64,000 nucleotides of DNA from Caldimonas mangrovi (lineage in GTDB: Bacteria > Pseudomonadota > Gammaproteobacteria > Burkholderiales > Burkholderiaceae_C). The stretch is from assembly GCF_023721835.1 (NCBI RefSeq), contig NZ_JAMKFE010000003.1, forward strand, positions 248,001 to 312,000, in the 5' to 3' direction. The notes below the pieces were generated by a model. It was given only the letters and a program-made list of their open reading frames with translations, made no database searches and had not been told where the DNA came from. A program made the translations under genes and the position numbers. Positions within the stretch are counted from its first letter, which is position 1. Each line of letters opens with the position of its first letter. Positions 1-64,000 of this stretch are shown piece by piece.

Positions 1-93
1 GATCCCCTTGCCGCGCACGTAGATCAGTGTGTTCGCGGTGCCCAGGTCGATGGCGAGGTCCGTCGAGAAGTAGCGACGAATGGATTCGAACAT
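1..93 (-). CDS. mreB: Rod shape-determining protein MreB (N-terminal fragment)
   Basis: Partial gene: only the first 31 codons lie in the window and the rest runs off the left edge. The reverse strand from the ATG at 93 reads MFESIRRYFSTDLAIDLGTA and continues NTLIYVRGKGI. This is the canonical start of MreB, including the DLGTANTL phosphate-binding loop of the actin fold. MreB is the cytoplasmic actin-like filament that guides lateral wall synthesis in rods. It diverges from gatC, an arrangement common in Burkholderiales. Confidence 0.93.
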   Translation of the reverse strand, partial: MFESIRRYFSTDLAIDLGTANTLIYVRGKGI

Positions 94-370
94 GTTGCGT
101 GTCGAGCAGGTCGGGCCGGGGCTGTGAGCAACTGGCGTCGCAGCCGGGGCGACCAAGTGTTTTTCGGGTTTTCTCCGGAACCGCTCCGGGGCGCGTCCCA
201 TGCGCCCTTTTGCGCGCTTTTCAGCACGAAACCGGCGCAGATCGCTGGGTAGGAGGTGGTCCGGGACCACCGGCGCTCAGCAATCGGGCCGGCTGTGGAT
301 AACGGGCGATAATACCCGATCCACCCCGCGCCGATCGCTGCGGGAACCACCCAAAAACCAACTAATTTAC

Positions 371-670
371 ATGGCCCTGACTTCAGATGACGTCAGCCGC
401 ATCGCCCATCTCGCCCGGCTGGAGCTGAGCGGCGAGGAACAGGCGGCGATGCTGCAGCAGCTCAACGGCTTTTTCTCCATCGTCGAACAGATGCGCGCGA
501 TCGACACCACCGGGGTCGAGCCGCTGTACACGCCGCTGTCGGCGGTGCAGGACGTGGCCTTGCGCCTGCGCGCTGACGCGGTGACCGAGGCCGACCAGCG
601 CGAGGCCAACCAGCGCAGCGCCCCGGCCGTGGAAGACGGGCTCTTCCTCGTGCCCAAGGTCATCGAGTAA
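371..670 (+). CDS. gatC: Aspartyl/glutamyl-tRNA amidotransferase subunit C
   Basis: Small 99-residue subunit of the GatCAB complex, which amidates Glu-tRNA(Gln) and/or Asp-tRNA(Asn) in the cytoplasm. The sequence starts [19 protein letters not shown] and ends in a conserved LFLVPKVIE-type tail that clamps GatA and GatB. The frame is open upstream, but the ATG at 371 gives the family-standard start and length. It is first in a gatC-gatA-gatB run, 10 nt before gatA. A possible -10 box (GATAAT, 308-313) lies in the 277-nt gap to divergent mreB; no convincing -35 was seen. Confidence 0.95.
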
Positions 671-680
671 GGGGTCGGCG

Positions 681-2162
681 ATGGATCTGCACCGCATGAC
701 GGTGGCCGAGATCGGCCGCCAACTCGAGGCGCGCGCCGTCTCGAGCGTTGAGCTGACGAAGCACTTCCTTGCGCGCGTTGCAGCGCATGAACAGCTCGGC
801 GCCTTCCTGTGCACCGACGAAACCGTCGCGCTGCGGCAGGCCGAGGCCGCCGACGCGCGCCGCGCAAAGGGCGAGGCAGGGCCGCTGGTCGGCGTGCCGG
901 TGGCCCACAAGGACATCTACGTCACGGCCGACTTCCCCAGCACGGCGGCGTCGAAGATGCTGGCCGGCTACCGCAGCCCGTTCGACGCGACGGTGGTGGC
1001 CAAGCTGGCCGTGGCCGGCACCGTGACGCTCGGCAAGCTCAACTGCGACGAGTTCGCGATGGGCGGCAGCAACGAGAACTCGGCCTACGGCGTGGCACGC
1101 AACCCATGGGACACCCGCCGCATCACCGGCGGGTCGTCGGGCGGCTCGGCTGCCGCGGTGGCCGCGGGCCTCGTGCCCGCAGCCACCGGCACCGACACCG
1201 GCGGCTCGGTGCGCCAGCCGGCCTCGCTGTGCAATGTCACCGGCATCAAGCCGACCTATGGCCGCTGCTCGCGCTACGGAATGATCGCGTTTGCGTCCAG
1301 CCTGGACCAGGCCGGGCCCATGGCACGCACCGCCGAAGATTGCGCGCTGCTGCTGACGGCGATGAGCGGCTTCGACGAGCGCGATGCCACGTCGGCGGAC
1401 CAGCCCGTGGAAGATTTCACGGCGGCCGTTCGCGCCGCGCGCGCCGGCGCCACCGCCGCACAGCCGTTGAAGGGCTTGCGCATCGGCCTGCCGACGGAGT
1501 TCTTCGGCGCCGGCGTTGCGGCCGACGTGACGCAGGCGGTGCGCGCCTCGCTGGCTGAGTTCGAGAAGCTCGGCGCGACGCTGGTCGACGTGTCCTTGCC
1601 GCGGACCGAGCTGTCGATCCCGGTTTACTACATCATCGCGCCCGCCGAGGCGAGTTCGAACCTGAGCCGCTTCGACGGCGTGCGCTATGGGCACCGCGCG
1701 CAGGCGTACAAGGACCTGCTCGAGATGTACAAGAAGAGCCGGTCCGAGGGCTTCGGCCCGGAGGTCAAGCGTCGCATCATGATCGGCACCTATGTGCTGA
1801 GCCACGGCTACTACGACGCCTACTACCTGCAGGCGCAGAAGCTGCGCCGCATGATTGCCGACGACTTCCAGGCAGCGTTCAGGCAGTGCGACGTGATCGC
1901 CGGCCCTGTTTCTCCGACCGTGGCGTGGCAGATCGGCGGCAAGACGGACCCGGTCGCCAACTACCTGGCCGACATCTTCACGCTGCCCGCCAGCCTGGCC
2001 GGCCTGCCCGGCATGAGCGTGCCGGCCGGCTTCGGCGAAGGCGGCATGCCGGTGGGCCTGCAGCTGATCGGCAACTACTGGAAAGAGGGCGAGTTGCTGC
2101 ACGCTGCGCATGCCTTCCAGCAGGCCACCGACTTCCACCTCTGCGCACCGGAGGGCTATTGA
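681..2162 (+). CDS. gatA: Aspartyl/glutamyl-tRNA amidotransferase subunit A
   Basis: 493 residues, normal for GatA, an amidase-signature enzyme that releases ammonia from glutamine for transfer to misacylated tRNA. The catalytic Lys77 sits in VGVPVAHKD. The Gly/Ser-rich signature [14 protein letters not shown] carries cis-Ser152, and nucleophile Ser176 lies in [10 protein letters not shown], so the Ser-cisSer-Lys triad is complete. The TGA is followed after one base by the gatB ATG, so the two are almost certainly cotranscribed and probably translationally coupled. Confidence 0.97.
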
Positions 2163-2163
2163 G

Positions 2164-3615
2164 ATGAGCACGAAGAGCAAACTGGTGCGCGGCTACGAGG
2201 TGGTGATCGGCCTCGAAACGCACGCGCAGCTGTCGACGCAATCGAAGATTTTTTCCGGCGCCAGCACGCAGTTCGGCGCTGCGCCCAACACGCAGGCCTG
2301 CCCGGTGGACCTGGCGCTGCCCGGCACGCTGCCGGTGATGAACCGGGCCGCGGTCGAGCGGGCCATCCGTCTCGGCCTGGCGGTCGGTGCGCATGTGGCA
2401 CCGTTGTCGATCTTCGCGCGCAAGAACTACTTCTACCCCGACCTGCCCAAGGGCTACCAGATCAGCCAGTACGAGATCCCGGTGGTGCAGGGCGGCACGA
2501 TCGAGTTCTACGTCGGCGACGAGCCGCACACGGTGCGGCTGACCCGCGCTCACCTGGAAGAGGACGCCGGCAAGTCGCTGCACGAGGACTATCACGGCCA
2601 GACCGGCATCGATCTGAACCGCGCCGGCACGCCGCTGCTGGAGATCGTCTCCGAGCCCGACATGCGCTCGTCGGCCGAGGCGGTCGAGTACGCGAAGGCG
2701 CTGCACGCGCTGGTGGTGTGGCTGGGCATCTGCGATGGCAACATGCAGGAAGGCAGCTTCCGCTGCGACGCCAACGTCTCGGTGCGCCAGCCGGGCGCGC
2801 CGTTCGGCACCCGCCGCGAGATCAAGAACCTCAACAGCTTTCGCTTCCTGCAACAGGCGATCGACTACGAGATCCACTGGCAGATCGACCAGATCGAGGA
2901 CGGCCTGGCGATCCAGCAGGCCACCGTGCTGTTCAACCCGGACACCGGCGAAACCCGCTCGATGCGCACCAAGGAAGACGCGCACGACTACCGCTACTTC
3001 CCCGACCCCGACCTGCCGCCGCTGGTGATCGCACCGGAGTGGATCGAGCGCGTGAAGGCCGAGATGCCCGAACTGCCGCGCGTGATGGCCGAGCGCTTCC
3101 AGCGCGACTATGGTTTGCCGGCCTACGACGCGACGATGATGACGCAGTCCAAGGACTTCGGCCGCTACTTCGAGACCGCTGCGCAGGCCTGTGAGCAGCC
3201 CAAGCTGGTGGCCAACTGGCTGATGGGCGAGGTGTCGCGCCGCTTGAACGCGGAAGGGCGCGAACTGGCCGCGAGCCCGGTCAGCGCCGGAACGCTTGCC
3301 AGGATGATCGGCCGCATCGCTGACGGCACCATCTCGAACAACGGCGCCAGGCAGGTGTTCGAGGCGCTGTGGACCGGCGAGGGCGCCGACGTCGACGCGG
3401 TGATCGAGGCCAAGGGCCTGAAGCAGATGTCCGACACCGGCGAGCTGGAAAAGATCCTCGACGAGGTGTTGGCCGCCAACGCCAAGTCGGTCGAGGAATT
3501 CCGCGCCGGCAAGGAAAAGGCCTTCAACGCGCTGGTCGGCCAGGCGATGAAAGCCACCAAGGGCAAGGCCAACCCCGCGCAGGTCAACGAGCTGCTGAAG
3601 AAGAAGCTCGGCTGA
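2164..3615 (+). CDS. gatB: Aspartyl/glutamyl-tRNA amidotransferase subunit B
   Basis: 483 residues. GatB binds tRNA, activates the misacylated glutamate or aspartate with ATP, and receives ammonia through a channel from GatA. The family signature [15 protein letters not shown] is at the N-terminus, followed by the cradle domain ([20 protein letters not shown]). The C-terminal YqeY-like tail ends in [14 protein letters not shown]. The frame is open further upstream inside gatA, but the ATG at 2164 matches the family start. An intrinsic terminator follows 15 nt after the stop, closing the gatCAB operon. Confidence 0.97.
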
Positions 3616-3630
3616 CGCCGACGCACCAAG

Positions 3631-3658
3631 ACAAAGGCCGGCGATCGCCGGCCTTTGT
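3631..3658 (+). terminator. Intrinsic terminator after gatB
   Basis: A perfect 28-nt palindrome with AAAGGCCGGC / GCCGGCCTTT arms around a short GAT-ATC centre lies 15 nt past the gatB stop. The run of T is short (TTTGT), so it may act bidirectionally and weakly. Confidence 0.7.
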
Positions 3659-3690
3659 CGTTCCCCGCGCACCTTGCACCCCATCCGAGC

Positions 3691-3762
3691 GACGCCGCGG
3701 ATCCGGCTCCGCCGGTCCGCTGGTGTCGCCCCTCGAGGGGCCGCCGCAGGCGGTAGGGGGGG
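3691..3762. repeat. REP-like GC-rich intergenic element
   Basis: Stretch of about 70 nt with two adjacent dyads: a bulged GGATCCGGC...GCCGGTCC hairpin and a perfect CCCCTCGAGGGG palindrome (3729-3740). It ends in a G-run next to the 3' end of the DUF3617 gene. Its composition resembles the dispersed palindromic intergenic elements common in Burkholderiales genomes. Only one copy was noticed here, so the repeat status is inferred. Confidence 0.4.
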
Positions 3763-3764
3763 TC

Positions 3765-4340
3765 TTACTTCATGGGTTTGATGCCCTTGCAGTCAGCGCC
3801 CAGCCACTTCGCCGCCTGTTCCATCTTCATGCTCATCGGCTGGCCATTCACCGTGCCTTGCATCGTCATCGACGTCCGGTAGCCCTCGGGCGTGATGTCC
3901 CAGCCGCGGCCTTCGCCTTTCACGCCGCCCTGCGGGCCAGTGCACGTGAAGGCGAACTTCGCCTCGCTCGACGACACCGGCGCCACCTCGTGCTCGCACT
4001 TCATGTTGGGGTCGGGAGCCTGTGCGGTCGGGTCGCGCTCGGCCATCTCCTTGGACAGGCAGTAGCGTGTGACATTGGGCTTGTCGGTCAGGCCCACGCC
4101 CTGCTCGCGCATGATCTTCTCCATCTGCGCACGCTGCGCCGGCGGCATCTGCGCCATCATGGCCTGCATCTCGGCCTGCGACGGCATCTTCTGGCCGGCG
4201 ACCTGGCCGCTCTGGTGGGTCTGCTGCACTTCCCACAGGCCGGGCTTGCGCTTGGTGAGGGTTTGCGCCTGCACGCCGATGCACGCGGCGCACAGCGCGG
4301 CAAGGGCCAGGGACCGCGTCAGGGAGCGGAAGGTCTTCAT
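3765..4340 (-). CDS. DUF3617 family exported protein
   Basis: 191-residue protein with a clear Sec signal peptide (SLALAALCAACIGVQA, cleavage near residue 25), so probably periplasmic. The mature part begins LTKRKPGLWEVQ, the W-E block typical of DUF3617 proteins. It has a Met/Gln-rich middle (MPSQAEMQAMMAQMPPAQRA) and paired cysteines (YCLSKE, KCEHE, FTCTG, DCKGI) that could form disulfides. The biochemical role of the family is unknown. The ATG follows a GGA-type ribosome site. It shares direction with the membrane protein gene 34 nt upstream. Confidence 0.8.
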   Translation of the reverse strand: MKTFRSLTRSLALAALCAACIGVQAQTLTKRKPGLWEVQQTHQSGQVAGQKMPSQAEMQAMMAQMPPAQRAQMEKIMREQGVGLTDKPNVTRYCLSKEMAERDPTAQAPDPNMKCEHEVAPVSSSEAKFAFTCTGPQGGVKGEGRGWDITPEGYRTSMTMQGTVNGQPMSMKMEQAAKWLGADCKGIKPMK

Positions 4341-4374
4341 CGGGGTGTCCTTTCTTCAAGGCCGTCAGGGGAGG

Positions 4375-4827
4375 TCACCGGGTCCAGATGCCGCGTGCGA
4401 GCATCGTCGCGGCCAGCGGGATCAGGATCAGCAGGTGCGCTTCGATCATCACCCACTTGCGTGCCTGCTTCACTTCGGATTCGGGCGGCAGCGTGCCGTT
4501 CGCGTCGACCGTCTTGCGCCAGCGCGCGAACATCAGCGTCGGCTTGATCGACAGCAGGCCGATCACGACGAACAGCGTGAACTTGAGGTGCAGCAGCGGC
4601 TGGCTCCAGTACCAGCCGAACCCCTTGATGCCCCACACCGTGCGGGCCAGCCCGGTGGCCAGCACGGCGAGCGCCGTCAGCATATAGACGAAGTCGATCT
4701 TCGCAAGCCGGCGGACGACCGCGGCGTTCATCCATTCGGTGCGGCACAGCGCGGCCTCGCTGGTGAGGAACACGACCAGCGAGAGGATGGCGACGATGTG
4801 CGCATAAGCGAGCAAGGATTCGAGCAT
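4375..4827 (-). CDS. DUF2214 family integral membrane protein
   Basis: 150 residues from the ATG at 4827; an in-frame ATG at 4857 would add ten charged residues and is less likely. Four hydrophobic segments are visible: LLAYAHIVAILSLVVFLTSE, YMLTALAVLATGLARTVWG, LHLKFTLFVVIGLLSIKPTL and AHLLILIPLAATMLARGI. This matches the small four-helix inner-membrane DUF2214 family. The helix-1 histidine and LHLKF motif recall cytochrome-like or copper-resistance membrane proteins, but the function is unknown. Confidence 0.75.
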   Translation of the reverse strand: MLESLLAYAHIVAILSLVVFLTSEAALCRTEWMNAAVVRRLAKIDFVYMLTALAVLATGLARTVWGIKGFGWYWSQPLLHLKFTLFVVIGLLSIKPTLMFARWRKTVDANGTLPPESEVKQARKWVMIEAHLLILIPLAATMLARGIWTR

Positions 4828-4878
4828 GTCCAGTGCGACGTGGTGGCGACGGGGCATTGTGGAGGCCGCCGCCTTGCT

Positions 4879-5931
4879 TTACAACGCCGGCCGGTGGCGG
4901 GCCGGTTCGGGCGGCCCGAGCCGGTCGACCGCGAGAGCCATGCGTTCATCGAGAGAGCCGGTCAGACGCGTGTAGCGGACGCCCGCATCCGCCAATGCCG
5001 TCTCGTACCAACGCTGCTGCCAGGCACGGAAGGCGTCGTCGCGGCGCGTGCCGTCCTGCACGAAGTCGAAGTCGGGCTCGCAGAGCAACACCTGTGCGTA
5101 GCCGCGCGCGGCAGCCGCGACCAGCGCGGCGGGCTGCTCGCCGAACATCGCCACGCTGTAGCACAGGGTGGTCAGCGGCGAGGTGTCGCAGAACAGGAAC
5201 TGGTGGGCCTCGGCAAGCAGATCCTGTTCCCGCTGGATCTGTGTCTCGGCGATGTGCAGCAGGTCTTGCGGCGTCAGTTGGCCGCCGCGTGCTTCCCAGT
5301 GCTCACGGCCGTATTCGGGCGCCCACACCGTGGCGTAGTGCTGCGCCAGCCGGGCGGCGAGCGTGGTCTTGCCGGTGGATTCTCCGCCCAGCAGGCACAC
5401 GCGCTGGACAAAGCTGCGGTAGACGCACGCGGCCATGTCGTGGCGGTGGCGGTGAGGGTGGCGGCGCAGTTGCGTGCCGCAGATCGGAAACCGCACGCGG
5501 TGGAGGTCGAACAGCGCCGGCTCCACCGGCCCGCCCTGCCGGTGCGCGATGGCCTGCGCCGTCGGCTGCACGTAGGCTTCGCTGCCGAACAGCACGTCGA
5601 TGCGCAACTGCAGCACGTCGGTGAGCAGCGCCGCCAGGTAGGGCTGGTGCAGCGAGTCGGCTGCACCATTGGGCAGCAGCGGCGCGAAGCCGGGTGCCAG
5701 TGCGTGCAGCGTGGCGTCGTCGAGCACGATGCTGCGTGCCTGCGGGAAGCGCTCGTGCAGCCACTGGCGGCGCCGTAGCGCGTCGCAGGGCTCGAACTCG
5801 GGCACGCTGTAGCCGAGCACGACGACCTCGTCGCACTGCGACAGCGCGTGGTGGATCAGCGCCTCGTGGCCCAGGTGCAGCGGCGAGAACTTGCCGACCA
5901 CCAGGCCGGTGCGCCATCGGGCGGGGCTCAT
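4879..5931 (-). CDS. nadR: NadR-like bifunctional NMN adenylyltransferase / ribosylnicotinamide kinase
   Basis: 350 residues. The N-terminal nucleotidyltransferase domain begins directly with GKFSPLHLGHEALI (residues 13-26), the HxGH adenylyltransferase signature, and continues to CGTQLRRHP near 151-159. The C-terminal kinase domain has the P-loop LGGESTGKTTLA (181-192). Together these would phosphorylate nicotinamide riboside and adenylate NMN to NAD in the cytoplasm. The DNA-binding HTH of enterobacterial NadR is absent, so it is probably catalytic only. The ATG at 5931 overlaps the pnuC stop as ATGA. It is the last gene of the leftward LysR-to-nadR operon. Confidence 0.9.
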   Translation of the reverse strand: MSPARWRTGLVVGKFSPLHLGHEALIHHALSQCDEVVVLGYSVPEFEPCDALRRRQWLHERFPQARSIVLDDATLHALAPGFAPLLPNGAADSLHQPYLAALLTDVLQLRIDVLFGSEAYVQPTAQAIAHRQGGPVEPALFDLHRVRFPICGTQLRRHPHRHRHDMAACVYRSFVQRVCLLGGESTGKTTLAARLAQHYATVWAPEYGREHWEARGGQLTPQDLLHIAETQIQREQDLLAEAHQFLFCDTSPLTTLCYSVAMFGEQPAALVAAAARGYAQVLLCEPDFDFVQDGTRRDDAFRAWQQRWYETALADAGVRYTRLTGSLDERMALAVDRLGPPEPARHRPAL

Positions 5932-6497
5932 GCCTGCTGCTCCCGCTGCATCCGGCGATGCCAGTGCCACCACCCGTACCACGCATTGCACCAGTAGGCC
6001 GCATACAGCATCGCGGTCACGTGGAGGCCACGCGACAGGTACAGCGGCACGGCAAGGGTGTTGACCGCGAGCCAGCAGGGCCAGGTCTCGAGACGGCGCT
6101 GCATCAGCAGCAGTTGTGCGAGCACGCTGAAGGCGGTGACGGCCGAGTCGGCCAGCGGTGCTGCCGCATCGGTGTGGTGGCGCAGCAGTGCGGCATATGC
6201 CAGCGTGGCGAGCAGCGCGACCGACGCGGCCGCCGCGGTGTGTTGCCACCCGGCCCGGGTGACGGGCAGTGCCGGCCGTGTGCCCACCCGGCTCCATCGG
6301 TACCAGCCCCAGGCGCTGGTCGCGATGAAGAAGCCCTGCAGGCCGGATTCGGCGTACAACCGGGCACCGTGGAAGACGACCGCGAACAAGGCGCAACCGA
6401 GCATGCCGGTCCACCAGGTGTGCACGCTGTTGCGGGCCGCCAGCACGACGGAAACCGTGATCAGCAGATTGGCGGCGAGTTCGATGTCGAGGGTCAC
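5928..6497 (-). CDS. pnuC: Nicotinamide riboside transporter PnuC
   Basis: 189-residue membrane protein from a GTG at 6497 that overlaps the upstream stop (GTGA) and has a GGAG ribosome site. The frame is open upstream, but that part is antisense-like shadow. Hydrophobic helices alternate with short loops, and the aromatic signature FFIATSAWGWYRW (around residues 60-72) matches the PnuC family WGWYxW element. The C-terminus is Trp/Tyr-rich (AAYWCNAWYGWWHWH). PnuC facilitates uptake of nicotinamide riboside, which the coupled NadR kinase traps by phosphorylation. Confidence 0.9.
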   Translation of the reverse strand: MTLDIELAANLLITVSVVLAARNSVHTWWTGMLGCALFAVVFHGARLYAESGLQGFFIATSAWGWYRWSRVGTRPALPVTRAGWQHTAAAASVALLATLAYAALLRHHTDAAAPLADSAVTAFSVLAQLLLMQRRLETWPCWLAVNTLAVPLYLSRGLHVTAMLYAAYWCNAWYGWWHWHRRMQREQQA

Positions 6498-7873
6498 GAA
6501 GACTCCAGATCGCTGGTGTACTGCACCAGCTTGTCGCCGGGCGCCAGCGCAACGATATCGATGGGCAGCGCGGGGCCGAAGGGCCGGCACAGTGCGGCCC
6601 GCAGGGCATCGCGATCTGCCCGCGGCGGGTCGACCTTCAGCAGCAGGCTGCCGTCCCCGCGCTGATGGAGCGCCCAGCGCACCAGCGCGCAGCCTTTCAG
6701 GGCGTGGGTCACCTCGATGTTGTTGAGCCATTGTCCGTCGGGGCGTCGGAAGCGCACCGGCGGCCGGCCTTGCAGGTCGAACAGGGCCGGCCCGTGGCGC
6801 GTGCGCCCCAGACGGGCATGGTCGCCGGTGCGGTAGCGCAGCAGCGGCAGCCACGGGTTGAAGCCGCCTGTGAGCACGATCTCGCCGTGCTCGCCTTCAG
6901 GCAAGGCGCGCCCGTCGGCGTCGACGATCTCGACGAACAGCCGTGACTGCAGCAGCACGTGGGCTTCGCCGTCGGGGGCGCGCACGGCGATCGGGCCGGC
7001 CTCGTTCATCGAGTACAGGTCGAGTACCGGGGCTTGCAGTTGCGCCTCGAACTCGGCACGCAGTCCGTCGGACAAGGCCATCGACGTGGACAGCACCGCA
7101 CGCGGACGGTGCGACAGACCCAGCCGGCACAGTTCGGCCAGCGACACCGGATCGCCGGAGATCAGCTCCGGCCGCAGGTCGTCGAGGTAGCGCCGGCGGT
7201 CGTCTGGCGAGCGCCAGTCGGCAGGATGCAGGTTGAGCTTGACGACGCCGCATTCGTCACTGAGCGGGTTGACCGAGACGTAGGTGAAACACCGCTGCTG
7301 GAAGCCCGCCAGCACGATGCCGATCTCGCCGCGGCCGGCCCGCGGCACGATGCCGTACAGCCGCAACGCCCGGCAATGGTGGCTGAAGTAGGCTGCAGCG
7401 ACCCGGGGGTGAGACGGCACCTGGATCGGATGCCCGGTGGTCCCGCTGGTGGTGAAGCACAGCAGGCGCGAGAGTCTCGCGCCGCGGGGCACGAAACCGG
7501 CCACGTTCGCCGCGAGATCGGCACGGCTGGTCGTGGGTATGCCCTGCCACGAGGTCGGCAGCGAGCCGCGTGCAAGAAAAAAAGGCACGGTCGCGCCGCA
7601 GCGCCGGGCGTGGCGCCACGCCCAGCCCGGCGGGGTGCGGGGATCGGGCCCCGATGCGTGCAGGATGCGCAAGTGGTGCCAGCGCACCATCCAGCGGTCG
7701 GCGCGTGTGAGCCGATGTCCGCTGCGGTGACGGAACACCGGCGCGTGAGGGTGTTGCACCAGGCGCTGCAGCAAGGCAGCGGACGCCGGCGACAGCCCGG
7801 GCAGCCGCGCGGCGTCCCGCCAGGCGGCGTCGGCCCCCGGAGGCTGCTCGCAATGGGTGGGGCCGGGCGTCAC
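6494..7873 (-). CDS. PaaK/CapK-like adenylate-forming enzyme
   Basis: 459 residues from the GTG at 7873, four nt after the upstream stop. A longer ATG start at 7963 would overlap the previous gene by 86 nt. ANL-superfamily motifs are present: the ATP-binding loop CFTTSGTTGHPIQVP, the mid-domain YSMNEAGPIA, and LLRYRTGDHARLG. A short C-terminal subdomain follows. The layout resembles phenylacetate-CoA ligase/CapK proteins rather than long acyl-CoA synthetases. The substrate is unknown. Its position inside a pnuC-nadR operon is unusual and is the only clue to its role. Confidence 0.75.
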   Translation of the reverse strand: MTPGPTHCEQPPGADAAWRDAARLPGLSPASAALLQRLVQHPHAPVFRHRSGHRLTRADRWMVRWHHLRILHASGPDPRTPPGWAWRHARRCGATVPFFLARGSLPTSWQGIPTTSRADLAANVAGFVPRGARLSRLLCFTTSGTTGHPIQVPSHPRVAAAYFSHHCRALRLYGIVPRAGRGEIGIVLAGFQQRCFTYVSVNPLSDECGVVKLNLHPADWRSPDDRRRYLDDLRPELISGDPVSLAELCRLGLSHRPRAVLSTSMALSDGLRAEFEAQLQAPVLDLYSMNEAGPIAVRAPDGEAHVLLQSRLFVEIVDADGRALPEGEHGEIVLTGGFNPWLPLLRYRTGDHARLGRTRHGPALFDLQGRPPVRFRRPDGQWLNNIEVTHALKGCALVRWALHQRGDGSLLLKVDPPRADRDALRAALCRPFGPALPIDIVALAPGDKLVQYTSDLESS

Positions 7874-7877
7874 GGTG

Positions 7878-8441
7878 TCACTCGCGGGTGTACTTGTCGG
7901 CGCCTTCCTGGGCCTCGTCGCTGTCGAGGCGGGCACGGATGGAGGCTTCGCGTTGCGCATCATCGTGCGGCGGAGGCACGGGGGCGCGATCCGTTCCGCG
8001 GCGCGTGACGATGCGTGTGGCGAGGGCGACCGCGAAGGCGGCCGTACCGGCCAGGAACAGCGCGTCGCTCACGGCCTGCGAGAGGTTGAAGCGGTCCAGG
8101 CCCGCATGCACGCCGGCCAGCAGCAGCAGGGCTGCGGCCCACACCAGCGTCAACGAGACGGCATGGCTGCGGGCGACCCAGCCGGCCAGCAGCGCGCAGG
8201 CGGCGATGGTGAATGCCCAGGCCGTCCACGCTTGTCCCGTGAGCCACCGTGCCAGCGACAGCGTCAAACCCGGCGCCGCGAGCCAGAAGGCCCACGCCGC
8301 GAGTTTCGCCGCCCGGTCTGCGCGCGCGCCGCCGATCATCGCCGCACCGAGCAGGACCGCCAGCGCCAGCACCCATTTCGCCGGGTGGTCGAGCGTCGAA
8401 AGGCCGCGCAATGCGTCCCAGGCGTCGAACATCGGTTTCAT
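7878..8441 (-). CDS. Multi-helix membrane protein of unknown function
   Basis: 187 residues. About five hydrophobic segments are visible (for example WVLALAVLLGAAMIGG, LAAWAFWLAAPGLTLSLA, AVSLTLVWAAALLLLAGV), with a charged hydrophilic tail from about residue 150 (DDAQREASIRARLDSDEAQE). No family was recognised. Its ATG overlaps the LysR stop (ATGA) and it ends four nt before the PaaK-like gene, so it belongs to the same operon and may take part in uptake or sensing. That role is only inferred from context. Confidence 0.6.
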   Translation of the reverse strand: MKPMFDAWDALRGLSTLDHPAKWVLALAVLLGAAMIGGARADRAAKLAAWAFWLAAPGLTLSLARWLTGQAWTAWAFTIAACALLAGWVARSHAVSLTLVWAAALLLLAGVHAGLDRFNLSQAVSDALFLAGTAAFAVALATRIVTRRGTDRAPVPPPHDDAQREASIRARLDSDEAQEGADKYTRE

Positions 8442-9367
8442 GCGCCGCCCGGCTCACTGCTGCTGCGCGACCAGTACCGTTCGTCGCCGTAAGTGTGTTT
8501 CAGGAAGTCGATCCACAGCCGCACGCGTAGCGGCAGGTGCTTGCGCTGCGGAAAGACCGCGAAGATGCCGTTCGGCGGCGCTGCGAACTCGTCCAGCAGG
8601 CTGACCAGGCGGCCAGCCGCCACCTCTCCTTCGACTTCCCAGGTCGACCGCCACGCGATGCCCATGCCCGCGAGGCACCAGTCGTGCAGCACCTGCCCAT
8701 CGGAACAATCGAGCCGCCCGGGTGGCCGCAGATGCGTCAGCTCGCCGTCGATCATGAAGGCCCAGCCGCGCGTCTGGCTGGCGTCGGAACTCAGTGTCAG
8801 GCATTCGTGCTGGTTCAGCTCGCCCGGGTGCTGCGGCCGGCCGCGCCGCTTCAGGTAGGCCGGCGTCGCCACGCACATGCGCCGGTTGTCGGCCAGTCGC
8901 AGGCTGACGAGGCTGGAGTCGGGCAGGTCGCCGACGCGCACGGCGCAGTCGACGCCTTCGTTGACGATGTCGACCACGCGGTCGCTGAGGTTGAGCGACA
9001 GCGACACGTCCGGATGCAGCGACAGAAAGCGCGGCACCAGCGGCGCCACATGGCGGCGGCCGAAACCGGCCGGCGCGGTGATGCGCAGGTGGCCGCTGGC
9101 CTTGACGCCGCCTTCGGAGACGCTGGCCTCGGCGTTGGCCAGGTCGACCAGCAGGCGCGAGCAGTCCTCGAGGAAGGCGCTGCCTTCGTGGGTGAGCGTG
9201 ATGCGGCGGGTCGTGCGCAGCAGCAGCTTGACGCCGAGCCGTGCCTCGAGCGCGTCGATGCGCCGGCCAATCACCGCGGGCGCCACGCCTTCGGCGTGGG
9301 CGGCGGCGGTCAGGCTGCCTTTGGTGGCGACGGCGACAAAGGATTCGATCTGCTTGAGCCGGTCCAT
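8438..9367 (-). CDS. LysR-family transcriptional regulator
   Basis: 309 residues. The N-terminal winged HTH starts MDRLKQIESFVAVATKGSLT and contains the usual LEARLGVKLLLRTTRRITLT segment. An effector-binding domain of the CrgA/YafC-like subgroup follows (HLRITAPAGFGRRHVAPLVP). It is the first gene of the leftward operon through nadR and overlaps the next gene by ATGA, so unlike most LysR genes it appears cotranscribed with its likely targets. It is divergent from the haloacid dehalogenase gene across 89 nt, so it could also regulate that gene. Confidence 0.9.
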   Translation of the reverse strand: MDRLKQIESFVAVATKGSLTAAAHAEGVAPAVIGRRIDALEARLGVKLLLRTTRRITLTHEGSAFLEDCSRLLVDLANAEASVSEGGVKASGHLRITAPAGFGRRHVAPLVPRFLSLHPDVSLSLNLSDRVVDIVNEGVDCAVRVGDLPDSSLVSLRLADNRRMCVATPAYLKRRGRPQHPGELNQHECLTLSSDASQTRGWAFMIDGELTHLRPPGRLDCSDGQVLHDWCLAGMGIAWRSTWEVEGEVAAGRLVSLLDEFAAPPNGIFAVFPQRKHLPLRVRLWIDFLKHTYGDERYWSRSSSEPGGA

Positions 9368-9456
9368 GGTGCGGGCGAGATTAAGCCGCTAAAAGTAAAA
9401 AATCAAGCACGTTTCGTGTTCTGAATCGCTGCCCAGGTTCGGAATAAAGTGCGGGC

Positions 9457-10182
9457 ATGAAGATGCCCCCGGTCCACGCCGTCCTGTTCGATGCCTACGG
9501 CACCTTGTTCGACGTCTACAGCGTCGGCTTGCTTGCCGAGCAGCTGTTCCCCGGGCAGGGACAGGTGCTCGCGGCGTTGTGGCGCGACAAGCAGATCGAA
9601 TACACGCGGTTGGTCAGCATGGCGGACCCGGCCGGGGGCCGCTACCGGCCGTTCTGGGAACTGACACGTGCGGGACTGCGCCACGCCTGTGCGCGGCTCA
9701 AGCTCGACCTGACACGCGAGCGCGAAGACCAGCTGATGAACCAGTACCGCCACCTCAGTGCCTTTCCGGAAAACCGCGAGGTGCTGCAGCAGGTCCGCGC
9801 GCTCGGCCTCGTCACCGGCATCCTGAGCAACGGCGATCCGGCGATGCTCAAAGTGGCCGTGAAGAGCGCCGGGCTGCAGAACGTGCTCGACACGGTGATC
9901 AGTGTCGAGCCGCTGCGCTGCTACAAGCCCGACCCGCGCGTGTATGCCCTCGGCCTGCAGACGCTGTGCGCGGCGCGCCCCGACACCACCGCCAGGAACG
10001 TCCTGTTCGTCTCGAGCAACGGCTGGGACGCGGTCGGGGCGACCTGGTTCGGCTACACCACCTTCTGGCTGAACCGGGCGGGCCTGCCGCCCGAGGAACT
10101 GGACACCCGACCGAGCTTCGAGGGCCGCAGCCTGCACGAGTTGCTGCCACTGCTGCAGCGCGTGAACGGGGGCAGCGCATGA
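9457..10182 (+). CDS. (S)-2-haloacid dehalogenase (HAD, type II)
   Basis: 241 residues, typical of L-2-haloacid dehalogenases, which hydrolyse 2-haloalkanoic acids to 2-hydroxy acids. The nucleophile Asp12 is in LFDAYGTLFDV. Motif II is GILSNGDPAML, the Lys motif is CYKPDPRVY, and the acidic motif III region is FVSSNGWDAVGA, where the SSNxWD pattern is diagnostic of type II dehalogenases. The true substrate may be a natural carboxylate. The stop overlaps the next start (ATGA), linking it to a TauE/SafE-type exporter. Confidence 0.88.
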   Translation: MKMPPVHAVLFDAYGTLFDVYSVGLLAEQLFPGQGQVLAALWRDKQIEYTRLVSMADPAGGRYRPFWELTRAGLRHACARLKLDLTREREDQLMNQYRHLSAFPENREVLQQVRALGLVTGILSNGDPAMLKVAVKSAGLQNVLDTVISVEPLRCYKPDPRVYALGLQTLCAARPDTTARNVLFVSSNGWDAVGATWFGYTTFWLNRAGLPPEELDTRPSFEGRSLHELLPLLQRVNGGSA

Positions 10183-10955
10183 CGCCCGTCGACGCGATGC
10201 TGATCGGTGCCGGCGCCTTCGCTGCCGGCGCGGTGAATTCGGTGGCCGGCGGCGGCACCTTCTTCTCCTTCCCCGCGCTGCTGGCTGTCGGCGTGCCACC
10301 GGTGGTTGCCAATGCCAGCAACTCGGTGTCCCTGTGGCCGGGCAGCCTGTCCGGCGCCTGGGCCTACAAACGCGAGCTGGCCCCGCTGTCGCGCTATCTG
10401 CTGCCGATGGGCGTGGCGTCGCTGGCCGGCGGCATCGCGGGCGGGCTGTTGCTGTTGCAGACGCAGGACGGCCAGTTCGCGCGGCTGATCCCGTGGTTGC
10501 TGGGCTTCGCGACGCTGTTGTTCGCCTTCAGCCCGCAGCTGGCCGCGTGGCTGGCGCGCTGGCGCGAGCGGCGAAGCGCGCCCGCGGGCGGAACACCGGC
10601 CGGCTGGTTCACGCAGCTGCTGGTGTCCGTCTACGGCGGCTTCTTCGGGGCCGGCATGGGCATCCTGATGATGGCCAGCCTGGCGATCTCGGGCCATGAC
10701 GACGTGCAGGAAATCAACGCGATCAAGAACCTGCTGTCGGCCGTGATCTACAGCGTCACGGTCGTCACCTTCATCGCCGCCGGCGCTGTCAGCTGGCCGC
10801 ACACGCTGCTGATGATCGCCACCGCCAGCGTCGGCGGCTACTGGGGCGCGAGCATGGCACGCAAGGTGCCCGCGCTGTGGTTGCGCCGGCTGGTCATCGC
10901 CGTGGGCGCCTTCCTGACCCTGTACTACTTTCATCGGGCGGCCGTCGCGGCCTGA
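10179..10955 (+). CDS. TauE/SafE family membrane transporter
   Basis: 258 residues with about eight hydrophobic segments in two similar halves, as in the TauE/SafE (DUF81) family of sulfite/organosulfonate exporters. The N-terminal signature [19 protein letters not shown] and the second-half [17 protein letters not shown] are the family's repeated Gly-rich motifs. The ATG overlaps the haloacid dehalogenase stop, so the pair are translationally coupled and may act on the same anion. The substrate is not evident. Confidence 0.85.
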
Positions 10956-10993
10956 ACGCTTTCCACACTCCAGACCTTCAAGAGGACCCGACC

Positions 10994-13183
10994 ATGACCC
11001 CACGCACGACCGTACACCGGCTCGAAGTCGCCCACGAGCTGTACCGCTTCATCGAAGATGAAGTCCTGCCCGCGACCGGTGTCGACGGTGCGGCTTTCTG
11101 GGCAGGGTTCGACGCGATCGTGCACGAGCTGGCGCCGAAGAACGTGGCGCTGCTGGCCGAGCGTGATCGCCTGCAGACCGAACTCGACGCGTGGCATCGG
11201 GCTCACCCGGGGCCGATCCGTGACATGGCCGGCTACCGTGCCTTCCTCGAGAACATCGGCTATCTGATGCCCGCGCCGCGCGGCGCGAAGGCGACGACCA
11301 CGCAGGTGGACGCCGAACTCGCCCTGCAGGCCGGCCCGCAGCTGGTGGTGCCCATCCTCAACGCCCGCTATGCGTTGAACGCAGCCAATGCCCGTTGGGG
11401 TTCGCTGTACGACGCGCTGTACGGCACCGACGCCATTCCCGAGACCGGCGGTGCCGAGAAGGGGAGCAGCTACAACCCGGTGCGCGGCGCGAAGGTGATC
11501 GAGTTCGCGCGCAATTTCCTCGATGAAGCGGCGCCGCTGGCAAGCGGTTCGCACCGCGACAGCACCGGCTACCGGGTCGAAGGCGGCCAGCTGTCGGTCG
11601 CGCTGAAGGACGGCCGCACCACCGGTTTGAAGGATGTGTCGCAGTTCATCGGCCACCAGGGCGACGCCGCCCAGCCGAGCGGTGTGCTGCTGAAGCACCA
11701 CGGCCTGCATGTCGATCTCCGCATCGATCGTCTATCGGCCATCGGCAAGACCGACCCGGCCGGTGTCGCGGACCTTGTGATCGAGTCCGCGCTGTCGACC
11801 ATTCTCGACCTCGAGGACTCGGTGGCGGCCGTCGACGCCGCCGACAAGGTGCTGGCCTATCGCAACTGGCTCGGCATCCTGCAGGGCACGCTGACCGAGC
11901 AGGTCAACAAGGGCGGCAAGACCATCACGCGCACGATGAACCCCGACCGCGAGTACGTCGGCGCGGACGGCCGGCCGGTCGTGCTGCACGGCCGCTCGCT
12001 GCTGTTCGTGCGCAACGTCGGCCACCTGATGACCAACCCGGCCGTGCTGTACGGCGGCGGCAAGGAGATCCCGGAAGGCATCCTCGACGCGGTGGTCACG
12101 ACGACCATCGCGCTGGTCGACCTGAAGCGGCAGAGCGGCCTGCGCAACTCTCGCACCGGCAGCGTCTACATCGTCAAGCCCAAGATGCACGGCCCGGCGG
12201 AAGTGGCGTTCGCCAGCGAGCTGTTCGGCCGCGTCGAGCAGCTGCTCGGCCTGCCCGACAGCACCGTGAAGCTCGGCATCATGGACGAGGAACGCCGCAC
12301 GAGCGTCAACCTCAAGGCCTGCATCGCCGCCGCGGCGAGCCGGGTGGCCTTCATCAACACCGGCTTCCTGGACCGCACCGGCGACGAGATGCACACGGCC
12401 ATGCAGGCCGGCCCGATGATCCGCAAGAACGACATGAAGGGCAGCAAGTGGATCGCCGCCTACGAGCGCAACAACGTGCTGGTGGGTCTGGGCATGGGCC
12501 TGCGCGGGCGTGCGCAGATCGGCAAGGGCATGTGGGCCATGCCCGACCTGATGGCCGCGATGCTGCAGCAGAAGTCGGTGCACCCGAAGGCCGGTGCCAA
12601 CACCGCCTGGGTGCCGTCGCCGACCGCGGCCACGCTGCATGCGCTGCACTACCACCAGGTCGATGTCTTCGCGATCCAGCAGGAACTGGAGAAGACCGAC
12701 GCGGACGCCGCGCGCGACGCGCTGCTGGGCGACCTGCTGACCGTGCCGGTGGCAGAGCAGCCGGACTGGTCCGATGCGGACAAGCAGCAGGAACTCGACA
12801 ACAACGTGCAGGGCATCCTCGGCTACGTGGTGCGCTGGATCGACCAGGGGGTCGGCTGCTCCAAGGTGCCCGACATCCACAACGTCGGCCTGATGGAAGA
12901 CCGCGCCACGCTGCGCATCTCCAGCCAGCACATCGCCAACTGGCTGCTGCACGGCGTGGTCAGCAAGGAGCAGGTGAACGCGACCTTCCAGCGCATGGCG
13001 GCGGTGGTCGACCAGCAGAACGCCGGTGACCCGCTGTACCGGCCGATGGCGGGGAATTTCGACACCTCGGCTGCCTATCGGGCCGCGCAGGACCTGGTGT
13101 TCAAGGGCGTCGAGCAGCCGAGCGGCTACACCGAGCCGCTGCTGCATGCGTGGCGGCTGAAGGTCAAGCAGACGCAGGGTTGA
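10994..13183 (+). CDS. glcB: Malate synthase G
   Basis: 729 residues, close to the roughly 720 of malate synthase G, the monomeric enzyme condensing glyoxylate with acetyl-CoA to malate. The protein starts [20 protein letters not shown] after an AGAGGA ribosome site. It carries the TIM-barrel segments [15 protein letters not shown] and [20 protein letters not shown], the [14 protein letters not shown] loop, and [21 protein letters not shown] in the C-terminal domain. The open frame extends upstream into the transporter gene, but the ATG at 10994 is the family start. A strong terminator follows. Confidence 0.96.
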
Positions 13184-13204
13184 TCCGGGCCCGGTCCTGA
13201 CAAG

Positions 13205-13230
13205 AACGGCACTCTCGAGGTGCCGTTTTT
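13205..13230 (+). terminator. Intrinsic terminator after glcB
   Basis: A hairpin AACGGCAC-TCTCGAG-GTGCCGTT is followed by a T-run (TTTTT) 21 nt past the glcB stop, the standard rho-independent layout. Confidence 0.85.
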
Positions 13231-13285
13231 CGTTTGGGGGCCACGAGTACGATGGAGCGTCTTTCGCACCGCGCCGCCCATCATC

Positions 13286-14044
13286 ATGTGCCAGCTGCTT
13301 GCCATGAACTGCAACACCCCGACCGACATCGTGTTCAGTTTCACGGGGTTCGCGACGCGCTCGCAGGAGCATGCCGACGGCTTCGGCATCGCGTTCTTTG
13401 AGGGCGCGGGTGTCCGGCTTTTCGTCGACCACCAGGCCGCACTGCACTCGCCGGTGGCCGAGCTGGTGCGGCGCTATCCGATCAAGAGCACCAACGTCAT
13501 CGCGCACATCCGCAAGGCCACGCAGGGGCCGGTGGTGCTGGAGAACTGCCACCCGTTCGTGCGCGAACTATGGGGGCGCTACTGGGTGTTCGCGCACAAC
13601 GGCGATCTGAAGGGGTTCACGCCGAGATTGCATGCGGCGTTCCGCCCGGTGGGCACGACCGACAGCGAGCAGGCGTTCTGCTGGCTGATGCAGGAGCTGG
13701 CGAAGAACCACGCGTCGGTGCCGACGCCCGAGCAGCTGACTGAGACGCTGCGCGAACTGGTGCCGTTGGTGGCGCGGCACGGTACCTTCAACTTCATGCT
13801 CAGCAACGGGCATGCGCTGTGGGCGCACTGCTCCACGCGGCTGCACTACCTGGTGCGCCAGCACCCCTTCGGGGCGGCGAAGCTCCAGGACGAGGACATG
13901 TCGGTCAACTTCGCCGACGTGACGACGGCACGTGATCGCGTCGCCGTCGTCGTCACCGAGCCGCTGACGGCCAACGAGGATTGGGTGACCTTCGCTGCGG
14001 GCGAACTCAAGGTGTTTGTCGACGGCGAGCCTTTGCCCGTATAG
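13286..14044 (+). CDS. Class II glutamine amidotransferase (YafJ-like)
   Basis: 252 residues from the ATG at 13286, which exposes Cys2 (MCQLLAMNCN) as the N-terminal nucleophile of class II glutaminases. Other family landmarks are DGFGIAFFE, IAHIRKATQG and VFAHNGDLKGF, which bind glutamine. The synthetase partner domain is missing, as in YafJ/EgtC-type stand-alone proteins, so the ammonia acceptor is unknown. Flanking genes are unrelated. Confidence 0.88.
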   Translation: MCQLLAMNCNTPTDIVFSFTGFATRSQEHADGFGIAFFEGAGVRLFVDHQAALHSPVAELVRRYPIKSTNVIAHIRKATQGPVVLENCHPFVRELWGRYWVFAHNGDLKGFTPRLHAAFRPVGTTDSEQAFCWLMQELAKNHASVPTPEQLTETLRELVPLVARHGTFNFMLSNGHALWAHCSTRLHYLVRQHPFGAAKLQDEDMSVNFADVTTARDRVAVVVTEPLTANEDWVTFAAGELKVFVDGEPLPV

Positions 14045-14170
14045 ATGGCCTACAGAAGTGGGCAGCCACCTGTTTGATCGCCGCTCCATCGGTTCGCGCA
14101 CAACTCGATACATCTCTTGAATTGCTGTCGCGCCTCATGCATGGAATGATTTCCCATCTATTCCATTTCG

Positions 14171-15391
14171 ATGAGGGTCCTCATGGCGTTCGGCTTTCCA
14201 TTCATTGCCCGCTTGACGAGCGCTGCGATGCTCGTCGGCCTCGGGGTGCTGACCGCGTGCGGGGGCGGTGGCGGCGGTTCTTCGGGCGGTGGTGAAGGCA
14301 CGGTGCGCATGTCGTTGACCGATGCGCCGGCCTGCTACGAGCACGTCTACGTCACGGTCGACCAGGTGCGGGTGCACGAAAGCGGCGCTGCCGATACGGA
14401 CGACGGCGGATGGGTCGACATTCCGCTGGCCGCGCCTCAGCGCATCGACCTGCTGACGCTGACCAACGGCGTGCTCGCCGAACTCGGTCAGGCCAGCCTG
14501 CCGGCCGGCGCCTACAGCCAGATCCGGCTGGTGCTCGCCGACAACCCGGCCAGCGCTCCTTATGCCAACGCCATCGTGCGGGCCGGCGACATCACCGGCA
14601 CCGAGATTCCGTTGAAGACACCCAGCGCCCAGCGGAGCGGGCTCAAACTGAACACGCACCTCCAGGTCGAGGCCGATCAGGTGCTCGACGTGGTGCTCGA
14701 CTTCGATGCCTGCAAATCCATCGTGACGGCCGGGAACTCGGGCAACTACCTGCTGAAGCCGGTGATCGCGGTGATTCCGCTCGTCGGGACGGCCGGTGAG
14801 GCCGTCGAAGGGTACGTCGCGCCGGCGATGGCCGCCGATGCGACGGTTTCGGTCCAGCAAGGCAGCGTGGTGGTCAAATCCACGGCACCGGACGCCGCCA
14901 CCGGCAAGTTCGTGCTGTCCCCGGTGCCGGCCGGCGATTACACGCTGGTCGTCAGTGCGCCGGGGCGGGCCACCGCCATCGTGACCGGCGTGCCGGTCAC
15001 GACCGCAGCGCGCACCGCGCTCAATGCAGCGTCGGCGCCGATCGATCCGCCGATGTCGGCGATGGCGACGGCCGACGGCAGCGTCACGGTCGAGCCGGTG
15101 CCGGACGACGGCATCGATGCGACGGTGCGGGCGCTGCAGTTGCTGACGTCCGGCGTGACCCTCGAGATCGCCGCGCAGCCGGTTGACGCCGACACCGGTG
15201 CCTACGCCTTCGCGCTGCCGCTGGCGGCCCCTGTGACCGCAGGCTATGCGCCGACGCTGGCCTTCTCTGCCGACAGCGCTGTCGCGTCCGACTACCGGCT
15301 CGAAGCTTCGGTGCCCGGAGAGGCCCCGCAGACCGTCGACGTCACGCTCACCGCCGCCGGCGCCACCACGCCGTTCGGCTTCGGGCCCTGA
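14171..15391 (+). CDS. DUF4382 domain lipoprotein
   Basis: 406 residues. The N-terminus is a lipoprotein signal with lipobox LTAC followed by a Gly/Ser-rich linker, so the mature protein is lipid-anchored in the envelope. Residues about 45-200 form the DUF4382 domain ([20 protein letters not shown] opening). Residues about 205-270 look like a carboxypeptidase-regulatory/SdrD-like beta-sandwich ([20 protein letters not shown]). The rest is Ala/Val-rich beta structure. No catalytic motif is evident, so the role is probably structural or adhesive. Confidence 0.8.
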
Positions 15392-15407
15392 CGTCGGTCC
15401 CTTCCTT

Positions 15408-17333
15408 TCAGCCGCGCTGCACCGGCAGCACCAGCGTCACGCAGGTGCGGCCCGGCTGAGAAGCGAACACCACGTCCCCGCCCAGCGTCTGGGCACGCTT
15501 GCGCAGGTTGCGCAAGCCCTTGCTGGCGGTCGGCGCGTTGCCGACCGCGCTCGCATCGAAGCCGATGCCGTCGTCGTCGATGTGCACCTCGACCGCGTCG
15601 CCCGTCTTCCTCAGCGCGATCGTCACCTTGCGCGCCCTGGCGTGCTTGAGAATGTTGGTCAGTGCCTCCTGCACGATGCGCAGCACCTGCAGTGCGGCCG
15701 TCGCATCGAGCCAGGGCAGCGGCGGCAGGTCGTCGACCTGCCATTCCAGCTGCAGCCCGGCTGCCTCCAGCCGCTTGCCGAGCCGGTAGCGCAGCGTGGC
15801 CAGCAGCGTGACGAGATCGTGGCCGATCGGCTCCAGCGAGTCGATCACCAGCCGCAGGTCGTCGACGCACTCGCGCAGCACGGCGGCCACGGCCTGGATG
15901 TCGAGCTTGCCCTGCTCGACGAGCACCAGCGACGACATCAATGCCGAACCCATGCCGTCGTGCATGTCGCGCATCAGGCGCTGGCGTTCCAGCAGCATGG
16001 CCTGCTCGCGTTCGACGTCGCGCAACCTGCGGTGGTTCTCTTCCAGCTGCGCAGTGCGCTGGGCAAGCCGCTCCTCGAGCGATGCGTTGATCTGCTCCAC
16101 TTCCTCGATCGCGCCGCTGTAGCGGCGCAGCACGGCATAGAGAAAGGCCGCGAACACCAGCAGCGTCGCGTACGGCATCAGGTACAGGCTCTCGGGCGAG
16201 ATGCGCAGGCTCACGAGCAGGATGTCGTGCACGCCCATCGCGATGCAGACCCACATCGTCAGTGTCAGCACCCGCAGTTCTCGGCTCTTGTAGCGCACCG
16301 CGATCCAGGTGATGAAGGCGGTCACGAAGATGGACACCAGCGCATTGACCGACTGCTGCAGTACCAACGGGTCCCAGGGCGACGGCGGGATCGTCAGCAG
16401 TGCCGACAACGCCGTGAAACCGACCAGCAGCCATTCGATCAACGGATAGCGCCGGTAGTGAAAACGCAGCGCGAAGAGATAGGTCAGCACCATCACCCAC
16501 GACATCGACGCGTTGGTCAGCCACCAGAACCAGTCGTGCACGATGCCGCCGCGCGGCAGGTCGGCGTGGTAGTGCAGGTTGCGCACCCACCAGGCGGCCG
16601 ACACCAATGCGAACAGCAGGTACGCCGACTCGTTGCGTCGCCGCATCCACACGCCGAGCGAGAACAGGCCCAGCACCAGGATGGTCAGGCTGGTGACCTG
16701 CGGCCCGGTGACGTGCAGCAGCGTGCGGCGGTCGGCCATCGCGCGGATCTCGTCGGCGGGGCCGACCCACAGCGTCGACAGCGAATGGGTCATGTTGGCG
16801 CGCAATGGCACGCCGACGGTGACATCGACGTCGATGGCGACGCCGGGGCTGGTGAACACGACGTCGTGCGGGATCGGCACGTACAGCGGCCGGTTCCACT
16901 GCGAGCCCCAGTTGCGGCGGTTGGCCGACAGCAGCCGGCCGTTGACGTGCACCTCGACCGGGCCGCCCTGCACGCGCGCGCTGTACAGCGCCAGCGGCGG
17001 CGATGCGCCGCTCGGCGGCAAGCTGTAGCGCACGTTGTACCAATGCATGACCCAGTCCCGCGGGCCGTTGAACAGCGTGATGGCTCCGCGCGGCGTCGCG
17101 ACCGGCAGCTTGACGACCTCCCAGCCGGGCTCGGACAGGTCGGGACGGACGATGCCAGCGTCCGGCAGTGCCGGGCCGAGCGGCACGATCTGGCGCTCGG
17201 CGAGGCGGAACTGCTGGGCAGGGGGAATTTCCTCGGGCCCGGTGTCCTGGGCAAGTGCCGCGCTGAGCAGCAGGCCCAGCACCAGGCCTACCAGCGTTCT
17301 AGTCGCGCAGCAGGCCCAGCTTGCGAGCTTCAT
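15408..17333 (-). CDS. Membrane sensor histidine kinase (7TM, NarL/DesK-type HisKA_3)
   Basis: 641 residues. A signal peptide (to about residue 29) precedes an extracytoplasmic domain (30-205) with a jelly-roll-like region around GPVEVHVNGRLLSANRRN. Seven hydrophobic helices follow (about 212-402), then a coiled coil (405-450), the dimerisation/phosphoacceptor helix RLMRDMHDGMGS with His458, and a HATPase_c domain with N-box LQVLRIVQEALTNILKHA and DDDGIGFD. It overlaps the upstream response regulator gene by 35 nt, forming one RR-HK operon. The signal is unknown. It is paralogous to the kinase at 28469-30364. Confidence 0.88.
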   Translation of the reverse strand: MKLASWACCATRTLVGLVLGLLLSAALAQDTGPEEIPPAQQFRLAERQIVPLGPALPDAGIVRPDLSEPGWEVVKLPVATPRGAITLFNGPRDWVMHWYNVRYSLPPSGASPPLALYSARVQGGPVEVHVNGRLLSANRRNWGSQWNRPLYVPIPHDVVFTSPGVAIDVDVTVGVPLRANMTHSLSTLWVGPADEIRAMADRRTLLHVTGPQVTSLTILVLGLFSLGVWMRRRNESAYLLFALVSAAWWVRNLHYHADLPRGGIVHDWFWWLTNASMSWVMVLTYLFALRFHYRRYPLIEWLLVGFTALSALLTIPPSPWDPLVLQQSVNALVSIFVTAFITWIAVRYKSRELRVLTLTMWVCIAMGVHDILLVSLRISPESLYLMPYATLLVFAAFLYAVLRRYSGAIEEVEQINASLEERLAQRTAQLEENHRRLRDVEREQAMLLERQRLMRDMHDGMGSALMSSLVLVEQGKLDIQAVAAVLRECVDDLRLVIDSLEPIGHDLVTLLATLRYRLGKRLEAAGLQLEWQVDDLPPLPWLDATAALQVLRIVQEALTNILKHARARKVTIALRKTGDAVEVHIDDDGIGFDASAVGNAPTASKGLRNLRKRAQTLGGDVVFASQPGRTCVTLVLPVQRG

Positions 17334-17964
17334 ACACCGCTTCGGACTTGGAATTGACCTGCAGCTTGCGATAGCTGCGTTTCACATAAGTCATCACCGT
17401 GTGCTTCGAGACGCTCATCATCTGGGCGATCTCTTCGTAGGTGAAACCCTTGGTGGCCAGCGTCAGCACGGCGAGTTCGCGGTCCGACAGTGCCGGTGCA
17501 CCTTCGGCCGGGGCTGCACCGGCACCGGCACCAGCGCCGGCCGGCGCCAGGCGGCTCAGCAACTGGCGCGCGATGACCGGGCTGATCGGGCTGCCGCCGG
17601 CGTGCAGCGCACGGATCTGATCGGCGATGTCCTCGGGCAGCGTGTCCTTCAGCAGGTAGCCCGTCGCGCCGGCTTCCAGCGAACCGACCACGTGCTGCTC
17701 GTCGCCGAACACCGTGACGACCATCACGTCGCATTCCGGCAGATGACGCGCGCAGTAGCGGATCAATTCGATGCCGCCGATGTCCGGCAGCCCCAGGTCG
17801 ACCAGCAGCACGTCGGGTCGTGTCGCTTTCAGCAAGGCGAGCCCGCCCGCGCCATCGGCGGCCGCCCCGGCCAGCTTCAGGTCGGGGGCCGACTCGATGG
17901 CCTGCACGAAGGCCTGACGGAAACGGGCGTCGTCCTCGACGACGGCCACGGAGAGTTGCCACAT
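17299..17964 (-). CDS. LuxR/NarL-family response regulator
   Basis: 221 residues from the ATG at 17964; upstream open frame is ignored. The receiver domain (1-120) has acidic pocket EDD (10-12), phosphoacceptor Asp56 in VLLVDLGLPDIGG, and a Thr/Lys switch region (VVTVFG, LLKDTLPED). An Ala/Gly/Pro-rich linker leads to a C-terminal LuxR HTH (LSDRELAVLTLATKGFTYEE through VSKHTVMTYVKRSYRKL). It is the partner of the overlapping downstream kinase. Confidence 0.92.
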   Translation of the reverse strand: MWQLSVAVVEDDARFRQAFVQAIESAPDLKLAGAAADGAGGLALLKATRPDVLLVDLGLPDIGGIELIRYCARHLPECDVMVVTVFGDEQHVVGSLEAGATGYLLKDTLPEDIADQIRALHAGGSPISPVIARQLLSRLAPAGAGAGAGAAPAEGAPALSDRELAVLTLATKGFTYEEIAQMMSVSKHTVMTYVKRSYRKLQVNSKSEAVYEARKLGLLRD

Positions 17965-18058
17965 GTCCCCAGTGTAGGGGGACTGCAAAGCCGAGCCGGT
18001 CCCTCGTTGAAGGGACAGTGCGACAGGTGCTGCCCCGGGCTCGCCTGTCAATCGACTG

Positions 18059-19069
18059 TCAGTAACGGTGCCGGATACCGACCGCGAAGCTGTTGCCGGC
18101 GTCCTCGCCCTTGACCCTGTCGTGCATGTAGATGGCGTAAAGATCGGTGCGCTTGGACAGGAAGTGGTCATAGCCCAGCGAAGCGGTGTTGCGCTTGATG
18201 TCGTCGCCGGCCGTCGGCTCGCTGTTCGCGTGGCCCCACGACGCCAGCACCGAGCCGGCACCGACCGGGGCACTCGCACCGAGCTGGTACAGCTGGTTCT
18301 TCGGCACCGTGCTGCCGGTATCGTCCTCCTTGACCTGCGTGTATTGCCCGTAGGCCTTCGCGATGCCGAAATCGTACGAGCCGTTGAGCTGGTAGGTGGT
18401 TTCCTTGCCGGCGGCGAACGGCACCTTGACCTGTTGCGCAGCGAATGCCAGGCCGAGCGGGCCGGCGAAATAGGTCAGGCTGCCGCCGAAGTTCGCGCCC
18501 TGCGCGGCTTCCCTGATCGAATAGAGCAGGCTCGCGCTCAAGCCGCCGAATCTCGGCGACAGGTAGGCGACCGAGTTGCTCCAGCCGGTGTCACCGGCCA
18601 CCTGGCCGGTGCCGCCACCGAAATGGTTGCGGATGGCGGGCGAGAAGCCGAACGAGTCGCCGAACGGGTTGAACACCAGCGTCGTGACGAAGGTCGGGTT
18701 GGTGTTGCGCCCGTAGCGCAGCGTGCCGAGGCTGCCGGCGAAGCCGACGTAGGCGCTGCGCGCCCAGAATGCGTCGGGCCCGAAGCGTCCGGCCTCGCCG
18801 GTGTCGGCCCGCAGGAAGGACTCGATCGCGAACTGCGCGCTCAGGCCACCGCCCAGGTCTTCCGCGCCCTTGATGCCGATGTAGCTGGTCGTCATGCCGC
18901 CGGAATCGACCTTGCTGAGCCTGCGGGTGCCGCTGTTCTCGAGCGAGCCGACGAACACATCCATGAGTCCGTAGAGCTGTGCGCTGGACTGGGCATGCGC
19001 GTCCCAGGCAGCCGCCGTGAGGCAGGCGACAACGGTGGCACGTACCGGCGTGGAAAGGCGGAACTTCAT
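18059..19069 (-). CDS. Gram-negative outer membrane porin
   Basis: 336 residues from the ATG at 19069, which has a GGAG ribosome site 7 nt upstream. A signal peptide ends around AWDAHAQ, then [18 protein letters not shown] begins the barrel, as in Burkholderiales general porins. Alternating beta strands and the constriction-loop region ([20 protein letters not shown]) follow, and the protein ends in an aromatic (GIRHRY). It is a trimeric diffusion channel by family. It is divergent from the molybdenum hydroxylase genes across 199 nt. Confidence 0.9.
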
Positions 19070-19268
19070 GAGGCATCTCCAATGCGTGTCAAGGGTCGGC
19101 CGACGTGTAAGCAAACGCTGGGCCACTCGCAGGTTCATGGCACGGATGTCAAAACTGCCATGCGTGTGCAGCATTTCTGTGCATGGGAAGATTCCGCGTC
19201 GAACGAGCGTGCGTCACGGGGCGACAATCGCCCAGGCACCTCGTTGGGGATACAGGAGAAGACACGCG

Positions 19269-19766
19269 ATGGAACTCGACATCAACGGACAGCGCCGCAC
19301 GGTGAGCGATGACGTGGTCGATCCCGCGATGCCGCTGTTGTGGGTGCTGCGCGACGTGCTCGAGATGACGGGCACCAAGTTCGGTTGCGGCATCGCCGCG
19401 TGCGGTGCGTGCACCGTGCGCGTCGACGGCGACGCCGTGCGTTCGTGCGTGACGCCGGTGTCGGCGGTGCAGGGCCGGGCGGTGCAGACGATCGAAGGCC
19501 TGGGCACGGTCGAGCAGCGCCACGTGCTGCAGCGTGCGTGGGTCGAGCATCAGGTGCCGCAGTGCGGCTACTGCCAGTCGGGCATGCTGATGGCCGCTGC
19601 GGCGCTGCTCGGGCGCAACCCGGATCCCAGCGACGCCGAGATCGACGCCGCCATGACCAACCTGTGCCGTTGCGGCACCTACCCGCGCGTGCGCGCCGCC
19701 ATCAAGAGTGCCGCGCTCGAACTCGGCTCCCCGCTGCGCGGGCGGCGCACATCGAGGCGCGCATGA
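19269..19766 (+). CDS. [2Fe-2S] subunit of an isoquinoline 1-oxidoreductase-type molybdenum hydroxylase
   Basis: 165 residues. The N-terminal plant-type ferredoxin fold has cysteines 40, 45, 48 and 60 ([16 protein letters not shown]), and the C-terminal helical domain has Cys99, 102, 133 and 135 ([17 protein letters not shown]), so two [2Fe-2S] clusters are expected. The small and large subunits overlap by ATGA with no separate FAD subunit, as in IorAB and aldehyde dehydrogenase-type enzymes. A GGAG ribosome site precedes the ATG at 19269. Confidence 0.9.
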
Positions 19767-22075
19767 AGCGACGGACCTTCCTGCTCAGTGCCGCCGGTGC
19801 CGGCGGCGTTCTGCTCGTCGGCTGGGGGCTGCTGCCGCCGCGCAGCCGGGTCGGCAACCGCAGCAGTCTGCCGGTGCACGGCGAGCAGGTGGGCCTGAAC
19901 GGCTGGATCAAGATCGATCCGAACGGACAGGTGGTGCTGGCGATGCACCGCAGCGAGATGGGCCAGGGCGTGCACACGGCGCTGCCCATGCTGGTCGCCG
20001 AAGAACTCGACGTGCCGCTCGACCGCGTGAAGCTGGAGCCGGCCGGCAGCGACACGATCTATGGCAACGTCGCGATGTTCGTTGGCAGCCTGCCGATCCA
20101 CCCGGCTGACCGCGAGCCGGGAGACGACAACACTGGCGTGCTGATCACCGAGTGGATGGTGGCCAAGCTGGCCCGCGAGCTCGGCGTCAATGCGACCGGC
20201 GGTTCGAGCAGCGTGGCCGATGCATGGGACGTGCTGCGCACGGCCGCTGCCACCGCGCGCGCACAACTGCTGGGCGCAGCATCGCTGCAATGGCGGCTGC
20301 CGGTGTCCGAGCTGCGCATCGTCGAGGGCGTCGTGAGCCATGCGTCGGGCCCCAGCGCGCATTTCGGCGAACTGGTCAAGCAGGCTGCCGCGCTGTCGGT
20401 CTCCGAAGTTCGAGTGAAGCCGGCTCAGACGTGGAAGCTCATAGGCCGCAGTGCGCCGCGCACCGACGTGCCGGCCAAGACCAATGGCAGCGCGCGCTTC
20501 GGCATCGATGTGCGGCTGCCCGACATGCGCTATGCGGTGATGCGCATGAGCCCCATGCTCGGCGGCGGCTACGGCCGCGTCGGCGTCGACGAAGCCCTGC
20601 GCATGCCCGGCATCGAACGGGTGGTGAAACTCGGGCCCATCGCCGGCGCCACTGCCGGCGTGGCGGTCGTCGGCCGCACCTACTGGCACGCGAAGCAGGC
20701 CGCGATGGCGATGCCGATCGACTGGCATGCGCCGCCGCATGACCCCGAGCGCGGGCTGCTCGAGAGCCGTACGATCGAGCAGTCGCTCGAAGCTGCAGCG
20801 CGAGCGGCCCAGCGCGATGGCGAAGGCTTTGCGTTTCACCGGCGCGGGGACGTGCAGGAGGCCGAGCGTTCGGCGACGCGCGTGGTCGAGCAGGTCTACC
20901 GCGCGCCGTATCTGGCGCATGCCACGATGGAGCCGATCAACTGCACGGCGCGCGTGCACGACGGCAAGGTCGAGGTATGGGTCTCGACCCAGGCGCCGAC
21001 GTTGGCAAGGGACGTTGCGGCGCGTGTCGCGGGCGTCGACTCCGCCGACGTGACGGTGCACGTGCTGCTGCTGGGCGGCGGCTTCGGCCGCCGGCTCGAC
21101 GTCGACTTCGTCGGCCAGGCCGTACGCGTGGCGATGGAGATGGGCGGACGGCCGGTGCAGCTGATCTGGCCGCGCGAGGAAGACCTCACGCACGACTTCT
21201 ATCGTCCCGCCGCCGTGGCAGTGATGCGCGCCGCACTCGACGCCAAGGGTCTGCCGCTGGCGCTGCAGATCGCCAGCGCCGGCGACGCCATCACCCCGCG
21301 ATGGATGGAGCGAGGGCTGCCGGCCCTGACCGGCCCGTTCGATCTGCCGGACAAGACCACCAGCGAAGGCCTGTTCGACATTCCCTACCAGGTGCGCCAT
21401 CAGCGCGTGGCCCATGCTGCGACGAAAAGCGGTGTGCCGATCGGCTACTGGCGCTCGGTCGGCCACTCGCACAACGCCTTTTTCAGCGAGGGCTTCATCG
21501 ATGAACTCGCGTTCGAGGCCCGGCAGGATCCGGTGGCCTTTCGTCTGGCGCTGCTCGACGACAAGCCGCGCCACCAGGCCGTGTTGAAGCTGGCCGCTGA
21601 AAAGGCCGGCTGGGGCACGCCGCTGCCGGCCGGCCGGGCACGCGGCGTCGCGCTGCACGAAAGCTTCAACTCCATCGTTGCCGAGGTGCTGGAGGTCTCG
21701 CTCGAACAGGGCCGGCCGCGCGTGCACCGTGTGGTGTGCGCGATCGACTGCGGCGTGGTCGTGAACCCCGGCATCGTTGCGCAGCAGATGGAAGGCGGTG
21801 TGATCTTCGGCCTCACCGCAGCCATGCACGGGCGTATCGACATCCAGCGCGGCGCGGTCCGTCAGCAGAATTTTCCCGACTATCCGCTGTTGACGCTGGC
21901 CGACACGCCGGTGATCGAAACCTACATCGTGCGCAGCAGCCGTGCGCCGGGCGGCGTCGGCGAGCCGGGAACGCCGCCGGTGGCACCGGCCTTGGCAGCG
22001 GCGCTGTTCGCGCTGACGGGGCAGCGGTTGCGCAGCTTGCCCTTCCTGCCGCTGGCTGATCGGGCAACCGCCTGA
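19763..22075 (+). CDS. Molybdopterin-binding subunit of an isoquinoline 1-oxidoreductase-type hydroxylase
   Basis: 770 residues. It begins [20 protein letters not shown], a twin-Arg-like signal, so the enzyme may be periplasmic. The large-subunit landmarks are [45 protein letters not shown] and the C-terminal [16 protein letters not shown] carrying the active-site Glu. The two-subunit IorAB-like layout indicates hydroxylation of an aldehyde or N-heterocycle with electrons passed to cytochrome c or quinone. The substrate cannot be read from the sequence. Cofactor maturation genes are not adjacent. Confidence 0.88.
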
Positions 22076-22078
22076 CTG

Positions 22079-22921
22079 TCAGGCGCCGCGCGCGGCGTTC
22101 AGCTCGTCCCGTGTCGCCAGTGCCGCCTGCCGCGCGGCCGCGGCAAAATCGTCCCCGCTGCTCGCATACAGCACCGCGCGCGACGAATTGACGATCACCA
22201 GCCCGGTGATGCCGTTTGCGTCGGCACGATAACCTGCCTGCACCGTGGCGCGCGCATCGCCGCCTTGTGCGCCGACGCCGGGGATCAGCAGCGGCACCGT
22301 CGGTGCCAGCTCGCGCACGCGGGCGATCTCTTCCGGGTAGGTTGCGCCGACCACCAGGCCGAGCTGGCCGTTGCGGTTCCAGTCTCCCTGCGCCAGCGAC
22401 GCCAGGTGCTCGTAGACGCGCGGCTGGCCGTCGACGTCGGCCAAGCGCCGGTTCTGCAGATCGGAGCCGCCGGGGTTGGAGGTGCGGCACAACAGGATCG
22501 CGCCCTTGCCCGGGTGGCGCAGATAGGGCTCGACCGAGTCGTAGCCCATGAAGGGCGACAGCGTCACTGCGTCGGCGCCGTAGCGCACGAAGGCCTCCTT
22601 GGCGTACTGCTCGGCGGTCGAGCCGATGTCGCCGCGCTTGGCGTCGAGGATCACCGGCACCTGCGGCGCGACGGCACGCATGTGTGCCATCAGCTTCTCG
22701 AGCTGCGCCTCGGCGCTGTAGGCCGCGAAATACGCGATCTGCGGCTTGAACGCGATCACCAGGTCCTGGGTGGCATCGACGATGGCTGCGCAGAATTCAT
22801 AGATGCGCGACGGATCGCCCTTCCACGCGCCGGGAAATCGGGCCGGCTCCGGGTCGAGCCCCACGCACAGCAGGGAGCGGTTGGTGCGCTCGGCGGCGCG
22901 CAGCATGTCGATGAAGTCCAT
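22079..22921 (-). CDS. pyrF: Orotidine 5'-phosphate decarboxylase (type 2)
   Basis: 280 residues from the ATG at 22921; in-frame ATGs at 22930 and 22975 add only a few residues. PyrF decarboxylates OMP to UMP in the cytoplasm. Key segments are [25 protein letters not shown] and the active-site [18 protein letters not shown] with Lys95, then [12 protein letters not shown] near the phosphate site. The length fits the longer mycobacterial/betaproteobacterial type. It is convergent with the molybdenum hydroxylase (3 nt apart) and divergent from a GntR regulator. Confidence 0.95.
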
Positions 22922-23010
22922 GGGCCGCATTTTATGGACCTGCCCCCGGGGGCCGCGCAAGGCCCCTAGAATCATCCGATGTTTCTCTCACCCGCAGGAG
23001 GGCAGCAGGT

Positions 23011-23733
23011 ATGAGCACCGGCATTGCTTCGTCTTCATCGCGCCGTTCCCTGGTCGACGTGGCGGTCGACAAGATGCGCGAGCGACTGGAGCGCGGCGAG
23101 TGGCGCGTCGGCGAGCGCATTCCGGTGGAAGCCGAGCTGGCGGCCCAGTTGGGCGTCAGCCGCAACACGGTGCGCGAGGCAGTGCGCGTGCTGGCCTTCA
23201 GCGGCGTGCTCGAGGTGCGCCAGGGCGACGGCACCTACATCCGCTCGGCGGTGGACGCCAGCGACGTGCCGCAGGACCTGAGCCGCGCAACGTTGCGCGA
23301 GCATCTGGAGGTGCGGGCCATGCTGGAGGTGGAGGCGGCGCGCCTGGCCGCGCGGCGGCGCACGCCGGAAGACCTGGAGCGCATCCGTGCGGCCTTGTCG
23401 CTGCGCGGCGAGCATCTGAACCGCCGCCGCCCCAGCGTGTTCGTCGAGCACGACCTGGCTTTTCACCGGGCGGTGGTCGACGCGGCGCACAACCCGGCGC
23501 TCGGCAAGCTGTATCACTTCTTCGAGCGTGCGGTGCGCTCCACGGTGCGGGCGACGCTGGAACTCGGCGGCCTGCCGGAGCCGGACTACCTCGCCCACGT
23601 GGCTGTGTGCGACGCGATTGCGCGGCGCAACGAGGCCGCGGCGGTGGATGCGGCGCGTGCGCTGCTGCAGCCGATACTCGAAGCGCTGGACCCCACGCCA
23701 CCTCAGCCTGCAGCGCCCCGGCGGCCCCGCTGA
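23011..23733 (+). CDS. FadR-subfamily GntR transcriptional regulator
   Basis: 240 residues. The N-terminal winged helix (about 12-82) contains GEWRVGERIPVEAELAAQLG and the recognition helix SRNTVREAVRVLAFSGVLEV. The C-terminal all-helical FCD domain (about 95-225) includes the metal-ligand pattern FVEHDLAFHRAVVDAAHN and HVAVCDAIARRN. The ligand and targets are unknown. It is divergent from pyrF (about 90 nt) and convergent with purB. Confidence 0.9.
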   Translation: MSTGIASSSSRRSLVDVAVDKMRERLERGEWRVGERIPVEAELAAQLGVSRNTVREAVRVLAFSGVLEVRQGDGTYIRSAVDASDVPQDLSRATLREHLEVRAMLEVEAARLAARRRTPEDLERIRAALSLRGEHLNRRRPSVFVEHDLAFHRAVVDAAHNPALGKLYHFFERAVRSTVRATLELGGLPEPDYLAHVAVCDAIARRNEAAAVDAARALLQPILEALDPTPPQPAAPRRPR

Positions 23734-23746
23734 CACCGGAGCCGGC

Positions 23747-26357
<2,611 letters not shown>

Positions 26358-26361
<4 letters not shown>

Positions 26362-27647
26362 AGGCCGATGTCGAAGCCGAGCAGTTCGTCGCCCATGTCG
26401 GCGGCGGCGTCGCCGGTGCGGGGCTTGAGCGCCATGTAAAGCTCATCGAGATCGATACGCGAGACCAGCGTCACGGCTTCCAGTCGCATGCGCCGGCTGG
26501 CGATCGTCGCCCACGGCCAGTACAGCCCCAGCGTGATCAGCACCAGCAGGTAGTTCTTGAGCTGCAGGCCCAGGTAGCGCGACAGCGCCAGCTCGCTGCG
26601 AAACCGCAGGTAGCGGTTGCCGGTCTTGGTCCACAACAGGTTCTGCAGCCGCACCGTGAAGTAGGGGCCGACGACGATGTAGAGGTACAGGCCGCCGAAC
26701 AGGAACAACGCCCAGGCGAACGTGGCGAGCGCGACCATCAGTGCCGAGTACCAGCCCTTGTCGGCAAGGACCCCGCCGAGGGTCAGTGCCACGGCGATGC
26801 AGAACGCCACCGGCACCAGCAGCACCAGGCCCAGCGTGCGCAGGTAGATGCCGTAGATGGTGCCGGCCCCCACGCGCAACTCGCTCTGGAGCTGTGCGAC
26901 GCGGTAGTGGTCGTGCTGGTATTTCTTCTGGCGCCAGTGAAAGTAGGGCAGGGCCAGCAGGCCGACGCCCAGCAGCGCGAGGATGGCCAGGCCGACCGTG
27001 GCGGCCGCCGCTGCATCGGCCTGGCCGCCCTCGGGGTCGGCCAGCATTCCGAGCGCCGACGGCAGCAGCAGGAAGATCAGCAGCGGCACCGCCAGCGCCT
27101 TGTACGCGTCGGCGGCAGAGCCGGCGAACGCGAAGCGCAAGCCGCGCCAGCTGGTGTGGCCGAGCCGGAACTGCAGCGCCGCGCGAAACAGCACCGGCCA
27201 TAGCAGGCTCAGCGCCAGCGCAGCGACGAAGCCGGCGATCGGCGAGAACTCGCCGGCCTGGCCATAGGCCACCAGCAAGACCCCCGCGAGCAGCGTGCCG
27301 CGCAGCATGCGCCTGGGCTGTCCGTGGAAGTCGAGCGCATGGCCCGCGACCACCGTGTTGCCGTAGAAATAACGCAGCTTGCGCACCTTGGCCCAGGGGT
27401 AGTAAAGGCCCAGCGTCACCAGCGTGAGCAGCAGGTTGACGATCCAGATGCGGAAGTATTCGGAGCCGGAGCCGGTGAACTCCAGCGGGATGTGGTGCGC
27501 GTGTGCGGGGTGCAGCAGCCGCGAGAAGACGCTGTTGACCGGCGGCTCGGCACCGATGGAGCTCACCATGCCCGGCATGCCGCCGCTGTCGACGACCACG
27601 CCGAGGTCGGGCATCGCCTGCGGCCCGGATGCAATGCTCGTGTTCAT
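26358..27647 (-). CDS. YjgN (DUF898) family integral membrane protein
   Basis: 429 residues with a disordered N-terminal about 60 residues, then two repeated halves. Each holds a FRIWIVNLLLTLVTLGLYYP or LKNYLLVLITLGLYWPWAT element followed by RxLRYFYGNT or NRYLRFRSE, which is the DUF898 signature. About seven membrane helices are visible. The function is unknown. The coupled M48 peptidase downstream is a recurrent partner of YjgN proteins and suggests a joint role in envelope maintenance. Confidence 0.85.
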
Positions 27648-27822
27648 TTTTTCGCTCCTCCCCGCGGGTTTTTCACCTCGATCCGGGCGACTGTAACACC
27701 GGGATTCCAGCGCCGGCGCCCTTCGTGTCGTGTTGACGACAGCCCCAAGAAGGGGGTGGCAGCTGCCCGGAAGCGAGGTCCAACACCCCCTAGAATCAGC
27801 TCCACACCATCGCAGTCACACC

Positions 27823-28443
27823 ATGAAACTGATCGGATCGCTGACCAGCCCCTACGTGCGCAAGGTGCGCATCGTGATGGCGGAGAAGAGGCTGGACTAC
27901 AAGCTCGAACTCGAAGACGTCTGGGCCGCCGGCTCCGGCATCACCGAGTCCAATCCGCTGGGCAAGGTGCCCTGCCTGGTGATGGAGGGTGGCGAGGCGG
28001 TGTTCGATTCGCGCGTGATCGTGGAATACCTCGACACGTTGTCGCCGGTGCAGCGGCTGATCCCGGCCTCCGGCCGCGAACGCGTCGAGGTGCGCACCTG
28101 GGAAGCGCTGGCCGACGGCCTGGTCGACGCCAGCATCCTCGCCCGGCTCGAACTGACCTGGCCGGGCCGCACCGAACTGCAGCGCAGCGCGGCCTGGGTC
28201 GACCGGCAGATGCACAAGGTGCACGCGAGCATCAAGGCGATGGGCCAGGGGCTCGGCGACCGGCCCTGGTGCGCCGGCATCCATTTCACGCTGGCCGACA
28301 TCGCCGTCGGCTGCGCACTCGGGTATCTCGATTTCCGTTTCCCGCAGATCGACTGGCGGCGCGACCACCCCAACCTTGCGAAGCTGTACGACAAGCTGTC
28401 GCAACGCCAGAGCTTCGTCGACACGCAGCCTCCGCAGAGCTGA
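27823..28443 (+). CDS. Glutathione S-transferase
   Basis: 206 residues. The thioredoxin-like N-terminal domain (1-78) starts MKLIGSLTSPYVRKVRIVMA, with Ser in the SPYVRKVR loop as the usual glutathione-activating position, and has the cis-Pro/ES motifs GKVPCLVMEGGEAVFDSRVI. The C-terminal helical domain has FTLADIAVGCALGYLDFR, the N-capping box of GSTs. It resembles YibF/YfcF-like GSTs of proteobacteria. The substrate is unknown. A bidirectional terminator lies between it and the convergent sensor kinase. Confidence 0.92.
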   Translation: MKLIGSLTSPYVRKVRIVMAEKRLDYKLELEDVWAAGSGITESNPLGKVPCLVMEGGEAVFDSRVIVEYLDTLSPVQRLIPASGRERVEVRTWEALADGLVDASILARLELTWPGRTELQRSAAWVDRQMHKVHASIKAMGQGLGDRPWCAGIHFTLADIAVGCALGYLDFRFPQIDWRRDHPNLAKLYDKLSQRQSFVDTQPPQS

Positions 28444-28457
28444 ACCACCTTCCCCGG

Positions 28458-28482
28458 AAAACGCCGCGTCAAGCGGCGTTTT
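28458..28482. terminator. Bidirectional terminator between GST and sensor kinase
   Basis: Perfect hairpin AAAACGCCGC-GTCAA-GCGGCGTTTT, with A-run and T-run on opposite sides so it can work on both strands. It overlaps the last five codons and the stop of the leftward kinase gene, which encode the QNAA tail. Confidence 0.85.
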
Positions 28483-30364
28483 GCTTGGAGACCGCGGCAG
28501 GCACCGGTGCCGAGAAGCTCAAGCGCACGGACCAACCTTCCGGGTGTGGGCCGATCTCGATGTCGGCGCCGAGATGTTGCGCGCGCTGGCGCATGTTCGC
28601 GAGGCCGCGCTTGCCGCTGGGCATCGCCGGCAGGCGGCGCGTGCCCGGCGTCGAACGCTGCAGAAGGCCGTTGTCGAGCACGGTCAGCTCGATGCGGTGA
28701 CCGGCGCGCGCGAGCGTCAGCCACACGACGGTGGCCTGCGCGTGCTTGATGACGTTGGTGAACGCTTCGCGCACGATGCGCAGCACCTGCAGCGTGTCGC
28801 CTGGCCGCAGCTCGGCGTCCACCGCCTCGTCGTCGACGTTCCAGACCAGCCGCACGCCGGCCGCGCGCAGCGACGGCTCGACCCGGAAGCGCATCTCGGC
28901 CAGCGCCTCGCCGATGCTGCACTGCTCGGCCTCGAGCGAGTCGAGTGACAGCCGCAGTTCGACCAGGCAGTCGTCAAGCGCCTGGCGCAACTGGTGCAAG
29001 GTGGGCGACTCGATGCCGTCGGCGCTCGGCGACAGTTGCTGTGACAGTGCGATCGCACCGACCAGCCTGCCGCCCAGGCCGTCGTGCATCTCGCGCAGGA
29101 TGCGGTCGCGCTCGGCACTGGCCGCCTGGTGGCGCTCGACCTCGCGGCGACTTTCGAACGCCAGCTGCAGCTCGTTCTGCTTGCGCTCCACGGCGTCCTG
29201 CAGGTTGCGGTTGATGTCCCGCAGCCGGGCAAGCGTGGACGAATAGTCCTCGACCAGGCGCCAGGCCATCACGAACAGCAGAAAGAAGATCGCGTAGCGC
29301 GACCAGGTGTAGGCGTCGTAGTCCTGCTGCAGCCGGAACACGACCCAATCGCGTGCACCGAAGATCGCCCCGACCACCGCCGAGAAGCACAGCAGCGCGC
29401 CGGTGCGCGAGCGCTCGCGCACCGTGTAGTGCGCCAGGAACACTGCCATGCTGACCGTCACGACGAGTATCAGCAGCAGGTGCGCGGTGCGCAATAGCGG
29501 CAGGTTGAAGAGCGCATTGCCCAGCGACAGCAGCAGGGCCGACCCGACGAAGCCGGCCATCAGCCGCCGTGCGATCGGCGTGTCGCGCTGGATGACCGTG
29601 AGCAGCGACATCGAGATCGACGCCACAAAAACGCTGTAGCTCAACTCGAACGCCCAGTGCAGCGGGCCGGCCCAGATGCCGGGAGCGTGCACGTTCAAGG
29701 CACTGACGCGCCAGGCCCACACCAGGTTGGCCAGGGCGAACCAGCCATACATCGGCAGGCGCGTGCGCCAAGCCAGCAGCAGTGCCAGCATGCCCATCAC
29801 GAGGCTGGCGCTGATCACGAACCAGCTGCCGCGCACCTGCGCGGTCATGGCCTGCTCGTACAGCGGTTCGAGTTCGCTGTCGTTGCCGACCCAGACGGTC
29901 GAGAGGCCGGCTTCGCGCTTCGGCTGCCCGATGACCTCGATCACCAGCGTGTTGCCGCTGGCACGCAGCAGCGTGCGCGGCAACCGGATCAGGTGCGGCT
30001 CGTTGTTGTAGTTCGGCAGCGGCAAGGTATCGCCGCCGACTTCGAGCACCGACTGGCCGTTGAAATGCACTCGGAAAGCGTTGCCGGCACGGCGCAGGAA
30101 AAGGGAAGGCCGGTCGACCTGCAGTGCCGAGTCGGGCACGCTGAGCCGGTAGCTGGCCCGCCCATTGCGGCGCGGCGCCGTGTGTTCCCAGCCATCCGGC
30201 AGGCGCACCGGGTGCTCGATGGCGCCGGGCTCGGTGAGATCGATCAACCAGGCCGAGCGCACGTGGACGGGGGCGGCACCGGCAGACGTGGCAGCGAGCA
30301 GCGCCAGGACCCACGCCAGGACCAGCGCGGCGACAAGCCGGCCCAACCCGAACAGGCGAATCAT
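28469..30364 (-). CDS. Membrane sensor histidine kinase (7TM, HisKA_3)
   Basis: 631 residues from the ATG at 30364, which overlaps the upstream regulator stop by one base (TGATG). It has a signal peptide (to about residue 31) and an extracytoplasmic jelly-roll-like domain (31-170; FRVHFNGQSVLEVGGDT). Seven helices follow (about 181-370), then a short coiled coil, phosphoacceptor His427 in RILREMHDGLGGRL, and HATPase_c with N-box LQVLRIVREAFTNVIKHAQ. The ATP-lid glycine motif is reduced (LDNGLLQRS). It is paralogous in architecture and gene order to the pair at 15.4-18 kb. Confidence 0.87.
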   Translation of the reverse strand: MIRLFGLGRLVAALVLAWVLALLAATSAGAAPVHVRSAWLIDLTEPGAIEHPVRLPDGWEHTAPRRNGRASYRLSVPDSALQVDRPSLFLRRAGNAFRVHFNGQSVLEVGGDTLPLPNYNNEPHLIRLPRTLLRASGNTLVIEVIGQPKREAGLSTVWVGNDSELEPLYEQAMTAQVRGSWFVISASLVMGMLALLLAWRTRLPMYGWFALANLVWAWRVSALNVHAPGIWAGPLHWAFELSYSVFVASISMSLLTVIQRDTPIARRLMAGFVGSALLLSLGNALFNLPLLRTAHLLLILVVTVSMAVFLAHYTVRERSRTGALLCFSAVVGAIFGARDWVVFRLQQDYDAYTWSRYAIFFLLFVMAWRLVEDYSSTLARLRDINRNLQDAVERKQNELQLAFESRREVERHQAASAERDRILREMHDGLGGRLVGAIALSQQLSPSADGIESPTLHQLRQALDDCLVELRLSLDSLEAEQCSIGEALAEMRFRVEPSLRAAGVRLVWNVDDEAVDAELRPGDTLQVLRIVREAFTNVIKHAQATVVWLTLARAGHRIELTVLDNGLLQRSTPGTRRLPAMPSGKRGLANMRQRAQHLGADIEIGPHPEGWSVRLSFSAPVPAAVSKQNAA

Positions 30365-31023
30365 CAGCCTGCCAGGCGCATCGCGGCGGGCTGGTGGCGG
30401 ATCTGCAGCTTCGCGTAGATGCCGCGCACGTGCGTGGCGACGCCATGCGCCGTCATCATCAGGCGTTCCGCCACTTCTTCGGGCACATAGCCCTGCGCCA
30501 CCAGTTTCAGGACCGCTTGCTCGGCACCGGACAGCCGGTCGGCGCTTTGCCTCGCGCCGTCGAAGCGCTTGAGCAGGTAGCGGGCGATGGCCGGCGAGAT
30601 CGGCGATTCGCCATGCGAGGCGCACTGCACGGCCTGCACCAGTTCGCGATCCGGGCACCCTTTCAGGAAATAACCGTCGGCCCCGGCCTCGATCGCGTGG
30701 ATCACCCGGCTTTCGTCGCCAAACACCGAGAACACCAGGATATGCGGGTGCCAGCCGGCGTGCCGGTGTGCGTTCAACTCGCGGATCAGCTCGGTGCCGT
30801 CGCCATCGGGCAGGCCGAGATCGGACAGCAGCACGTCCGGCCGGCGCTCCGGCAGCTCGGCGCGCGCTTTCGACAGGCGGTCGGCATGGCCGACGCAACG
30901 GATGCCGGCTGCACCATTGAGCGCGTCGAGCACGTGGCGAGCCAGCAAAGGGTCGTCTTCGACCAGGTAGACCGAAAGCACGGGGAGGCTGTCCAGGGGG
31001 TGGTCCTGTAATGTAACGGCCAT
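30364..31023 (-). CDS. LuxR/NarL-family response regulator
   Basis: 219 residues from the ATG at 31023; the much longer open frame upstream is antisense to other genes. The receiver domain has EDD (22-24), phosphoacceptor Asp68 in VLLSDLGLPDGDG, and the Lys in YFLKGCPDREL. The C-terminal LuxR-type HTH is LSGAEQAVLKLVAQGYVPEE through HGVATHVRGIYAKLQIRH. It is cotranscribed with the overlapping kinase gene. It lies 56 nt from the flavoprotein gene, which reads in the same direction upstream. Confidence 0.9.
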   Translation of the reverse strand: MAVTLQDHPLDSLPVLSVYLVEDDPLLARHVLDALNGAAGIRCVGHADRLSKARAELPERRPDVLLSDLGLPDGDGTELIRELNAHRHAGWHPHILVFSVFGDESRVIHAIEAGADGYFLKGCPDRELVQAVQCASHGESPISPAIARYLLKRFDGARQSADRLSGAEQAVLKLVAQGYVPEEVAERLMMTAHGVATHVRGIYAKLQIRHQPAAMRLAG

Positions 31024-31079
31024 CCTAATCAAGCCTTCCCGCGCCGGCATCCCCATGGATTGGGGGATACCCGGTCTTT

Positions 31080-32711
31080 CTACAGCTGCGCCATCGGCTG
31101 GAACGAATGAGCCTGCGCCAAGGGCCAGTACCGCGCGAAGACCTGTTGTGGCAATTCCGCGACGAGCAGCGCGCCCGGCGCCACGAAGGGCAGCAGCCCT
31201 GCCAGCAGTTTGACCTCGTGGCGCGCGGTGCGGTGCACGATGTGCGCGGCGGTGATTTCGTTGGGATGGCCGAGCCCGGCCGCCTGCACCAGCTCCTTCA
31301 GCGCGATCAGCGTGTTCTGGTGGTAGCGGTGGACGCGTTCGGCCTTGTCCGGCACCACCAGCGCGCGCTGGCGCCGGGGGTCCTGCGTCGCCACGCCGCT
31401 CGGGCAGTGCCCGGTATGGCAGGCCTGCGCCTGGATGCAGCCGAGCGCGAACATGAAGCCGCGTGCCGAGTTGCACCAGTCCGCACCGAGCGCCATCATG
31501 CGGGCGATGTCGAAGGCGCTGATGACCTTGCCGGCGCAGCCGATGCGTATCTGCTGGCGCAGGTTCAGCCCGACCAGCGTGTTGTGAACCAGCAGCAACC
31601 CTTCCTGCAGCGGCGCGCCGACGTGGTCGGTGAACTCCAGCGGTGCGGCACCGGTGCCGCCTTCGGCGCCGTCCACCACGATGAAGTCGGGCGTGATGCG
31701 CGTTTCGACCATGGCCTTGGCGATGGCGAACCATTCCCACGGATGGCCGATGCACAGCTTGAAGCCGGTCGGCTTGCCGCCCGACAGCCGGCGCAGCCGC
31801 TCGACGAACTGCAGCAGCTCGATCGGGGTCGAAAACGCACTGTGAGCGGCCGGCGAGATGCAGTCCATGCCTTCCGGAACGCCGCGTGCGGCGGCGATCT
31901 CGGCGGTCACCTTCGCGCCTGGCAGCACGCCGCCGTGGCCCGGCTTGGCGCCCTGGCTCAGTTTGATCTCGATCAGCCTGACCTGCGGTTCGCGTGCAGC
32001 CTCGGCGAACTTGTCGGGATTGAAGCTGCCGTCCTCGTTGCGACAACCGAAATAACCGGAACCGATCTCCCAGATCAGGTCGCCGCCGTTCTCGCGGTGC
32101 CAGCGGCTGATCGAGCCTTCGCCGGTGTCGTGCGCGAAGTTGCCGCGCCGTGCACCTGCGTTCAGTGCCAGCACCGCGTGGGCGCTGACCGAGCCGAAGC
32201 TCATCGCCGAGATGTTGAACACGCTGGCCGAGTAAGGCTGCGCGCACTGCGGCCCGATGGTGATGCGGAAGTCGTGTGTCGGCAGTTGCGTCGGCACTGC
32301 CGAGTGGTTGATCCACTCGTAGCCATCGGCCCCCACATCGCGCTGCGTCCCGAAGGGCCGCTTGTCGGGCTCGCCCTTGGCGCGCTGATAGACCAGCGAT
32401 CGCTGCTGGCGCGAGAACGGGGCGGCCTCGTTGTCGCTCTCGATGAAATACTGGCGGATCTCCGGCCGCACGAACTCGAGCAGGAAGCGCAGGTGTCCGA
32501 TGACCGGGTAGTTGCGCAGCACGGAATGGCGGCCTTGCCGCACGTCGTGCAGGCCGGTGACGAGCAGCGCCGCGAACAGCAGCACCCACCAGCCGCCGGT
32601 GTCGAAGCCGACCCAGACGAAGGCGGCCAGCAGGAAGCCGATGGCGCTCGCGAGCCAGGCGAGGTAGCGGATCGGGAAATGCCGGTCGAGGGCGATCAGC
32701 CAGTACGGCAT
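31080..32711 (-). CDS. Membrane-anchored FMN-binding glutamate-synthase-family protein
   Basis: 543 residues from the ATG at 32711. The N-terminus has two hydrophobic segments (YLAWLASAIGFLLAAFVWV, WWVLLFAALLVTGL). The rest is the FMN/iron-sulfur synthase domain of glutamate synthase (IKLSQGAKPGHGGVLPGAKV, VVDGAEGGTGAAPLEF, IGCAGKVISAFDIARMMALG). The cysteine cluster ACHTGHCPSGVATQ matches the 3Fe-4S site. There is no glutaminase domain, so it cannot be a complete GltB. Stand-alone members occur widely and their reaction is unsettled. Confidence 0.85.
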   Translation of the reverse strand: MPYWLIALDRHFPIRYLAWLASAIGFLLAAFVWVGFDTGGWWVLLFAALLVTGLHDVRQGRHSVLRNYPVIGHLRFLLEFVRPEIRQYFIESDNEAAPFSRQQRSLVYQRAKGEPDKRPFGTQRDVGADGYEWINHSAVPTQLPTHDFRITIGPQCAQPYSASVFNISAMSFGSVSAHAVLALNAGARRGNFAHDTGEGSISRWHRENGGDLIWEIGSGYFGCRNEDGSFNPDKFAEAAREPQVRLIEIKLSQGAKPGHGGVLPGAKVTAEIAAARGVPEGMDCISPAAHSAFSTPIELLQFVERLRRLSGGKPTGFKLCIGHPWEWFAIAKAMVETRITPDFIVVDGAEGGTGAAPLEFTDHVGAPLQEGLLLVHNTLVGLNLRQQIRIGCAGKVISAFDIARMMALGADWCNSARGFMFALGCIQAQACHTGHCPSGVATQDPRRQRALVVPDKAERVHRYHQNTLIALKELVQAAGLGHPNEITAAHIVHRTARHEVKLLAGLLPFVAPGALLVAELPQQVFARYWPLAQAHSFQPMAQL

Positions 32712-32835
32712 GGGGTGCTCCGAAGTCGCGACGCGGCATCGTATGCCGTGCAGCAAAAAGCTGGACGGTCAACGGGGCGAAGCGTTTCCGGCCCGGCGTG
32801 CTGAGACAATCCGGGATTGCCCGCTGGACACGCCG

Positions 32836-33585
<750 letters not shown>

Positions 33586-33644
33586 GGGCGCTCGCTGCGG
33601 CGCGAGCACCCGAGTTGGGGAGGGTCGAAAGCAGGCCGAACGCC

Positions 33645-33650
33645 TATAGT
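33645..33650 (+). promoter_or_regulatory. Candidate -10 element for the nine-gene biosynthetic operon
   Basis: TATAGT lies about 33 nt upstream of the preferred GTG start of the first biosynthetic gene. No good -35 hexamer stands at the expected spacing, so an activator or alternative spacing may be involved. This is a visual match only. Confidence 0.4.
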
Positions 33651-33682
33651 CCTGGGCTTTGTATCCTGCTGTTGCGTTTCTC

Positions 33683-34663
33683 GTGAACCTTGAGCCTGCT
33701 TTCGCACCCGACTCCCGCAAGAAGCGAGTGCTTGTCGTTCGATACTCGCAAACCGGCCAGCTCGATGCTGTGGTCGAGAGCCTCCTTGCGCCGCTGCAGG
33801 CCGACCCGAAGGTCGAAGTGCATGTCGAAACCCTGAGGCCCGAACCGAGCTATCCGTTTCCCTGGTCCTTCTTCAGCTTCCTGGACGCTTTTCCCGAATC
33901 GGCCCACATGGCGCCGCCGGCGCTGGCGCCGCTGTCGCTGCATGGGGACGAGCATTTCGATCTCGTCATCCTGCCCTACCAGGTCTGGTTTCTCGCGCCT
34001 TCGCTTCCCGTCACGGCGTTTCTCAAGCACCCGATCACGCGTCGGCTCCTGAAAGGCAAGCCAGTCGTGACCGTGGTCGCCTGCCGCAACATGTGGCTGC
34101 TGGCGCAGGAAAAGATGAAGTCGCTGCTCGGCGCTGTGGACGCGCGGTTGATCGACAACGTCGTGCTGACGGACCCGGGCCCGACGCTGGCAACCTTCAT
34201 CACCACGCCGCGCTGGCTGCTGAGTGGAAAGAAGAGCGGCTTCTGGGGACTGCCGCCGGCCGGTCTGAGCGACACACAGGTGCGTGGCGCCAGGCGTTTC
34301 GGACTCGCACTGCGCGATGCGCTGCACGAAGGGCGCGAGCAAGGGTCGCAGCCGCTGCTGCACGGCCTTGTGGCGGTGCGGGTCGAGCCTCGGCTGTACT
34401 TCAGCGAGAAGACCGGAACCCGGAGCTTCTTCCTCTGGGGCAAGTTGCTGCGGGCGGTCGGTGCACCGGGAAGCGCGCGACGGCGCCCTCTGCTGCTGCT
34501 CTACGTTGCCTTCCTGGTCACGATGATCGTGACCCTCGTTCCGGCGAGCCTGGCCTTGCAGGCCTTGCTGCGCCCTGCCTTGCAGGGGCGGCTGAATAGA
34601 ATCCGCACCCAGTTCGAGCTGCCTTCCGGATCCGCCGACCATCGCATGGCCCAGTATGAATGA
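33683..34663 (+). CDS. DarA/StlC-like flavodoxin-fold protein (dialkylresorcinol pathway)
   Basis: 326 residues from the GTG at 33683; a TTG at 33659 would add eight residues, and neither has a clear ribosome site. The N-terminus KRVLVVRYSQTGQLDAVVES is the flavodoxin phosphate-binding loop. The middle (VILPYQVWFLAPSLPVTAFL, VVTVVACRNMW) matches proteins annotated as dialkylresorcinol-condensing DarA, an aromatase-like partner of DarB. A hydrophobic C-terminal stretch (about 285-315, LLLLYVAFLVTMIVTLVPAS) may anchor it to the membrane. The stop overlaps the next ATG by 8 nt. It heads a nine-gene overlapping operon. Confidence 0.7.
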   Translation: MNLEPAFAPDSRKKRVLVVRYSQTGQLDAVVESLLAPLQADPKVEVHVETLRPEPSYPFPWSFFSFLDAFPESAHMAPPALAPLSLHGDEHFDLVILPYQVWFLAPSLPVTAFLKHPITRRLLKGKPVVTVVACRNMWLLAQEKMKSLLGAVDARLIDNVVLTDPGPTLATFITTPRWLLSGKKSGFWGLPPAGLSDTQVRGARRFGLALRDALHEGREQGSQPLLHGLVAVRVEPRLYFSEKTGTRSFFLWGKLLRAVGAPGSARRRPLLLLYVAFLVTMIVTLVPASLALQALLRPALQGRLNRIRTQFELPSGSADHRMAQYE

Positions 34664-35786
34664 CGTGTTCCTGACCCGCACGGGTGCCTTCCTGCCCTTT
34701 GCACCGGTTGACAATGAAGAAGTCGAGGGGGTGCTCGGCCAGGTCGGAAGCAGACCGTCGCGGGCGCGCCGCGTGGTCCTGCGCAGCAATGGCATCCAGT
34801 CGCGTCACTATGCAATCGACCGGGCGACGGGGGAGCCGGCAATGAGCAACGCCCAGCTCACGGCGAGCGCGATCCGCGCGCTGGGTGACATTGGTGCGGT
34901 CGACGTGCTGGCGACCGGCACCTCGCTGCCCGACCAGCTCATGCCCAATCACGCGGTCATGGTCCATGGCGAGCTGGGATGGCCACGGTTGGAACTGGTG
35001 TCGTGCGCAGGGATTTGTCTGGCCGGCACGGCGGCGCTGAAGCATGCCTGGCTCTCGGTGCGCGCAGGTGATGCGGTGCGGGCCGTAGCCACAGGGTCCG
35101 AACTGGCTTCTCCCATACTGCTTGCCCGCAATTTCGAAGCCGAAGTCGAGCACAAGGTGCAGGCATTGCATGACCGGCCCGAGATTGCGTTCGAGAAGGA
35201 TTTCCTGCGCTGGATGCTGTCTGATGGTGCGGGGGCCGTGCTGCTGGAGCGTGAGCCGCAGGGGCCGTTGTCGTTGCGCGTCGAATGGATCGAGCTGTCG
35301 TCGGCTGCGCACGAACTGCCAGCCTGCATGTACGCCGGTGCCGACAAGAACGAGGATGAATCGCTGCGGGGCTGGCTCAGCTTCCCCTCCGAGCAATGGC
35401 GGTCGAGTTCGGTGTTTGCCGTCAAGCAGGACGTGCGCCTGCTCAACGACCACATCGCACGTGCCACGCTGCGCGACCCGTTGCAGCACATCGTTCGCAA
35501 ACGGAGCCTCGAGGCGAGCCGGATCGACTGGTTCCTGCCCCACTTGTCGTCGTTCTACTTCATGCCGGCCATGGAGCGTACGCTGGCGGAGATCGGGCTG
35601 CCGATTCCGCGCGAGCGCTGGTTCACCAACCTGGCGAGCAAGGGCAACACCGGCTCTGCATCACCGTACATCATGCTCGACGAGTTGTTCCGTTCGGGCC
35701 GCATCCAGTCGGGGCATCGGTTGCTGATGTTCGTTCCCGAGAGCGGCCGCTTCTCCAGCGGGTTCGTCTTCATGGAGGCAGTCTGA
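34656..35786 (+). CDS. DarB/StlD-like beta-ketoacyl-ACP synthase III
   Basis: 376 residues, thiolase fold. The catalytic triad of KAS III is complete: Cys117 in LELVSCAGICLAGTA, His296 in WFLPHLSSFYF and Asn331 in ASKGNTGSASPY. StlD/DarB enzymes join two acyl chains head-to-head and cyclise them to a cyclohexanedione or resorcinol ring, rather than priming fatty acid synthesis. The adjacent DarA-like and ACP genes support that branch. It overlaps the upstream gene by 8 nt and the downstream gene by one base (TGATG). Confidence 0.8.
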   Translation: MNDVFLTRTGAFLPFAPVDNEEVEGVLGQVGSRPSRARRVVLRSNGIQSRHYAIDRATGEPAMSNAQLTASAIRALGDIGAVDVLATGTSLPDQLMPNHAVMVHGELGWPRLELVSCAGICLAGTAALKHAWLSVRAGDAVRAVATGSELASPILLARNFEAEVEHKVQALHDRPEIAFEKDFLRWMLSDGAGAVLLEREPQGPLSLRVEWIELSSAAHELPACMYAGADKNEDESLRGWLSFPSEQWRSSSVFAVKQDVRLLNDHIARATLRDPLQHIVRKRSLEASRIDWFLPHLSSFYFMPAMERTLAEIGLPIPRERWFTNLASKGNTGSASPYIMLDELFRSGRIQSGHRLLMFVPESGRFSSGFVFMEAV

Positions 35787-36181
35787 TGGACGTCGATGCC
35801 GTACCGCAGGATGGCAACGTGACGCTGGGTGGGCACCGAAAGGCGGTCTATGCACGAGATGCACGAGGCCGCATGGTGATCACCACCTCACGCGGGTGGG
35901 AAGCCGAAGAGATCGTCACGAGCCATGCCGTCGAAGTCATGAAGCAGCAGGCGCATGCCGCTCTCGAACGCGCCAGAGCCGGCGCGGCGTCGCCGTTGGA
36001 GTACTGGATGTACGCGCGACGCATGGATGTTGCTCTGCTCGCGCAGACCACCGGGTTCTGGCAGTGGCGCGTGCGCCGCCACATGCGCCCGGACCGATTC
36101 GCGCAGCTGCATGAGAAGCATCTGCAGCGCTATGCCCAGGCGCTCGGCCTGTCGGTGCAGGACCTGAGGAGCGTTCCGTGA
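35786..36181 (+). CDS. Small conserved-looking protein of unknown function in biosynthetic operon
   Basis: 131 residues, no family recognised. The N-terminal half is mixed charged (GHRKAVYARDARGRMVITTS). The middle is Ala-rich helical, and the C-terminus (EYWMYARRMDVALLAQTTGF, then WQWRVRRHMRPDRFAQL and LQRYAQALGLSVQDLRSV) looks like a small helix-turn-helix fold. It could be a regulator or a scaffold for the neighbouring ketosynthases. It is translationally coupled on both sides (TGATG and GTGA overlaps), so it very likely functions with the pathway. Confidence 0.55.
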   Translation: MDVDAVPQDGNVTLGGHRKAVYARDARGRMVITTSRGWEAEEIVTSHAVEVMKQQAHAALERARAGAASPLEYWMYARRMDVALLAQTTGFWQWRVRRHMRPDRFAQLHEKHLQRYAQALGLSVQDLRSVP

Positions 36182-37158
36182 GCTTTGCACACCAGCACGC
36201 GGCGCACTGCGAAAGCGGGGTGATTTCCAGCCTGTTGCGTCACCACGGCGTGCCGATGACGGAAAGCCTCGCCTTCGGACTGTCGTCCGCGCTGTCGTTC
36301 GCCTATCTGCCGTTCGTCAAGGTTTCGGGGCTGCCGTTGATCGCCTACCGCATGCCGCCGAAGTCCATCATCAAGGGGTTGCTGCGGCCGCTGGGCGCCG
36401 ATTTTCGCTTCGAGGCCTTCCGCTCCGAGGCAGCCGGCCAGTTGAGGCTCGACGCATTGCTGGCGCAGGGGCACGTCGTGGGGTTGCAGACGTCGGTGTA
36501 CTGGCTGCCGTATTTCCCTCAGGACATGCGTTTCCACTTCAACGCGCACAACCTGCTGGTGTACGGGAAGTCGGACGGCGACTATCTGATCAGCGACCCC
36601 GTCTTCGAGGAACCGGTGCGATGTGCCAGCGCGGACCTGCAGCGGGCCCGCTTCGCCAAGGGGGTGCTGGCGCCCAAGGGCTTGCTGTACTACCCGCGGA
36701 CCCTCGGCGCGAAGTCGGTGGAGCCCGTCGCGGTCCGCTCGGCGATCCGCAAGACTTGCCGGATCATGCTCGCACCGGTGCCCATCGCCGGCGTGCGCGG
36801 CATGCGGATGTTGGCGAAAAAGCTGCGTCGCCTGCCGGCCGACCAGCCTGGCAGCGCCGACTTCATCGGGCACATCGTGCGCATGCAGGAGGAGATAGGC
36901 ACGGGCGGGGCCGGTTTCCGCTTCATCTACGCCGCTTTTCTCCAGGAGGCGGCCGCACTGGCAGAGTTGCCCCGGCTTGCCGAGTTCTCGGAACGCTTGA
37001 CGACGATCGGCGACGGCTGGCGCGCATTTGCGCTGACTGCGGCCCGGATGGTCAAGGGGCGCGAGCCGCTCGACCCTGGCAAGGTGGCCGACAAGCTGCT
37101 CGAGCTGTCGGCTCGGGAAGAGGCCTTCTTCCGCGCCCTCAAGGCCGAGCTCGGCTGA
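36178..37158 (+). CDS. BtrH N-terminal-domain protein (putative ACP-dependent acyltransferase)
   Basis: 326 residues from a GTG at 36178 overlapping the previous stop (GTGA). Residues 1-150 form a papain-like BtrH_N domain with Cys11 in HCESGVISSLLRHHG, His124 in FNAHNLLVYG and Asp140 in YLISDP, a plausible Cys-His-Asp triad. BtrH in butirosin synthesis moves an acyl group from an ACP to an acceptor amine. The helical C-terminal half (about 185-326) may bind the acceptor or ACP. In this operon it may acylate or release the polyketide-like product. Confidence 0.72.
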   Translation: MSFAHQHAAHCESGVISSLLRHHGVPMTESLAFGLSSALSFAYLPFVKVSGLPLIAYRMPPKSIIKGLLRPLGADFRFEAFRSEAAGQLRLDALLAQGHVVGLQTSVYWLPYFPQDMRFHFNAHNLLVYGKSDGDYLISDPVFEEPVRCASADLQRARFAKGVLAPKGLLYYPRTLGAKSVEPVAVRSAIRKTCRIMLAPVPIAGVRGMRMLAKKLRRLPADQPGSADFIGHIVRMQEEIGTGGAGFRFIYAAFLQEAAALAELPRLAEFSERLTTIGDGWRAFALTAARMVKGREPLDPGKVADKLLELSAREEAFFRALKAELG

Positions 37159-38081
37159 TGCTGGCGCTCGATCGGCTCGCGTTCCGCTATGCCGCGGCGG
37201 CCCGACCTGCGCTGGACGGCATTTCGCTGCGGGCGCAGCGAGGTGAGGTTCTTGGCCTGCTCGGGCCCAACGGGGCCGGCAAGACGACACTGATCTCCCT
37301 GTTGGCGGGCCTGTTGACGGTTCAGCACGGCGAGATCCTGGTCGACGGCGAGCCGCTGGCGCTCGTTCGCAAGCGCCATCCCACGCGCATCGCCATCGCA
37401 CCCCAGGAATACGCCTTCTATCCCATGCTGACGGTTCGCGAGAACCTATGCTGCTTTGCCGGCTCAGCCAGGCTGACAGGGGCGCGGCTCGGGGACCGTG
37501 TACGTGCCGGCCTTGCGTTTGCCCAGCTGGAGCGGTTCGCCGACGTTCGGGCGGAGCGGCTGTCAGGGGGGCTGAAGCGCCGGCTGAACCTCGCGATTGC
37601 ATTGCTGGCGGAGCCGGAACTCGTACTGTTCGACGAACCCACCGTAGGAGTCGATCCGCAATCGCGCGCCTTCGTGCTGGAGTCGATCCGATCGCTGGCG
37701 TCGCAGGGCGTGGCAGTGATCTACGCCTCGCACTATATGGAGGAAATCGAGGCAATCGCCGAACGCGTCGCGATTCTCGACCATGGCAGGGTGCTGCGCG
37801 ACGGCACGCTGGACGAGTTGCTGTCCGAGGGGGCCGCACACCTAGCCATCACGCTCGAAAGCGGTGGCGTCGAACAAGCCCGAGCGCTGCTGTCGCGTTT
37901 CGGCGAGCTGCTGGACGGCGACGCTCCATTGCGCCTGCGGCTCGCCGAGGCCCAGCGCGTGGCCCCCGTTTTCGCGGCACTGGAAGCTGCCGGTCTGCGC
38001 GTGCGCCACGCCCAGTTCGGTCGCTGCGACCTCGAGCAGCTTTTCATGTCGCTGACTCACCGTTCCCTGCGGGAGGCATGA
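37158..38081 (+). CDS. ABC transporter ATP-binding protein
   Basis: 307 residues. Walker A LLGPNGAGKTTL, Q-loop IAPQEYAFYP, signature RLSGGLKRRLNLA and Walker B LVLFDEPTVGVDPQ are all intact, followed by the H-loop YASHYMEEIE. It is of the DrrA/ABC-2 exporter class. The ATG overlaps the BtrH-like stop by one base and its own stop overlaps the permease start. It is probably one half of a lipid or natural-product exporter dedicated to this cluster. Confidence 0.9.
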   Translation: MLALDRLAFRYAAAARPALDGISLRAQRGEVLGLLGPNGAGKTTLISLLAGLLTVQHGEILVDGEPLALVRKRHPTRIAIAPQEYAFYPMLTVRENLCCFAGSARLTGARLGDRVRAGLAFAQLERFADVRAERLSGGLKRRLNLAIALLAEPELVLFDEPTVGVDPQSRAFVLESIRSLASQGVAVIYASHYMEEIEAIAERVAILDHGRVLRDGTLDELLSEGAAHLAITLESGGVEQARALLSRFGELLDGDAPLRLRLAEAQRVAPVFAALEAAGLRVRHAQFGRCDLEQLFMSLTHRSLREA

Positions 38082-39235
38082 TGCTCGGTGCGCTCGTCAA
38101 GAAGGAATTGCTGGCGCTGTCGCGCGACCTGCATGGGCTGGCGGCACTGTTTCTGATGCCGGTGATCTTCATCGTCATCATGTCGCTGGCGCTCAAGGAC
38201 GTGTACAACCCGCCGCTGCGCGAACTGGCCTACGCTGTCAAGGTGCACGACGAAGGAGAGCTGGCGCAGGCGCTGCTGGCCGTCTGGCAGGAACGGCATG
38301 GTGAGCCCCGCGCTTTGCCGGTCGACTGGGTTGGGCCGCTGCGATCCGGGCAACTGAAGTACGTGCTCGTGGTCGAACCCGGGCTGTCGGAGGAGCTGGG
38401 TCGTGCGGCGCTGCCGCGCCGGTCGGTGCTCCATCTGGTCACGGAACCCGGCATGGACAGCAATCTGTTCAATGCCTTGCGTGCGGAATTGACAGCAATC
38501 GCCGGAGAGATCAAGTTCCGCGCGGTGGTCTCCGCTGTCGACGCAGATGCACCCGATACCGCTTCGATGCAGGCCCTGGTGGACGCGCAGCGCCATGCGA
38601 GCACGGGGCCACGTCCGACGGCGGTACAGCAGAACGTGCCGGCATGGCTGGTCTTCGGCATGTTTTTTGTCGTCACTTCGGTCGCGGGGTTGTTCATCCA
38701 GGAACGCAGCAGCGGCACGCTCGCACGGCTGCACAGCCTGGGGGTCGGCCGCATCATGCTGCTCGCATCGAAAGCGGTGCCCTATCTCGGGATCAACGCC
38801 GTGCAGGCGGCTTTGATGCTCGCGGTGGGCGTATGGCTGATGCCGGTTCTCGGGGGCGATGCGCTGTCGCTGGCTGGCGTCGACTGGGCGGCGTTGACGC
38901 TTGCCGTGGCAGCAGTCAGTGCCGCTGCGGTGGGGCTGGCGCTGGCCTTGTCGTGCCTGGTCCGCACGCACGCGCAGGCGTCGGCCGTCGGCCCCATCCT
39001 CAACGTGCTGATGGGCGCGGTGGGCGGCATCATGGTTCCAAAGTTCGTCATGCCGGGCTTCATGCAGCAGCTGGCGGGGTTATCGCCGATGAACTGGGGA
39101 CTGGAGGCGCTGCTGACCGTGCTGCTTCGAGGCGGTGACGTCTCGGCCACCTTGCCGCATGCGGCTCGTCTGGGCGCCTTTGCCGGCGCCATGCTGGTGC
39201 TGGCCCTGTTCCTGTTCCGACGGACTCTACGATGA
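38078..39235 (+). CDS. ABC-2 type transporter permease
   Basis: 385 residues from the first of two tandem ATGs at 38078 (ATGA overlap). An N-terminal helix (LAALFLMPVIFIVIMSLALK) is followed by an extracytoplasmic domain (about 45-190), then about five helices from residue 190 on. The ABC-2 signature segment lies around FVMPGFMQQLAGLSPMNWGL. This YhhJ/NatB-like layout is typical of exporters of lipids and pigments. It is the partner of the preceding ATPase. Confidence 0.88.
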   Translation: MMLGALVKKELLALSRDLHGLAALFLMPVIFIVIMSLALKDVYNPPLRELAYAVKVHDEGELAQALLAVWQERHGEPRALPVDWVGPLRSGQLKYVLVVEPGLSEELGRAALPRRSVLHLVTEPGMDSNLFNALRAELTAIAGEIKFRAVVSAVDADAPDTASMQALVDAQRHASTGPRPTAVQQNVPAWLVFGMFFVVTSVAGLFIQERSSGTLARLHSLGVGRIMLLASKAVPYLGINAVQAALMLAVGVWLMPVLGGDALSLAGVDWAALTLAVAAVSAAAVGLALALSCLVRTHAQASAVGPILNVLMGAVGGIMVPKFVMPGFMQQLAGLSPMNWGLEALLTVLLRGGDVSATLPHAARLGAFAGAMLVLALFLFRRTLR

Positions 39236-39507
39236 CGCCGACATCACGCGACGACTTGATCGCCGTTCTGAAGAAGCTGGTGCTGGAGGCAGCCGAGAAA
39301 GAGGCTCCGCGTGGCGGGCTCGGCGACCACGAAACGCTGTTCGGCCCGGAGTCCCGGTTGGCGCTCGACTCTCTGGACGCCTTGCAGGTTTCGATGGCCT
39401 TGCAGGAGCGCTTCGGCGTCCGCATGGCCGACAGCAAGGAGACCCGGCGCGCGCTGAACTCCATTGCGACGCTCGCCGACTATTTGCGCGAACGCGGCGC
39501 GGCATGA
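39232..39507 (+). CDS. Acyl carrier protein (DarC-like)
   Basis: 91 residues. The phosphopantetheine attachment Ser47 is in LALDSLDALQVSMALQERFG, the standard DSLD motif of ACPs. A slightly long loop precedes it (PRGGLGDHETLFGPES). The start overlaps the permease stop and the end overlaps the ketosynthase start, both by ATGA. It is most likely the dedicated acyl carrier for the DarB-like and ketosynthase proteins of the cluster. Confidence 0.85.
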   Translation: MTPTSRDDLIAVLKKLVLEAAEKEAPRGGLGDHETLFGPESRLALDSLDALQVSMALQERFGVRMADSKETRRALNSIATLADYLRERGAA

Positions 39508-40577
39508 AGCCAGTCTATGTGCGTGGCCGAGCACTTTCGTGCTCGCTCGGGCTCGATCTGCGCGCCTGTGCCCGCGCGGTGCGCAGCGTGCCACCGTCAC
39601 CCGCACGCGTCGAGGTGGCACCCGGCATGTCATGGCCGTTTCATGCCATCCCCGACGAAGGCGGCGACTGGCTCGAACGCGCGCGTCGCATCGTCTTGCG
39701 GACCGTCGCAGATTGCAGTGCCGCTGTCGATCCTTCGGGGGCGTTGTTCCTCGCATCGTCTTCCATCGACATCGGCGCACGCGAGCAAAGCGGTGACTAT
39801 TCCCCCAACTTCCACGCTTTCGCCGAACAGGTGGCCGACTGGATCGATTGGCGGGGGCCGGTGTTTACCGTGTCGACGGCCTGTACGTCGGGCATCAATG
39901 CGCTGCTTGGCGCCGCCCGCTTCGTACAGGCGGGCCAGACGCCGACGGCGCTCGTGCTGGGCGTGGAACTGCGCAACCGGTTGACGCTGGCGGGTTTCGG
40001 TGCGATGCAGTTGCTGGCGCCTCGGCAGGCGCTGCCGTTCGGCTTGCAACGCGAGGGCTTGATGCTCGGCGAGTCCGTGGCGGCCGTCTCGCTCGGCACC
40101 GAGCCTTCGCGCTGGCGTGTGGCGGGCGGTGCCAACGTCGTCGACGGCAGTGATACCGCTGCGGCCGTACCGGCGGCGATTGCCGCCATGTGCCGGCAGG
40201 CTCTGGAGACCGCTGGCCTCCAGCCGTCCCAGATCGGCCTCATCAAGCTGCAGGCCGCCGGCAGCCCGGGCAACGACGCCATCGAGGCTGCAGCCTTGCT
40301 GCGGTTTTTCGAGACGATGCCGCCGCTGGTGTCGTTGAAAGCGCATCTCGGGCACACCCTTGGCGCTGCGGGCGTCGCCGAGACGGCCTTGCTGATGGCG
40401 TGCATCGAGGGCCGCGACTGGCCGCTGATCGGCTACCCGCTCGACCCCTCGCTCGGCGTCGGACTGGCCGAGCACGCCCCAGAGGCGGCGCGTCACATCC
40501 TCGCGTACATCCTGGGATTCGGTGGCGGACACGCGGCGGTGGTGCTCGAGGACTGCACTGCCCAGGAGGCCGTGTGA
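39504..40577 (+). CDS. Beta-ketoacyl synthase with missing HGTGT histidine
   Basis: 357 residues, KAS I/II type. Nucleophile Cys127 is in FTVSTACTSGINAL and the second His284 in LGHTLGAAGVAE with Lys279 before it. The position of the first His (the HGTxT motif) reads LQAAGSPGND, placing Gln250 where His is expected. That His normally activates malonyl-ACP decarboxylation, so this enzyme may not elongate. It could load, transfer or hold chains like KS0 domains. It is shorter than a typical FabF (about 410). It is coupled to the ACP and to the following gene. Confidence 0.8.
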   Translation: MKPVYVRGRALSCSLGLDLRACARAVRSVPPSPARVEVAPGMSWPFHAIPDEGGDWLERARRIVLRTVADCSAAVDPSGALFLASSSIDIGAREQSGDYSPNFHAFAEQVADWIDWRGPVFTVSTACTSGINALLGAARFVQAGQTPTALVLGVELRNRLTLAGFGAMQLLAPRQALPFGLQREGLMLGESVAAVSLGTEPSRWRVAGGANVVDGSDTAAAVPAAIAAMCRQALETAGLQPSQIGLIKLQAAGSPGNDAIEAAALLRFFETMPPLVSLKAHLGHTLGAAGVAETALLMACIEGRDWPLIGYPLDPSLGVGLAEHAPEAARHILAYILGFGGGHAAVVLEDCTAQEAV

Positions 40578-41062
40578 ACCGCTGTCGCACCGCGGCGCAC
40601 TTTGTCGCAGCTCCGCCGCCGGCGGGGTGGCAAGAATGGCTCACGCAGCGCCTGGGCCGGCGCCCTCGGCGCATCGGAGCCTGGAGCGAACTGGCGCTGT
40701 ATGGCGCGGTGCAGTGTCTCGACCTCGCGGGCGAAAGCACCTTGCCGGCCGGCGTCGCGCTGCGGGTGGCAAGTTTGCGGGGCCCGATGCGGGCCGCACG
40801 CGCCTGCATAGAGCAAAGCACTTCCGGTCTGCCGATGCCGTTTACCTTTCTTCAGAGCCAGCCCAGCCAGTTGCTCGCGGCGTTGAGCCACTATCTCGAC
40901 TGGCAGGGCGACGCCCGGCTGGTCGTGGCGCGGGAGCCGGCAGCCGTGCTCGCGCTGGCGCAACTCGAGGCCGGGCCATCCGGCGTGCTGCTCGGCTGGG
41001 TCGAAGAGGAACACCAGGGACACGGGATGCAGACGCAATGGTGGCGGCTGGTGCCGGAGTGA
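40574..41062 (+). CDS. Short ketosynthase-like (chain-length-factor-like) protein
   Basis: 162 residues from a GTG overlapping the previous stop (GTGA); open frame upstream is ignored. The sequence aligns by eye with the N-terminal half of beta-ketoacyl synthases: MPFTFLQSQPSQLLAALSHY, then ARLVVAREPAAVLALAQLEA where the nucleophilic Cys should sit, then GVLLGWVEEE. It lacks the Cys and the whole C-terminal half. It may pair with the preceding ketosynthase as a non-catalytic partner. It is the last gene of the operon, 34 nt before the riboswitch-controlled metX unit. Confidence 0.5.
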   Translation: MNRCRTAAHFVAAPPPAGWQEWLTQRLGRRPRRIGAWSELALYGAVQCLDLAGESTLPAGVALRVASLRGPMRAARACIEQSTSGLPMPFTFLQSQPSQLLAALSHYLDWQGDARLVVAREPAAVLALAQLEAGPSGVLLGWVEEEHQGHGMQTQWWRLVPE

Positions 41063-41083
41063 CGCGTCTGTGGGGCAAGGCGA

Positions 41084-41089
41084 TATACT
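41084..41089 (+). promoter_or_regulatory. Candidate -10 element for metX transcript
   Basis: TATACT lies 8 nt before the 5' strand of riboswitch stem P1, where transcription would be expected to begin. The -35 region (around 41059-41066, GTGACGCG) is a poor match. Confidence 0.5.
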
Positions 41090-41095
41090 GCCGCC

Positions 41096-41152
41096 CAGCG
41101 CCGATTTGTTCCGGCTTGCGGGCGCTCAAAAAATGCAGCTAAAGGGGGGCAG
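41096..41152 (+). ncRNA. SAM-II (SAM-alpha) riboswitch upstream of metX
   Basis: The leader carries the SAM-II consensus in order: P1 arm AGCGCC (41097-41102), GATTTG (41103-41108), GCTTGC (41114-41119), closing arm GGCGCT (41121-41126), A-rich joint (41128-41133), and GCTAAAG (41138-41144) followed by G-run for the pseudoknot. It senses S-adenosylmethionine and represses methionine synthesis. The element sits directly upstream of a terminator and metX, the classic target gene. Assignment is from motif order and pairing, not a model search. Confidence 0.92.
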
Positions 41153-41157
41153 ACGAG

Positions 41158-41194
41158 ACCCGGCCTCACCTTCAGTGGCGCCGGGTTTTGTTTT
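41158..41194 (+). terminator. Intrinsic terminator between SAM-II aptamer and metX
   Basis: Stem ACCCGGC (41158-41164) / GCCGGGT (41180-41186), with an inner CAC/GTG pairing, is followed by TTTTGTTTT. It ends six bases before the metX ATG. Together with the aptamer it forms a probable transcription-attenuation switch. Confidence 0.85.
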
Positions 41195-41200
41195 GCAGTC

Positions 41201-42343
41201 ATGACTTCCATCGGCCACGTCGCTCCCCTGTCGATGCGTTTCGACCAGCCGCTGCCGCTGCGCAGCGGCGCCAGCTTGCGCGATTACACCCTCGTCTACG
41301 AAACCTACGGGACGCTCGATGCCGATCGGGGCAACGCGGTGCTGGTGTGTCATGCGCTCAACGCGTCGCACCATGTCGCCGGCACCTACGAAGGCCAGCC
41401 GAAGAGCGAAGGCTGGTGGGACAACCTGGTAGGGCCCGGCAAGCCGCTGGACACCGACAAGTTCTTCGTGATCGGCGTCAACAACCTCGGCTCCTGTTTC
41501 GGCTCGACCGGGCCGATGCACGTCAACCCATCGACCGGCCAGCCCTACGGCGCCGATTTTCCCGTGGTCACGGTCGAGGATTGGGTGCTCGCGCAGTCGC
41601 GTCTGCTCGACGCGTTGGGCATCGAGCAACTGGCGGCAGTGATCGGGGGCAGCCTGGGCGGCATGCAGGCGCTGAGCTGGACGCTGCAATTTCCTGGGCG
41701 CGTGCGCCACTGCGTCGCCGTGGCGACGGCGCCCAACCTGTCGGCGCAGAACATCGCGTTCAACGAGGTCGCGCGGCGCGCGATCGTGACCGACCCGGAC
41801 TTCCACGGCGGACACTACCAGGCGCATGACGCGATCCCGAAGCGTGGCCTGCGCGTCGCACGGATGATCGGCCACATCACCTACCTGAGCGACGACGTGA
41901 TGGAGGAGAAGTTCGGCCGCGAGCTGCGGGCGGCCGAACTGGGCTACAGCACCCAGGACATCGAGTTCCAGATCGAGAGCTACCTGCGCTACCAGGCCGA
42001 CAAGTTCAGCGAGTACTTCGACGCCAACACCTACCTGCTGATCACGCGCGCGCTCGACTACTTCGACCCGGCCGGACAACACGGCGGCGACCTGGCGCGC
42101 GCCATGTCGGTCGCCACCGCGAAGTTCCTGCTCGTCAGCTTCAGCACCGACTGGCGCTTCTCGCCGGCGCGTTCGCGCGAGATCGTCAAGGCGCTGCTCG
42201 ACAACCGGCGCGACGTCAGCTATGCCGAGATCGACGCTCCGCACGGGCACGACGCGTTTCTGCTCGACGATCCGCGCTATCACGGCGTCGTGAGGGCCTA
42301 CTTCGATCGCATCGCTGCGGAAAACGAAGGGGCACGGACATGA
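41201..42343 (+). CDS. metX: Homoserine O-acyltransferase MetX
   Basis: 380 residues, alpha/beta-hydrolase fold. MetX acylates homoserine at the first committed step of methionine synthesis. Nucleophile Ser151 is in [12 protein letters not shown], the Asp in [10 protein letters not shown] and the His in [10 protein letters not shown]. Landmarks [14 protein letters not shown]-type ([14 protein letters not shown]) and PVVTVEDWV are present. Betaproteobacterial enzymes often use succinyl-CoA rather than acetyl-CoA, which cannot be decided here. No Shine-Dalgarno separates the terminator T-run from the ATG. The stop overlaps metW (ATGA). Confidence 0.95.
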
Positions 42344-42924
42344 GCGAACGCAAGGACATGGAGCTCATCGCCGAGCTGGTCCCGGCGGGCTCGCGCGTGC
42401 TCGACCTCGGTTGCGGGCGCGGCGAGCTGCTGGCGCATTTGCGCGACCACAAGGGTTGCAGCGGCTACGGCATCGAGATCGACGACGCCAACGTGCTTGC
42501 TTGTACGCAGCGCGGCGTCAATGTGATCCAGCTGAACCTCGAAGAGGGTCTGGCGCTCTTCGGCGACCAGAGCTTCGACGTGGTGCTACAGCTCGACACG
42601 CTGCAACACCTGCGCAACACCGAATCGATGCTGCGCGAGACGGCCAGGGTGGGCCGTATCGGCATCGTGAGCTTCCCGAACTTCGCGCACTGGCCCAACC
42701 GATTCCGCGTGTTGTCAGGCCGCATGCCGGTCACCCGGGCGCTGCCGTACGAGTGGTACGACACGCCGAACATCCGCGTCGGCACCTACGCCGACTTCGA
42801 GGTACTGGCGCGCAAGAATGGGCTGCAGGTGCTGGACTCCTTCGGTATCCAGCGCGGCCGGCCGGTGCGGCTGCGGCCCAATCTGCTGGCCAGCGTGGCG
42901 GTGTTCAAGTTTGCGCGGGGCTGA
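42340..42924 (+). CDS. metW: Methionine biosynthesis protein MetW
   Basis: 194 residues. Class I SAM-dependent methyltransferase fold with motif [17 protein letters not shown] (about 19-34), then [12 protein letters not shown] and a Trp/Phe-rich segment ([17 protein letters not shown]) conserved in MetW. MetW is required alongside MetX in many proteobacteria, probably stabilising or activating it; the methyl acceptor, if any, is unclear. The ATG overlaps the metX stop, so both are under the SAM-II switch. Confidence 0.95.
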
Positions 42925-42945
42925 ATCGGGCGGGTGACAGGGCTG

Positions 42946-43022
42946 GTGTGCCGTCCCGCAAACTCGTTGCAACCCACTGCCCGCGCCCGACATTGATTCC
43001 GCCAACCTGCGGGACGGCACAC
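42946..43022. repeat. Long-arm inverted repeat between metW and a convergent gene
   Basis: Perfect 15-nt arms GTGTGCCGTCCCGCA (42946-42960) and TGCGGGACGGCACAC (43008-43022) surround a 47-nt loop. The right arm touches the stop codon of the leftward gene. It could be a bidirectional terminator with an oversized loop, a protein-binding site, or the remains of a small element. Confidence 0.6.
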
Positions 43023-43693
43023 TAGAAGCGCGCCTGCCAATAGGCCGCGAAACTGCTGCGCCGCACCTTCAGCAGCATGCGCGACTGATCGTCGAACTTG
43101 ATGCGCAGCCCGCCGTGCGCGATGCCCAGGCGCGAGCCCTTGAACGGCGACCACTCGAAGCCCAGTCGCGCACGGCGCACCGAGATGACGCCGCCGTCGT
43201 TTCTGCGGTTCAGCGCCTCGGTGGCGGCGTAGACGCCGGCGTGGTCGGACAGGCGCCGGTACCAGCCCAGCTGCACCGAAGGCAGGACCGTGAGCGTCGC
43301 CTCACCGGCCGGCGCTTCGGCGTCCAGCGGGACCCGATATTCCGTCGCGCCGAGCGAGACGGTGATGCTGTTGTGCCCGCGCCGCAGCGTCCAGCCATAG
43401 CCGACGTGCCGTGCTCCCGCCGTGCCGGGGGTGCCGTCGTGCCAGTCCGCCGGTGCCGGCGGAAGCTCCACGGCGACCGGGCCGCTGCTCCAGCCCGAGC
43501 CGGCATCGGCCGAGGCGACCACCGCGTCAACCCCATCGAGGGGCGGCTCGTCGTCCGCCTGGGCCTGCAACGCGCCAGCCACGGCCAGCCCGGTCACGCA
43601 GCACCGCAGCACGCCTCGGAGCCCCTCCGCGGCGCGCTCGCCGCACCACTGCCGGGTCGGGGTGGGTTGGTGCCGTCGGCCTGAGGCTGCCAT
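43022..43693 (-). CDS. Probable outer-membrane beta-barrel protein
   Basis: 223 residues from the ATG at 43693, which follows a GGAGG ribosome site; a longer start at 43774 lacks one. A signal-like hydrophobic stretch (CVTGLAVAGALQAQA, about 32-46) precedes a Pro/Asp-rich linker. The remainder is alternating beta strands (GYGWTLRRGHNSITVSLGAT, LGWYRRLSDHAGVYAATEAL) and ends in Phe (FAAYWQARF), as barrel proteins do. No specific family was recognised. Confidence 0.6.
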   Translation of the reverse strand: MAASGRRHQPTPTRQWCGERAAEGLRGVLRCCVTGLAVAGALQAQADDEPPLDGVDAVVASADAGSGWSSGPVAVELPPAPADWHDGTPGTAGARHVGYGWTLRRGHNSITVSLGATEYRVPLDAEAPAGEATLTVLPSVQLGWYRRLSDHAGVYAATEALNRRNDGGVISVRRARLGFEWSPFKGSRLGIAHGGLRIKFDDQSRMLLKVRRSSFAAYWQARF

Positions 43694-43936
43694 CACATCC
43701 TCCAATCGGTGCCACGCCTGCGCCGCCAGCGTCTCGCCTGTCGCCCCCCCGGTCTGTCGGACAAAGGAGGTCACCGGCTGTAGGAATGCAGGAAGGCCAG
43801 AGCTTCAGGCAGCCGCAGTCGAGGGCCGGCCAGCGCGTGCTTCCGGTGTTTTCGTGCGCTTACCCGCAGAAGTCCCCTCCAGCGCGCCAGGGTTCTGCGC
43901 AAAAATCAAGAATTCTTCGCGAACCTGCTGCTGCGC

Positions 43937-45655
43937 GTGTTTCCCTCTCCGCTGGGCCTCTGTGTCGTTGCCCTCCGCTCCCTGGCGGCCTGGCTGCTGC
44001 TCGCGCTGCTGGCCGGTGTCGCTGCGGCCCAACAGCCTGCGCCTGTCCCGATTTCGCCGCCCGCGCGCACCGACCTGCTGGAAGTCGGCCGGCTGTTCGT
44101 GGCCGGCCCCGGGGAGGTGTTCTCGCCGCAGGCCGAGGTGCGGGCCGAGCGGCTGCAGACCCTGCGGCGTGCCGAAGGCGTCGACCTGTTCGGCGGTGCG
44201 TACTGGTTGCACGCACGCGTGCGGCAGGACGTGGGGCCGCCGCAATGGGTGTTCGACCCCAACAACACCCTGATCGAGCACGTCGAGGCGCGGCTGTACG
44301 GCAGCGACGGCAGTCGGCAGGTGCTGCGCAGCGGCTACCGCGAGCAGAGGGAGTACGCGCTGCACTATGGCAAGGAAGTCGTGCTGGCGCCGGGGGTCGA
44401 GTACGAAGTACTGGTGCGGTTCGAGAGCCCCTACTTCGCGTCGGTGCCGCGCTTTCAGCTGCTGACCGAGACGGACTACCAGCGCAAGGTGCTGGAAGAG
44501 AACCTCGTCATCCTCGGCTCGCTCGGCGCGATGGTGGCACTCGCTGCCTTCAACTTGTTCGTCTTCGCGTTGACGCGCATCCGCAGCCACCTGTATTACG
44601 CGATGCAGCTGGTGATGGCCTGCATCGCATGGGCGCTGGTGTTCCAGTTGCCGGCCGAGCTGTTCGGCTGGCACGACCTGCGTGTGCACTACGTGCCGTT
44701 TTTCCTGCTGCCTGCGATCAGCGCGCTGTTCTGTATCGACTTCCTGGAGTTGCCGAAGCGGCACCCGAAGCTGCACCGCGCCCTACGTGCGCTGATCGCG
44801 GTGGCGTTGGTGCTGACCCCGCTGGCGGTGTTCGCCGTGCCGTACGCACACGCGACCGCTACGCTGCTGATCAGTGCCTGGCTGGTGCTGATGGTCACCA
44901 GCGGTGTCGTCTCGTGGTGGCATGGCTATCGGCCGGCGCGTTTCTTCGCGCTGGCGTTCGCGGCGATGTTCGTGCCGGCGTTGATCATCCTGCCCGGCAA
45001 CATCGGCCTGATCCCCGACCTGGTCGAGAATGCCGAGATGCTGACCCTGTTCGGCGGCGTGATCGAGGCGCTGCTACAGGCCTTCGCGCTGGCGGACCGC
45101 ATCCGCACGCTCAACCTCGAGAAGGACAGCTACGCGATGCAGCTCGGCCGGGCGCTGGAAGTCGCCCACACCGACGCGATGACCGGCATCGGCAACCGCT
45201 ACGCCTTCGAGCGGGCCTTGAACGATCGCGGCACGCCGACGGAACACGAGCTGGTGCCGCACATGTTGCTGCTGATCGACCTCGACGGGCTGAAGCAGAT
45301 CAACGACCGGCACGGCCACAGCCGAGGCGACGAGCTGCTGAAGGCGGTGGCGCGAGGCCTGAGCGAGCTGACGCAAGGCCGCGCCTCGTGCTTCCGGCTG
45401 GGCGGCGACGAGTTTGCGATCCTGGCACCGCATCACCTCGAGCACGAGCTGGAACGCAGCCTCGCGCTGCTGGAAACCGAACTCGTCGCACGCGGCTTCG
45501 AGGATGCGGGCATCAGCTACGGCATCGCACACTGGACCGCCAATGCGCGCGCGCTCGACCTGATCAACCTGGCCGACCAGAACATGTACCAGCACAAGGC
45601 GCGCCGCAAGCGCGCCCGTGCCGACCTGGTGGCAGGCGACTCGGCGGCGCTATAG
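43937..45655 (+). CDS. 7TMR-DISM diguanylate cyclase
   Basis: 572 residues from a GTG at 43937. Signal peptide to about residue 31, then an extracytoplasmic 7TMR-DISMED2-like domain (40-185; GAYWLHARVRQD, EYEVLVRFESPYFASV). Seven helices follow (about 190-385), a short coiled coil, then a GGDEF domain with DAMTGIGNRYAFE and the intact active site LGGDEFAIL (GGDEF at 489-493). It should make cyclic di-GMP in response to an envelope signal. The end overlaps the convergent FAD oxidoreductase gene by 6 nt. The 243-nt upstream gap has no visible gene. Confidence 0.9.
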   Translation: MFPSPLGLCVVALRSLAAWLLLALLAGVAAAQQPAPVPISPPARTDLLEVGRLFVAGPGEVFSPQAEVRAERLQTLRRAEGVDLFGGAYWLHARVRQDVGPPQWVFDPNNTLIEHVEARLYGSDGSRQVLRSGYREQREYALHYGKEVVLAPGVEYEVLVRFESPYFASVPRFQLLTETDYQRKVLEENLVILGSLGAMVALAAFNLFVFALTRIRSHLYYAMQLVMACIAWALVFQLPAELFGWHDLRVHYVPFFLLPAISALFCIDFLELPKRHPKLHRALRALIAVALVLTPLAVFAVPYAHATATLLISAWLVLMVTSGVVSWWHGYRPARFFALAFAAMFVPALIILPGNIGLIPDLVENAEMLTLFGGVIEALLQAFALADRIRTLNLEKDSYAMQLGRALEVAHTDAMTGIGNRYAFERALNDRGTPTEHELVPHMLLLIDLDGLKQINDRHGHSRGDELLKAVARGLSELTQGRASCFRLGGDEFAILAPHHLEHELERSLALLETELVARGFEDAGISYGIAHWTANARALDLINLADQNMYQHKARRKRARADLVAGDSAAL

Positions 45656-48600
45656 ATCCTTCTCGCCGCGGATGACCAGCGGCCACCCGCTGATCGCGCG
45701 CGAAGCCTGCATGCCGCCCATCACCGCGCCTTCGACGCAGCCCGCGTTCAGTCCGGTGCGCAGCCAGTCGCCGGCGAGGTAGAGGTTCGCGTAGCCCGAG
45801 CCGTCGGCCGGCAACCGCGCGGCGGTGCTGTCGACCACCGACAGCACGTAACGCTCCGAGGGATCGATGTTGGCGCGCCAGTACTGCGCGTCGAAGCGCT
45901 GTTCGCCGGTGCGCGATTGCGCATCGACCAGCACCGGCCACTCGAAGCTGCCGGCGGTGGCGATCGACGGCCACAGCGTATGGATACGCCGCGTCAGCTG
46001 GTCGATCGCGTTGTGCTTGACGGCGGCGCTGCAGCGTTCCGGGAAGGCGTGATCCGACGGCGGCGGGTAGTGCGCCATCGGCAATGCGCTGCAGAAGTAC
46101 GAGACGTTCTTCGGCTGCAGCGCCGGAGGCCAGCTCTCGCGCACCAGCAACTGGTCCATCGGCGCCCAGGTGTCGAACGGTTCGCTGTAGCCGCTGAGCA
46201 CCGGCGGCTGGCCGTCGCTGGCATAGCTGGCCCAGCCGATCTGGCGCAGGTCTTGGTTCAGCCACACCTGGTAGGCCTGCGTCGCGACGGTCTTCAGCGT
46301 GCGCGTCATGGTCTGCAGCGCCGGGCTGCGCTCGACGAGCCGGGAGCACAGTTGGGGCACGCCGTCGACCGAGATGCCGAAGACGACGAGATCGAAATCC
46401 TCACCGCGCTTGAGCGTCAGCTGTGGCAAAGGCCGGCCGAAGTGCTGTTCATAGCGCTGCGGCCAGTCGCTCCAGTTCGATTCGAGGTTGACGCGGCCCC
46501 GCTGCAGCAGCGCGGCCTGCTCGGGCACGATCTGCCCGTAGTTCGGCGTGCTGGGCCAGCAGGCCAGGCCCTCGACGTCGACCAGCGGGTCGTAGTGGTC
46601 GGCGCCGCGGGTCACGTCGACCTGGCGCGTCAGCCGGATCGTGTCGACCGTCATGGAACCGTCGGCCGCCGGCAGCAGCTCCTCGACCTTGTGGAAGAAC
46701 TTGAACGTCACGCCACGCGCCTTCAGCAGTTGGTACAACGGCGTGAACACGGTGTCGCCCATGCCGGCCTGCATCTTCCACATCATGCCGCCGTGGTAGG
46801 CGATGGCAACCTTCATCATGCCGCGCAGCATCGTTCCGGCTTCGATGTTGGGGCGGTCGAAATCGCCGTCCTCGTAGGCGAACACCAGGTCGTAGAAGCC
46901 GCGCACCGGGGCCGAATGGACGGTGTACCGGGGATTCGCTCCGTGCTTCGTCAGCCAGTCGTAGAAGTCGATGTCGTTGATGACGTCGAAGCCGTGGACG
47001 AGCACGCCGTCCTCGATCATGCCGATCAGCGAAGTGACCGCGAGATCGATGCAGATATAGAGCCGGCGCAGCGTGTCGTTGCCGTCCAGTCGATGCAGCA
47101 CCGCGTCCCACAGCCAGGCACGCAGCCCGCGCAGCGTCGCGTTCATCAGGTCGCGGTCGCCGCCGCCATGTTGTCCGAGGTCTTCGGGCAGCGACAGGGC
47201 CAGTGCGTGCAACGCCTCGGCGACGTGCTGGGCGTCAGCGGCCAGGTGCTCGACGTCGGTCTCCACGGCGGCCGCCAGCCGATGCAGCCAGTCGGGGTGC
47301 TCGCCGCTGGACATCGGCGGCGCCGGCAGCGCGGCCTCGTCGAGCGCGCCGCGCAACTGGTCGAACCACATGCGTACCCAGGCGTAGGCCGTGGTCGCCA
47401 TCGCCCACAGCCCGAGGCTTTCGTTGCCATGGCCCGGTTCCCCCGGCTTGATCGGCGTGTCGATGGGCCAGGTCTTCCACTGGCCGTCGATCCATTCGGT
47501 CAGCGCGATGAAATGCTGCGGCTTGAAGGCGTCCTGCCAGGTGGCGAGCGGGGCGCCGGGCGGGCGGTCGAGCGCACCGTACGCCTTTTGCATCATCGCG
47601 AACGCGTTGTCGTAGAAGCCGAACCAGATGTGCAGGCCGTGCTCTTCGATGCGCTGGCCGTCCTCGGCATTGCGCCCGCTGGCGCCCTTGCCGCCCAGCC
47701 GCCAGCCCATCTGGTAGACGGTGATCTCGTAGCGGTTGCGCCAGCCGGGCTGCTCGGTCAGGTGGAAGGCGGCGGTCATTGCGCCGACCCCGCCGCCGAG
47801 GACGGCGACCTTCTGCGGGCGGACCTGCGAGTTGTCGACGAGCTCGGTGCCGGGCGGTACCTCGAAATCCATGTCCAGATGGAAGCCGAGCAGGGCCGGC
47901 TGCGTGCCGAGGGGCAGCCCGAGCGTGCGGTTCAGCGGGAAGCTGTCGTAGGGGTGCAGCGTGGCCTGGTAGGCCGGGCCGAGCAACTGCACCGAACGCA
48001 GCGCCGTCACCGTTGCGGGCGCGCTGACCACGGCCTGGTAGACGGCCTTCTCGCCGGCCGCGTCCGGGAACTGCTTCAGGAAGATCTGGTCGAGCTGCGG
48101 CGCGGTGAAGGTCTCGATGACCTGTTCCCAGCCCGCAGCGTCCAGGTCGAGCGCGTCCGCGTCGCTGGCCAGCACCTGCACCAGCTGCTTCACCAGGGAG
48201 CCGATGTCCGCCAGCGGTGTGTGCGCGGTGTTCCCCTGGCCGTGCACGTCGAGCAGCGGGTGCATCGCCAGTTGCGTCTGCGGTGAATAGGGTTGGAAGC
48301 CCTTGGCGGCCAGCGTGAAGCGCAGTGCCGGCTCGCCCGGCGCGGGCATGGTGTATTCGCAGCTGTACTTCGGGTAGCCGAACAGCTCGCGTCCGTTGAT
48401 GAGTGCCATCGTGTCGTCGACCCAGATGTGCACCGGGTAAACGAACAGCCGGTTCACCCGGGACTGGCCCGGCAAGAGCTGCCCGACCAGCACCCAGGTA
48501 ACGATGTCGGTTTCTTCGCCCCAGCCCTTGGCCTCGTCGACGGGGTTGGTGGAGTTGGCGTGCTGCACCTGGGTGAAGGTGAGCATCACGTAGGGCGACA

Positions 48601-48787
48601 GCACCTTGAAGCGCATGTGGCCGGCGGCCGGTGCGTTCAAGGTGATGTCGACGGTCTGTTGCAGCTGCTGCCGGTCTCCCTTCAGGAAGAAGCCGTACAT
48701 GCGCGAGCTGCCCAAGCGCAGCGGCGGGTGCATCAGCACGTTGCCGCCGGAATAGATGTAGTCGGGCCGCTGTCGTGGCTCGGTCAT
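45650..48787 (-). CDS. Acetoacetate-decarboxylase-like / FAD-dependent oxidoreductase fusion
   Basis: 1045 residues from the ATG at 48787 (GAGG nearby); an ATG at 48802 lacks a ribosome site. Residues about 1-310 resemble the acetoacetate decarboxylase superfamily (ALINGRELFGYPKYSCEY, with Lys140 at the Schiff-base position but Tyr after it instead of the second Lys of true decarboxylases). Residues about 325-1045 are a phytoene-desaturase/amine-oxidase-like flavoprotein with dinucleotide motif KVAVLGGGVGAMTAAFHL and C-terminal FAD motif NLYLAGDWLRTGLNAGCVEG. The two domains probably act on the same lipid or polyketide. The reaction is unknown. Confidence 0.7.
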   Translation of the reverse strand: MTEPRQRPDYIYSGGNVLMHPPLRLGSSRMYGFFLKGDRQQLQQTVDITLNAPAAGHMRFKVLSPYVMLTFTQVQHANSTNPVDEAKGWGEETDIVTWVLVGQLLPGQSRVNRLFVYPVHIWVDDTMALINGRELFGYPKYSCEYTMPAPGEPALRFTLAAKGFQPYSPQTQLAMHPLLDVHGQGNTAHTPLADIGSLVKQLVQVLASDADALDLDAAGWEQVIETFTAPQLDQIFLKQFPDAAGEKAVYQAVVSAPATVTALRSVQLLGPAYQATLHPYDSFPLNRTLGLPLGTQPALLGFHLDMDFEVPPGTELVDNSQVRPQKVAVLGGGVGAMTAAFHLTEQPGWRNRYEITVYQMGWRLGGKGASGRNAEDGQRIEEHGLHIWFGFYDNAFAMMQKAYGALDRPPGAPLATWQDAFKPQHFIALTEWIDGQWKTWPIDTPIKPGEPGHGNESLGLWAMATTAYAWVRMWFDQLRGALDEAALPAPPMSSGEHPDWLHRLAAAVETDVEHLAADAQHVAEALHALALSLPEDLGQHGGGDRDLMNATLRGLRAWLWDAVLHRLDGNDTLRRLYICIDLAVTSLIGMIEDGVLVHGFDVINDIDFYDWLTKHGANPRYTVHSAPVRGFYDLVFAYEDGDFDRPNIEAGTMLRGMMKVAIAYHGGMMWKMQAGMGDTVFTPLYQLLKARGVTFKFFHKVEELLPAADGSMTVDTIRLTRQVDVTRGADHYDPLVDVEGLACWPSTPNYGQIVPEQAALLQRGRVNLESNWSDWPQRYEQHFGRPLPQLTLKRGEDFDLVVFGISVDGVPQLCSRLVERSPALQTMTRTLKTVATQAYQVWLNQDLRQIGWASYASDGQPPVLSGYSEPFDTWAPMDQLLVRESWPPALQPKNVSYFCSALPMAHYPPPSDHAFPERCSAAVKHNAIDQLTRRIHTLWPSIATAGSFEWPVLVDAQSRTGEQRFDAQYWRANIDPSERYVLSVVDSTAARLPADGSGYANLYLAGDWLRTGLNAGCVEGAVMGGMQASRAISGWPLVIRGEKDL

Positions 48788-49448
48788 GGTGGAGACCCTC
48801 ATGCTTGTCGTTGTGTCGCGCGATGCTAAGGGCAGTCGTGACGTGCTGCCATAGGGTCAACAGCAGGCAGGGGCCCTTGCCCCACGGCCCAGCGGGATCG
48901 CCACGCAAGGAGCCTGGGAGGGCTGCATTCGGGTGGGTGCCGCGTCGGCAACGCGATCGGCACCCTGTTCATCGAGCCGGCGAAGCAGGACGCGATGCGC
49001 CGCGCGATCGAACCGCGGGGTCGGTGATCCGCAAGAACTTCCAGAGCGATCTGGAGGCGGTGAACTGCCTCCACGACTCCGTGCGGCAGGCGCATCACTT
49101 CAGCGAGGACAGGGAAGTGACGCGCAAACGAGGTCGTGCACCTGCTCGAGCAGTTGGTGTGCGTGCTGGGTGGGGGCGAGCCGGCCCGTTCACGGCCGGA
49201 GCGACCATCGAGCACACCCGTACGAATTTCAGGGTGATTCAGAACTTCTTGCCGGTGGGTCTCGATATCGGCGCCGTCGAGCCGGTGCATGCGAGTGCAG
49301 GCGTCCAGCGCCGTGAGCAGTCGCAACCTCGGCATGCGAATGTCTCAGGGACGGAACGTCGAGAGGCTCGGGCGTCAGCGTGGCGGAGTCGGAGAGCGGG
49401 GTTCGAGGCCGGCAGGAACGCACGAACGCGCGTTTGCGGCAAAAGAAA

Positions 49449-49508
49449 GCAGCTCCCGGTAATTGTTGCCTGCGGTGCTGAAAGAACCGCCAAGCTGCCG
49501 GGAGCTGC
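49449..49508. repeat. Inverted repeat 1 in gene-free region
   Basis: Perfect 11-nt arms GCAGCTCCCGG (49449-49459) and CCGGGAGCTGC (49498-49508) around a 38-nt loop. Confidence 0.6.
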
Positions 49509-49519
49509 AATGTACAAAA

Positions 49520-49599
49520 GGCGCTCCGAACCGATACGCCCAAGCTAGGTGAGGGAGGGTCGGAGAGGGAGGAGCGAACCGGTGTTAGCTCGGAGCGCC
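49520..49599. repeat. Inverted repeat 2 in gene-free region
   Basis: Perfect 10-nt arms GGCGCTCCGA (49520-49529) and TCGGAGCGCC (49590-49599). The 60-nt loop is purine-rich with several GGA triplets (49551-49575). It begins 12 nt after inverted repeat 1 ends. Confidence 0.6.
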
Positions 49600-49706
49600 A
49601 TAAACCACTGAACATCCTTAAGCAACTCGTGTGCCCACTTTTTGAGGGCCGCTGCACCCGGCGTGGAGTACGCTGCCGGCTGCCAAGGACCACGCCCCGA
49701 CACACG

Positions 49707-50501
49707 ATGCCTCGCTACGCCGCCAACTTGTCGATGCTCTATCCGGAGCATGCTTTTCTGGACCGTTTTGCCGCTGCGGCGCGCGACGATTTTCGCGCGG
49801 TCGAGTGCCAGTTTCCCTACGAGTATTCGGTGTTGGCTTTGCGCGACCGGCTCGGCGCCTGCGGCCTGCAGCAGGTGCTGATCAATGCACCCGCGGGCAA
49901 CCGGGCGGCAGGCGAACGCGGGCTGGCCTGCCTGCCGGGGCGCGAGGCCGAGTTCAGGGCGGGTGTCGAGCAGGCGCTCGAGTACGCGCAGGGGCTGCGC
50001 TGTCCCCTCGTTCACGTGATGGCCGGCGTCGTGCCGCCTGGCTGCGAGCGTGCCGACGTGCAGGCGCTCTACGTCGACAACCTCGCATGGGCCGCACAGC
50101 GTGCGCAGACGGCCGGAGTGCAGATCACCATCGAGCCGATCAACCTGCGCGACGTGCCCGGCTACTTTCTGAACCGGCAGGACCACGCCCACGAGATCAT
50201 CGATCGCGTGGGCGCCGCGAACCTGAAAGTGCAGATGGACCTGTACCACTGCCAGATCGTCGAGGGCGACGTCGCGATGAAGCTGCAGCGCTACCTGCCC
50301 ACCGGCCGCGTGGCACATCTGCAGATCGCCGGCGTGCCGCAACGCCACGAACCCGATCACGGTGAGCTGCACCACCCGTATCTCTTCGATCTGATCGACG
50401 CGCTGGGCTATGAAGGCTGGATCGGCTGCGAGTACCGCCCACGGCGCGGCGCGGCGCCGGGCGGCACGACTGCGGGGCTGGGGTGGCGTTCCGGGCCCTG
50501 A
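49707..50501 (+). CDS. Hydroxypyruvate isomerase-like sugar isomerase (Hyi/OtnI family)
   Basis: 264 residues from the ATG at 49707. Xylose-isomerase-like TIM barrel: [20 protein letters not shown] opening, VECQFPYEY, the Glu-containing [26 protein letters not shown] and the final [10 protein letters not shown]. These are the metal-binding Glu/Asp/His positions of Hyi. The enzyme interconverts hydroxypyruvate and tartronate semialdehyde, or a 2-oxo-tetronate. No glyoxylate carboligase or tetronate genes are adjacent, so the substrate is open. Confidence 0.88.
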
Positions 50502-50556
50502 GGACGGGGGTCCAACCCCTGGTCTCGAACGACCGTGCTCTCTACACTGCGCCTTC

Positions 50557-51420
50557 ATGAACCCGCTCGCCGTCACGCCGATCTCCAGCCTGGCTGAACT
50601 GACCGTCGCCGACGGCACGCAACTCGCGCTGCGCGCTTGGCCCGCTCCCGAAACGCCTGCCCGGGCCGCCGTGCTGATCGTGCACGGTCTCGGCGAGCAC
50701 AGCGGGCGCTACGAGCATGTCGCGCAACGCCTGCGCAGTTGGGGCTTTGCCGTCACCGGCTACGACCATCGAGGCCATGGGCGGTCGCAGGGGCCTCGTG
50801 GCGGGCTCAGGCACCCGCACGACCTGCTGTCCGACCTGGCAGCCGTGGTGGACCACTTGCGTGCGCAAGGCGCGGCGCCGCTGCTCCTGCTCGGCCACAG
50901 CATGGGCGGGCTGGTCGTGGGACGGTTCGTGGCCGACGCGCTGCGGCCGGTCGACGGGCTGGTGATGTCATCGCCGGCACTCGACATCGGACTGTCTGCA
51001 CTCAACCGCGGCCTGCTCGCCGCCTCGCATGCGCTGGCGCCCAACCTGCAGGTGCCGAACGGGTTGAACCCCACCTTCGTCTCGCATGACGAGGCGGTCG
51101 TGAAAGCCTATGTCGACGACCCGCTGGTGCACGACAAGGTGACGGCCCGGCTGGTCCGCTTCATGGTCGAAGGCGGTGTGCGCGTGCGCGAGCGTGCCGG
51201 GCAGTGGAGCGTGCCCACACTGCTGATCTGGGCGGGCGCCGACCGGTTGGTGGCGCCGGCCGGCAGCGCGGCGTTCGCCGAGCGGGCACCGGCGGGCGTG
51301 GCGCACTGCCACCGCTTCGATCACATGTACCACGAGATCTTCAACGAGCCCGACAACGAGGCCGTGTTCGACGTGCTGAAGCACTGGCTGGACCGGCGCT
51401 TCCCCGGGCAGGCGCGTTGA
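50557..51420 (+). CDS. Alpha/beta hydrolase (monoacylglycerol lipase-like)
   Basis: 287 residues from the ATG at 50557. It has an HG oxyanion motif in LIVHGLGEHSGRYEHVA and YDHRGHGRSQGPRG. The nucleophile is in LLLGHSMGGLVVG, with a late Asp (IWAGADRLVAP) and His (RFDHMYHEIFNE), the order of the serine-aminopeptidase S33/monoglyceride lipase family. It probably hydrolyses lipid or carboxylic esters in the cytoplasm. The adjacent genes share direction but are separated by 55-82 nt. Confidence 0.88.
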   Translation: MNPLAVTPISSLAELTVADGTQLALRAWPAPETPARAAVLIVHGLGEHSGRYEHVAQRLRSWGFAVTGYDHRGHGRSQGPRGGLRHPHDLLSDLAAVVDHLRAQGAAPLLLLGHSMGGLVVGRFVADALRPVDGLVMSSPALDIGLSALNRGLLAASHALAPNLQVPNGLNPTFVSHDEAVVKAYVDDPLVHDKVTARLVRFMVEGGVRVRERAGQWSVPTLLIWAGADRLVAPAGSAAFAERAPAGVAHCHRFDHMYHEIFNEPDNEAVFDVLKHWLDRRFPGQAR

Positions 51421-51502
51421 GCGCACGGTCTTGCCCGCTGCTTCGGTTCTCGTCGGCAAGCGAGGCCTAAACTCGACGTTCCTTTCTCCGCAGGAGCCCG
51501 CC

Positions 51503-52978
51503 GTGAACGCCCCCGACCGCCTGCCGCTCGATCCGCTGCAAGACCCGTCCGCGATGCAGACCTTCGTCGACGAGGTCTGGGACCGCGAGATCGTCCCCGC
51601 GCTGACCGATTACATCCGTGTCCCGGCCAAGTCGCCCGCGTTCGACGCCGACTGGGTGCAGCATGACCACATCGAGACGGTGGTGCGCCGCGCGGCCGAG
51701 TGGGTCGAAAGCAAGAAGCTGCCGGGCCTGAAGCTCGAGGTGGTGCGCCTGAAGGACGCGCAGGGCCGTCCGCGCACGCCGGTCATCTTTTTCGAGCTGC
51801 CCGCGACCAAGGCTGACAGCACGCAGACCGTGCTGATGTACGGCCACCTCGACAAGCAGCCCGAGTTCAGCGGCTGGCGCAGCGACCTGGGGCCGTGGAC
51901 GCCCAAGTACGAGGATGGCAAGCTCTACGGACGCGGGGGCGCCGACGACGGCTATGCCGTCTATGCGTCGATCACCGCGCTGCTGGCGCTCGAGCGGCAA
52001 GGCACTCCACGCCCGCGTGTTGTCGGCCTGATCGAGACCTGCGAGGAAAGCGGCTCCTACGACCTGCCGGCCTACATCGACGCCCTGAAGGACAGGCTCG
52101 GCGACGTCAGCCTCGTGGTCTGCCTCGACTCCGGCGCCGGCAACTACGACCAGCTGTGGCTGACGAGTTCGTTGCGCGGCATGGTCAGCGGCGTGCTGAA
52201 GGTCGAGATCCTGACCGAGGGCGTGCACTCGGGCGACGCGAGTGGTCTGGTGCCGTCGAGCTTTCGCATCCTGCGCCAGCTGCTCGACCGGCTCGAAGAC
52301 AGCAAGACCGGCCGGCTGCTGCCCGGCAGCTTCCATTGCGAGATTCCGGCCGAGCGTGTCGAGCAGGCCAAGGTGGCCGCTCGCATCCTCGGCGACGAAG
52401 TCTGGAAGCGGTATCCCTGGGCCTGCGGCGCCGACGGAGCGTTCGCGCTGCCCACCACCACCGACCCGGCCGAGGCGTTGCTGCGCCGCACCTGGCACCC
52501 GACGTTGAGCGTCACCGGCGCGCAGGGGTTTCCGTCGCTGCAGGACGCCGGCAACGTGCTGCGGCCCTACACCGCGTTCAAGCTGTCGCTGCGGCTGCCG
52601 CCGCTGGTCGACGGTGCGCAGGCCACGCAGGAGCTGAAGCGTTTGCTCGAGGTCGACCCGCCTTACCGTGCGAAGGTGACCTTCGAAGGCGACCACGGTG
52701 CGACCGGATGGAACGCGCCGGAGCTGTCGCCGTGGCTGCACCAGGCACTGGACCGCGCCTCGCAGGCTTTCTACGGCGCGCCGCTCGGCTTCATCGGCCA
52801 GGGCGGCACCATTCCGCTGATGAGCATGCTGCAGCAGGGCTTCCCGAAGGCCCAGATGATGGTGTGCGGTGTGCTGGGCCCGAAGAGCAACGCGCACGGT
52901 CCCAATGAGTTCCTGCATGTGCCCTACGGCAAGCGGCTGACCGCGGCCGTGGCCACGGTGATCGCCGCCCAACCCTGA
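51503..52978 (+). CDS. M20 family metallopeptidase (carnosinase-like dipeptidase)
   Basis: 491 residues from a GTG at 51503 with an AGGAG ribosome site. Zinc ligands are His115 in MYGHLDKQPEF, Asp148 in GRGGADDGYAVYA and the Glu181-Glu182 pair in ETCEESGSYDLP; a dimerisation lid domain lies around 220-390. Family members of this length hydrolyse dipeptides or N-acyl amino acids. The gene lies 10 nt before the FAH hydrolase gene and may be cotranscribed with it. Confidence 0.9.
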   Translation: MNAPDRLPLDPLQDPSAMQTFVDEVWDREIVPALTDYIRVPAKSPAFDADWVQHDHIETVVRRAAEWVESKKLPGLKLEVVRLKDAQGRPRTPVIFFELPATKADSTQTVLMYGHLDKQPEFSGWRSDLGPWTPKYEDGKLYGRGGADDGYAVYASITALLALERQGTPRPRVVGLIETCEESGSYDLPAYIDALKDRLGDVSLVVCLDSGAGNYDQLWLTSSLRGMVSGVLKVEILTEGVHSGDASGLVPSSFRILRQLLDRLEDSKTGRLLPGSFHCEIPAERVEQAKVAARILGDEVWKRYPWACGADGAFALPTTTDPAEALLRRTWHPTLSVTGAQGFPSLQDAGNVLRPYTAFKLSLRLPPLVDGAQATQELKRLLEVDPPYRAKVTFEGDHGATGWNAPELSPWLHQALDRASQAFYGAPLGFIGQGGTIPLMSMLQQGFPKAQMMVCGVLGPKSNAHGPNEFLHVPYGKRLTAAVATVIAAQP

Positions 52979-52988
52979 CAACCCGAGC

Positions 52989-53876
52989 ATGAAGCTGTTG
53001 CGTCACGGCCCCCGCGGCCAGGAACGACCCGCACTGATCGACGAAGCCGGCCGGCTGCGCGACCTCACCGGCGTCGTCGCCGACATCACGCCCGAGACAC
53101 TGACGCCACGAGGCCTGGCGGCCTTGCGCGCACTCGACACGGCCTACCTGCCGCTGGTGGGCGAGCCAGGGCGCCTCGCGCCGCCGTGGGCCGGCATTGG
53201 CAAGTTCGTCTGCGTCGGCCTCAACTATGCCGACCATGCCGCCGAGGCCGGCCTCGCGGTGCCGGCCGAGCCGGTGCTGTTCATGAAGGCGACCAGCGCG
53301 GTGATCGGCGCCAACGATCCGGTGGTGCTGCCGCAGGGCTCGGTCAAGGGCGACTGGGAGGTCGAGCTCGGCGTGGTGATCGGACAGCGGGCGCGCTACG
53401 TCAGCGAGGCCGAGGCGCTGCAGTACGTCGCCGGCTACTGCGTCGTCAACGACGTTTCCGAGCGCGCGTACCAGATCGAGCGGGGCGGCCAGTGGGACAA
53501 GGGCAAGGGCTGCGACACCTTCGGCCCGGTCGGGCCGTGGCTGGTGACCGCCGACGAGGTGCCCGACCCGCAGGCGCTCGAACTGTGGCTGGACCTCAAC
53601 GGCGAACGTCGGCAGACCGGCAGCACGCGCACCATGGTGTTCGGCGTCGCGCAACTGGTCAGCTACATCAGCCGCTTCATGACACTGCACCCTGGCGACC
53701 TGATCAGCACCGGCACACCGCCGGGCGTCGGCATGGGCTGCAAGCCGGCACCGCGCTACCTGAAGCCGGGCGACGAGATGCGCCTGGGCATCGCAGGCCT
53801 CGGAGAGCAGCGCCAGCGCGTCCATGCCTGGGACCCGGTGTTGATCGACGAGCCGCCGCCGCGACCGGCGATGTAG
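52989..53876 (+). CDS. Fumarylacetoacetate hydrolase family protein
   Basis: 295 residues. An N-terminal cap (1-70) precedes the FAH barrel with VGLNYADHAAEAG, the metal ligands in DWEVELGVVIG, and YCVVNDVSERAYQIERGGQW, then LISTGTPPGVGMG near the C-terminus. This resembles ureidoglycolate lyase/2,4-diketo-3-deoxy-L-fuconate hydrolase-type members of the family. The exact substrate, a 2-oxo or 2,4-dioxo acid, is not determined. It is convergent with the MFS transporter gene, 4 nt away. Confidence 0.88.
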   Translation: MKLLRHGPRGQERPALIDEAGRLRDLTGVVADITPETLTPRGLAALRALDTAYLPLVGEPGRLAPPWAGIGKFVCVGLNYADHAAEAGLAVPAEPVLFMKATSAVIGANDPVVLPQGSVKGDWEVELGVVIGQRARYVSEAEALQYVAGYCVVNDVSERAYQIERGGQWDKGKGCDTFGPVGPWLVTADEVPDPQALELWLDLNGERRQTGSTRTMVFGVAQLVSYISRFMTLHPGDLISTGTPPGVGMGCKPAPRYLKPGDEMRLGIAGLGEQRQRVHAWDPVLIDEPPPRPAM

Positions 53877-53880
53877 GGTG

Positions 53881-55053
53881 TCAGGCGGCGACGGCCGCAC
53901 GTCGGCGCCGCAGGGCCAGCCAGGCGATCGCCACGGTCAGCAAGGCCACCGGCAGCAACGAACCCCAGTTCAGCAGCTCCCAGCCCTGCGTCGTGATCAG
54001 CGCGCCCGAAGCGAACGACGTCACCGCGGTGGTCGTGTAGACCCAGAAGTCCATCGCCGCCTGCGCCGTGGTCTTTTCTTCCGGCCGGTAGGCCTCGGTC
54101 AGCAGCGTCGTGCCGCCGATGTAGAGGAAGTTCCAGCCCACGCCGAGCAGCAGCAAGGCCGTCAGGAACTGCATCAGGTCGACGCCCGACAGCGCGACCG
54201 CGATGCACGCCAGGTTGAGCACCACGCCGGCGGCCATGATCGGCAGCACGCCGAAGCGCTTGATCAGGTGCCCCGTGAAGAAACTGGGCACGAACATGCC
54301 CAGCACGTGCCATTCGATCACCAGTGCGGCGCTTTCGAAGGGGTGCTTGCACTGCGCCATCGCGATCGGTGTGGCCGACATCAGCAGGTTCATCACGCCG
54401 AAGCCGAGCGCGGCGGCAGCCACTGCGACGATGAACACCGGCTGGCGTGAGATCTCGCGCAGCGGTCGGCCCGGGCGCGTCGGGTCGGCCTTGGGCAACG
54501 GAGGAAAGTCGATGAAGCTCAACACCAAGAGCGACAGCAGCGCCACCCCCGCCAGCGCGGCATAGGCGCCGGCAAACGGCACGGCCAGCCAGTCCTTGGT
54601 GCGCGTGGCAAGGTTGGGGCCGATGATGGCACCGAGGATGCCACCGGCCAGCACCCAGGAGATCGCCTTCTCCTTGAGCGAGGGCGGCACCAGCTCCACG
54701 GCGGCGAAGCGATAGAGCGCTGCGTTCGCGTTGTAGTAGCCGGCCAGCGCGGTGGCGCCCACCAGCAGCCAGAAGTTGCTGGCGGCCGCCGCCGTTGCGC
54801 ACAGCGCGGCCGTCAACACGGCCACCACCAAGCCGACCTGGAAAGAGCGCTTGCGGCCCCAGGCCCGCTGGGTGCGGGCCACCAGCGCAGTGGCCCCTGC
54901 GCTGCCGACCACATACGCGGTGACGGGCAGCGTCGCCATCCACATCGTCGGCGCCAGGGCCAGGCCCACCAGGCCGTTGATGGCGATGAAGGTGACGTTG
55001 TTCGTCATGAAGAGGCCGCTGCACAGGGTGAGCAGCCAGACGTTGCGGTTCAT
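53881..55053 (-). CDS. Major facilitator superfamily transporter
   Basis: 390 residues with about twelve hydrophobic helices and the central cytoplasmic loop (about 190-215, FPPLPKADPTRPGRPLREIS). The loop 2-3 motif is ARTQRAWGRKRSF, a degenerate motif A. Helix 5 contains ISWVLAGGILGAIIGPNLAT. The drug/sugar efflux-like architecture does not reveal the substrate. The next gene in the same direction, rsmE, begins further right. Confidence 0.85.
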   Translation of the reverse strand: MNRNVWLLTLCSGLFMTNNVTFIAINGLVGLALAPTMWMATLPVTAYVVGSAGATALVARTQRAWGRKRSFQVGLVVAVLTAALCATAAAASNFWLLVGATALAGYYNANAALYRFAAVELVPPSLKEKAISWVLAGGILGAIIGPNLATRTKDWLAVPFAGAYAALAGVALLSLLVLSFIDFPPLPKADPTRPGRPLREISRQPVFIVAVAAAALGFGVMNLLMSATPIAMAQCKHPFESAALVIEWHVLGMFVPSFFTGHLIKRFGVLPIMAAGVVLNLACIAVALSGVDLMQFLTALLLLGVGWNFLYIGGTTLLTEAYRPEEKTTAQAAMDFWVYTTTAVTSFASGALITTQGWELLNWGSLLPVALLTVAIAWLALRRRRAAVAA

Positions 55054-55107
55054 GCGAGCCTACTTTCGGAGCAGGCCTGCAGTGTGACGCAAGACGAGAG
55101 GTGGTGC

Positions 55108-55836
55108 TCAGCGCAGACCGAGCAACGCGAGCGCGGCCAGCGGTGCCGTCTCGGCGCGCAGCACGCGCGGCCCGAGGCTGGCGGCGCGAAAGCCGGCCTG
55201 CCGCGCCAGGGCTTCTTCGGCGGCCGTCAGCCCGCCTTCGGGTCCACTGAGGAACAGCGCTGCACCGGCGGCCGGCAGCGCGGCCAGCGGCTGTGCATGC
55301 TGCAGGCTCAGCACCGCACGCAGGCCGGCACCACCGGGCGGCAGCGCGGCACACCAGCCTGCCAGTGCGCGCACCGGTTCGACCCGCGGCACCCGCGTAC
55401 GGCCGCATTGCTCGCTGGCACCGACCGCGACCGCGGTCCAGTGAGCGACCTTTTTCTGCGCGCGTTCGCCGGACAGCCTGAGCACCGAGCGCTCGCACAC
55501 CAGCGGCTGGATCGCCGCGACGCCGAGTTCGGTGGCCTTCTCGACCAGCCAGTCCATGCGCTCGTTGGCCGGCATGCCGACCGCGAGCGTGACGTCGATC
55601 GGCAGTTCGCGGTCGACCGGTTCATGCCGTTCGACCTGCACGTCGACCTCGCTGCGGCCCATGCGCACGATGCGCGCCTCCCACTCTCCGCCGTCGCCGT
55701 TGAACAAGGTCACCGCGTCGCCCGGCTGCAGCCGCAACACCTGTGCATGGCGCGACGGCCCGGGCGGCAGGGGCAGGCTCGAGCCGGCGGCAAGGGGGGC
55801 GGACACGTGGAGGCGGGGCGTGGATCGGCTCGACAT
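55108..55836 (-). CDS. rsmE: 16S rRNA (uracil1498-N3)-methyltransferase
   Basis: 242 residues. The N-terminal PUA-like domain (HAQVLRLQPGDAVTLFNGDG) is followed by a SPOUT methyltransferase domain with IQPLVCERSVLR and the C-terminal SAM-binding knot FLSGPEGGLTAAEEALARQA plus SLGPRVLRAETAPLAAL, which is diagnostic of RsmE. It methylates U1498 of 16S rRNA in the assembled small subunit. A start at 55836 gives the usual length. Confidence 0.95.
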   Translation of the reverse strand: MSSRSTPRLHVSAPLAAGSSLPLPPGPSRHAQVLRLQPGDAVTLFNGDGGEWEARIVRMGRSEVDVQVERHEPVDRELPIDVTLAVGMPANERMDWLVEKATELGVAAIQPLVCERSVLRLSGERAQKKVAHWTAVAVGASEQCGRTRVPRVEPVRALAGWCAALPPGGAGLRAVLSLQHAQPLAALPAAGAALFLSGPEGGLTAAEEALARQAGFRAASLGPRVLRAETAPLAALALLGLR

Positions 55837-55919
55837 GGCGCGAGTGTGCCCGATGCTGACAGCTGCTGTCAGGGGGCTGCGCTACCCTGCAGGCATCGTC
55901 GACTCGCCTGCCGCCGACC

Positions 55920-57053
55920 ATGAACGAAGACACCGCTGCTCCGTTGCTGAAAGACGGCTTCAACGTCGCCACGGTGGAGTGGATCGCCCGCTCGATCGCT
56001 GCGGTTCATCGCCCTTTCCCGTCGAAGCGCTTCGTCGCGGACTGCCTCGACGGCTTCGACGCCCTGAGCCTGATGGCGCGCGTCGGCCGCGTCGCCCAAG
56101 GCCTGGTGCGTCACCTGCCGGCGCCGTTCGAGCAGGCGGTTGCCGTGCTGCAGCAGGCGATGGGCGAGCCCGGCGCGCCGTCGCGCGAGGTGCAGGGCAT
56201 GGCGGCGTTTCGCCATGCCCCGCATCTGCAGTTCGTCGCCGACGCCGGCATCGGGCACCCCGAGGCGGCACTCGACGCGCTGGCGTGGATGACGCGGCAC
56301 TTCAGCGGTGAATTCGCCGTCCGCCCCTTTCTGCAGCGCGACCCGACGTCGACGCTGGCGTGCATGCAGCGCTGGTGCACCCACGACGACCCGCGCGTGC
56401 GGCGCCTGGCCAGCGAAGGATCGCGGCCGCTGCTGCCCTGGGCGCGGCGGGTGTCCCACCTGGTCGACGATCCGTCGCTGACGGTGCCGCTGATCGACGC
56501 CCTCGCGGGCGACGCCGACGAAGTGGTGCGTCGCTCGGCCGCCAACCATCTGAACGACATCAGCCGGCTCGACCCGGCGTTGGCGGTGGAGGTGGCGCGC
56601 GGCTGGATCGGGCGCGGCTGGCCGGACGGGGAGCGCACCGTGAACCGCGGCCTGCGCACATTGATCAAGCAGGGGCACCCGCAGGCGCTGGCGCTGCTCG
56701 GCTTTGCGGTCGACGACGCCTTCGTGATCGACGGGCCCGAGCTCGACCGCTGGCGTGTTCCGATCGGCGGCCGGCTGGCGCTGCGCTTTGCGTTGCGCCG
56801 TACCGATGCGACGCCGGCGGCGGCCTGCGTCGACTACGCGGTGTGCTATGCCAGCGCGAACGGCGCGGCGCGGCGCAAGGTGTTCAAGGGCGAGGTGCGG
56901 CAGGTCGAGCCGGGCCGCACCGAGAGCTTCGAGTTCGTGCGCGACTTCGTCGTGCGCACCACGCGCCGGCTTTATCCCGGCGCACACCGCGTCGAGGTGC
57001 TGGTCAATGGCCGCGTGCTCGGCGCAGCCGACTTCCAGCTCACCGAAACATAG
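55920..57053 (+). CDS. DNA alkylation repair (AlkC/AlkD-like) HEAT-repeat protein
   Basis: 377 residues. Residues about 100-240 form helical HEAT-like repeats (LDALAWMTRHFSGEFAVRPF, DPRVRRLASEGSRPLLPWAR, VVRRSAANHLNDISRLDPAL). The C-terminal part (250-377) is beta-rich (VDYAVCYASANGAARRKVFK). This matches AlkC-type proteins, alkylpurine DNA glycosylases with a C-terminal Ig-like domain. A strong terminator follows 37 nt after the stop. Confidence 0.85.
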   Translation: MNEDTAAPLLKDGFNVATVEWIARSIAAVHRPFPSKRFVADCLDGFDALSLMARVGRVAQGLVRHLPAPFEQAVAVLQQAMGEPGAPSREVQGMAAFRHAPHLQFVADAGIGHPEAALDALAWMTRHFSGEFAVRPFLQRDPTSTLACMQRWCTHDDPRVRRLASEGSRPLLPWARRVSHLVDDPSLTVPLIDALAGDADEVVRRSAANHLNDISRLDPALAVEVARGWIGRGWPDGERTVNRGLRTLIKQGHPQALALLGFAVDDAFVIDGPELDRWRVPIGGRLALRFALRRTDATPAAACVDYAVCYASANGAARRKVFKGEVRQVEPGRTESFEFVRDFVVRTTRRLYPGAHRVEVLVNGRVLGAADFQLTET

Positions 57054-57090
57054 TCCGTCGACGAGCGTGTCAGCTGGCGGCGCAGAAAAA

Positions 57091-57117
57091 CGAAACCCGC
57101 CTCGCGGGCGGGTTTCG
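57091..57117 (+). terminator. Terminator between alkylation-repair gene and DUF4148 gene
   Basis: Perfect CGAAACCCGCC-TCGCG-GGCGGGTTTCG hairpin with A-rich and T-rich flanks. It sits between two convergent genes and can serve both. Confidence 0.85.
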
Positions 57118-57164
57118 TCGGCATCCGGCCGGCCTCGTGGGCCGGCCGAACGGGGTGGGCTGCT

Positions 57165-57488
57165 TCAGCCGCCGATGTTGTGGTCGTCGCTCGACGGGAA
57201 GCGGTGCTCGCGCAGGTAGCTGATCGTTTCGTTGCGCACGTCGGCGCGGCTGCGCGTCACGCTGGTCGCTTGTTCCTGCGGGAACGCGGTGGCTTCGCCG
57301 CTGAACACCGACAGCCGGCCGTTCTGCGCACGGGCGGCAGCCAGCTCGGCCTTCACTTCAGCGCGCGTCTTGGTCGACGCGACGCTGGACGGGAATGCGA
57401 GTTCTTCCGCGGTGACTTCCTGGGCGAACGCGCCGGCGGCGGCAAAAGCAGACACGGCGGCGACAACGAGGGACTTCTTGACGTTCAT
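57165..57488 (-). CDS. DUF4148 family exported protein
   Basis: 107 residues from the ATG at 57488, preceded by GGAG; an upstream in-frame ATG at 57500 is less likely. The signal peptide MNVKKSLVVAAVSAFAAAG ends at AFAQ. The mature part has the DUF4148 pattern of TRAEVKAELAAARAQN and SRADVRNETISYLREH, repeated Thr/Ser-Arg-x-x-V elements. Such small periplasmic proteins are abundant in Burkholderiales and their role is unknown. It is divergent from a LysR gene across 186 nt. Confidence 0.85.
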   Translation of the reverse strand: MNVKKSLVVAAVSAFAAAGAFAQEVTAEELAFPSSVASTKTRAEVKAELAAARAQNGRLSVFSGEATAFPQEQATSVTRSRADVRNETISYLREHRFPSSDDHNIGG

Positions 57489-57674
57489 TTCAGACTCCAA
57501 ACACTGGGTTGACGGGGCGGGGAAGGAGGTCGTGCCGCCTGCCCGCGTCGGTGAGTCGCATCGCTTTGTTCGTTGGGCTCATCGATGGGGTGAACTTTAG
57601 GTATTAACCCTAGCCAGATAAACGGTCTTTCTTTCAATGAATAATTTCCGAATCCGCAACAAAGGGGGCGTCCC

Positions 57675-58667
57675 ATGGACCGGCTGCATTCGATGCGCGT
57701 GTTCGCCAAGGTGATCGACGAAGGCAGCTTCGCAGCGGCGGCGCGTTCGCTGGACCTGTCTGCGGCGGTGGTGACCCGCCTCGTCGCCGACCTCGAGGCC
57801 CACCTGGGCGCGCGGCTGATCCAGCGCACCACGCGGCGCCTGGCGCTGACCGAAGTGGGCGAGACGTATCTGGAGCGGGTGCGCCAGATCCTCGGCGAGG
57901 TCGACGAGGCCGAAGCGCTGGCCAGTGCCGCGGTGGCCGAGCCGAAAGGGCATCTGCGGGTGCTGGTGCCGGGGGCGTTTGCGGTGCACCAGGTGGCCAA
58001 GCATCTGCCGAAATTTCGTGACCAGTGCCCCAAGGTCACCGTCGACCTGACCGCAGGCGGCCCGGTGGAGGCAGCCGACGAGGCCTACGACGTGTCCATC
58101 CTGATCGTCGGCCCCCGCCCGTTGAACGGCGAGTTCGTCGCACGCAAGCTGGCGCGCACCGAGGTGGTGGCCTGTGCGGCGCCGCAGTATCTCGACCGCT
58201 ACGGGCGGCCCCATCATCCGAGCGAGCTGGCACACCACGAGTGCCTGGTCGCGAACTTGCCGAACGTGCCGCGCACCTGGCGCTTCGAGAGCTGCCCCTT
58301 CGGCGCGCCGACGCCTGGCGGCATCGAGATCGAGCCGCGCGCTGCATTGACGACCCACCACATCGACACGCTCTACGCCGCAGCGCTCGCCGGCCTCGGC
58401 ATCGTCGGGCTGCCGTCGTTCATGGTCGAGGACGCTTTGCTCGAACACGCGCTGGAGCGGGTGCTGCCCGAGTGGCGCATCATGAGCTACACGATCTACG
58501 CCGCGATGCCGAGCCGCAAGTACGTGCCGGCCCGCACGCGGGCCTTCATGGATTTCCTGGTCAGCACCTTCGGCTCGGAAGACCGCGACCCGTGGCTGGC
58601 CGCAGCCGGCTGCGAGACGGCGACGCGCTCGCTCGATCACGTCGAGCTGCTGCCCGAGGTGGCCTGA
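57675..58667 (+). CDS. LysR-family transcriptional regulator
   Basis: 330 residues. The N-terminal HTH begins MDRLHSMRVFAKVIDEGSFA with LEAHLGARLIQRTTRRLALT. The C-terminal LysR substrate-binding domain is of the CrgA-like subgroup (HLRVLVPGAFAVHQVAKHLP), with an extra tail of about 30 residues after the usual end. It is divergent from the DUF4148 gene, the only obvious candidate target nearby. Confidence 0.9.
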   Translation: MDRLHSMRVFAKVIDEGSFAAAARSLDLSAAVVTRLVADLEAHLGARLIQRTTRRLALTEVGETYLERVRQILGEVDEAEALASAAVAEPKGHLRVLVPGAFAVHQVAKHLPKFRDQCPKVTVDLTAGGPVEAADEAYDVSILIVGPRPLNGEFVARKLARTEVVACAAPQYLDRYGRPHHPSELAHHECLVANLPNVPRTWRFESCPFGAPTPGGIEIEPRAALTTHHIDTLYAAALAGLGIVGLPSFMVEDALLEHALERVLPEWRIMSYTIYAAMPSRKYVPARTRAFMDFLVSTFGSEDRDPWLAAAGCETATRSLDHVELLPEVA

Positions 58668-58724
58668 CGCCGCAGCCGGGGCAGTGCGGCGGTTCCCGCA
58701 AGTGCCACCGCCCCCTGGGAGCGC

Positions 58725-59765
58725 TCAGAAGGTGTAGCCGGCCTTGCGCTCTTCTCCGGCCAGGCGTTCGAGCAGCCGGGCCAGCGGGGTCAACGAGCTG
58801 TAGCGCGTGGTGACCCGGTGCGCGTAGCGCCACACCAGCGGCAGGTCCTTCAGGTAGCCGTCCTTGCCGTCCCGATGGGACAGGCGGCAGAAGATGCCGA
58901 GCACCTTCAGGTGCCGCTGCAGGCCCATCCACTCGAAGTCGCGCCAGAATTCGCCGAAGTCGGCCGCCACCGGCAACTGCGCCTTGCGCGCCTTCTCCCA
59001 GTAGCGCACGGCCCAGTCGATCTGCTGCTCCTCGTCCCACTCGATGTAGGCGTCGCGCAGCAGCGAGACCAGATCGTAGGTGACCGGGCCCCAGACGGCG
59101 TCCTGGAAGTCGATGATGCCGGGGTTGGCGGGCTCGCCGAGCCCGCCGCAGACCATCAGGTTGCGGGAGTGGTAGTCGCGGTGCACCAGCACGCGCGGCT
59201 GCGCCAGGGTGTTGCGCAGGATCAGCTCGAAGCTGCGCTCCAGCAGGATGCGTTCGTTGTCGTCCAGCACGACGCCGCTGTGCCGGGCGACGTACCAGTC
59301 GGGAAACAGTTGCAGTTCGCGCGTCAGCAGTTCGCGGTCATAGGGCGGCAGCGCATGCTCGGCGGCGATGCCCTGCATCTTGACCAGCGCGGCGGTCGCG
59401 TCGTCATAGAGCGCCGGTGCGCTGCCGGCATCCAGCTGTGCCAGGTAGGTCGTCGAGCCGAGGTCCGACAGCAGCATGAAGCCTTCGGCCTCGTCCCATT
59501 CGATCACCTCCGGGGCATTGAGGCCGGCGCCTCGCAGCAGACGCGCGACCTTGACGAACGGGCGGCAGTCTTCCTGCGCGGGTGGCGCATCCATCACGAT
59601 CAGGCTGCCGTGCGCCGCATCGACCCGGAAATAGCGCCGGAAGCTGGCGTCGGCGCTGGCGCTGCGCACCGAGCGGGGGTCGATGCCATGGCGGCCCAGC
59701 CCGGCCAGCCAGCGTTCGAAAGCTACGCGGCGCCGGTCGTCGGCCCAGGTGATCGCAGGCGTCAT
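58725..59765 (-). CDS. amgK: N-acetylmuramate/N-acetylglucosamine kinase AmgK
   Basis: 346 residues from the ATG at 59765; an upstream ATG at 59837 would add 24 residues. Aminoglycoside-phosphotransferase fold with ASFRRYFRVDA near the nucleotide site, the catalytic loop VLVHRDYHSRNLMV and the metal-binding IIDFQDAVWGPVTYDLVSLL. AmgK phosphorylates the anomeric position of recycled MurNAc/GlcNAc. The assignment leans on its position divergent from lptD, where amgK is found in many proteobacteria; the partner murU would lie outside or elsewhere. Confidence 0.82.
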   Translation of the reverse strand: MTPAITWADDRRRVAFERWLAGLGRHGIDPRSVRSASADASFRRYFRVDAAHGSLIVMDAPPAQEDCRPFVKVARLLRGAGLNAPEVIEWDEAEGFMLLSDLGSTTYLAQLDAGSAPALYDDATAALVKMQGIAAEHALPPYDRELLTRELQLFPDWYVARHSGVVLDDNERILLERSFELILRNTLAQPRVLVHRDYHSRNLMVCGGLGEPANPGIIDFQDAVWGPVTYDLVSLLRDAYIEWDEEQQIDWAVRYWEKARKAQLPVAADFGEFWRDFEWMGLQRHLKVLGIFCRLSHRDGKDGYLKDLPLVWRYAHRVTTRYSSLTPLARLLERLAGEERKAGYTF

Positions 59766-59922
59766 GTGGGGAGTCAGGGAAGGTTGGCAGGGGTCACATC
59801 GCGCAACAAGCGGCGCAGTGCATGGCCTCGGCGGCACAGAAGGCTCATGGAATAATCGGCGATTCTACAAACCCGCCTCGCAGGCGGCCCGTCGTTCTCC
59901 CCACTTGGTCGTTGCCCGCGTC

Positions 59923-62169
59923 TTGGTCCGCCTGCCTCCCGCCCTGCCTGTTCTGCGGCCCGTTGCCGCTGCCTGCCTTCTGGCCGCCGCATGCTGCGCC
60001 CAGGCGCAGGCGCCTGCCAATCCCGTCGACGAAGAACAGCTGCCGGTCAACATCGAGGCGCGCGAACTCAAGGGCAGCCCCGACCGCGAAACCGTCGCCG
60101 AAGGCGATGTGCAGCTGACGCGCGGAGCGACCAGCATCCGCGCCGACCGCGTCGAGTACCGGCAGGCGGACGGCTCGGCGCGGGCCACCGGCAACGTGCG
60201 CATCAGCCGCGACGGCAACGTCTTCAGCGGTCCCGAACTGCAGTTGAAGCTCGACACCTATGAAGGCTATTTCGTCGAGCCGACCTATTTTTTCTCGGTG
60301 ACCCAGGCGGGCGGCAAGGCCGACCGCATCGACTTCCTCGGCCGTCAGCGCCTGGCGGCCATCGGCGCCACCTACTCGAGCTGCACGCCCGACGACGAAG
60401 GCGACTACGCCTGGCTGCTGAGCGCGTCGCGCGTGACGCTCGACTTCGAGAACAACGAGGGCACGGCCGAAGGTGGCGTGCTGCGTTTCTACGGCGTCCC
60501 CGTCCTTGCGGCGCCTTATCTGAGCTTTCCGATTTCCGACCAGCGCAAATCGGGCTGGCTGCCGCCCAGCTTCAGCCTCGACAGCAAGAGCGGCTTCGAG
60601 CTGGCAGTACCGTACTACTGGAACCTCGCGCCCAACTACGACGTGACTCTGACGCCGTCGGTGATCACCAAACGGGGCGCGGCGCTCGGCACCGAGTTCC
60701 GCTACCTGCGGCCGAGCTTTTCCGGCGAGCTGACGACACACGTGGTGCCGGACGATCGCGTCTACGGCAGCAATCGCTGGTCGACACATCTGGATCATCG
60801 CGGGCAGTTGCCCGGCGACGGCCTGTATTCGATCGACGTGCAGCGCGTGTCCGACGACGACTACTGGAAGGATTTCGAGCGCAACATCTCGACGTTGACC
60901 GAGCGGCTGCTGCCCGGCGACGTGCGTGCCAACTGGTGGCGTGACGACTGGGAGTTGTACGCCCGCGTGCAGCGCTGGCAGGTGCTGCAGGACCCGACGG
61001 CCGAGATCGAGTCGCCGTACTCGCGCGAGCCGCAGGTCGGCGTGCGCCGGCAGCACGACTTCGGCTCCGGCCTGCGAGCGGCGTTCGTGGCCGAAGTGAA
61101 CCGTTTTGTTCAGTACGACCCGGGCGATCTCGAGCAACGGCCGGATGCAACGCGTGCGCATGTGCTCGGCAGTCTCAGCTGGTCCATTGTCGACACCCCG
61201 GGGTGGTTCCTGACACCGCGCGTCAGCATCAATGCCGCGAGCTATCGCATCGACCGTGACGACGGCCGCCGCAACGTGTCGCGCGCGATCCCGACCTTCA
61301 GCATCGACAACGGCTGGGTCTTCGAACGGCCCAGCGAGTGGTTCGGCCGGCGCTATGTGCAGACACTCGAGCCGCGGCTGCTCTACGTCAACACGCCGTA
61401 CCGCCGGCAGGACGACATCCCCACCTTCGACACCGCCGCGAAAGACCTGAACTTCACGTCGCTGTACACCGAGAACCCGTTCTCCGGTGTCGACCGCGTG
61501 GCCGACGCGCACCAGCTCACCGCCGGCGCCTACACCCGCTTCCTCGACGAGGCGACCGGTACCGAGGCACTGCGTCTGGGCCTGGCACAGCGCTACCTGT
61601 TCCGCGAGCAGACCCTCACCCCCGAGGGCACGCCGTCCAACGAACGCTTCGGCGACGTGCTGGTGGTCGGTTCGACGAACCTGATCCCGAACTGGACGCT
61701 GAGCGGCTCGGCGCAATACAACCCCGACATCGACCGCACGGTGCGCTCGACGCTGTCGGCGCGCTTTTCCCCCGGTCCGTTCCGCACCGTGGGCGGCAGC
61801 TACAGCCTGGTGCGCAACTCGAGCGAGCAGCTCGATGTCGGCTGGCAGTGGCCGGTGTACGAGGCCGACCGCTCGGCCTCCGGCGGCAGCGCCTGCGTCG
61901 GCTCGCTCTACAGCGTGGGCCGCGTCAACTACAGCATGCGCGACCGGCGCCTGACCGACACCTTGCTCGGTCTGGAGTACGACGCCGGCTGCTGGATCGG
62001 TCGCCTCGTCGTCGAGCGCCGCTCGATCAGCCGCAGCGATGCGACGACGCGCCTGATGTTCCAGCTCGAATTCGTCGGGTTGTCCCGCCTCGGCTCCAGC
62101 CCGCTGCGGGCCTTGAAGGACAATATCCCGGGCTACCAACTGCTGCGCGACGACCGCGCGCAGCCCTGA
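59923..62169 (+). CDS. lptD: LPS-assembly protein LptD
   Basis: About 748 residues. The frame has no ATG near the signal peptide, so the start is uncertain: TTG at 59923 gives a tidy signal (VRLPPALPVLRPVAAACLLA), TTG at 59905 and ATG at 59764 are alternatives. The N-terminal jelly-roll (VNIEARELKGSPDRETVAEG, ADRVEYRQADGSARATGNVR) is OstA/LptA-like and the rest is the large beta barrel (PYLSFPISDQRKSGWLPPSF). Disulfide-forming Cys pairs are visible (SSCTPDD, SACVG, AGCWIG). LptD inserts LPS in the outer membrane. surA follows after 9 nt. Confidence 0.93.
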   Translation: MVRLPPALPVLRPVAAACLLAAACCAQAQAPANPVDEEQLPVNIEARELKGSPDRETVAEGDVQLTRGATSIRADRVEYRQADGSARATGNVRISRDGNVFSGPELQLKLDTYEGYFVEPTYFFSVTQAGGKADRIDFLGRQRLAAIGATYSSCTPDDEGDYAWLLSASRVTLDFENNEGTAEGGVLRFYGVPVLAAPYLSFPISDQRKSGWLPPSFSLDSKSGFELAVPYYWNLAPNYDVTLTPSVITKRGAALGTEFRYLRPSFSGELTTHVVPDDRVYGSNRWSTHLDHRGQLPGDGLYSIDVQRVSDDDYWKDFERNISTLTERLLPGDVRANWWRDDWELYARVQRWQVLQDPTAEIESPYSREPQVGVRRQHDFGSGLRAAFVAEVNRFVQYDPGDLEQRPDATRAHVLGSLSWSIVDTPGWFLTPRVSINAASYRIDRDDGRRNVSRAIPTFSIDNGWVFERPSEWFGRRYVQTLEPRLLYVNTPYRRQDDIPTFDTAAKDLNFTSLYTENPFSGVDRVADAHQLTAGAYTRFLDEATGTEALRLGLAQRYLFREQTLTPEGTPSNERFGDVLVVGSTNLIPNWTLSGSAQYNPDIDRTVRSTLSARFSPGPFRTVGGSYSLVRNSSEQLDVGWQWPVYEADRSASGGSACVGSLYSVGRVNYSMRDRRLTDTLLGLEYDAGCWIGRLVVERRSISRSDATTRLMFQLEFVGLSRLGSSPLRALKDNIPGYQLLRDDRAQP

Positions 62170-62178
62170 GACCGACTC

Positions 62179-63516
62179 ATGACCTGTTTTCTCTTTTTCC
62201 GGCGCCGCGCCGCTTGCTGGGCGGCCGCCGTGCTGGCCGGCTGCCTGGCCCTGCCGCTCGCGGCCCAGGCACAGGCGGCCGCGCCGCCACCCACGACCGG
62301 CGACTACATCGTCGCGGTGGTCGACCAGGAGCTCGTCACCCACAGCGAGGTGCAGCAGCGCCTGGCTCGCGTCGAGCAGGACGCCACCCGCAACGGCACC
62401 CGGCTGCCCCCGCGCGAACAGTTGCGCCGCCAGATCATCGATGCGCTGATCGACGAGCGTGCGCAGCTGTCGCACGCCAAGATCGTGGGCCTGCGTGTCG
62501 ACGAGGCCGAGGTCGACCGGGCGGTCGCGAACGTCGCGGCCCAGAACCAGCTGACGTTGCCGCAACTGCGCGACCGCCTGCGCGAGCAGGGCATCGACTT
62601 CGCGCGTTTTCGCAACAACGTGCGCGACGAGCTGCTGTTGACCCGGCTGCGCGAGCGTGAAGTGCAGCGCCGCATCAAGGTCACCGATGCCGAAATCGAC
62701 GCCTACCTGCGCGAGCTGCGCGGCAACGCGGGGGCACAGACGGAGTACGACATCGCCCAGGTGCTGATCAGCGTGCCTGAAGGCGCCACGCCCCAGCAGG
62801 AAGCCGAGCGGCGTGCACGGGCCCAGGAAGTCCTCGACAAGGCCCGCGCCGGCACCCCGTTCGAGGAACTGGTGCGAGATCATTCCGAAGGTCCGAACCG
62901 CGAACAGGGTGGCCGCCTCGGCATGCGCCCGGCCGATCGCCTGCCCGACCTGTTCGTGCAGGCGGTCGCGGACCTGAAGGCGGGTGACGTGGCGCCGCAG
63001 CTGTTGCGCTCCGGCGCCGGCTTCCACGTGCTCAAGCTGGCCGACCGCAAGGACCGCCAGGGCCTGGCGATCACCCAGACGCGCGCCCGGCACATCCTGC
63101 TGCGCGTGTCGCCGCAGCTGTCGCAGCAGACCGCGCTGCGCCGGCTGGCCGACTACAAGCAGCGCATCGAGCGCGGCGAGGCCGGTTTTGCACAGCTGGC
63201 GCGCGAGGTCTCCGAAGACGGCAGCGCCCCCCAGGGCGGCGACCTCGGCTGGGCCAACCCGGGGCAGTTCGTGCCGGAGTTCGAGCAGGTGATGAACCAG
63301 CTCGCGGTCGGCAAGATCTCCGAACCCTTCGTGTCGCGTTTCGGCGTGCATCTGGTGCAGGTGACCGAGCGGCGCGACAGCCAGCTCGACGCACGCCAGC
63401 AGCGCGAGCTGGCCACCAACGCACTGCGCGAACGCAAGTTCGACCAGGCCTACGAAGAGTGGGCGCGCGAGATCCGGGCGCAGGCCTACGTCGAGATGCG
63501 CGAACCGCCCCAGTGA
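62179..63516 (+). CDS. surA: Periplasmic chaperone/peptidyl-prolyl isomerase SurA
   Basis: 445 residues. Signal peptide to about residue 32 ([15 protein letters not shown]). The N-terminal chaperone module ([15 protein letters not shown]) is followed by two parvulin domains, the first around 190-295 ([34 protein letters not shown]) and the second around 305-405 ([37 protein letters not shown]). It helps outer-membrane proteins such as LptD fold, consistent with the lptD-surA order. Its stop overlaps the ksgA GTG. Confidence 0.96.
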
Positions 63517-64000
63517 AGCACGTCCCGCGCAAGCGCTTCGGCCAGCACTTTCTTGCCGACACGGCGGTGCTCGACGCCATCGTGCGCGCCATCGCGCCGC
63601 AGCCCGGCGAAGCACTCGTCGAGATCGGCCCCGGCCTCGGCGCGCTGACCGACCCGCTGCTCGAGCGCTGCGAGCGGCTGACGGTGATCGAACTGGACCG
63701 CGACCTGGCCGCCCGGCTGCGCAAGCGCTCCGAACTCACGGTGATCGAGTCCGACGTGCTGCAGGTGGATTTTTGTGCGATTGGCGCGCAAGCGGGCCGC
63801 AAGCTGCGCGTGGTCGGCAACCTGCCCTACAACATCTCGTCGCCGATCGCCTTCCACCTGCTGGCCTACGTCGACGCGATCGAAGACCAGCACTTCATGC
63901 TGCAGAAGGAGGTGGTGGACCGCATGGCTGCCGCCCCTGGTCACAAGGACTACGGCCGACTGAGCGTGATGCTGCAGTGGCGCTACGACATCGAATCGCT
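63513..64000 (+). CDS. ksgA: 16S rRNA dimethyladenosine transferase KsgA (partial, right edge)
   Basis: N-terminal 162 codons from a GTG at 63513 (GTGA overlap with surA); the gene continues past the window. It starts [20 protein letters not shown], has SAM motif [17 protein letters not shown] and the catalytic [15 protein letters not shown] of KsgA. It dimethylates A1518 and A1519 of 16S rRNA during small-subunit maturation. In many proteobacteria pdxA separates surA and ksgA; here they abut directly. Confidence 0.96.

Follow-up and report, generated by a model that had tools for sequence, protein, structure and literature searches.

A nine-gene dar operon in Caldimonas mangrovi, probably of the Azoarcus type and part of a polyene-dialkylresorcinol pigment pathway

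What is made by nine overlapping dar-like genes in Caldimonas mangrovi: an uncharacterised resorcinol-like lipid, as the original prediction suggested, or a pigment of a known class? The genes lie in a window of 64,000 nucleotides, the whole stretch of DNA that was analysed. Open reading frame calls on the window gave nine consecutive plus-strand frames at 33659-41062 (Table 1), and measurement of all eight junctions bore out the predicted overlaps of 1-8 nt: 8 nt for A/B, 1 for B/D, 4 for D/E, 1 for E/F, and 4 each for F/I, I/C, C/J and J/K. The overlaps at B/D and E/F are 1 nt because the first in-frame start codons of darD and darF are ATG 35786 and ATG 37158. The operon had been predicted to begin at 33645, but this position offers no in-frame darA start because a TAG codon at 33647-33649 interrupts the frame. 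The earliest usable starts are TTG 33659 and GTG 33683; low AlphaFold confidence over approximately the first 20 residues, together with homologue length, leads us to favour GTG 33683 as the probable start. Scans for promoters and terminators gave no signal exceeding that of shuffles, and a tRNA scan found none. A metX gene lies downstream of the operon.

Table 1. Predicted genes of the dar operon, with positions in the window
Gene	Predicted product	Position	Strand	Basis
darA	Flavodoxin-fold dialkylresorcinol aromatase, two long C-terminal helices	33659..34663	+	Order, fold, homologues
darB	StlD/DarB-family KAS III-like cyclising ketosynthase	34656..35786	+	NF005293, StlD 5gk0
darD (Azoarcus naming)	NCBIfam DarG family	35786..36181	+	NF053536
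darE (Azoarcus naming)	NCBIfam DarH, BtrH-like, probable acyltransferase	36178..37158	+	NF053550
darF	ABC transporter ATPase	37158..38081	+	PF00005
darI	ABC-2 type permease	38078..39235	+	PF12698
darC	Acyl carrier protein, Ser47 in DSL motif	39232..39507	+	PF00550
darJ	ApeO-like ketosynthase	39504..40577	+	PF00109/PF02801
darK	Half-size chain-length-factor-like protein	40574..41062	+	AlphaFold fold, profile alignment

Conservation of the locus was assessed in 85 distinct related loci, with genes detected by tblastn. The identical nine-gene order was present in 23 of the 85, and many of the remaining loci are interrupted by contig ends or rearranged. Counted over those loci in which both members of a pair were detected, neighbours were adjacent in 77/78 (A-B), 80/82 (B-D), 82/83 (D-E), 63/75 (E-F), 61/71 (F-I), 44/58 (I-C), 53/63 (C-J) and 39/39 (J-K). 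Judged by these counts, the grouping of the genes exceeds chance.

DarB scored 573 bits against the StlD/DarB family model NF005293 (cut-off 450), and 410 bits (E 8e-122) against the solved structure of StlD, 5gk0, whereas the best FabH-type chain reached 61 bits. Residues C121, H296 and N331 align with the Cys, His and Asn of StlD and are kept in 79/79 rows. Scores against the FabH models TIGR00747 (55 bits, cut-off 292) and PRK09352 (75 bits, cut-off 249) were below threshold; these scores and the structure match rule out a housekeeping FabH, one of the two identities that would have counted against the original prediction. The narrower resorcinol_DarB model NF053539 was also not reached (458 bits, cut-off 550). 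The sole further matches to DarB in the genome were two stretches on contig C52 with approximately 30% identity, which are probably parts of one FabH gene.

No Pfam or NCBIfam family scored above cut-off for DarA, and a sequence search against solved structures found nothing convincing. Its AlphaFold model (pLDDT 94.1) gave flavodoxin matches in a fold search. The best fold matches were receptor structures with low TM-scores, which we take to be flavodoxin-fusion constructs (the title of one entry agrees); for the modelled fold, it is the matches to single-domain flavodoxins that carry information. The assignment as a putative DarA is based on gene order, fold and homologues in dar loci, and the flavodoxin-like fold of a protein encoded beside darB speaks against an unrelated flavodoxin family. 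The proposal of a DarA/DarB-type dialkylresorcinol operon thus stood up, as did the domain calls for the flavodoxin fold, the StlD/DarB-type KAS III, the BtrH-like protein, the ABC ATPase and permease, the acyl carrier protein and the ketosynthase.

The third gene, previously left as unknown, encodes a member of the DarG family: DarD scored 172 bits against NF053536 (cut-off 70), and 125 bits against the flexirubin-specific DarG model NF053545, below its cut-off of 170. DarE scored 482 bits against NF053550 (DarH_acyl; cut-off 300), which NCBI names BtrH-related acyltransferase DarH, and carries the Pfam domains BtrH_N and DUF4872. Its residues C11, H124 and D140 are kept in 85/85 rows. The database name and the conserved residues indicate that DarE is a probable acyltransferase, which runs counter to the earlier statement that the operon has none of its own. 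In DarC, S47 is kept in 53/53 rows.

The original prediction also held that the operon has no reductase, dehydratase or ligase. Pfam and NCBIfam profiles found none within 33659-41062, so that this was correct for the operon itself, but not for the genome: an aryl-polyene cluster on contig C15, unlinked to the dar operon, supplies a ketoreductase, dehydratases, a ligase and an acyltransferase, the functions that had been described as missing. An ApeO-type ketosynthase, a chain-length factor, an acyl carrier protein and an exporter were also found there, with scores of 470 bits against NF006618 (cut-off 407) and 216 bits against PF13723, and by sequence the cluster is complete-looking. It includes an aromatic ammonia-lyase (304 bits against FlxA_rubin_TAL, cut-off 700), and its polyene starter probably comes from this enzyme rather than from 3-hydroxybenzoate.

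The dar genes and polyene synthesis are associated at the level of genomes. Of the 22 genomes that carry the nine-gene order, 21 had a polyene ketosynthase over cut-off, the exception being G318 (1.7 Mb). Among 300 genomes of the host's order, a polyene ketosynthase (here at E <= 1e-125, a little more stringent than the cut-off) was found in 7/7 genomes with a DarH-family gene over cut-off and in 82/293 others (Fisher p 1.7e-4), although the seven are not independent, since they come from five genera and include the window's own genome. In genome G281, DarH was below cut-off and the polyene ketosynthase was absent. Physical linkage was less frequent: at least three polyene genes lay beside the dar genes in 21 of the 85 distinct loci (L030 and L074 counted once), and in the other 64 fewer than three were present within the stretch examined.

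Taken together, the sequence comparisons make it likely that this is a complete Azoarcus-type dar operon, whose product is a cell-bound polyene-dialkylresorcinol ester of the flexirubin/arcuflavin type, with its yellow polyene part made by the C15 cluster. It is established in the literature that DarB-family enzymes join two acyl thioesters, supplied by fatty-acid metabolism, to form a cyclohexanedione, which DarA-family enzymes oxidise to a 2,5-dialkylresorcinol; DarB and DarA would act here in the same way. The Cys/His/Asp residues of DarE would then transfer the polyene acyl group, bound to an acyl carrier protein, to a resorcinol hydroxyl, DarF-DarI would export the product or a precursor, and DarC with DarJ-DarK may supply or hand over an acyl chain. 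Given a polyene from C15 and its transfer by DarE, the ester would be the most likely product. In favour of this reading are the scores of the second, third and fourth genes over their family cut-offs and the retention of catalytic residues; weighing against it are the failure to reach the NF053539 and NF053545 cut-offs and the lack of linkage between dar and polyene clusters in this genome.

That same lack of linkage would fit a free or fatty-acylated dialkylresorcinol that is exported and has a role of its own, as radical scavenger, signal or antibiotic, with the polyene cluster devoted to a different pigment. An acyl carrier protein, a ketosynthase pair and an exporter are all encoded within the operon, and free dialkylresorcinols are known from other bacteria (PMC3949708; see also PMC6403133). 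We nevertheless consider this improbable: it is opposed by the co-occurrence of dar genes and polyene ketosynthase across genomes, by the linkage in 21 loci, and by the case of Azoarcus, where the resorcinol was found joined to polyene in arcuflavin and free resorcinol went undetected in extracts (PMC3949708). A pigment of known class is likelier than a free resorcinol lipid because the locus is of the Azoarcus type, encodes a DarH acyltransferase and is accompanied by its own polyene cluster. A free uncharacterised resorcinol lipid was accordingly lowered as the main reading by the Azoarcus table, the polyene cluster and the co-occurrence. A stripped-down operon fed by primary metabolism only, as first proposed, accords with the content of 33659-41062 but is very improbable in view of the DarH-family acyltransferase, the complete-looking polyene cluster and a gene set that is the standard one described for Azoarcus (PMC3949708). 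If this is indeed a pigment locus of a recognised type, a search for an unknown resorcinol lipid would be misdirected.

The operon is ordinary except for the active site of DarJ. DarJ has C127 and H284, and Gln250 replaces the first catalytic His, which decarboxylating ketosynthases are thought to require. DarK matched no Pfam or NCBIfam family; its AlphaFold model (pLDDT 91.6) has half a ketosynthase fold, as the earlier label of short ketosynthase-like protein had implied, with best folds 7f28_A/C and 6qsp_B. A profile comparison also matched DarK weakly to the chain-length factor of polyene synthesis, and the alignment from it pairs the invariant R32 R33 of DarK with the Arg motif of that factor. 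By sequence and model, darJ-darK resembles the ApeO-ApeC pair of a ketosynthase and a half-size chain-length factor. Gln occupies the catalytic His position in 37 of 64 aligned DarJ sequences. An apparent link between this Gln and the presence of DarK was rejected as a limit of tblastn, by which DarK accompanied Gln DarJ in 34 loci and was missing in 3, and accompanied His DarJ in 4 and was missing in 23; a profile search recovered DarK in 26/27 His loci and in 2/3 of the Gln loci seemingly lacking it, several of these hits being weak and the poorest at E 0.004.

The pair may extend chains normally and make a special alkyl precursor of the resorcinol ring, with Gln250 tolerated; this is possible, though short of probable. 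C127 is present in 64/64 rows and H284 in 63/64, which argues that fold and nucleophile are under selection, and in the clade to which all Gln rows belong, His is present in 7 of 44 rows. Against normal elongation, the best solved relatives of DarJ, 7f28_B and 6qsp_A, both have His in the HGT motif, and E. coli expressing the Azoarcus DAR proteins yields resorcinol (PMC3949708, available parts). Somewhat more tentatively, DarJ-DarK in this clade might be an ApeO-ApeC-type pair that has lost ordinary decarboxylative extension through the change of His to Gln 250 and now works in docking or in handing over acyl groups, such that a finished polyene or beta-ketoacyl chain moves from one carrier protein to another for use by DarB or DarE. 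If so, a ketosynthase/chain-length-factor pair would have turned into an acyl-transfer partner, with the Gln form kept across many betaproteobacteria. The question of the role of DarJ-DarK is sharpened by the retention of the pair next to darC even though the His is often absent from DarJ.

Among known systems, DarB is a relative of StlD of the StlC/StlD pair, which we take to be that of isopropylstilbene synthesis in Photorhabdus; the neighbourhood here differs in being of the dar-polyene type. DarJ and DarK match partner chains of the same ApeO-ApeC entries (6QSP, 7F28; PMC8358021), and DarK, at half size, has an Arg-Arg comparable to Arg30/Arg31 of ApeC in the available parts of that paper, whereas DarJ often has Gln for the HGT His and DarK is below any Pfam model. 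The available parts of PMC3949708 describe neither this likeness nor the DarJ Gln. The flexirubin clusters of Chitinophaga pinensis and Flavobacterium johnsoniae likewise combine darA/darB with an aryl-polyene cluster that has an ammonia-lyase and a ligase, and flexirubin is an ester of a polyene acid and a dialkylresorcinol (PMC3992019, available parts); the operon and lyase described here differ in falling below the flexirubin-type cut-offs given above. The closest likeness is to Azoarcus sp. BH72, whose dar locus has the order darA-B-D-E-F-I-C-J-K (azo0293-azo0283; PMC3949708 Table 1), identical over the nine genes, and whose resorcinol and polyene clusters are likewise apart in the genome. 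Azoarcus differs in having darG and darH, with PHD and PilT domains, inserted between darF and darI, and in a XanB2-type chorismatase, which provides the 3-hydroxybenzoate starter of arcuflavin proper, where the polyene cluster here has an aromatic ammonia-lyase. With a locus type already published for Azoarcus, the operon would be one more example, from outside Bacteroidetes, of a locus for polyene-dialkylresorcinol pigments.

Genes are named here as in Azoarcus, whose darD and darE correspond to the NCBIfam families DarG and DarH respectively. Over curated cut-offs, gene 2 belongs to the StlD/DarB family, gene 3 to the DarG family and gene 4 to the DarH family; none of the operon proteins scored over the cut-offs of the narrower resorcinol_DarB and flexirubin_DarG models. 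Pfam assigned BtrH_N and DUF4872 to gene 4, an ABC ATPase to gene 5, an ABC-2 permease to gene 6, a carrier protein to gene 7 and a ketosynthase to gene 8; genes 1, 3 and 9 reached no Pfam cut-off. All eight junctions overlap, by 8, 1, 4, 1, 4, 4, 4 and 4 nt from gene 1 to gene 9. The genome (G000; 5.5 Mb, 53 contigs) contains one DarB match of the operon kind and one DarH match. The downstream gene is provisionally named metX on the strength of an alpha/beta hydrolase match and its metW neighbour.

Coordinates of the operon, neighbouring features and related loci
Feature	Location	Strand	Remark
Nine-gene operon	window 33659 (or 33683)-41062	+	
UPF0149/SEC-C protein	window 32710-33585		upstream of operon
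metX-like gene, then metW			downstream of operon, 138 bp gap
PF01645 glutamate-synthase FMN-domain protein	window 31080-32756	-	stand-alone
7TMR-DISM receptor fused to GGDEF diguanylate cyclase domain	window 43937-45655	+	
1050-aa ORF	window 45650-48802	-	acetoacetate-decarboxylase-like N-terminal part, NAD(P)-binding/amine-oxidase-like part
Apparent branched-chain amino-acid ABC transporter genes	L015 3640-7210, L014 5105-6598		flanks of C15 polyene cluster; substrate-binding match under cut-off
PRK09185-type polyene ketosynthase of a DarH-bearing genome	G232:C1:129939-131138		one in-frame TAA

Among solved structures, DarB matched StlD with an E value of 8e-122, and the best FabH-type chain with 1e-15. 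Its Cys, His and Asn could be aligned with those of StlD and were conserved in 79/79 rows. The DarA model (alignment of 34 of 68 homologues) shows with high confidence a flavodoxin domain and two long C-terminal helices. Residues C11, H124 and D140 of DarE were conserved in 85/85 rows, which would be compatible with a thioester-acyl transfer mechanism. The analysis directly established which genes the operon has and in what order, their family membership, the conserved residues, and that a polyene cluster is present and co-occurs with dar genes. The chemistry of DarA and DarB and the ester nature of arcuflavin are taken from the literature; we infer the roles of DarE, DarF/I and DarJ/K, and the product of the Caldimonas mangrovi strain.

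The closest solved structures to DarJ were 7f28_B and 6qsp_A. The DarK model (pLDDT 91.6, built from 35 of 40 homologues) gave as best folds 7f28_A/C and 6qsp_B, the partner chains of these matches; 6qsp_B is ApeC. R32-R33 is invariant in the 35 DarK rows, and a profile comparison spanning it with the polyene chain-length factor gave a probability of 56% and a single-comparison E value of 1e-4, a weak match on its own. In DarJ, C127 was kept in 64/64 rows and H284 in 63/64. The HGT His position, which is His in both 7f28_B and 6qsp_A by alignment, is Gln in 37 rows and His in 27. In a tree of the 64 rows, made by a quick method with long branches flagged, this trait changed at least five times, and every Gln row lay within one clade of 44 (37 Gln, 7 His). 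The nearest named relatives of the window DarJ were from Rhizobacter (Sphaerotilaceae), in keeping with a host that is probably a betaproteobacterium within Burkholderiales. The window DarJ is of the Gln type; natural His-type homologues occur at two loci of Azoarcus sp. MAGs (L080, L083) and 25 further loci. The portion of the Azoarcus paper available describes darJ as a ketosynthase and darK as hypothetical (PMC3949708). A limited literature search found no dedicated account of the Gln and chain-length-factor features of this pair.

The same genome carries on contig C15 (loci L014 and L015) a set of genes, mostly on one strand, identified by sequence matches as an aryl-polyene cluster. These encode two ketosynthases, one of the PRK09116 type and one of the PRK09185 type (470 bits against a cut-off of 407), together with a Ketoacyl-synt_2 chain-length factor, a ketoreductase, a phosphopantetheinyl transferase, a carrier protein with an adjoining small ORF as putative second carrier, an aromatic ammonia-lyase, a fused AMP-ligase part and ApeI-like dehydratase, an acyltransferase, a family 2 glycosyltransferase and an MMPL exporter. 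Two further products, a FabZ-like dehydratase and a YbgC-like thioesterase, scored under their cut-offs. In the ammonia-lyase, Gln aligns at the TAL/PAL-specific Gln, in the column that we take to be the Gln motif of these enzymes (2o6y being presumably Rhodobacter TAL), and the first selectivity motif is HAL-like. FlxA, a proven tyrosine lyase, is reported to be alike in this respect, in the part of its description seen (PMC3992019). Together these features suggest that a polyene starter from tyrosine or phenylalanine is likelier than one from histidine.

Among 300 Burkholderiales genomes, DarH matched in 10, over cut-off in 7; 97 had a PF13723 match and 89 a match to the PRK09185 ketosynthase (E <= 1e-125). 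All seven over-cut-off genomes had both polyene markers (Fisher p = 3e-4 for PF13723 and 2e-4 for the ketosynthase, values that are optimistic because the seven include G000 and represent only 5 genera). Of the three sub-cut-off genomes, G152 and G250 had both markers and G281 neither. DarH matched in 0/8 other sampled genomes of the organism's own family, and its distribution is therefore patchy.

Searching genome contigs for relatives of the gene 4 protein yielded 320. The best 80 of these were combined with six stretches from genomes of the order into 86 loci, 85 of them distinct since L030 and L074 share one contig. Among the hosts are further Proteobacteria as well as Campylobacterota, Desulfobulbaceae and a bacterium of Opitutia. 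The nine-gene order was identical to that of the window operon in 23/85; the remaining loci were cut short or rearranged, one such rearrangement being a reversal of J, C, I and F. At least three polyene genes adjoin dar genes in 21/85. When 22 of the 23 genomes with the nine-gene order were checked, 21 had a polyene ketosynthase over cut-off, the exception being a 1.7 Mb assembly (G318); the 23rd, G143, belongs to the order sample and also has one.

The window operon belongs to a pathway type that has already been described. Azoarcus sp. BH72, in the part of its published account seen, has darA, B, D, E, F, (G, H), I, C, J, K, where darG and darH code for proteins of the PHD and PilT kinds; once this pair is set aside, its order is that of the window operon (PMC3949708).
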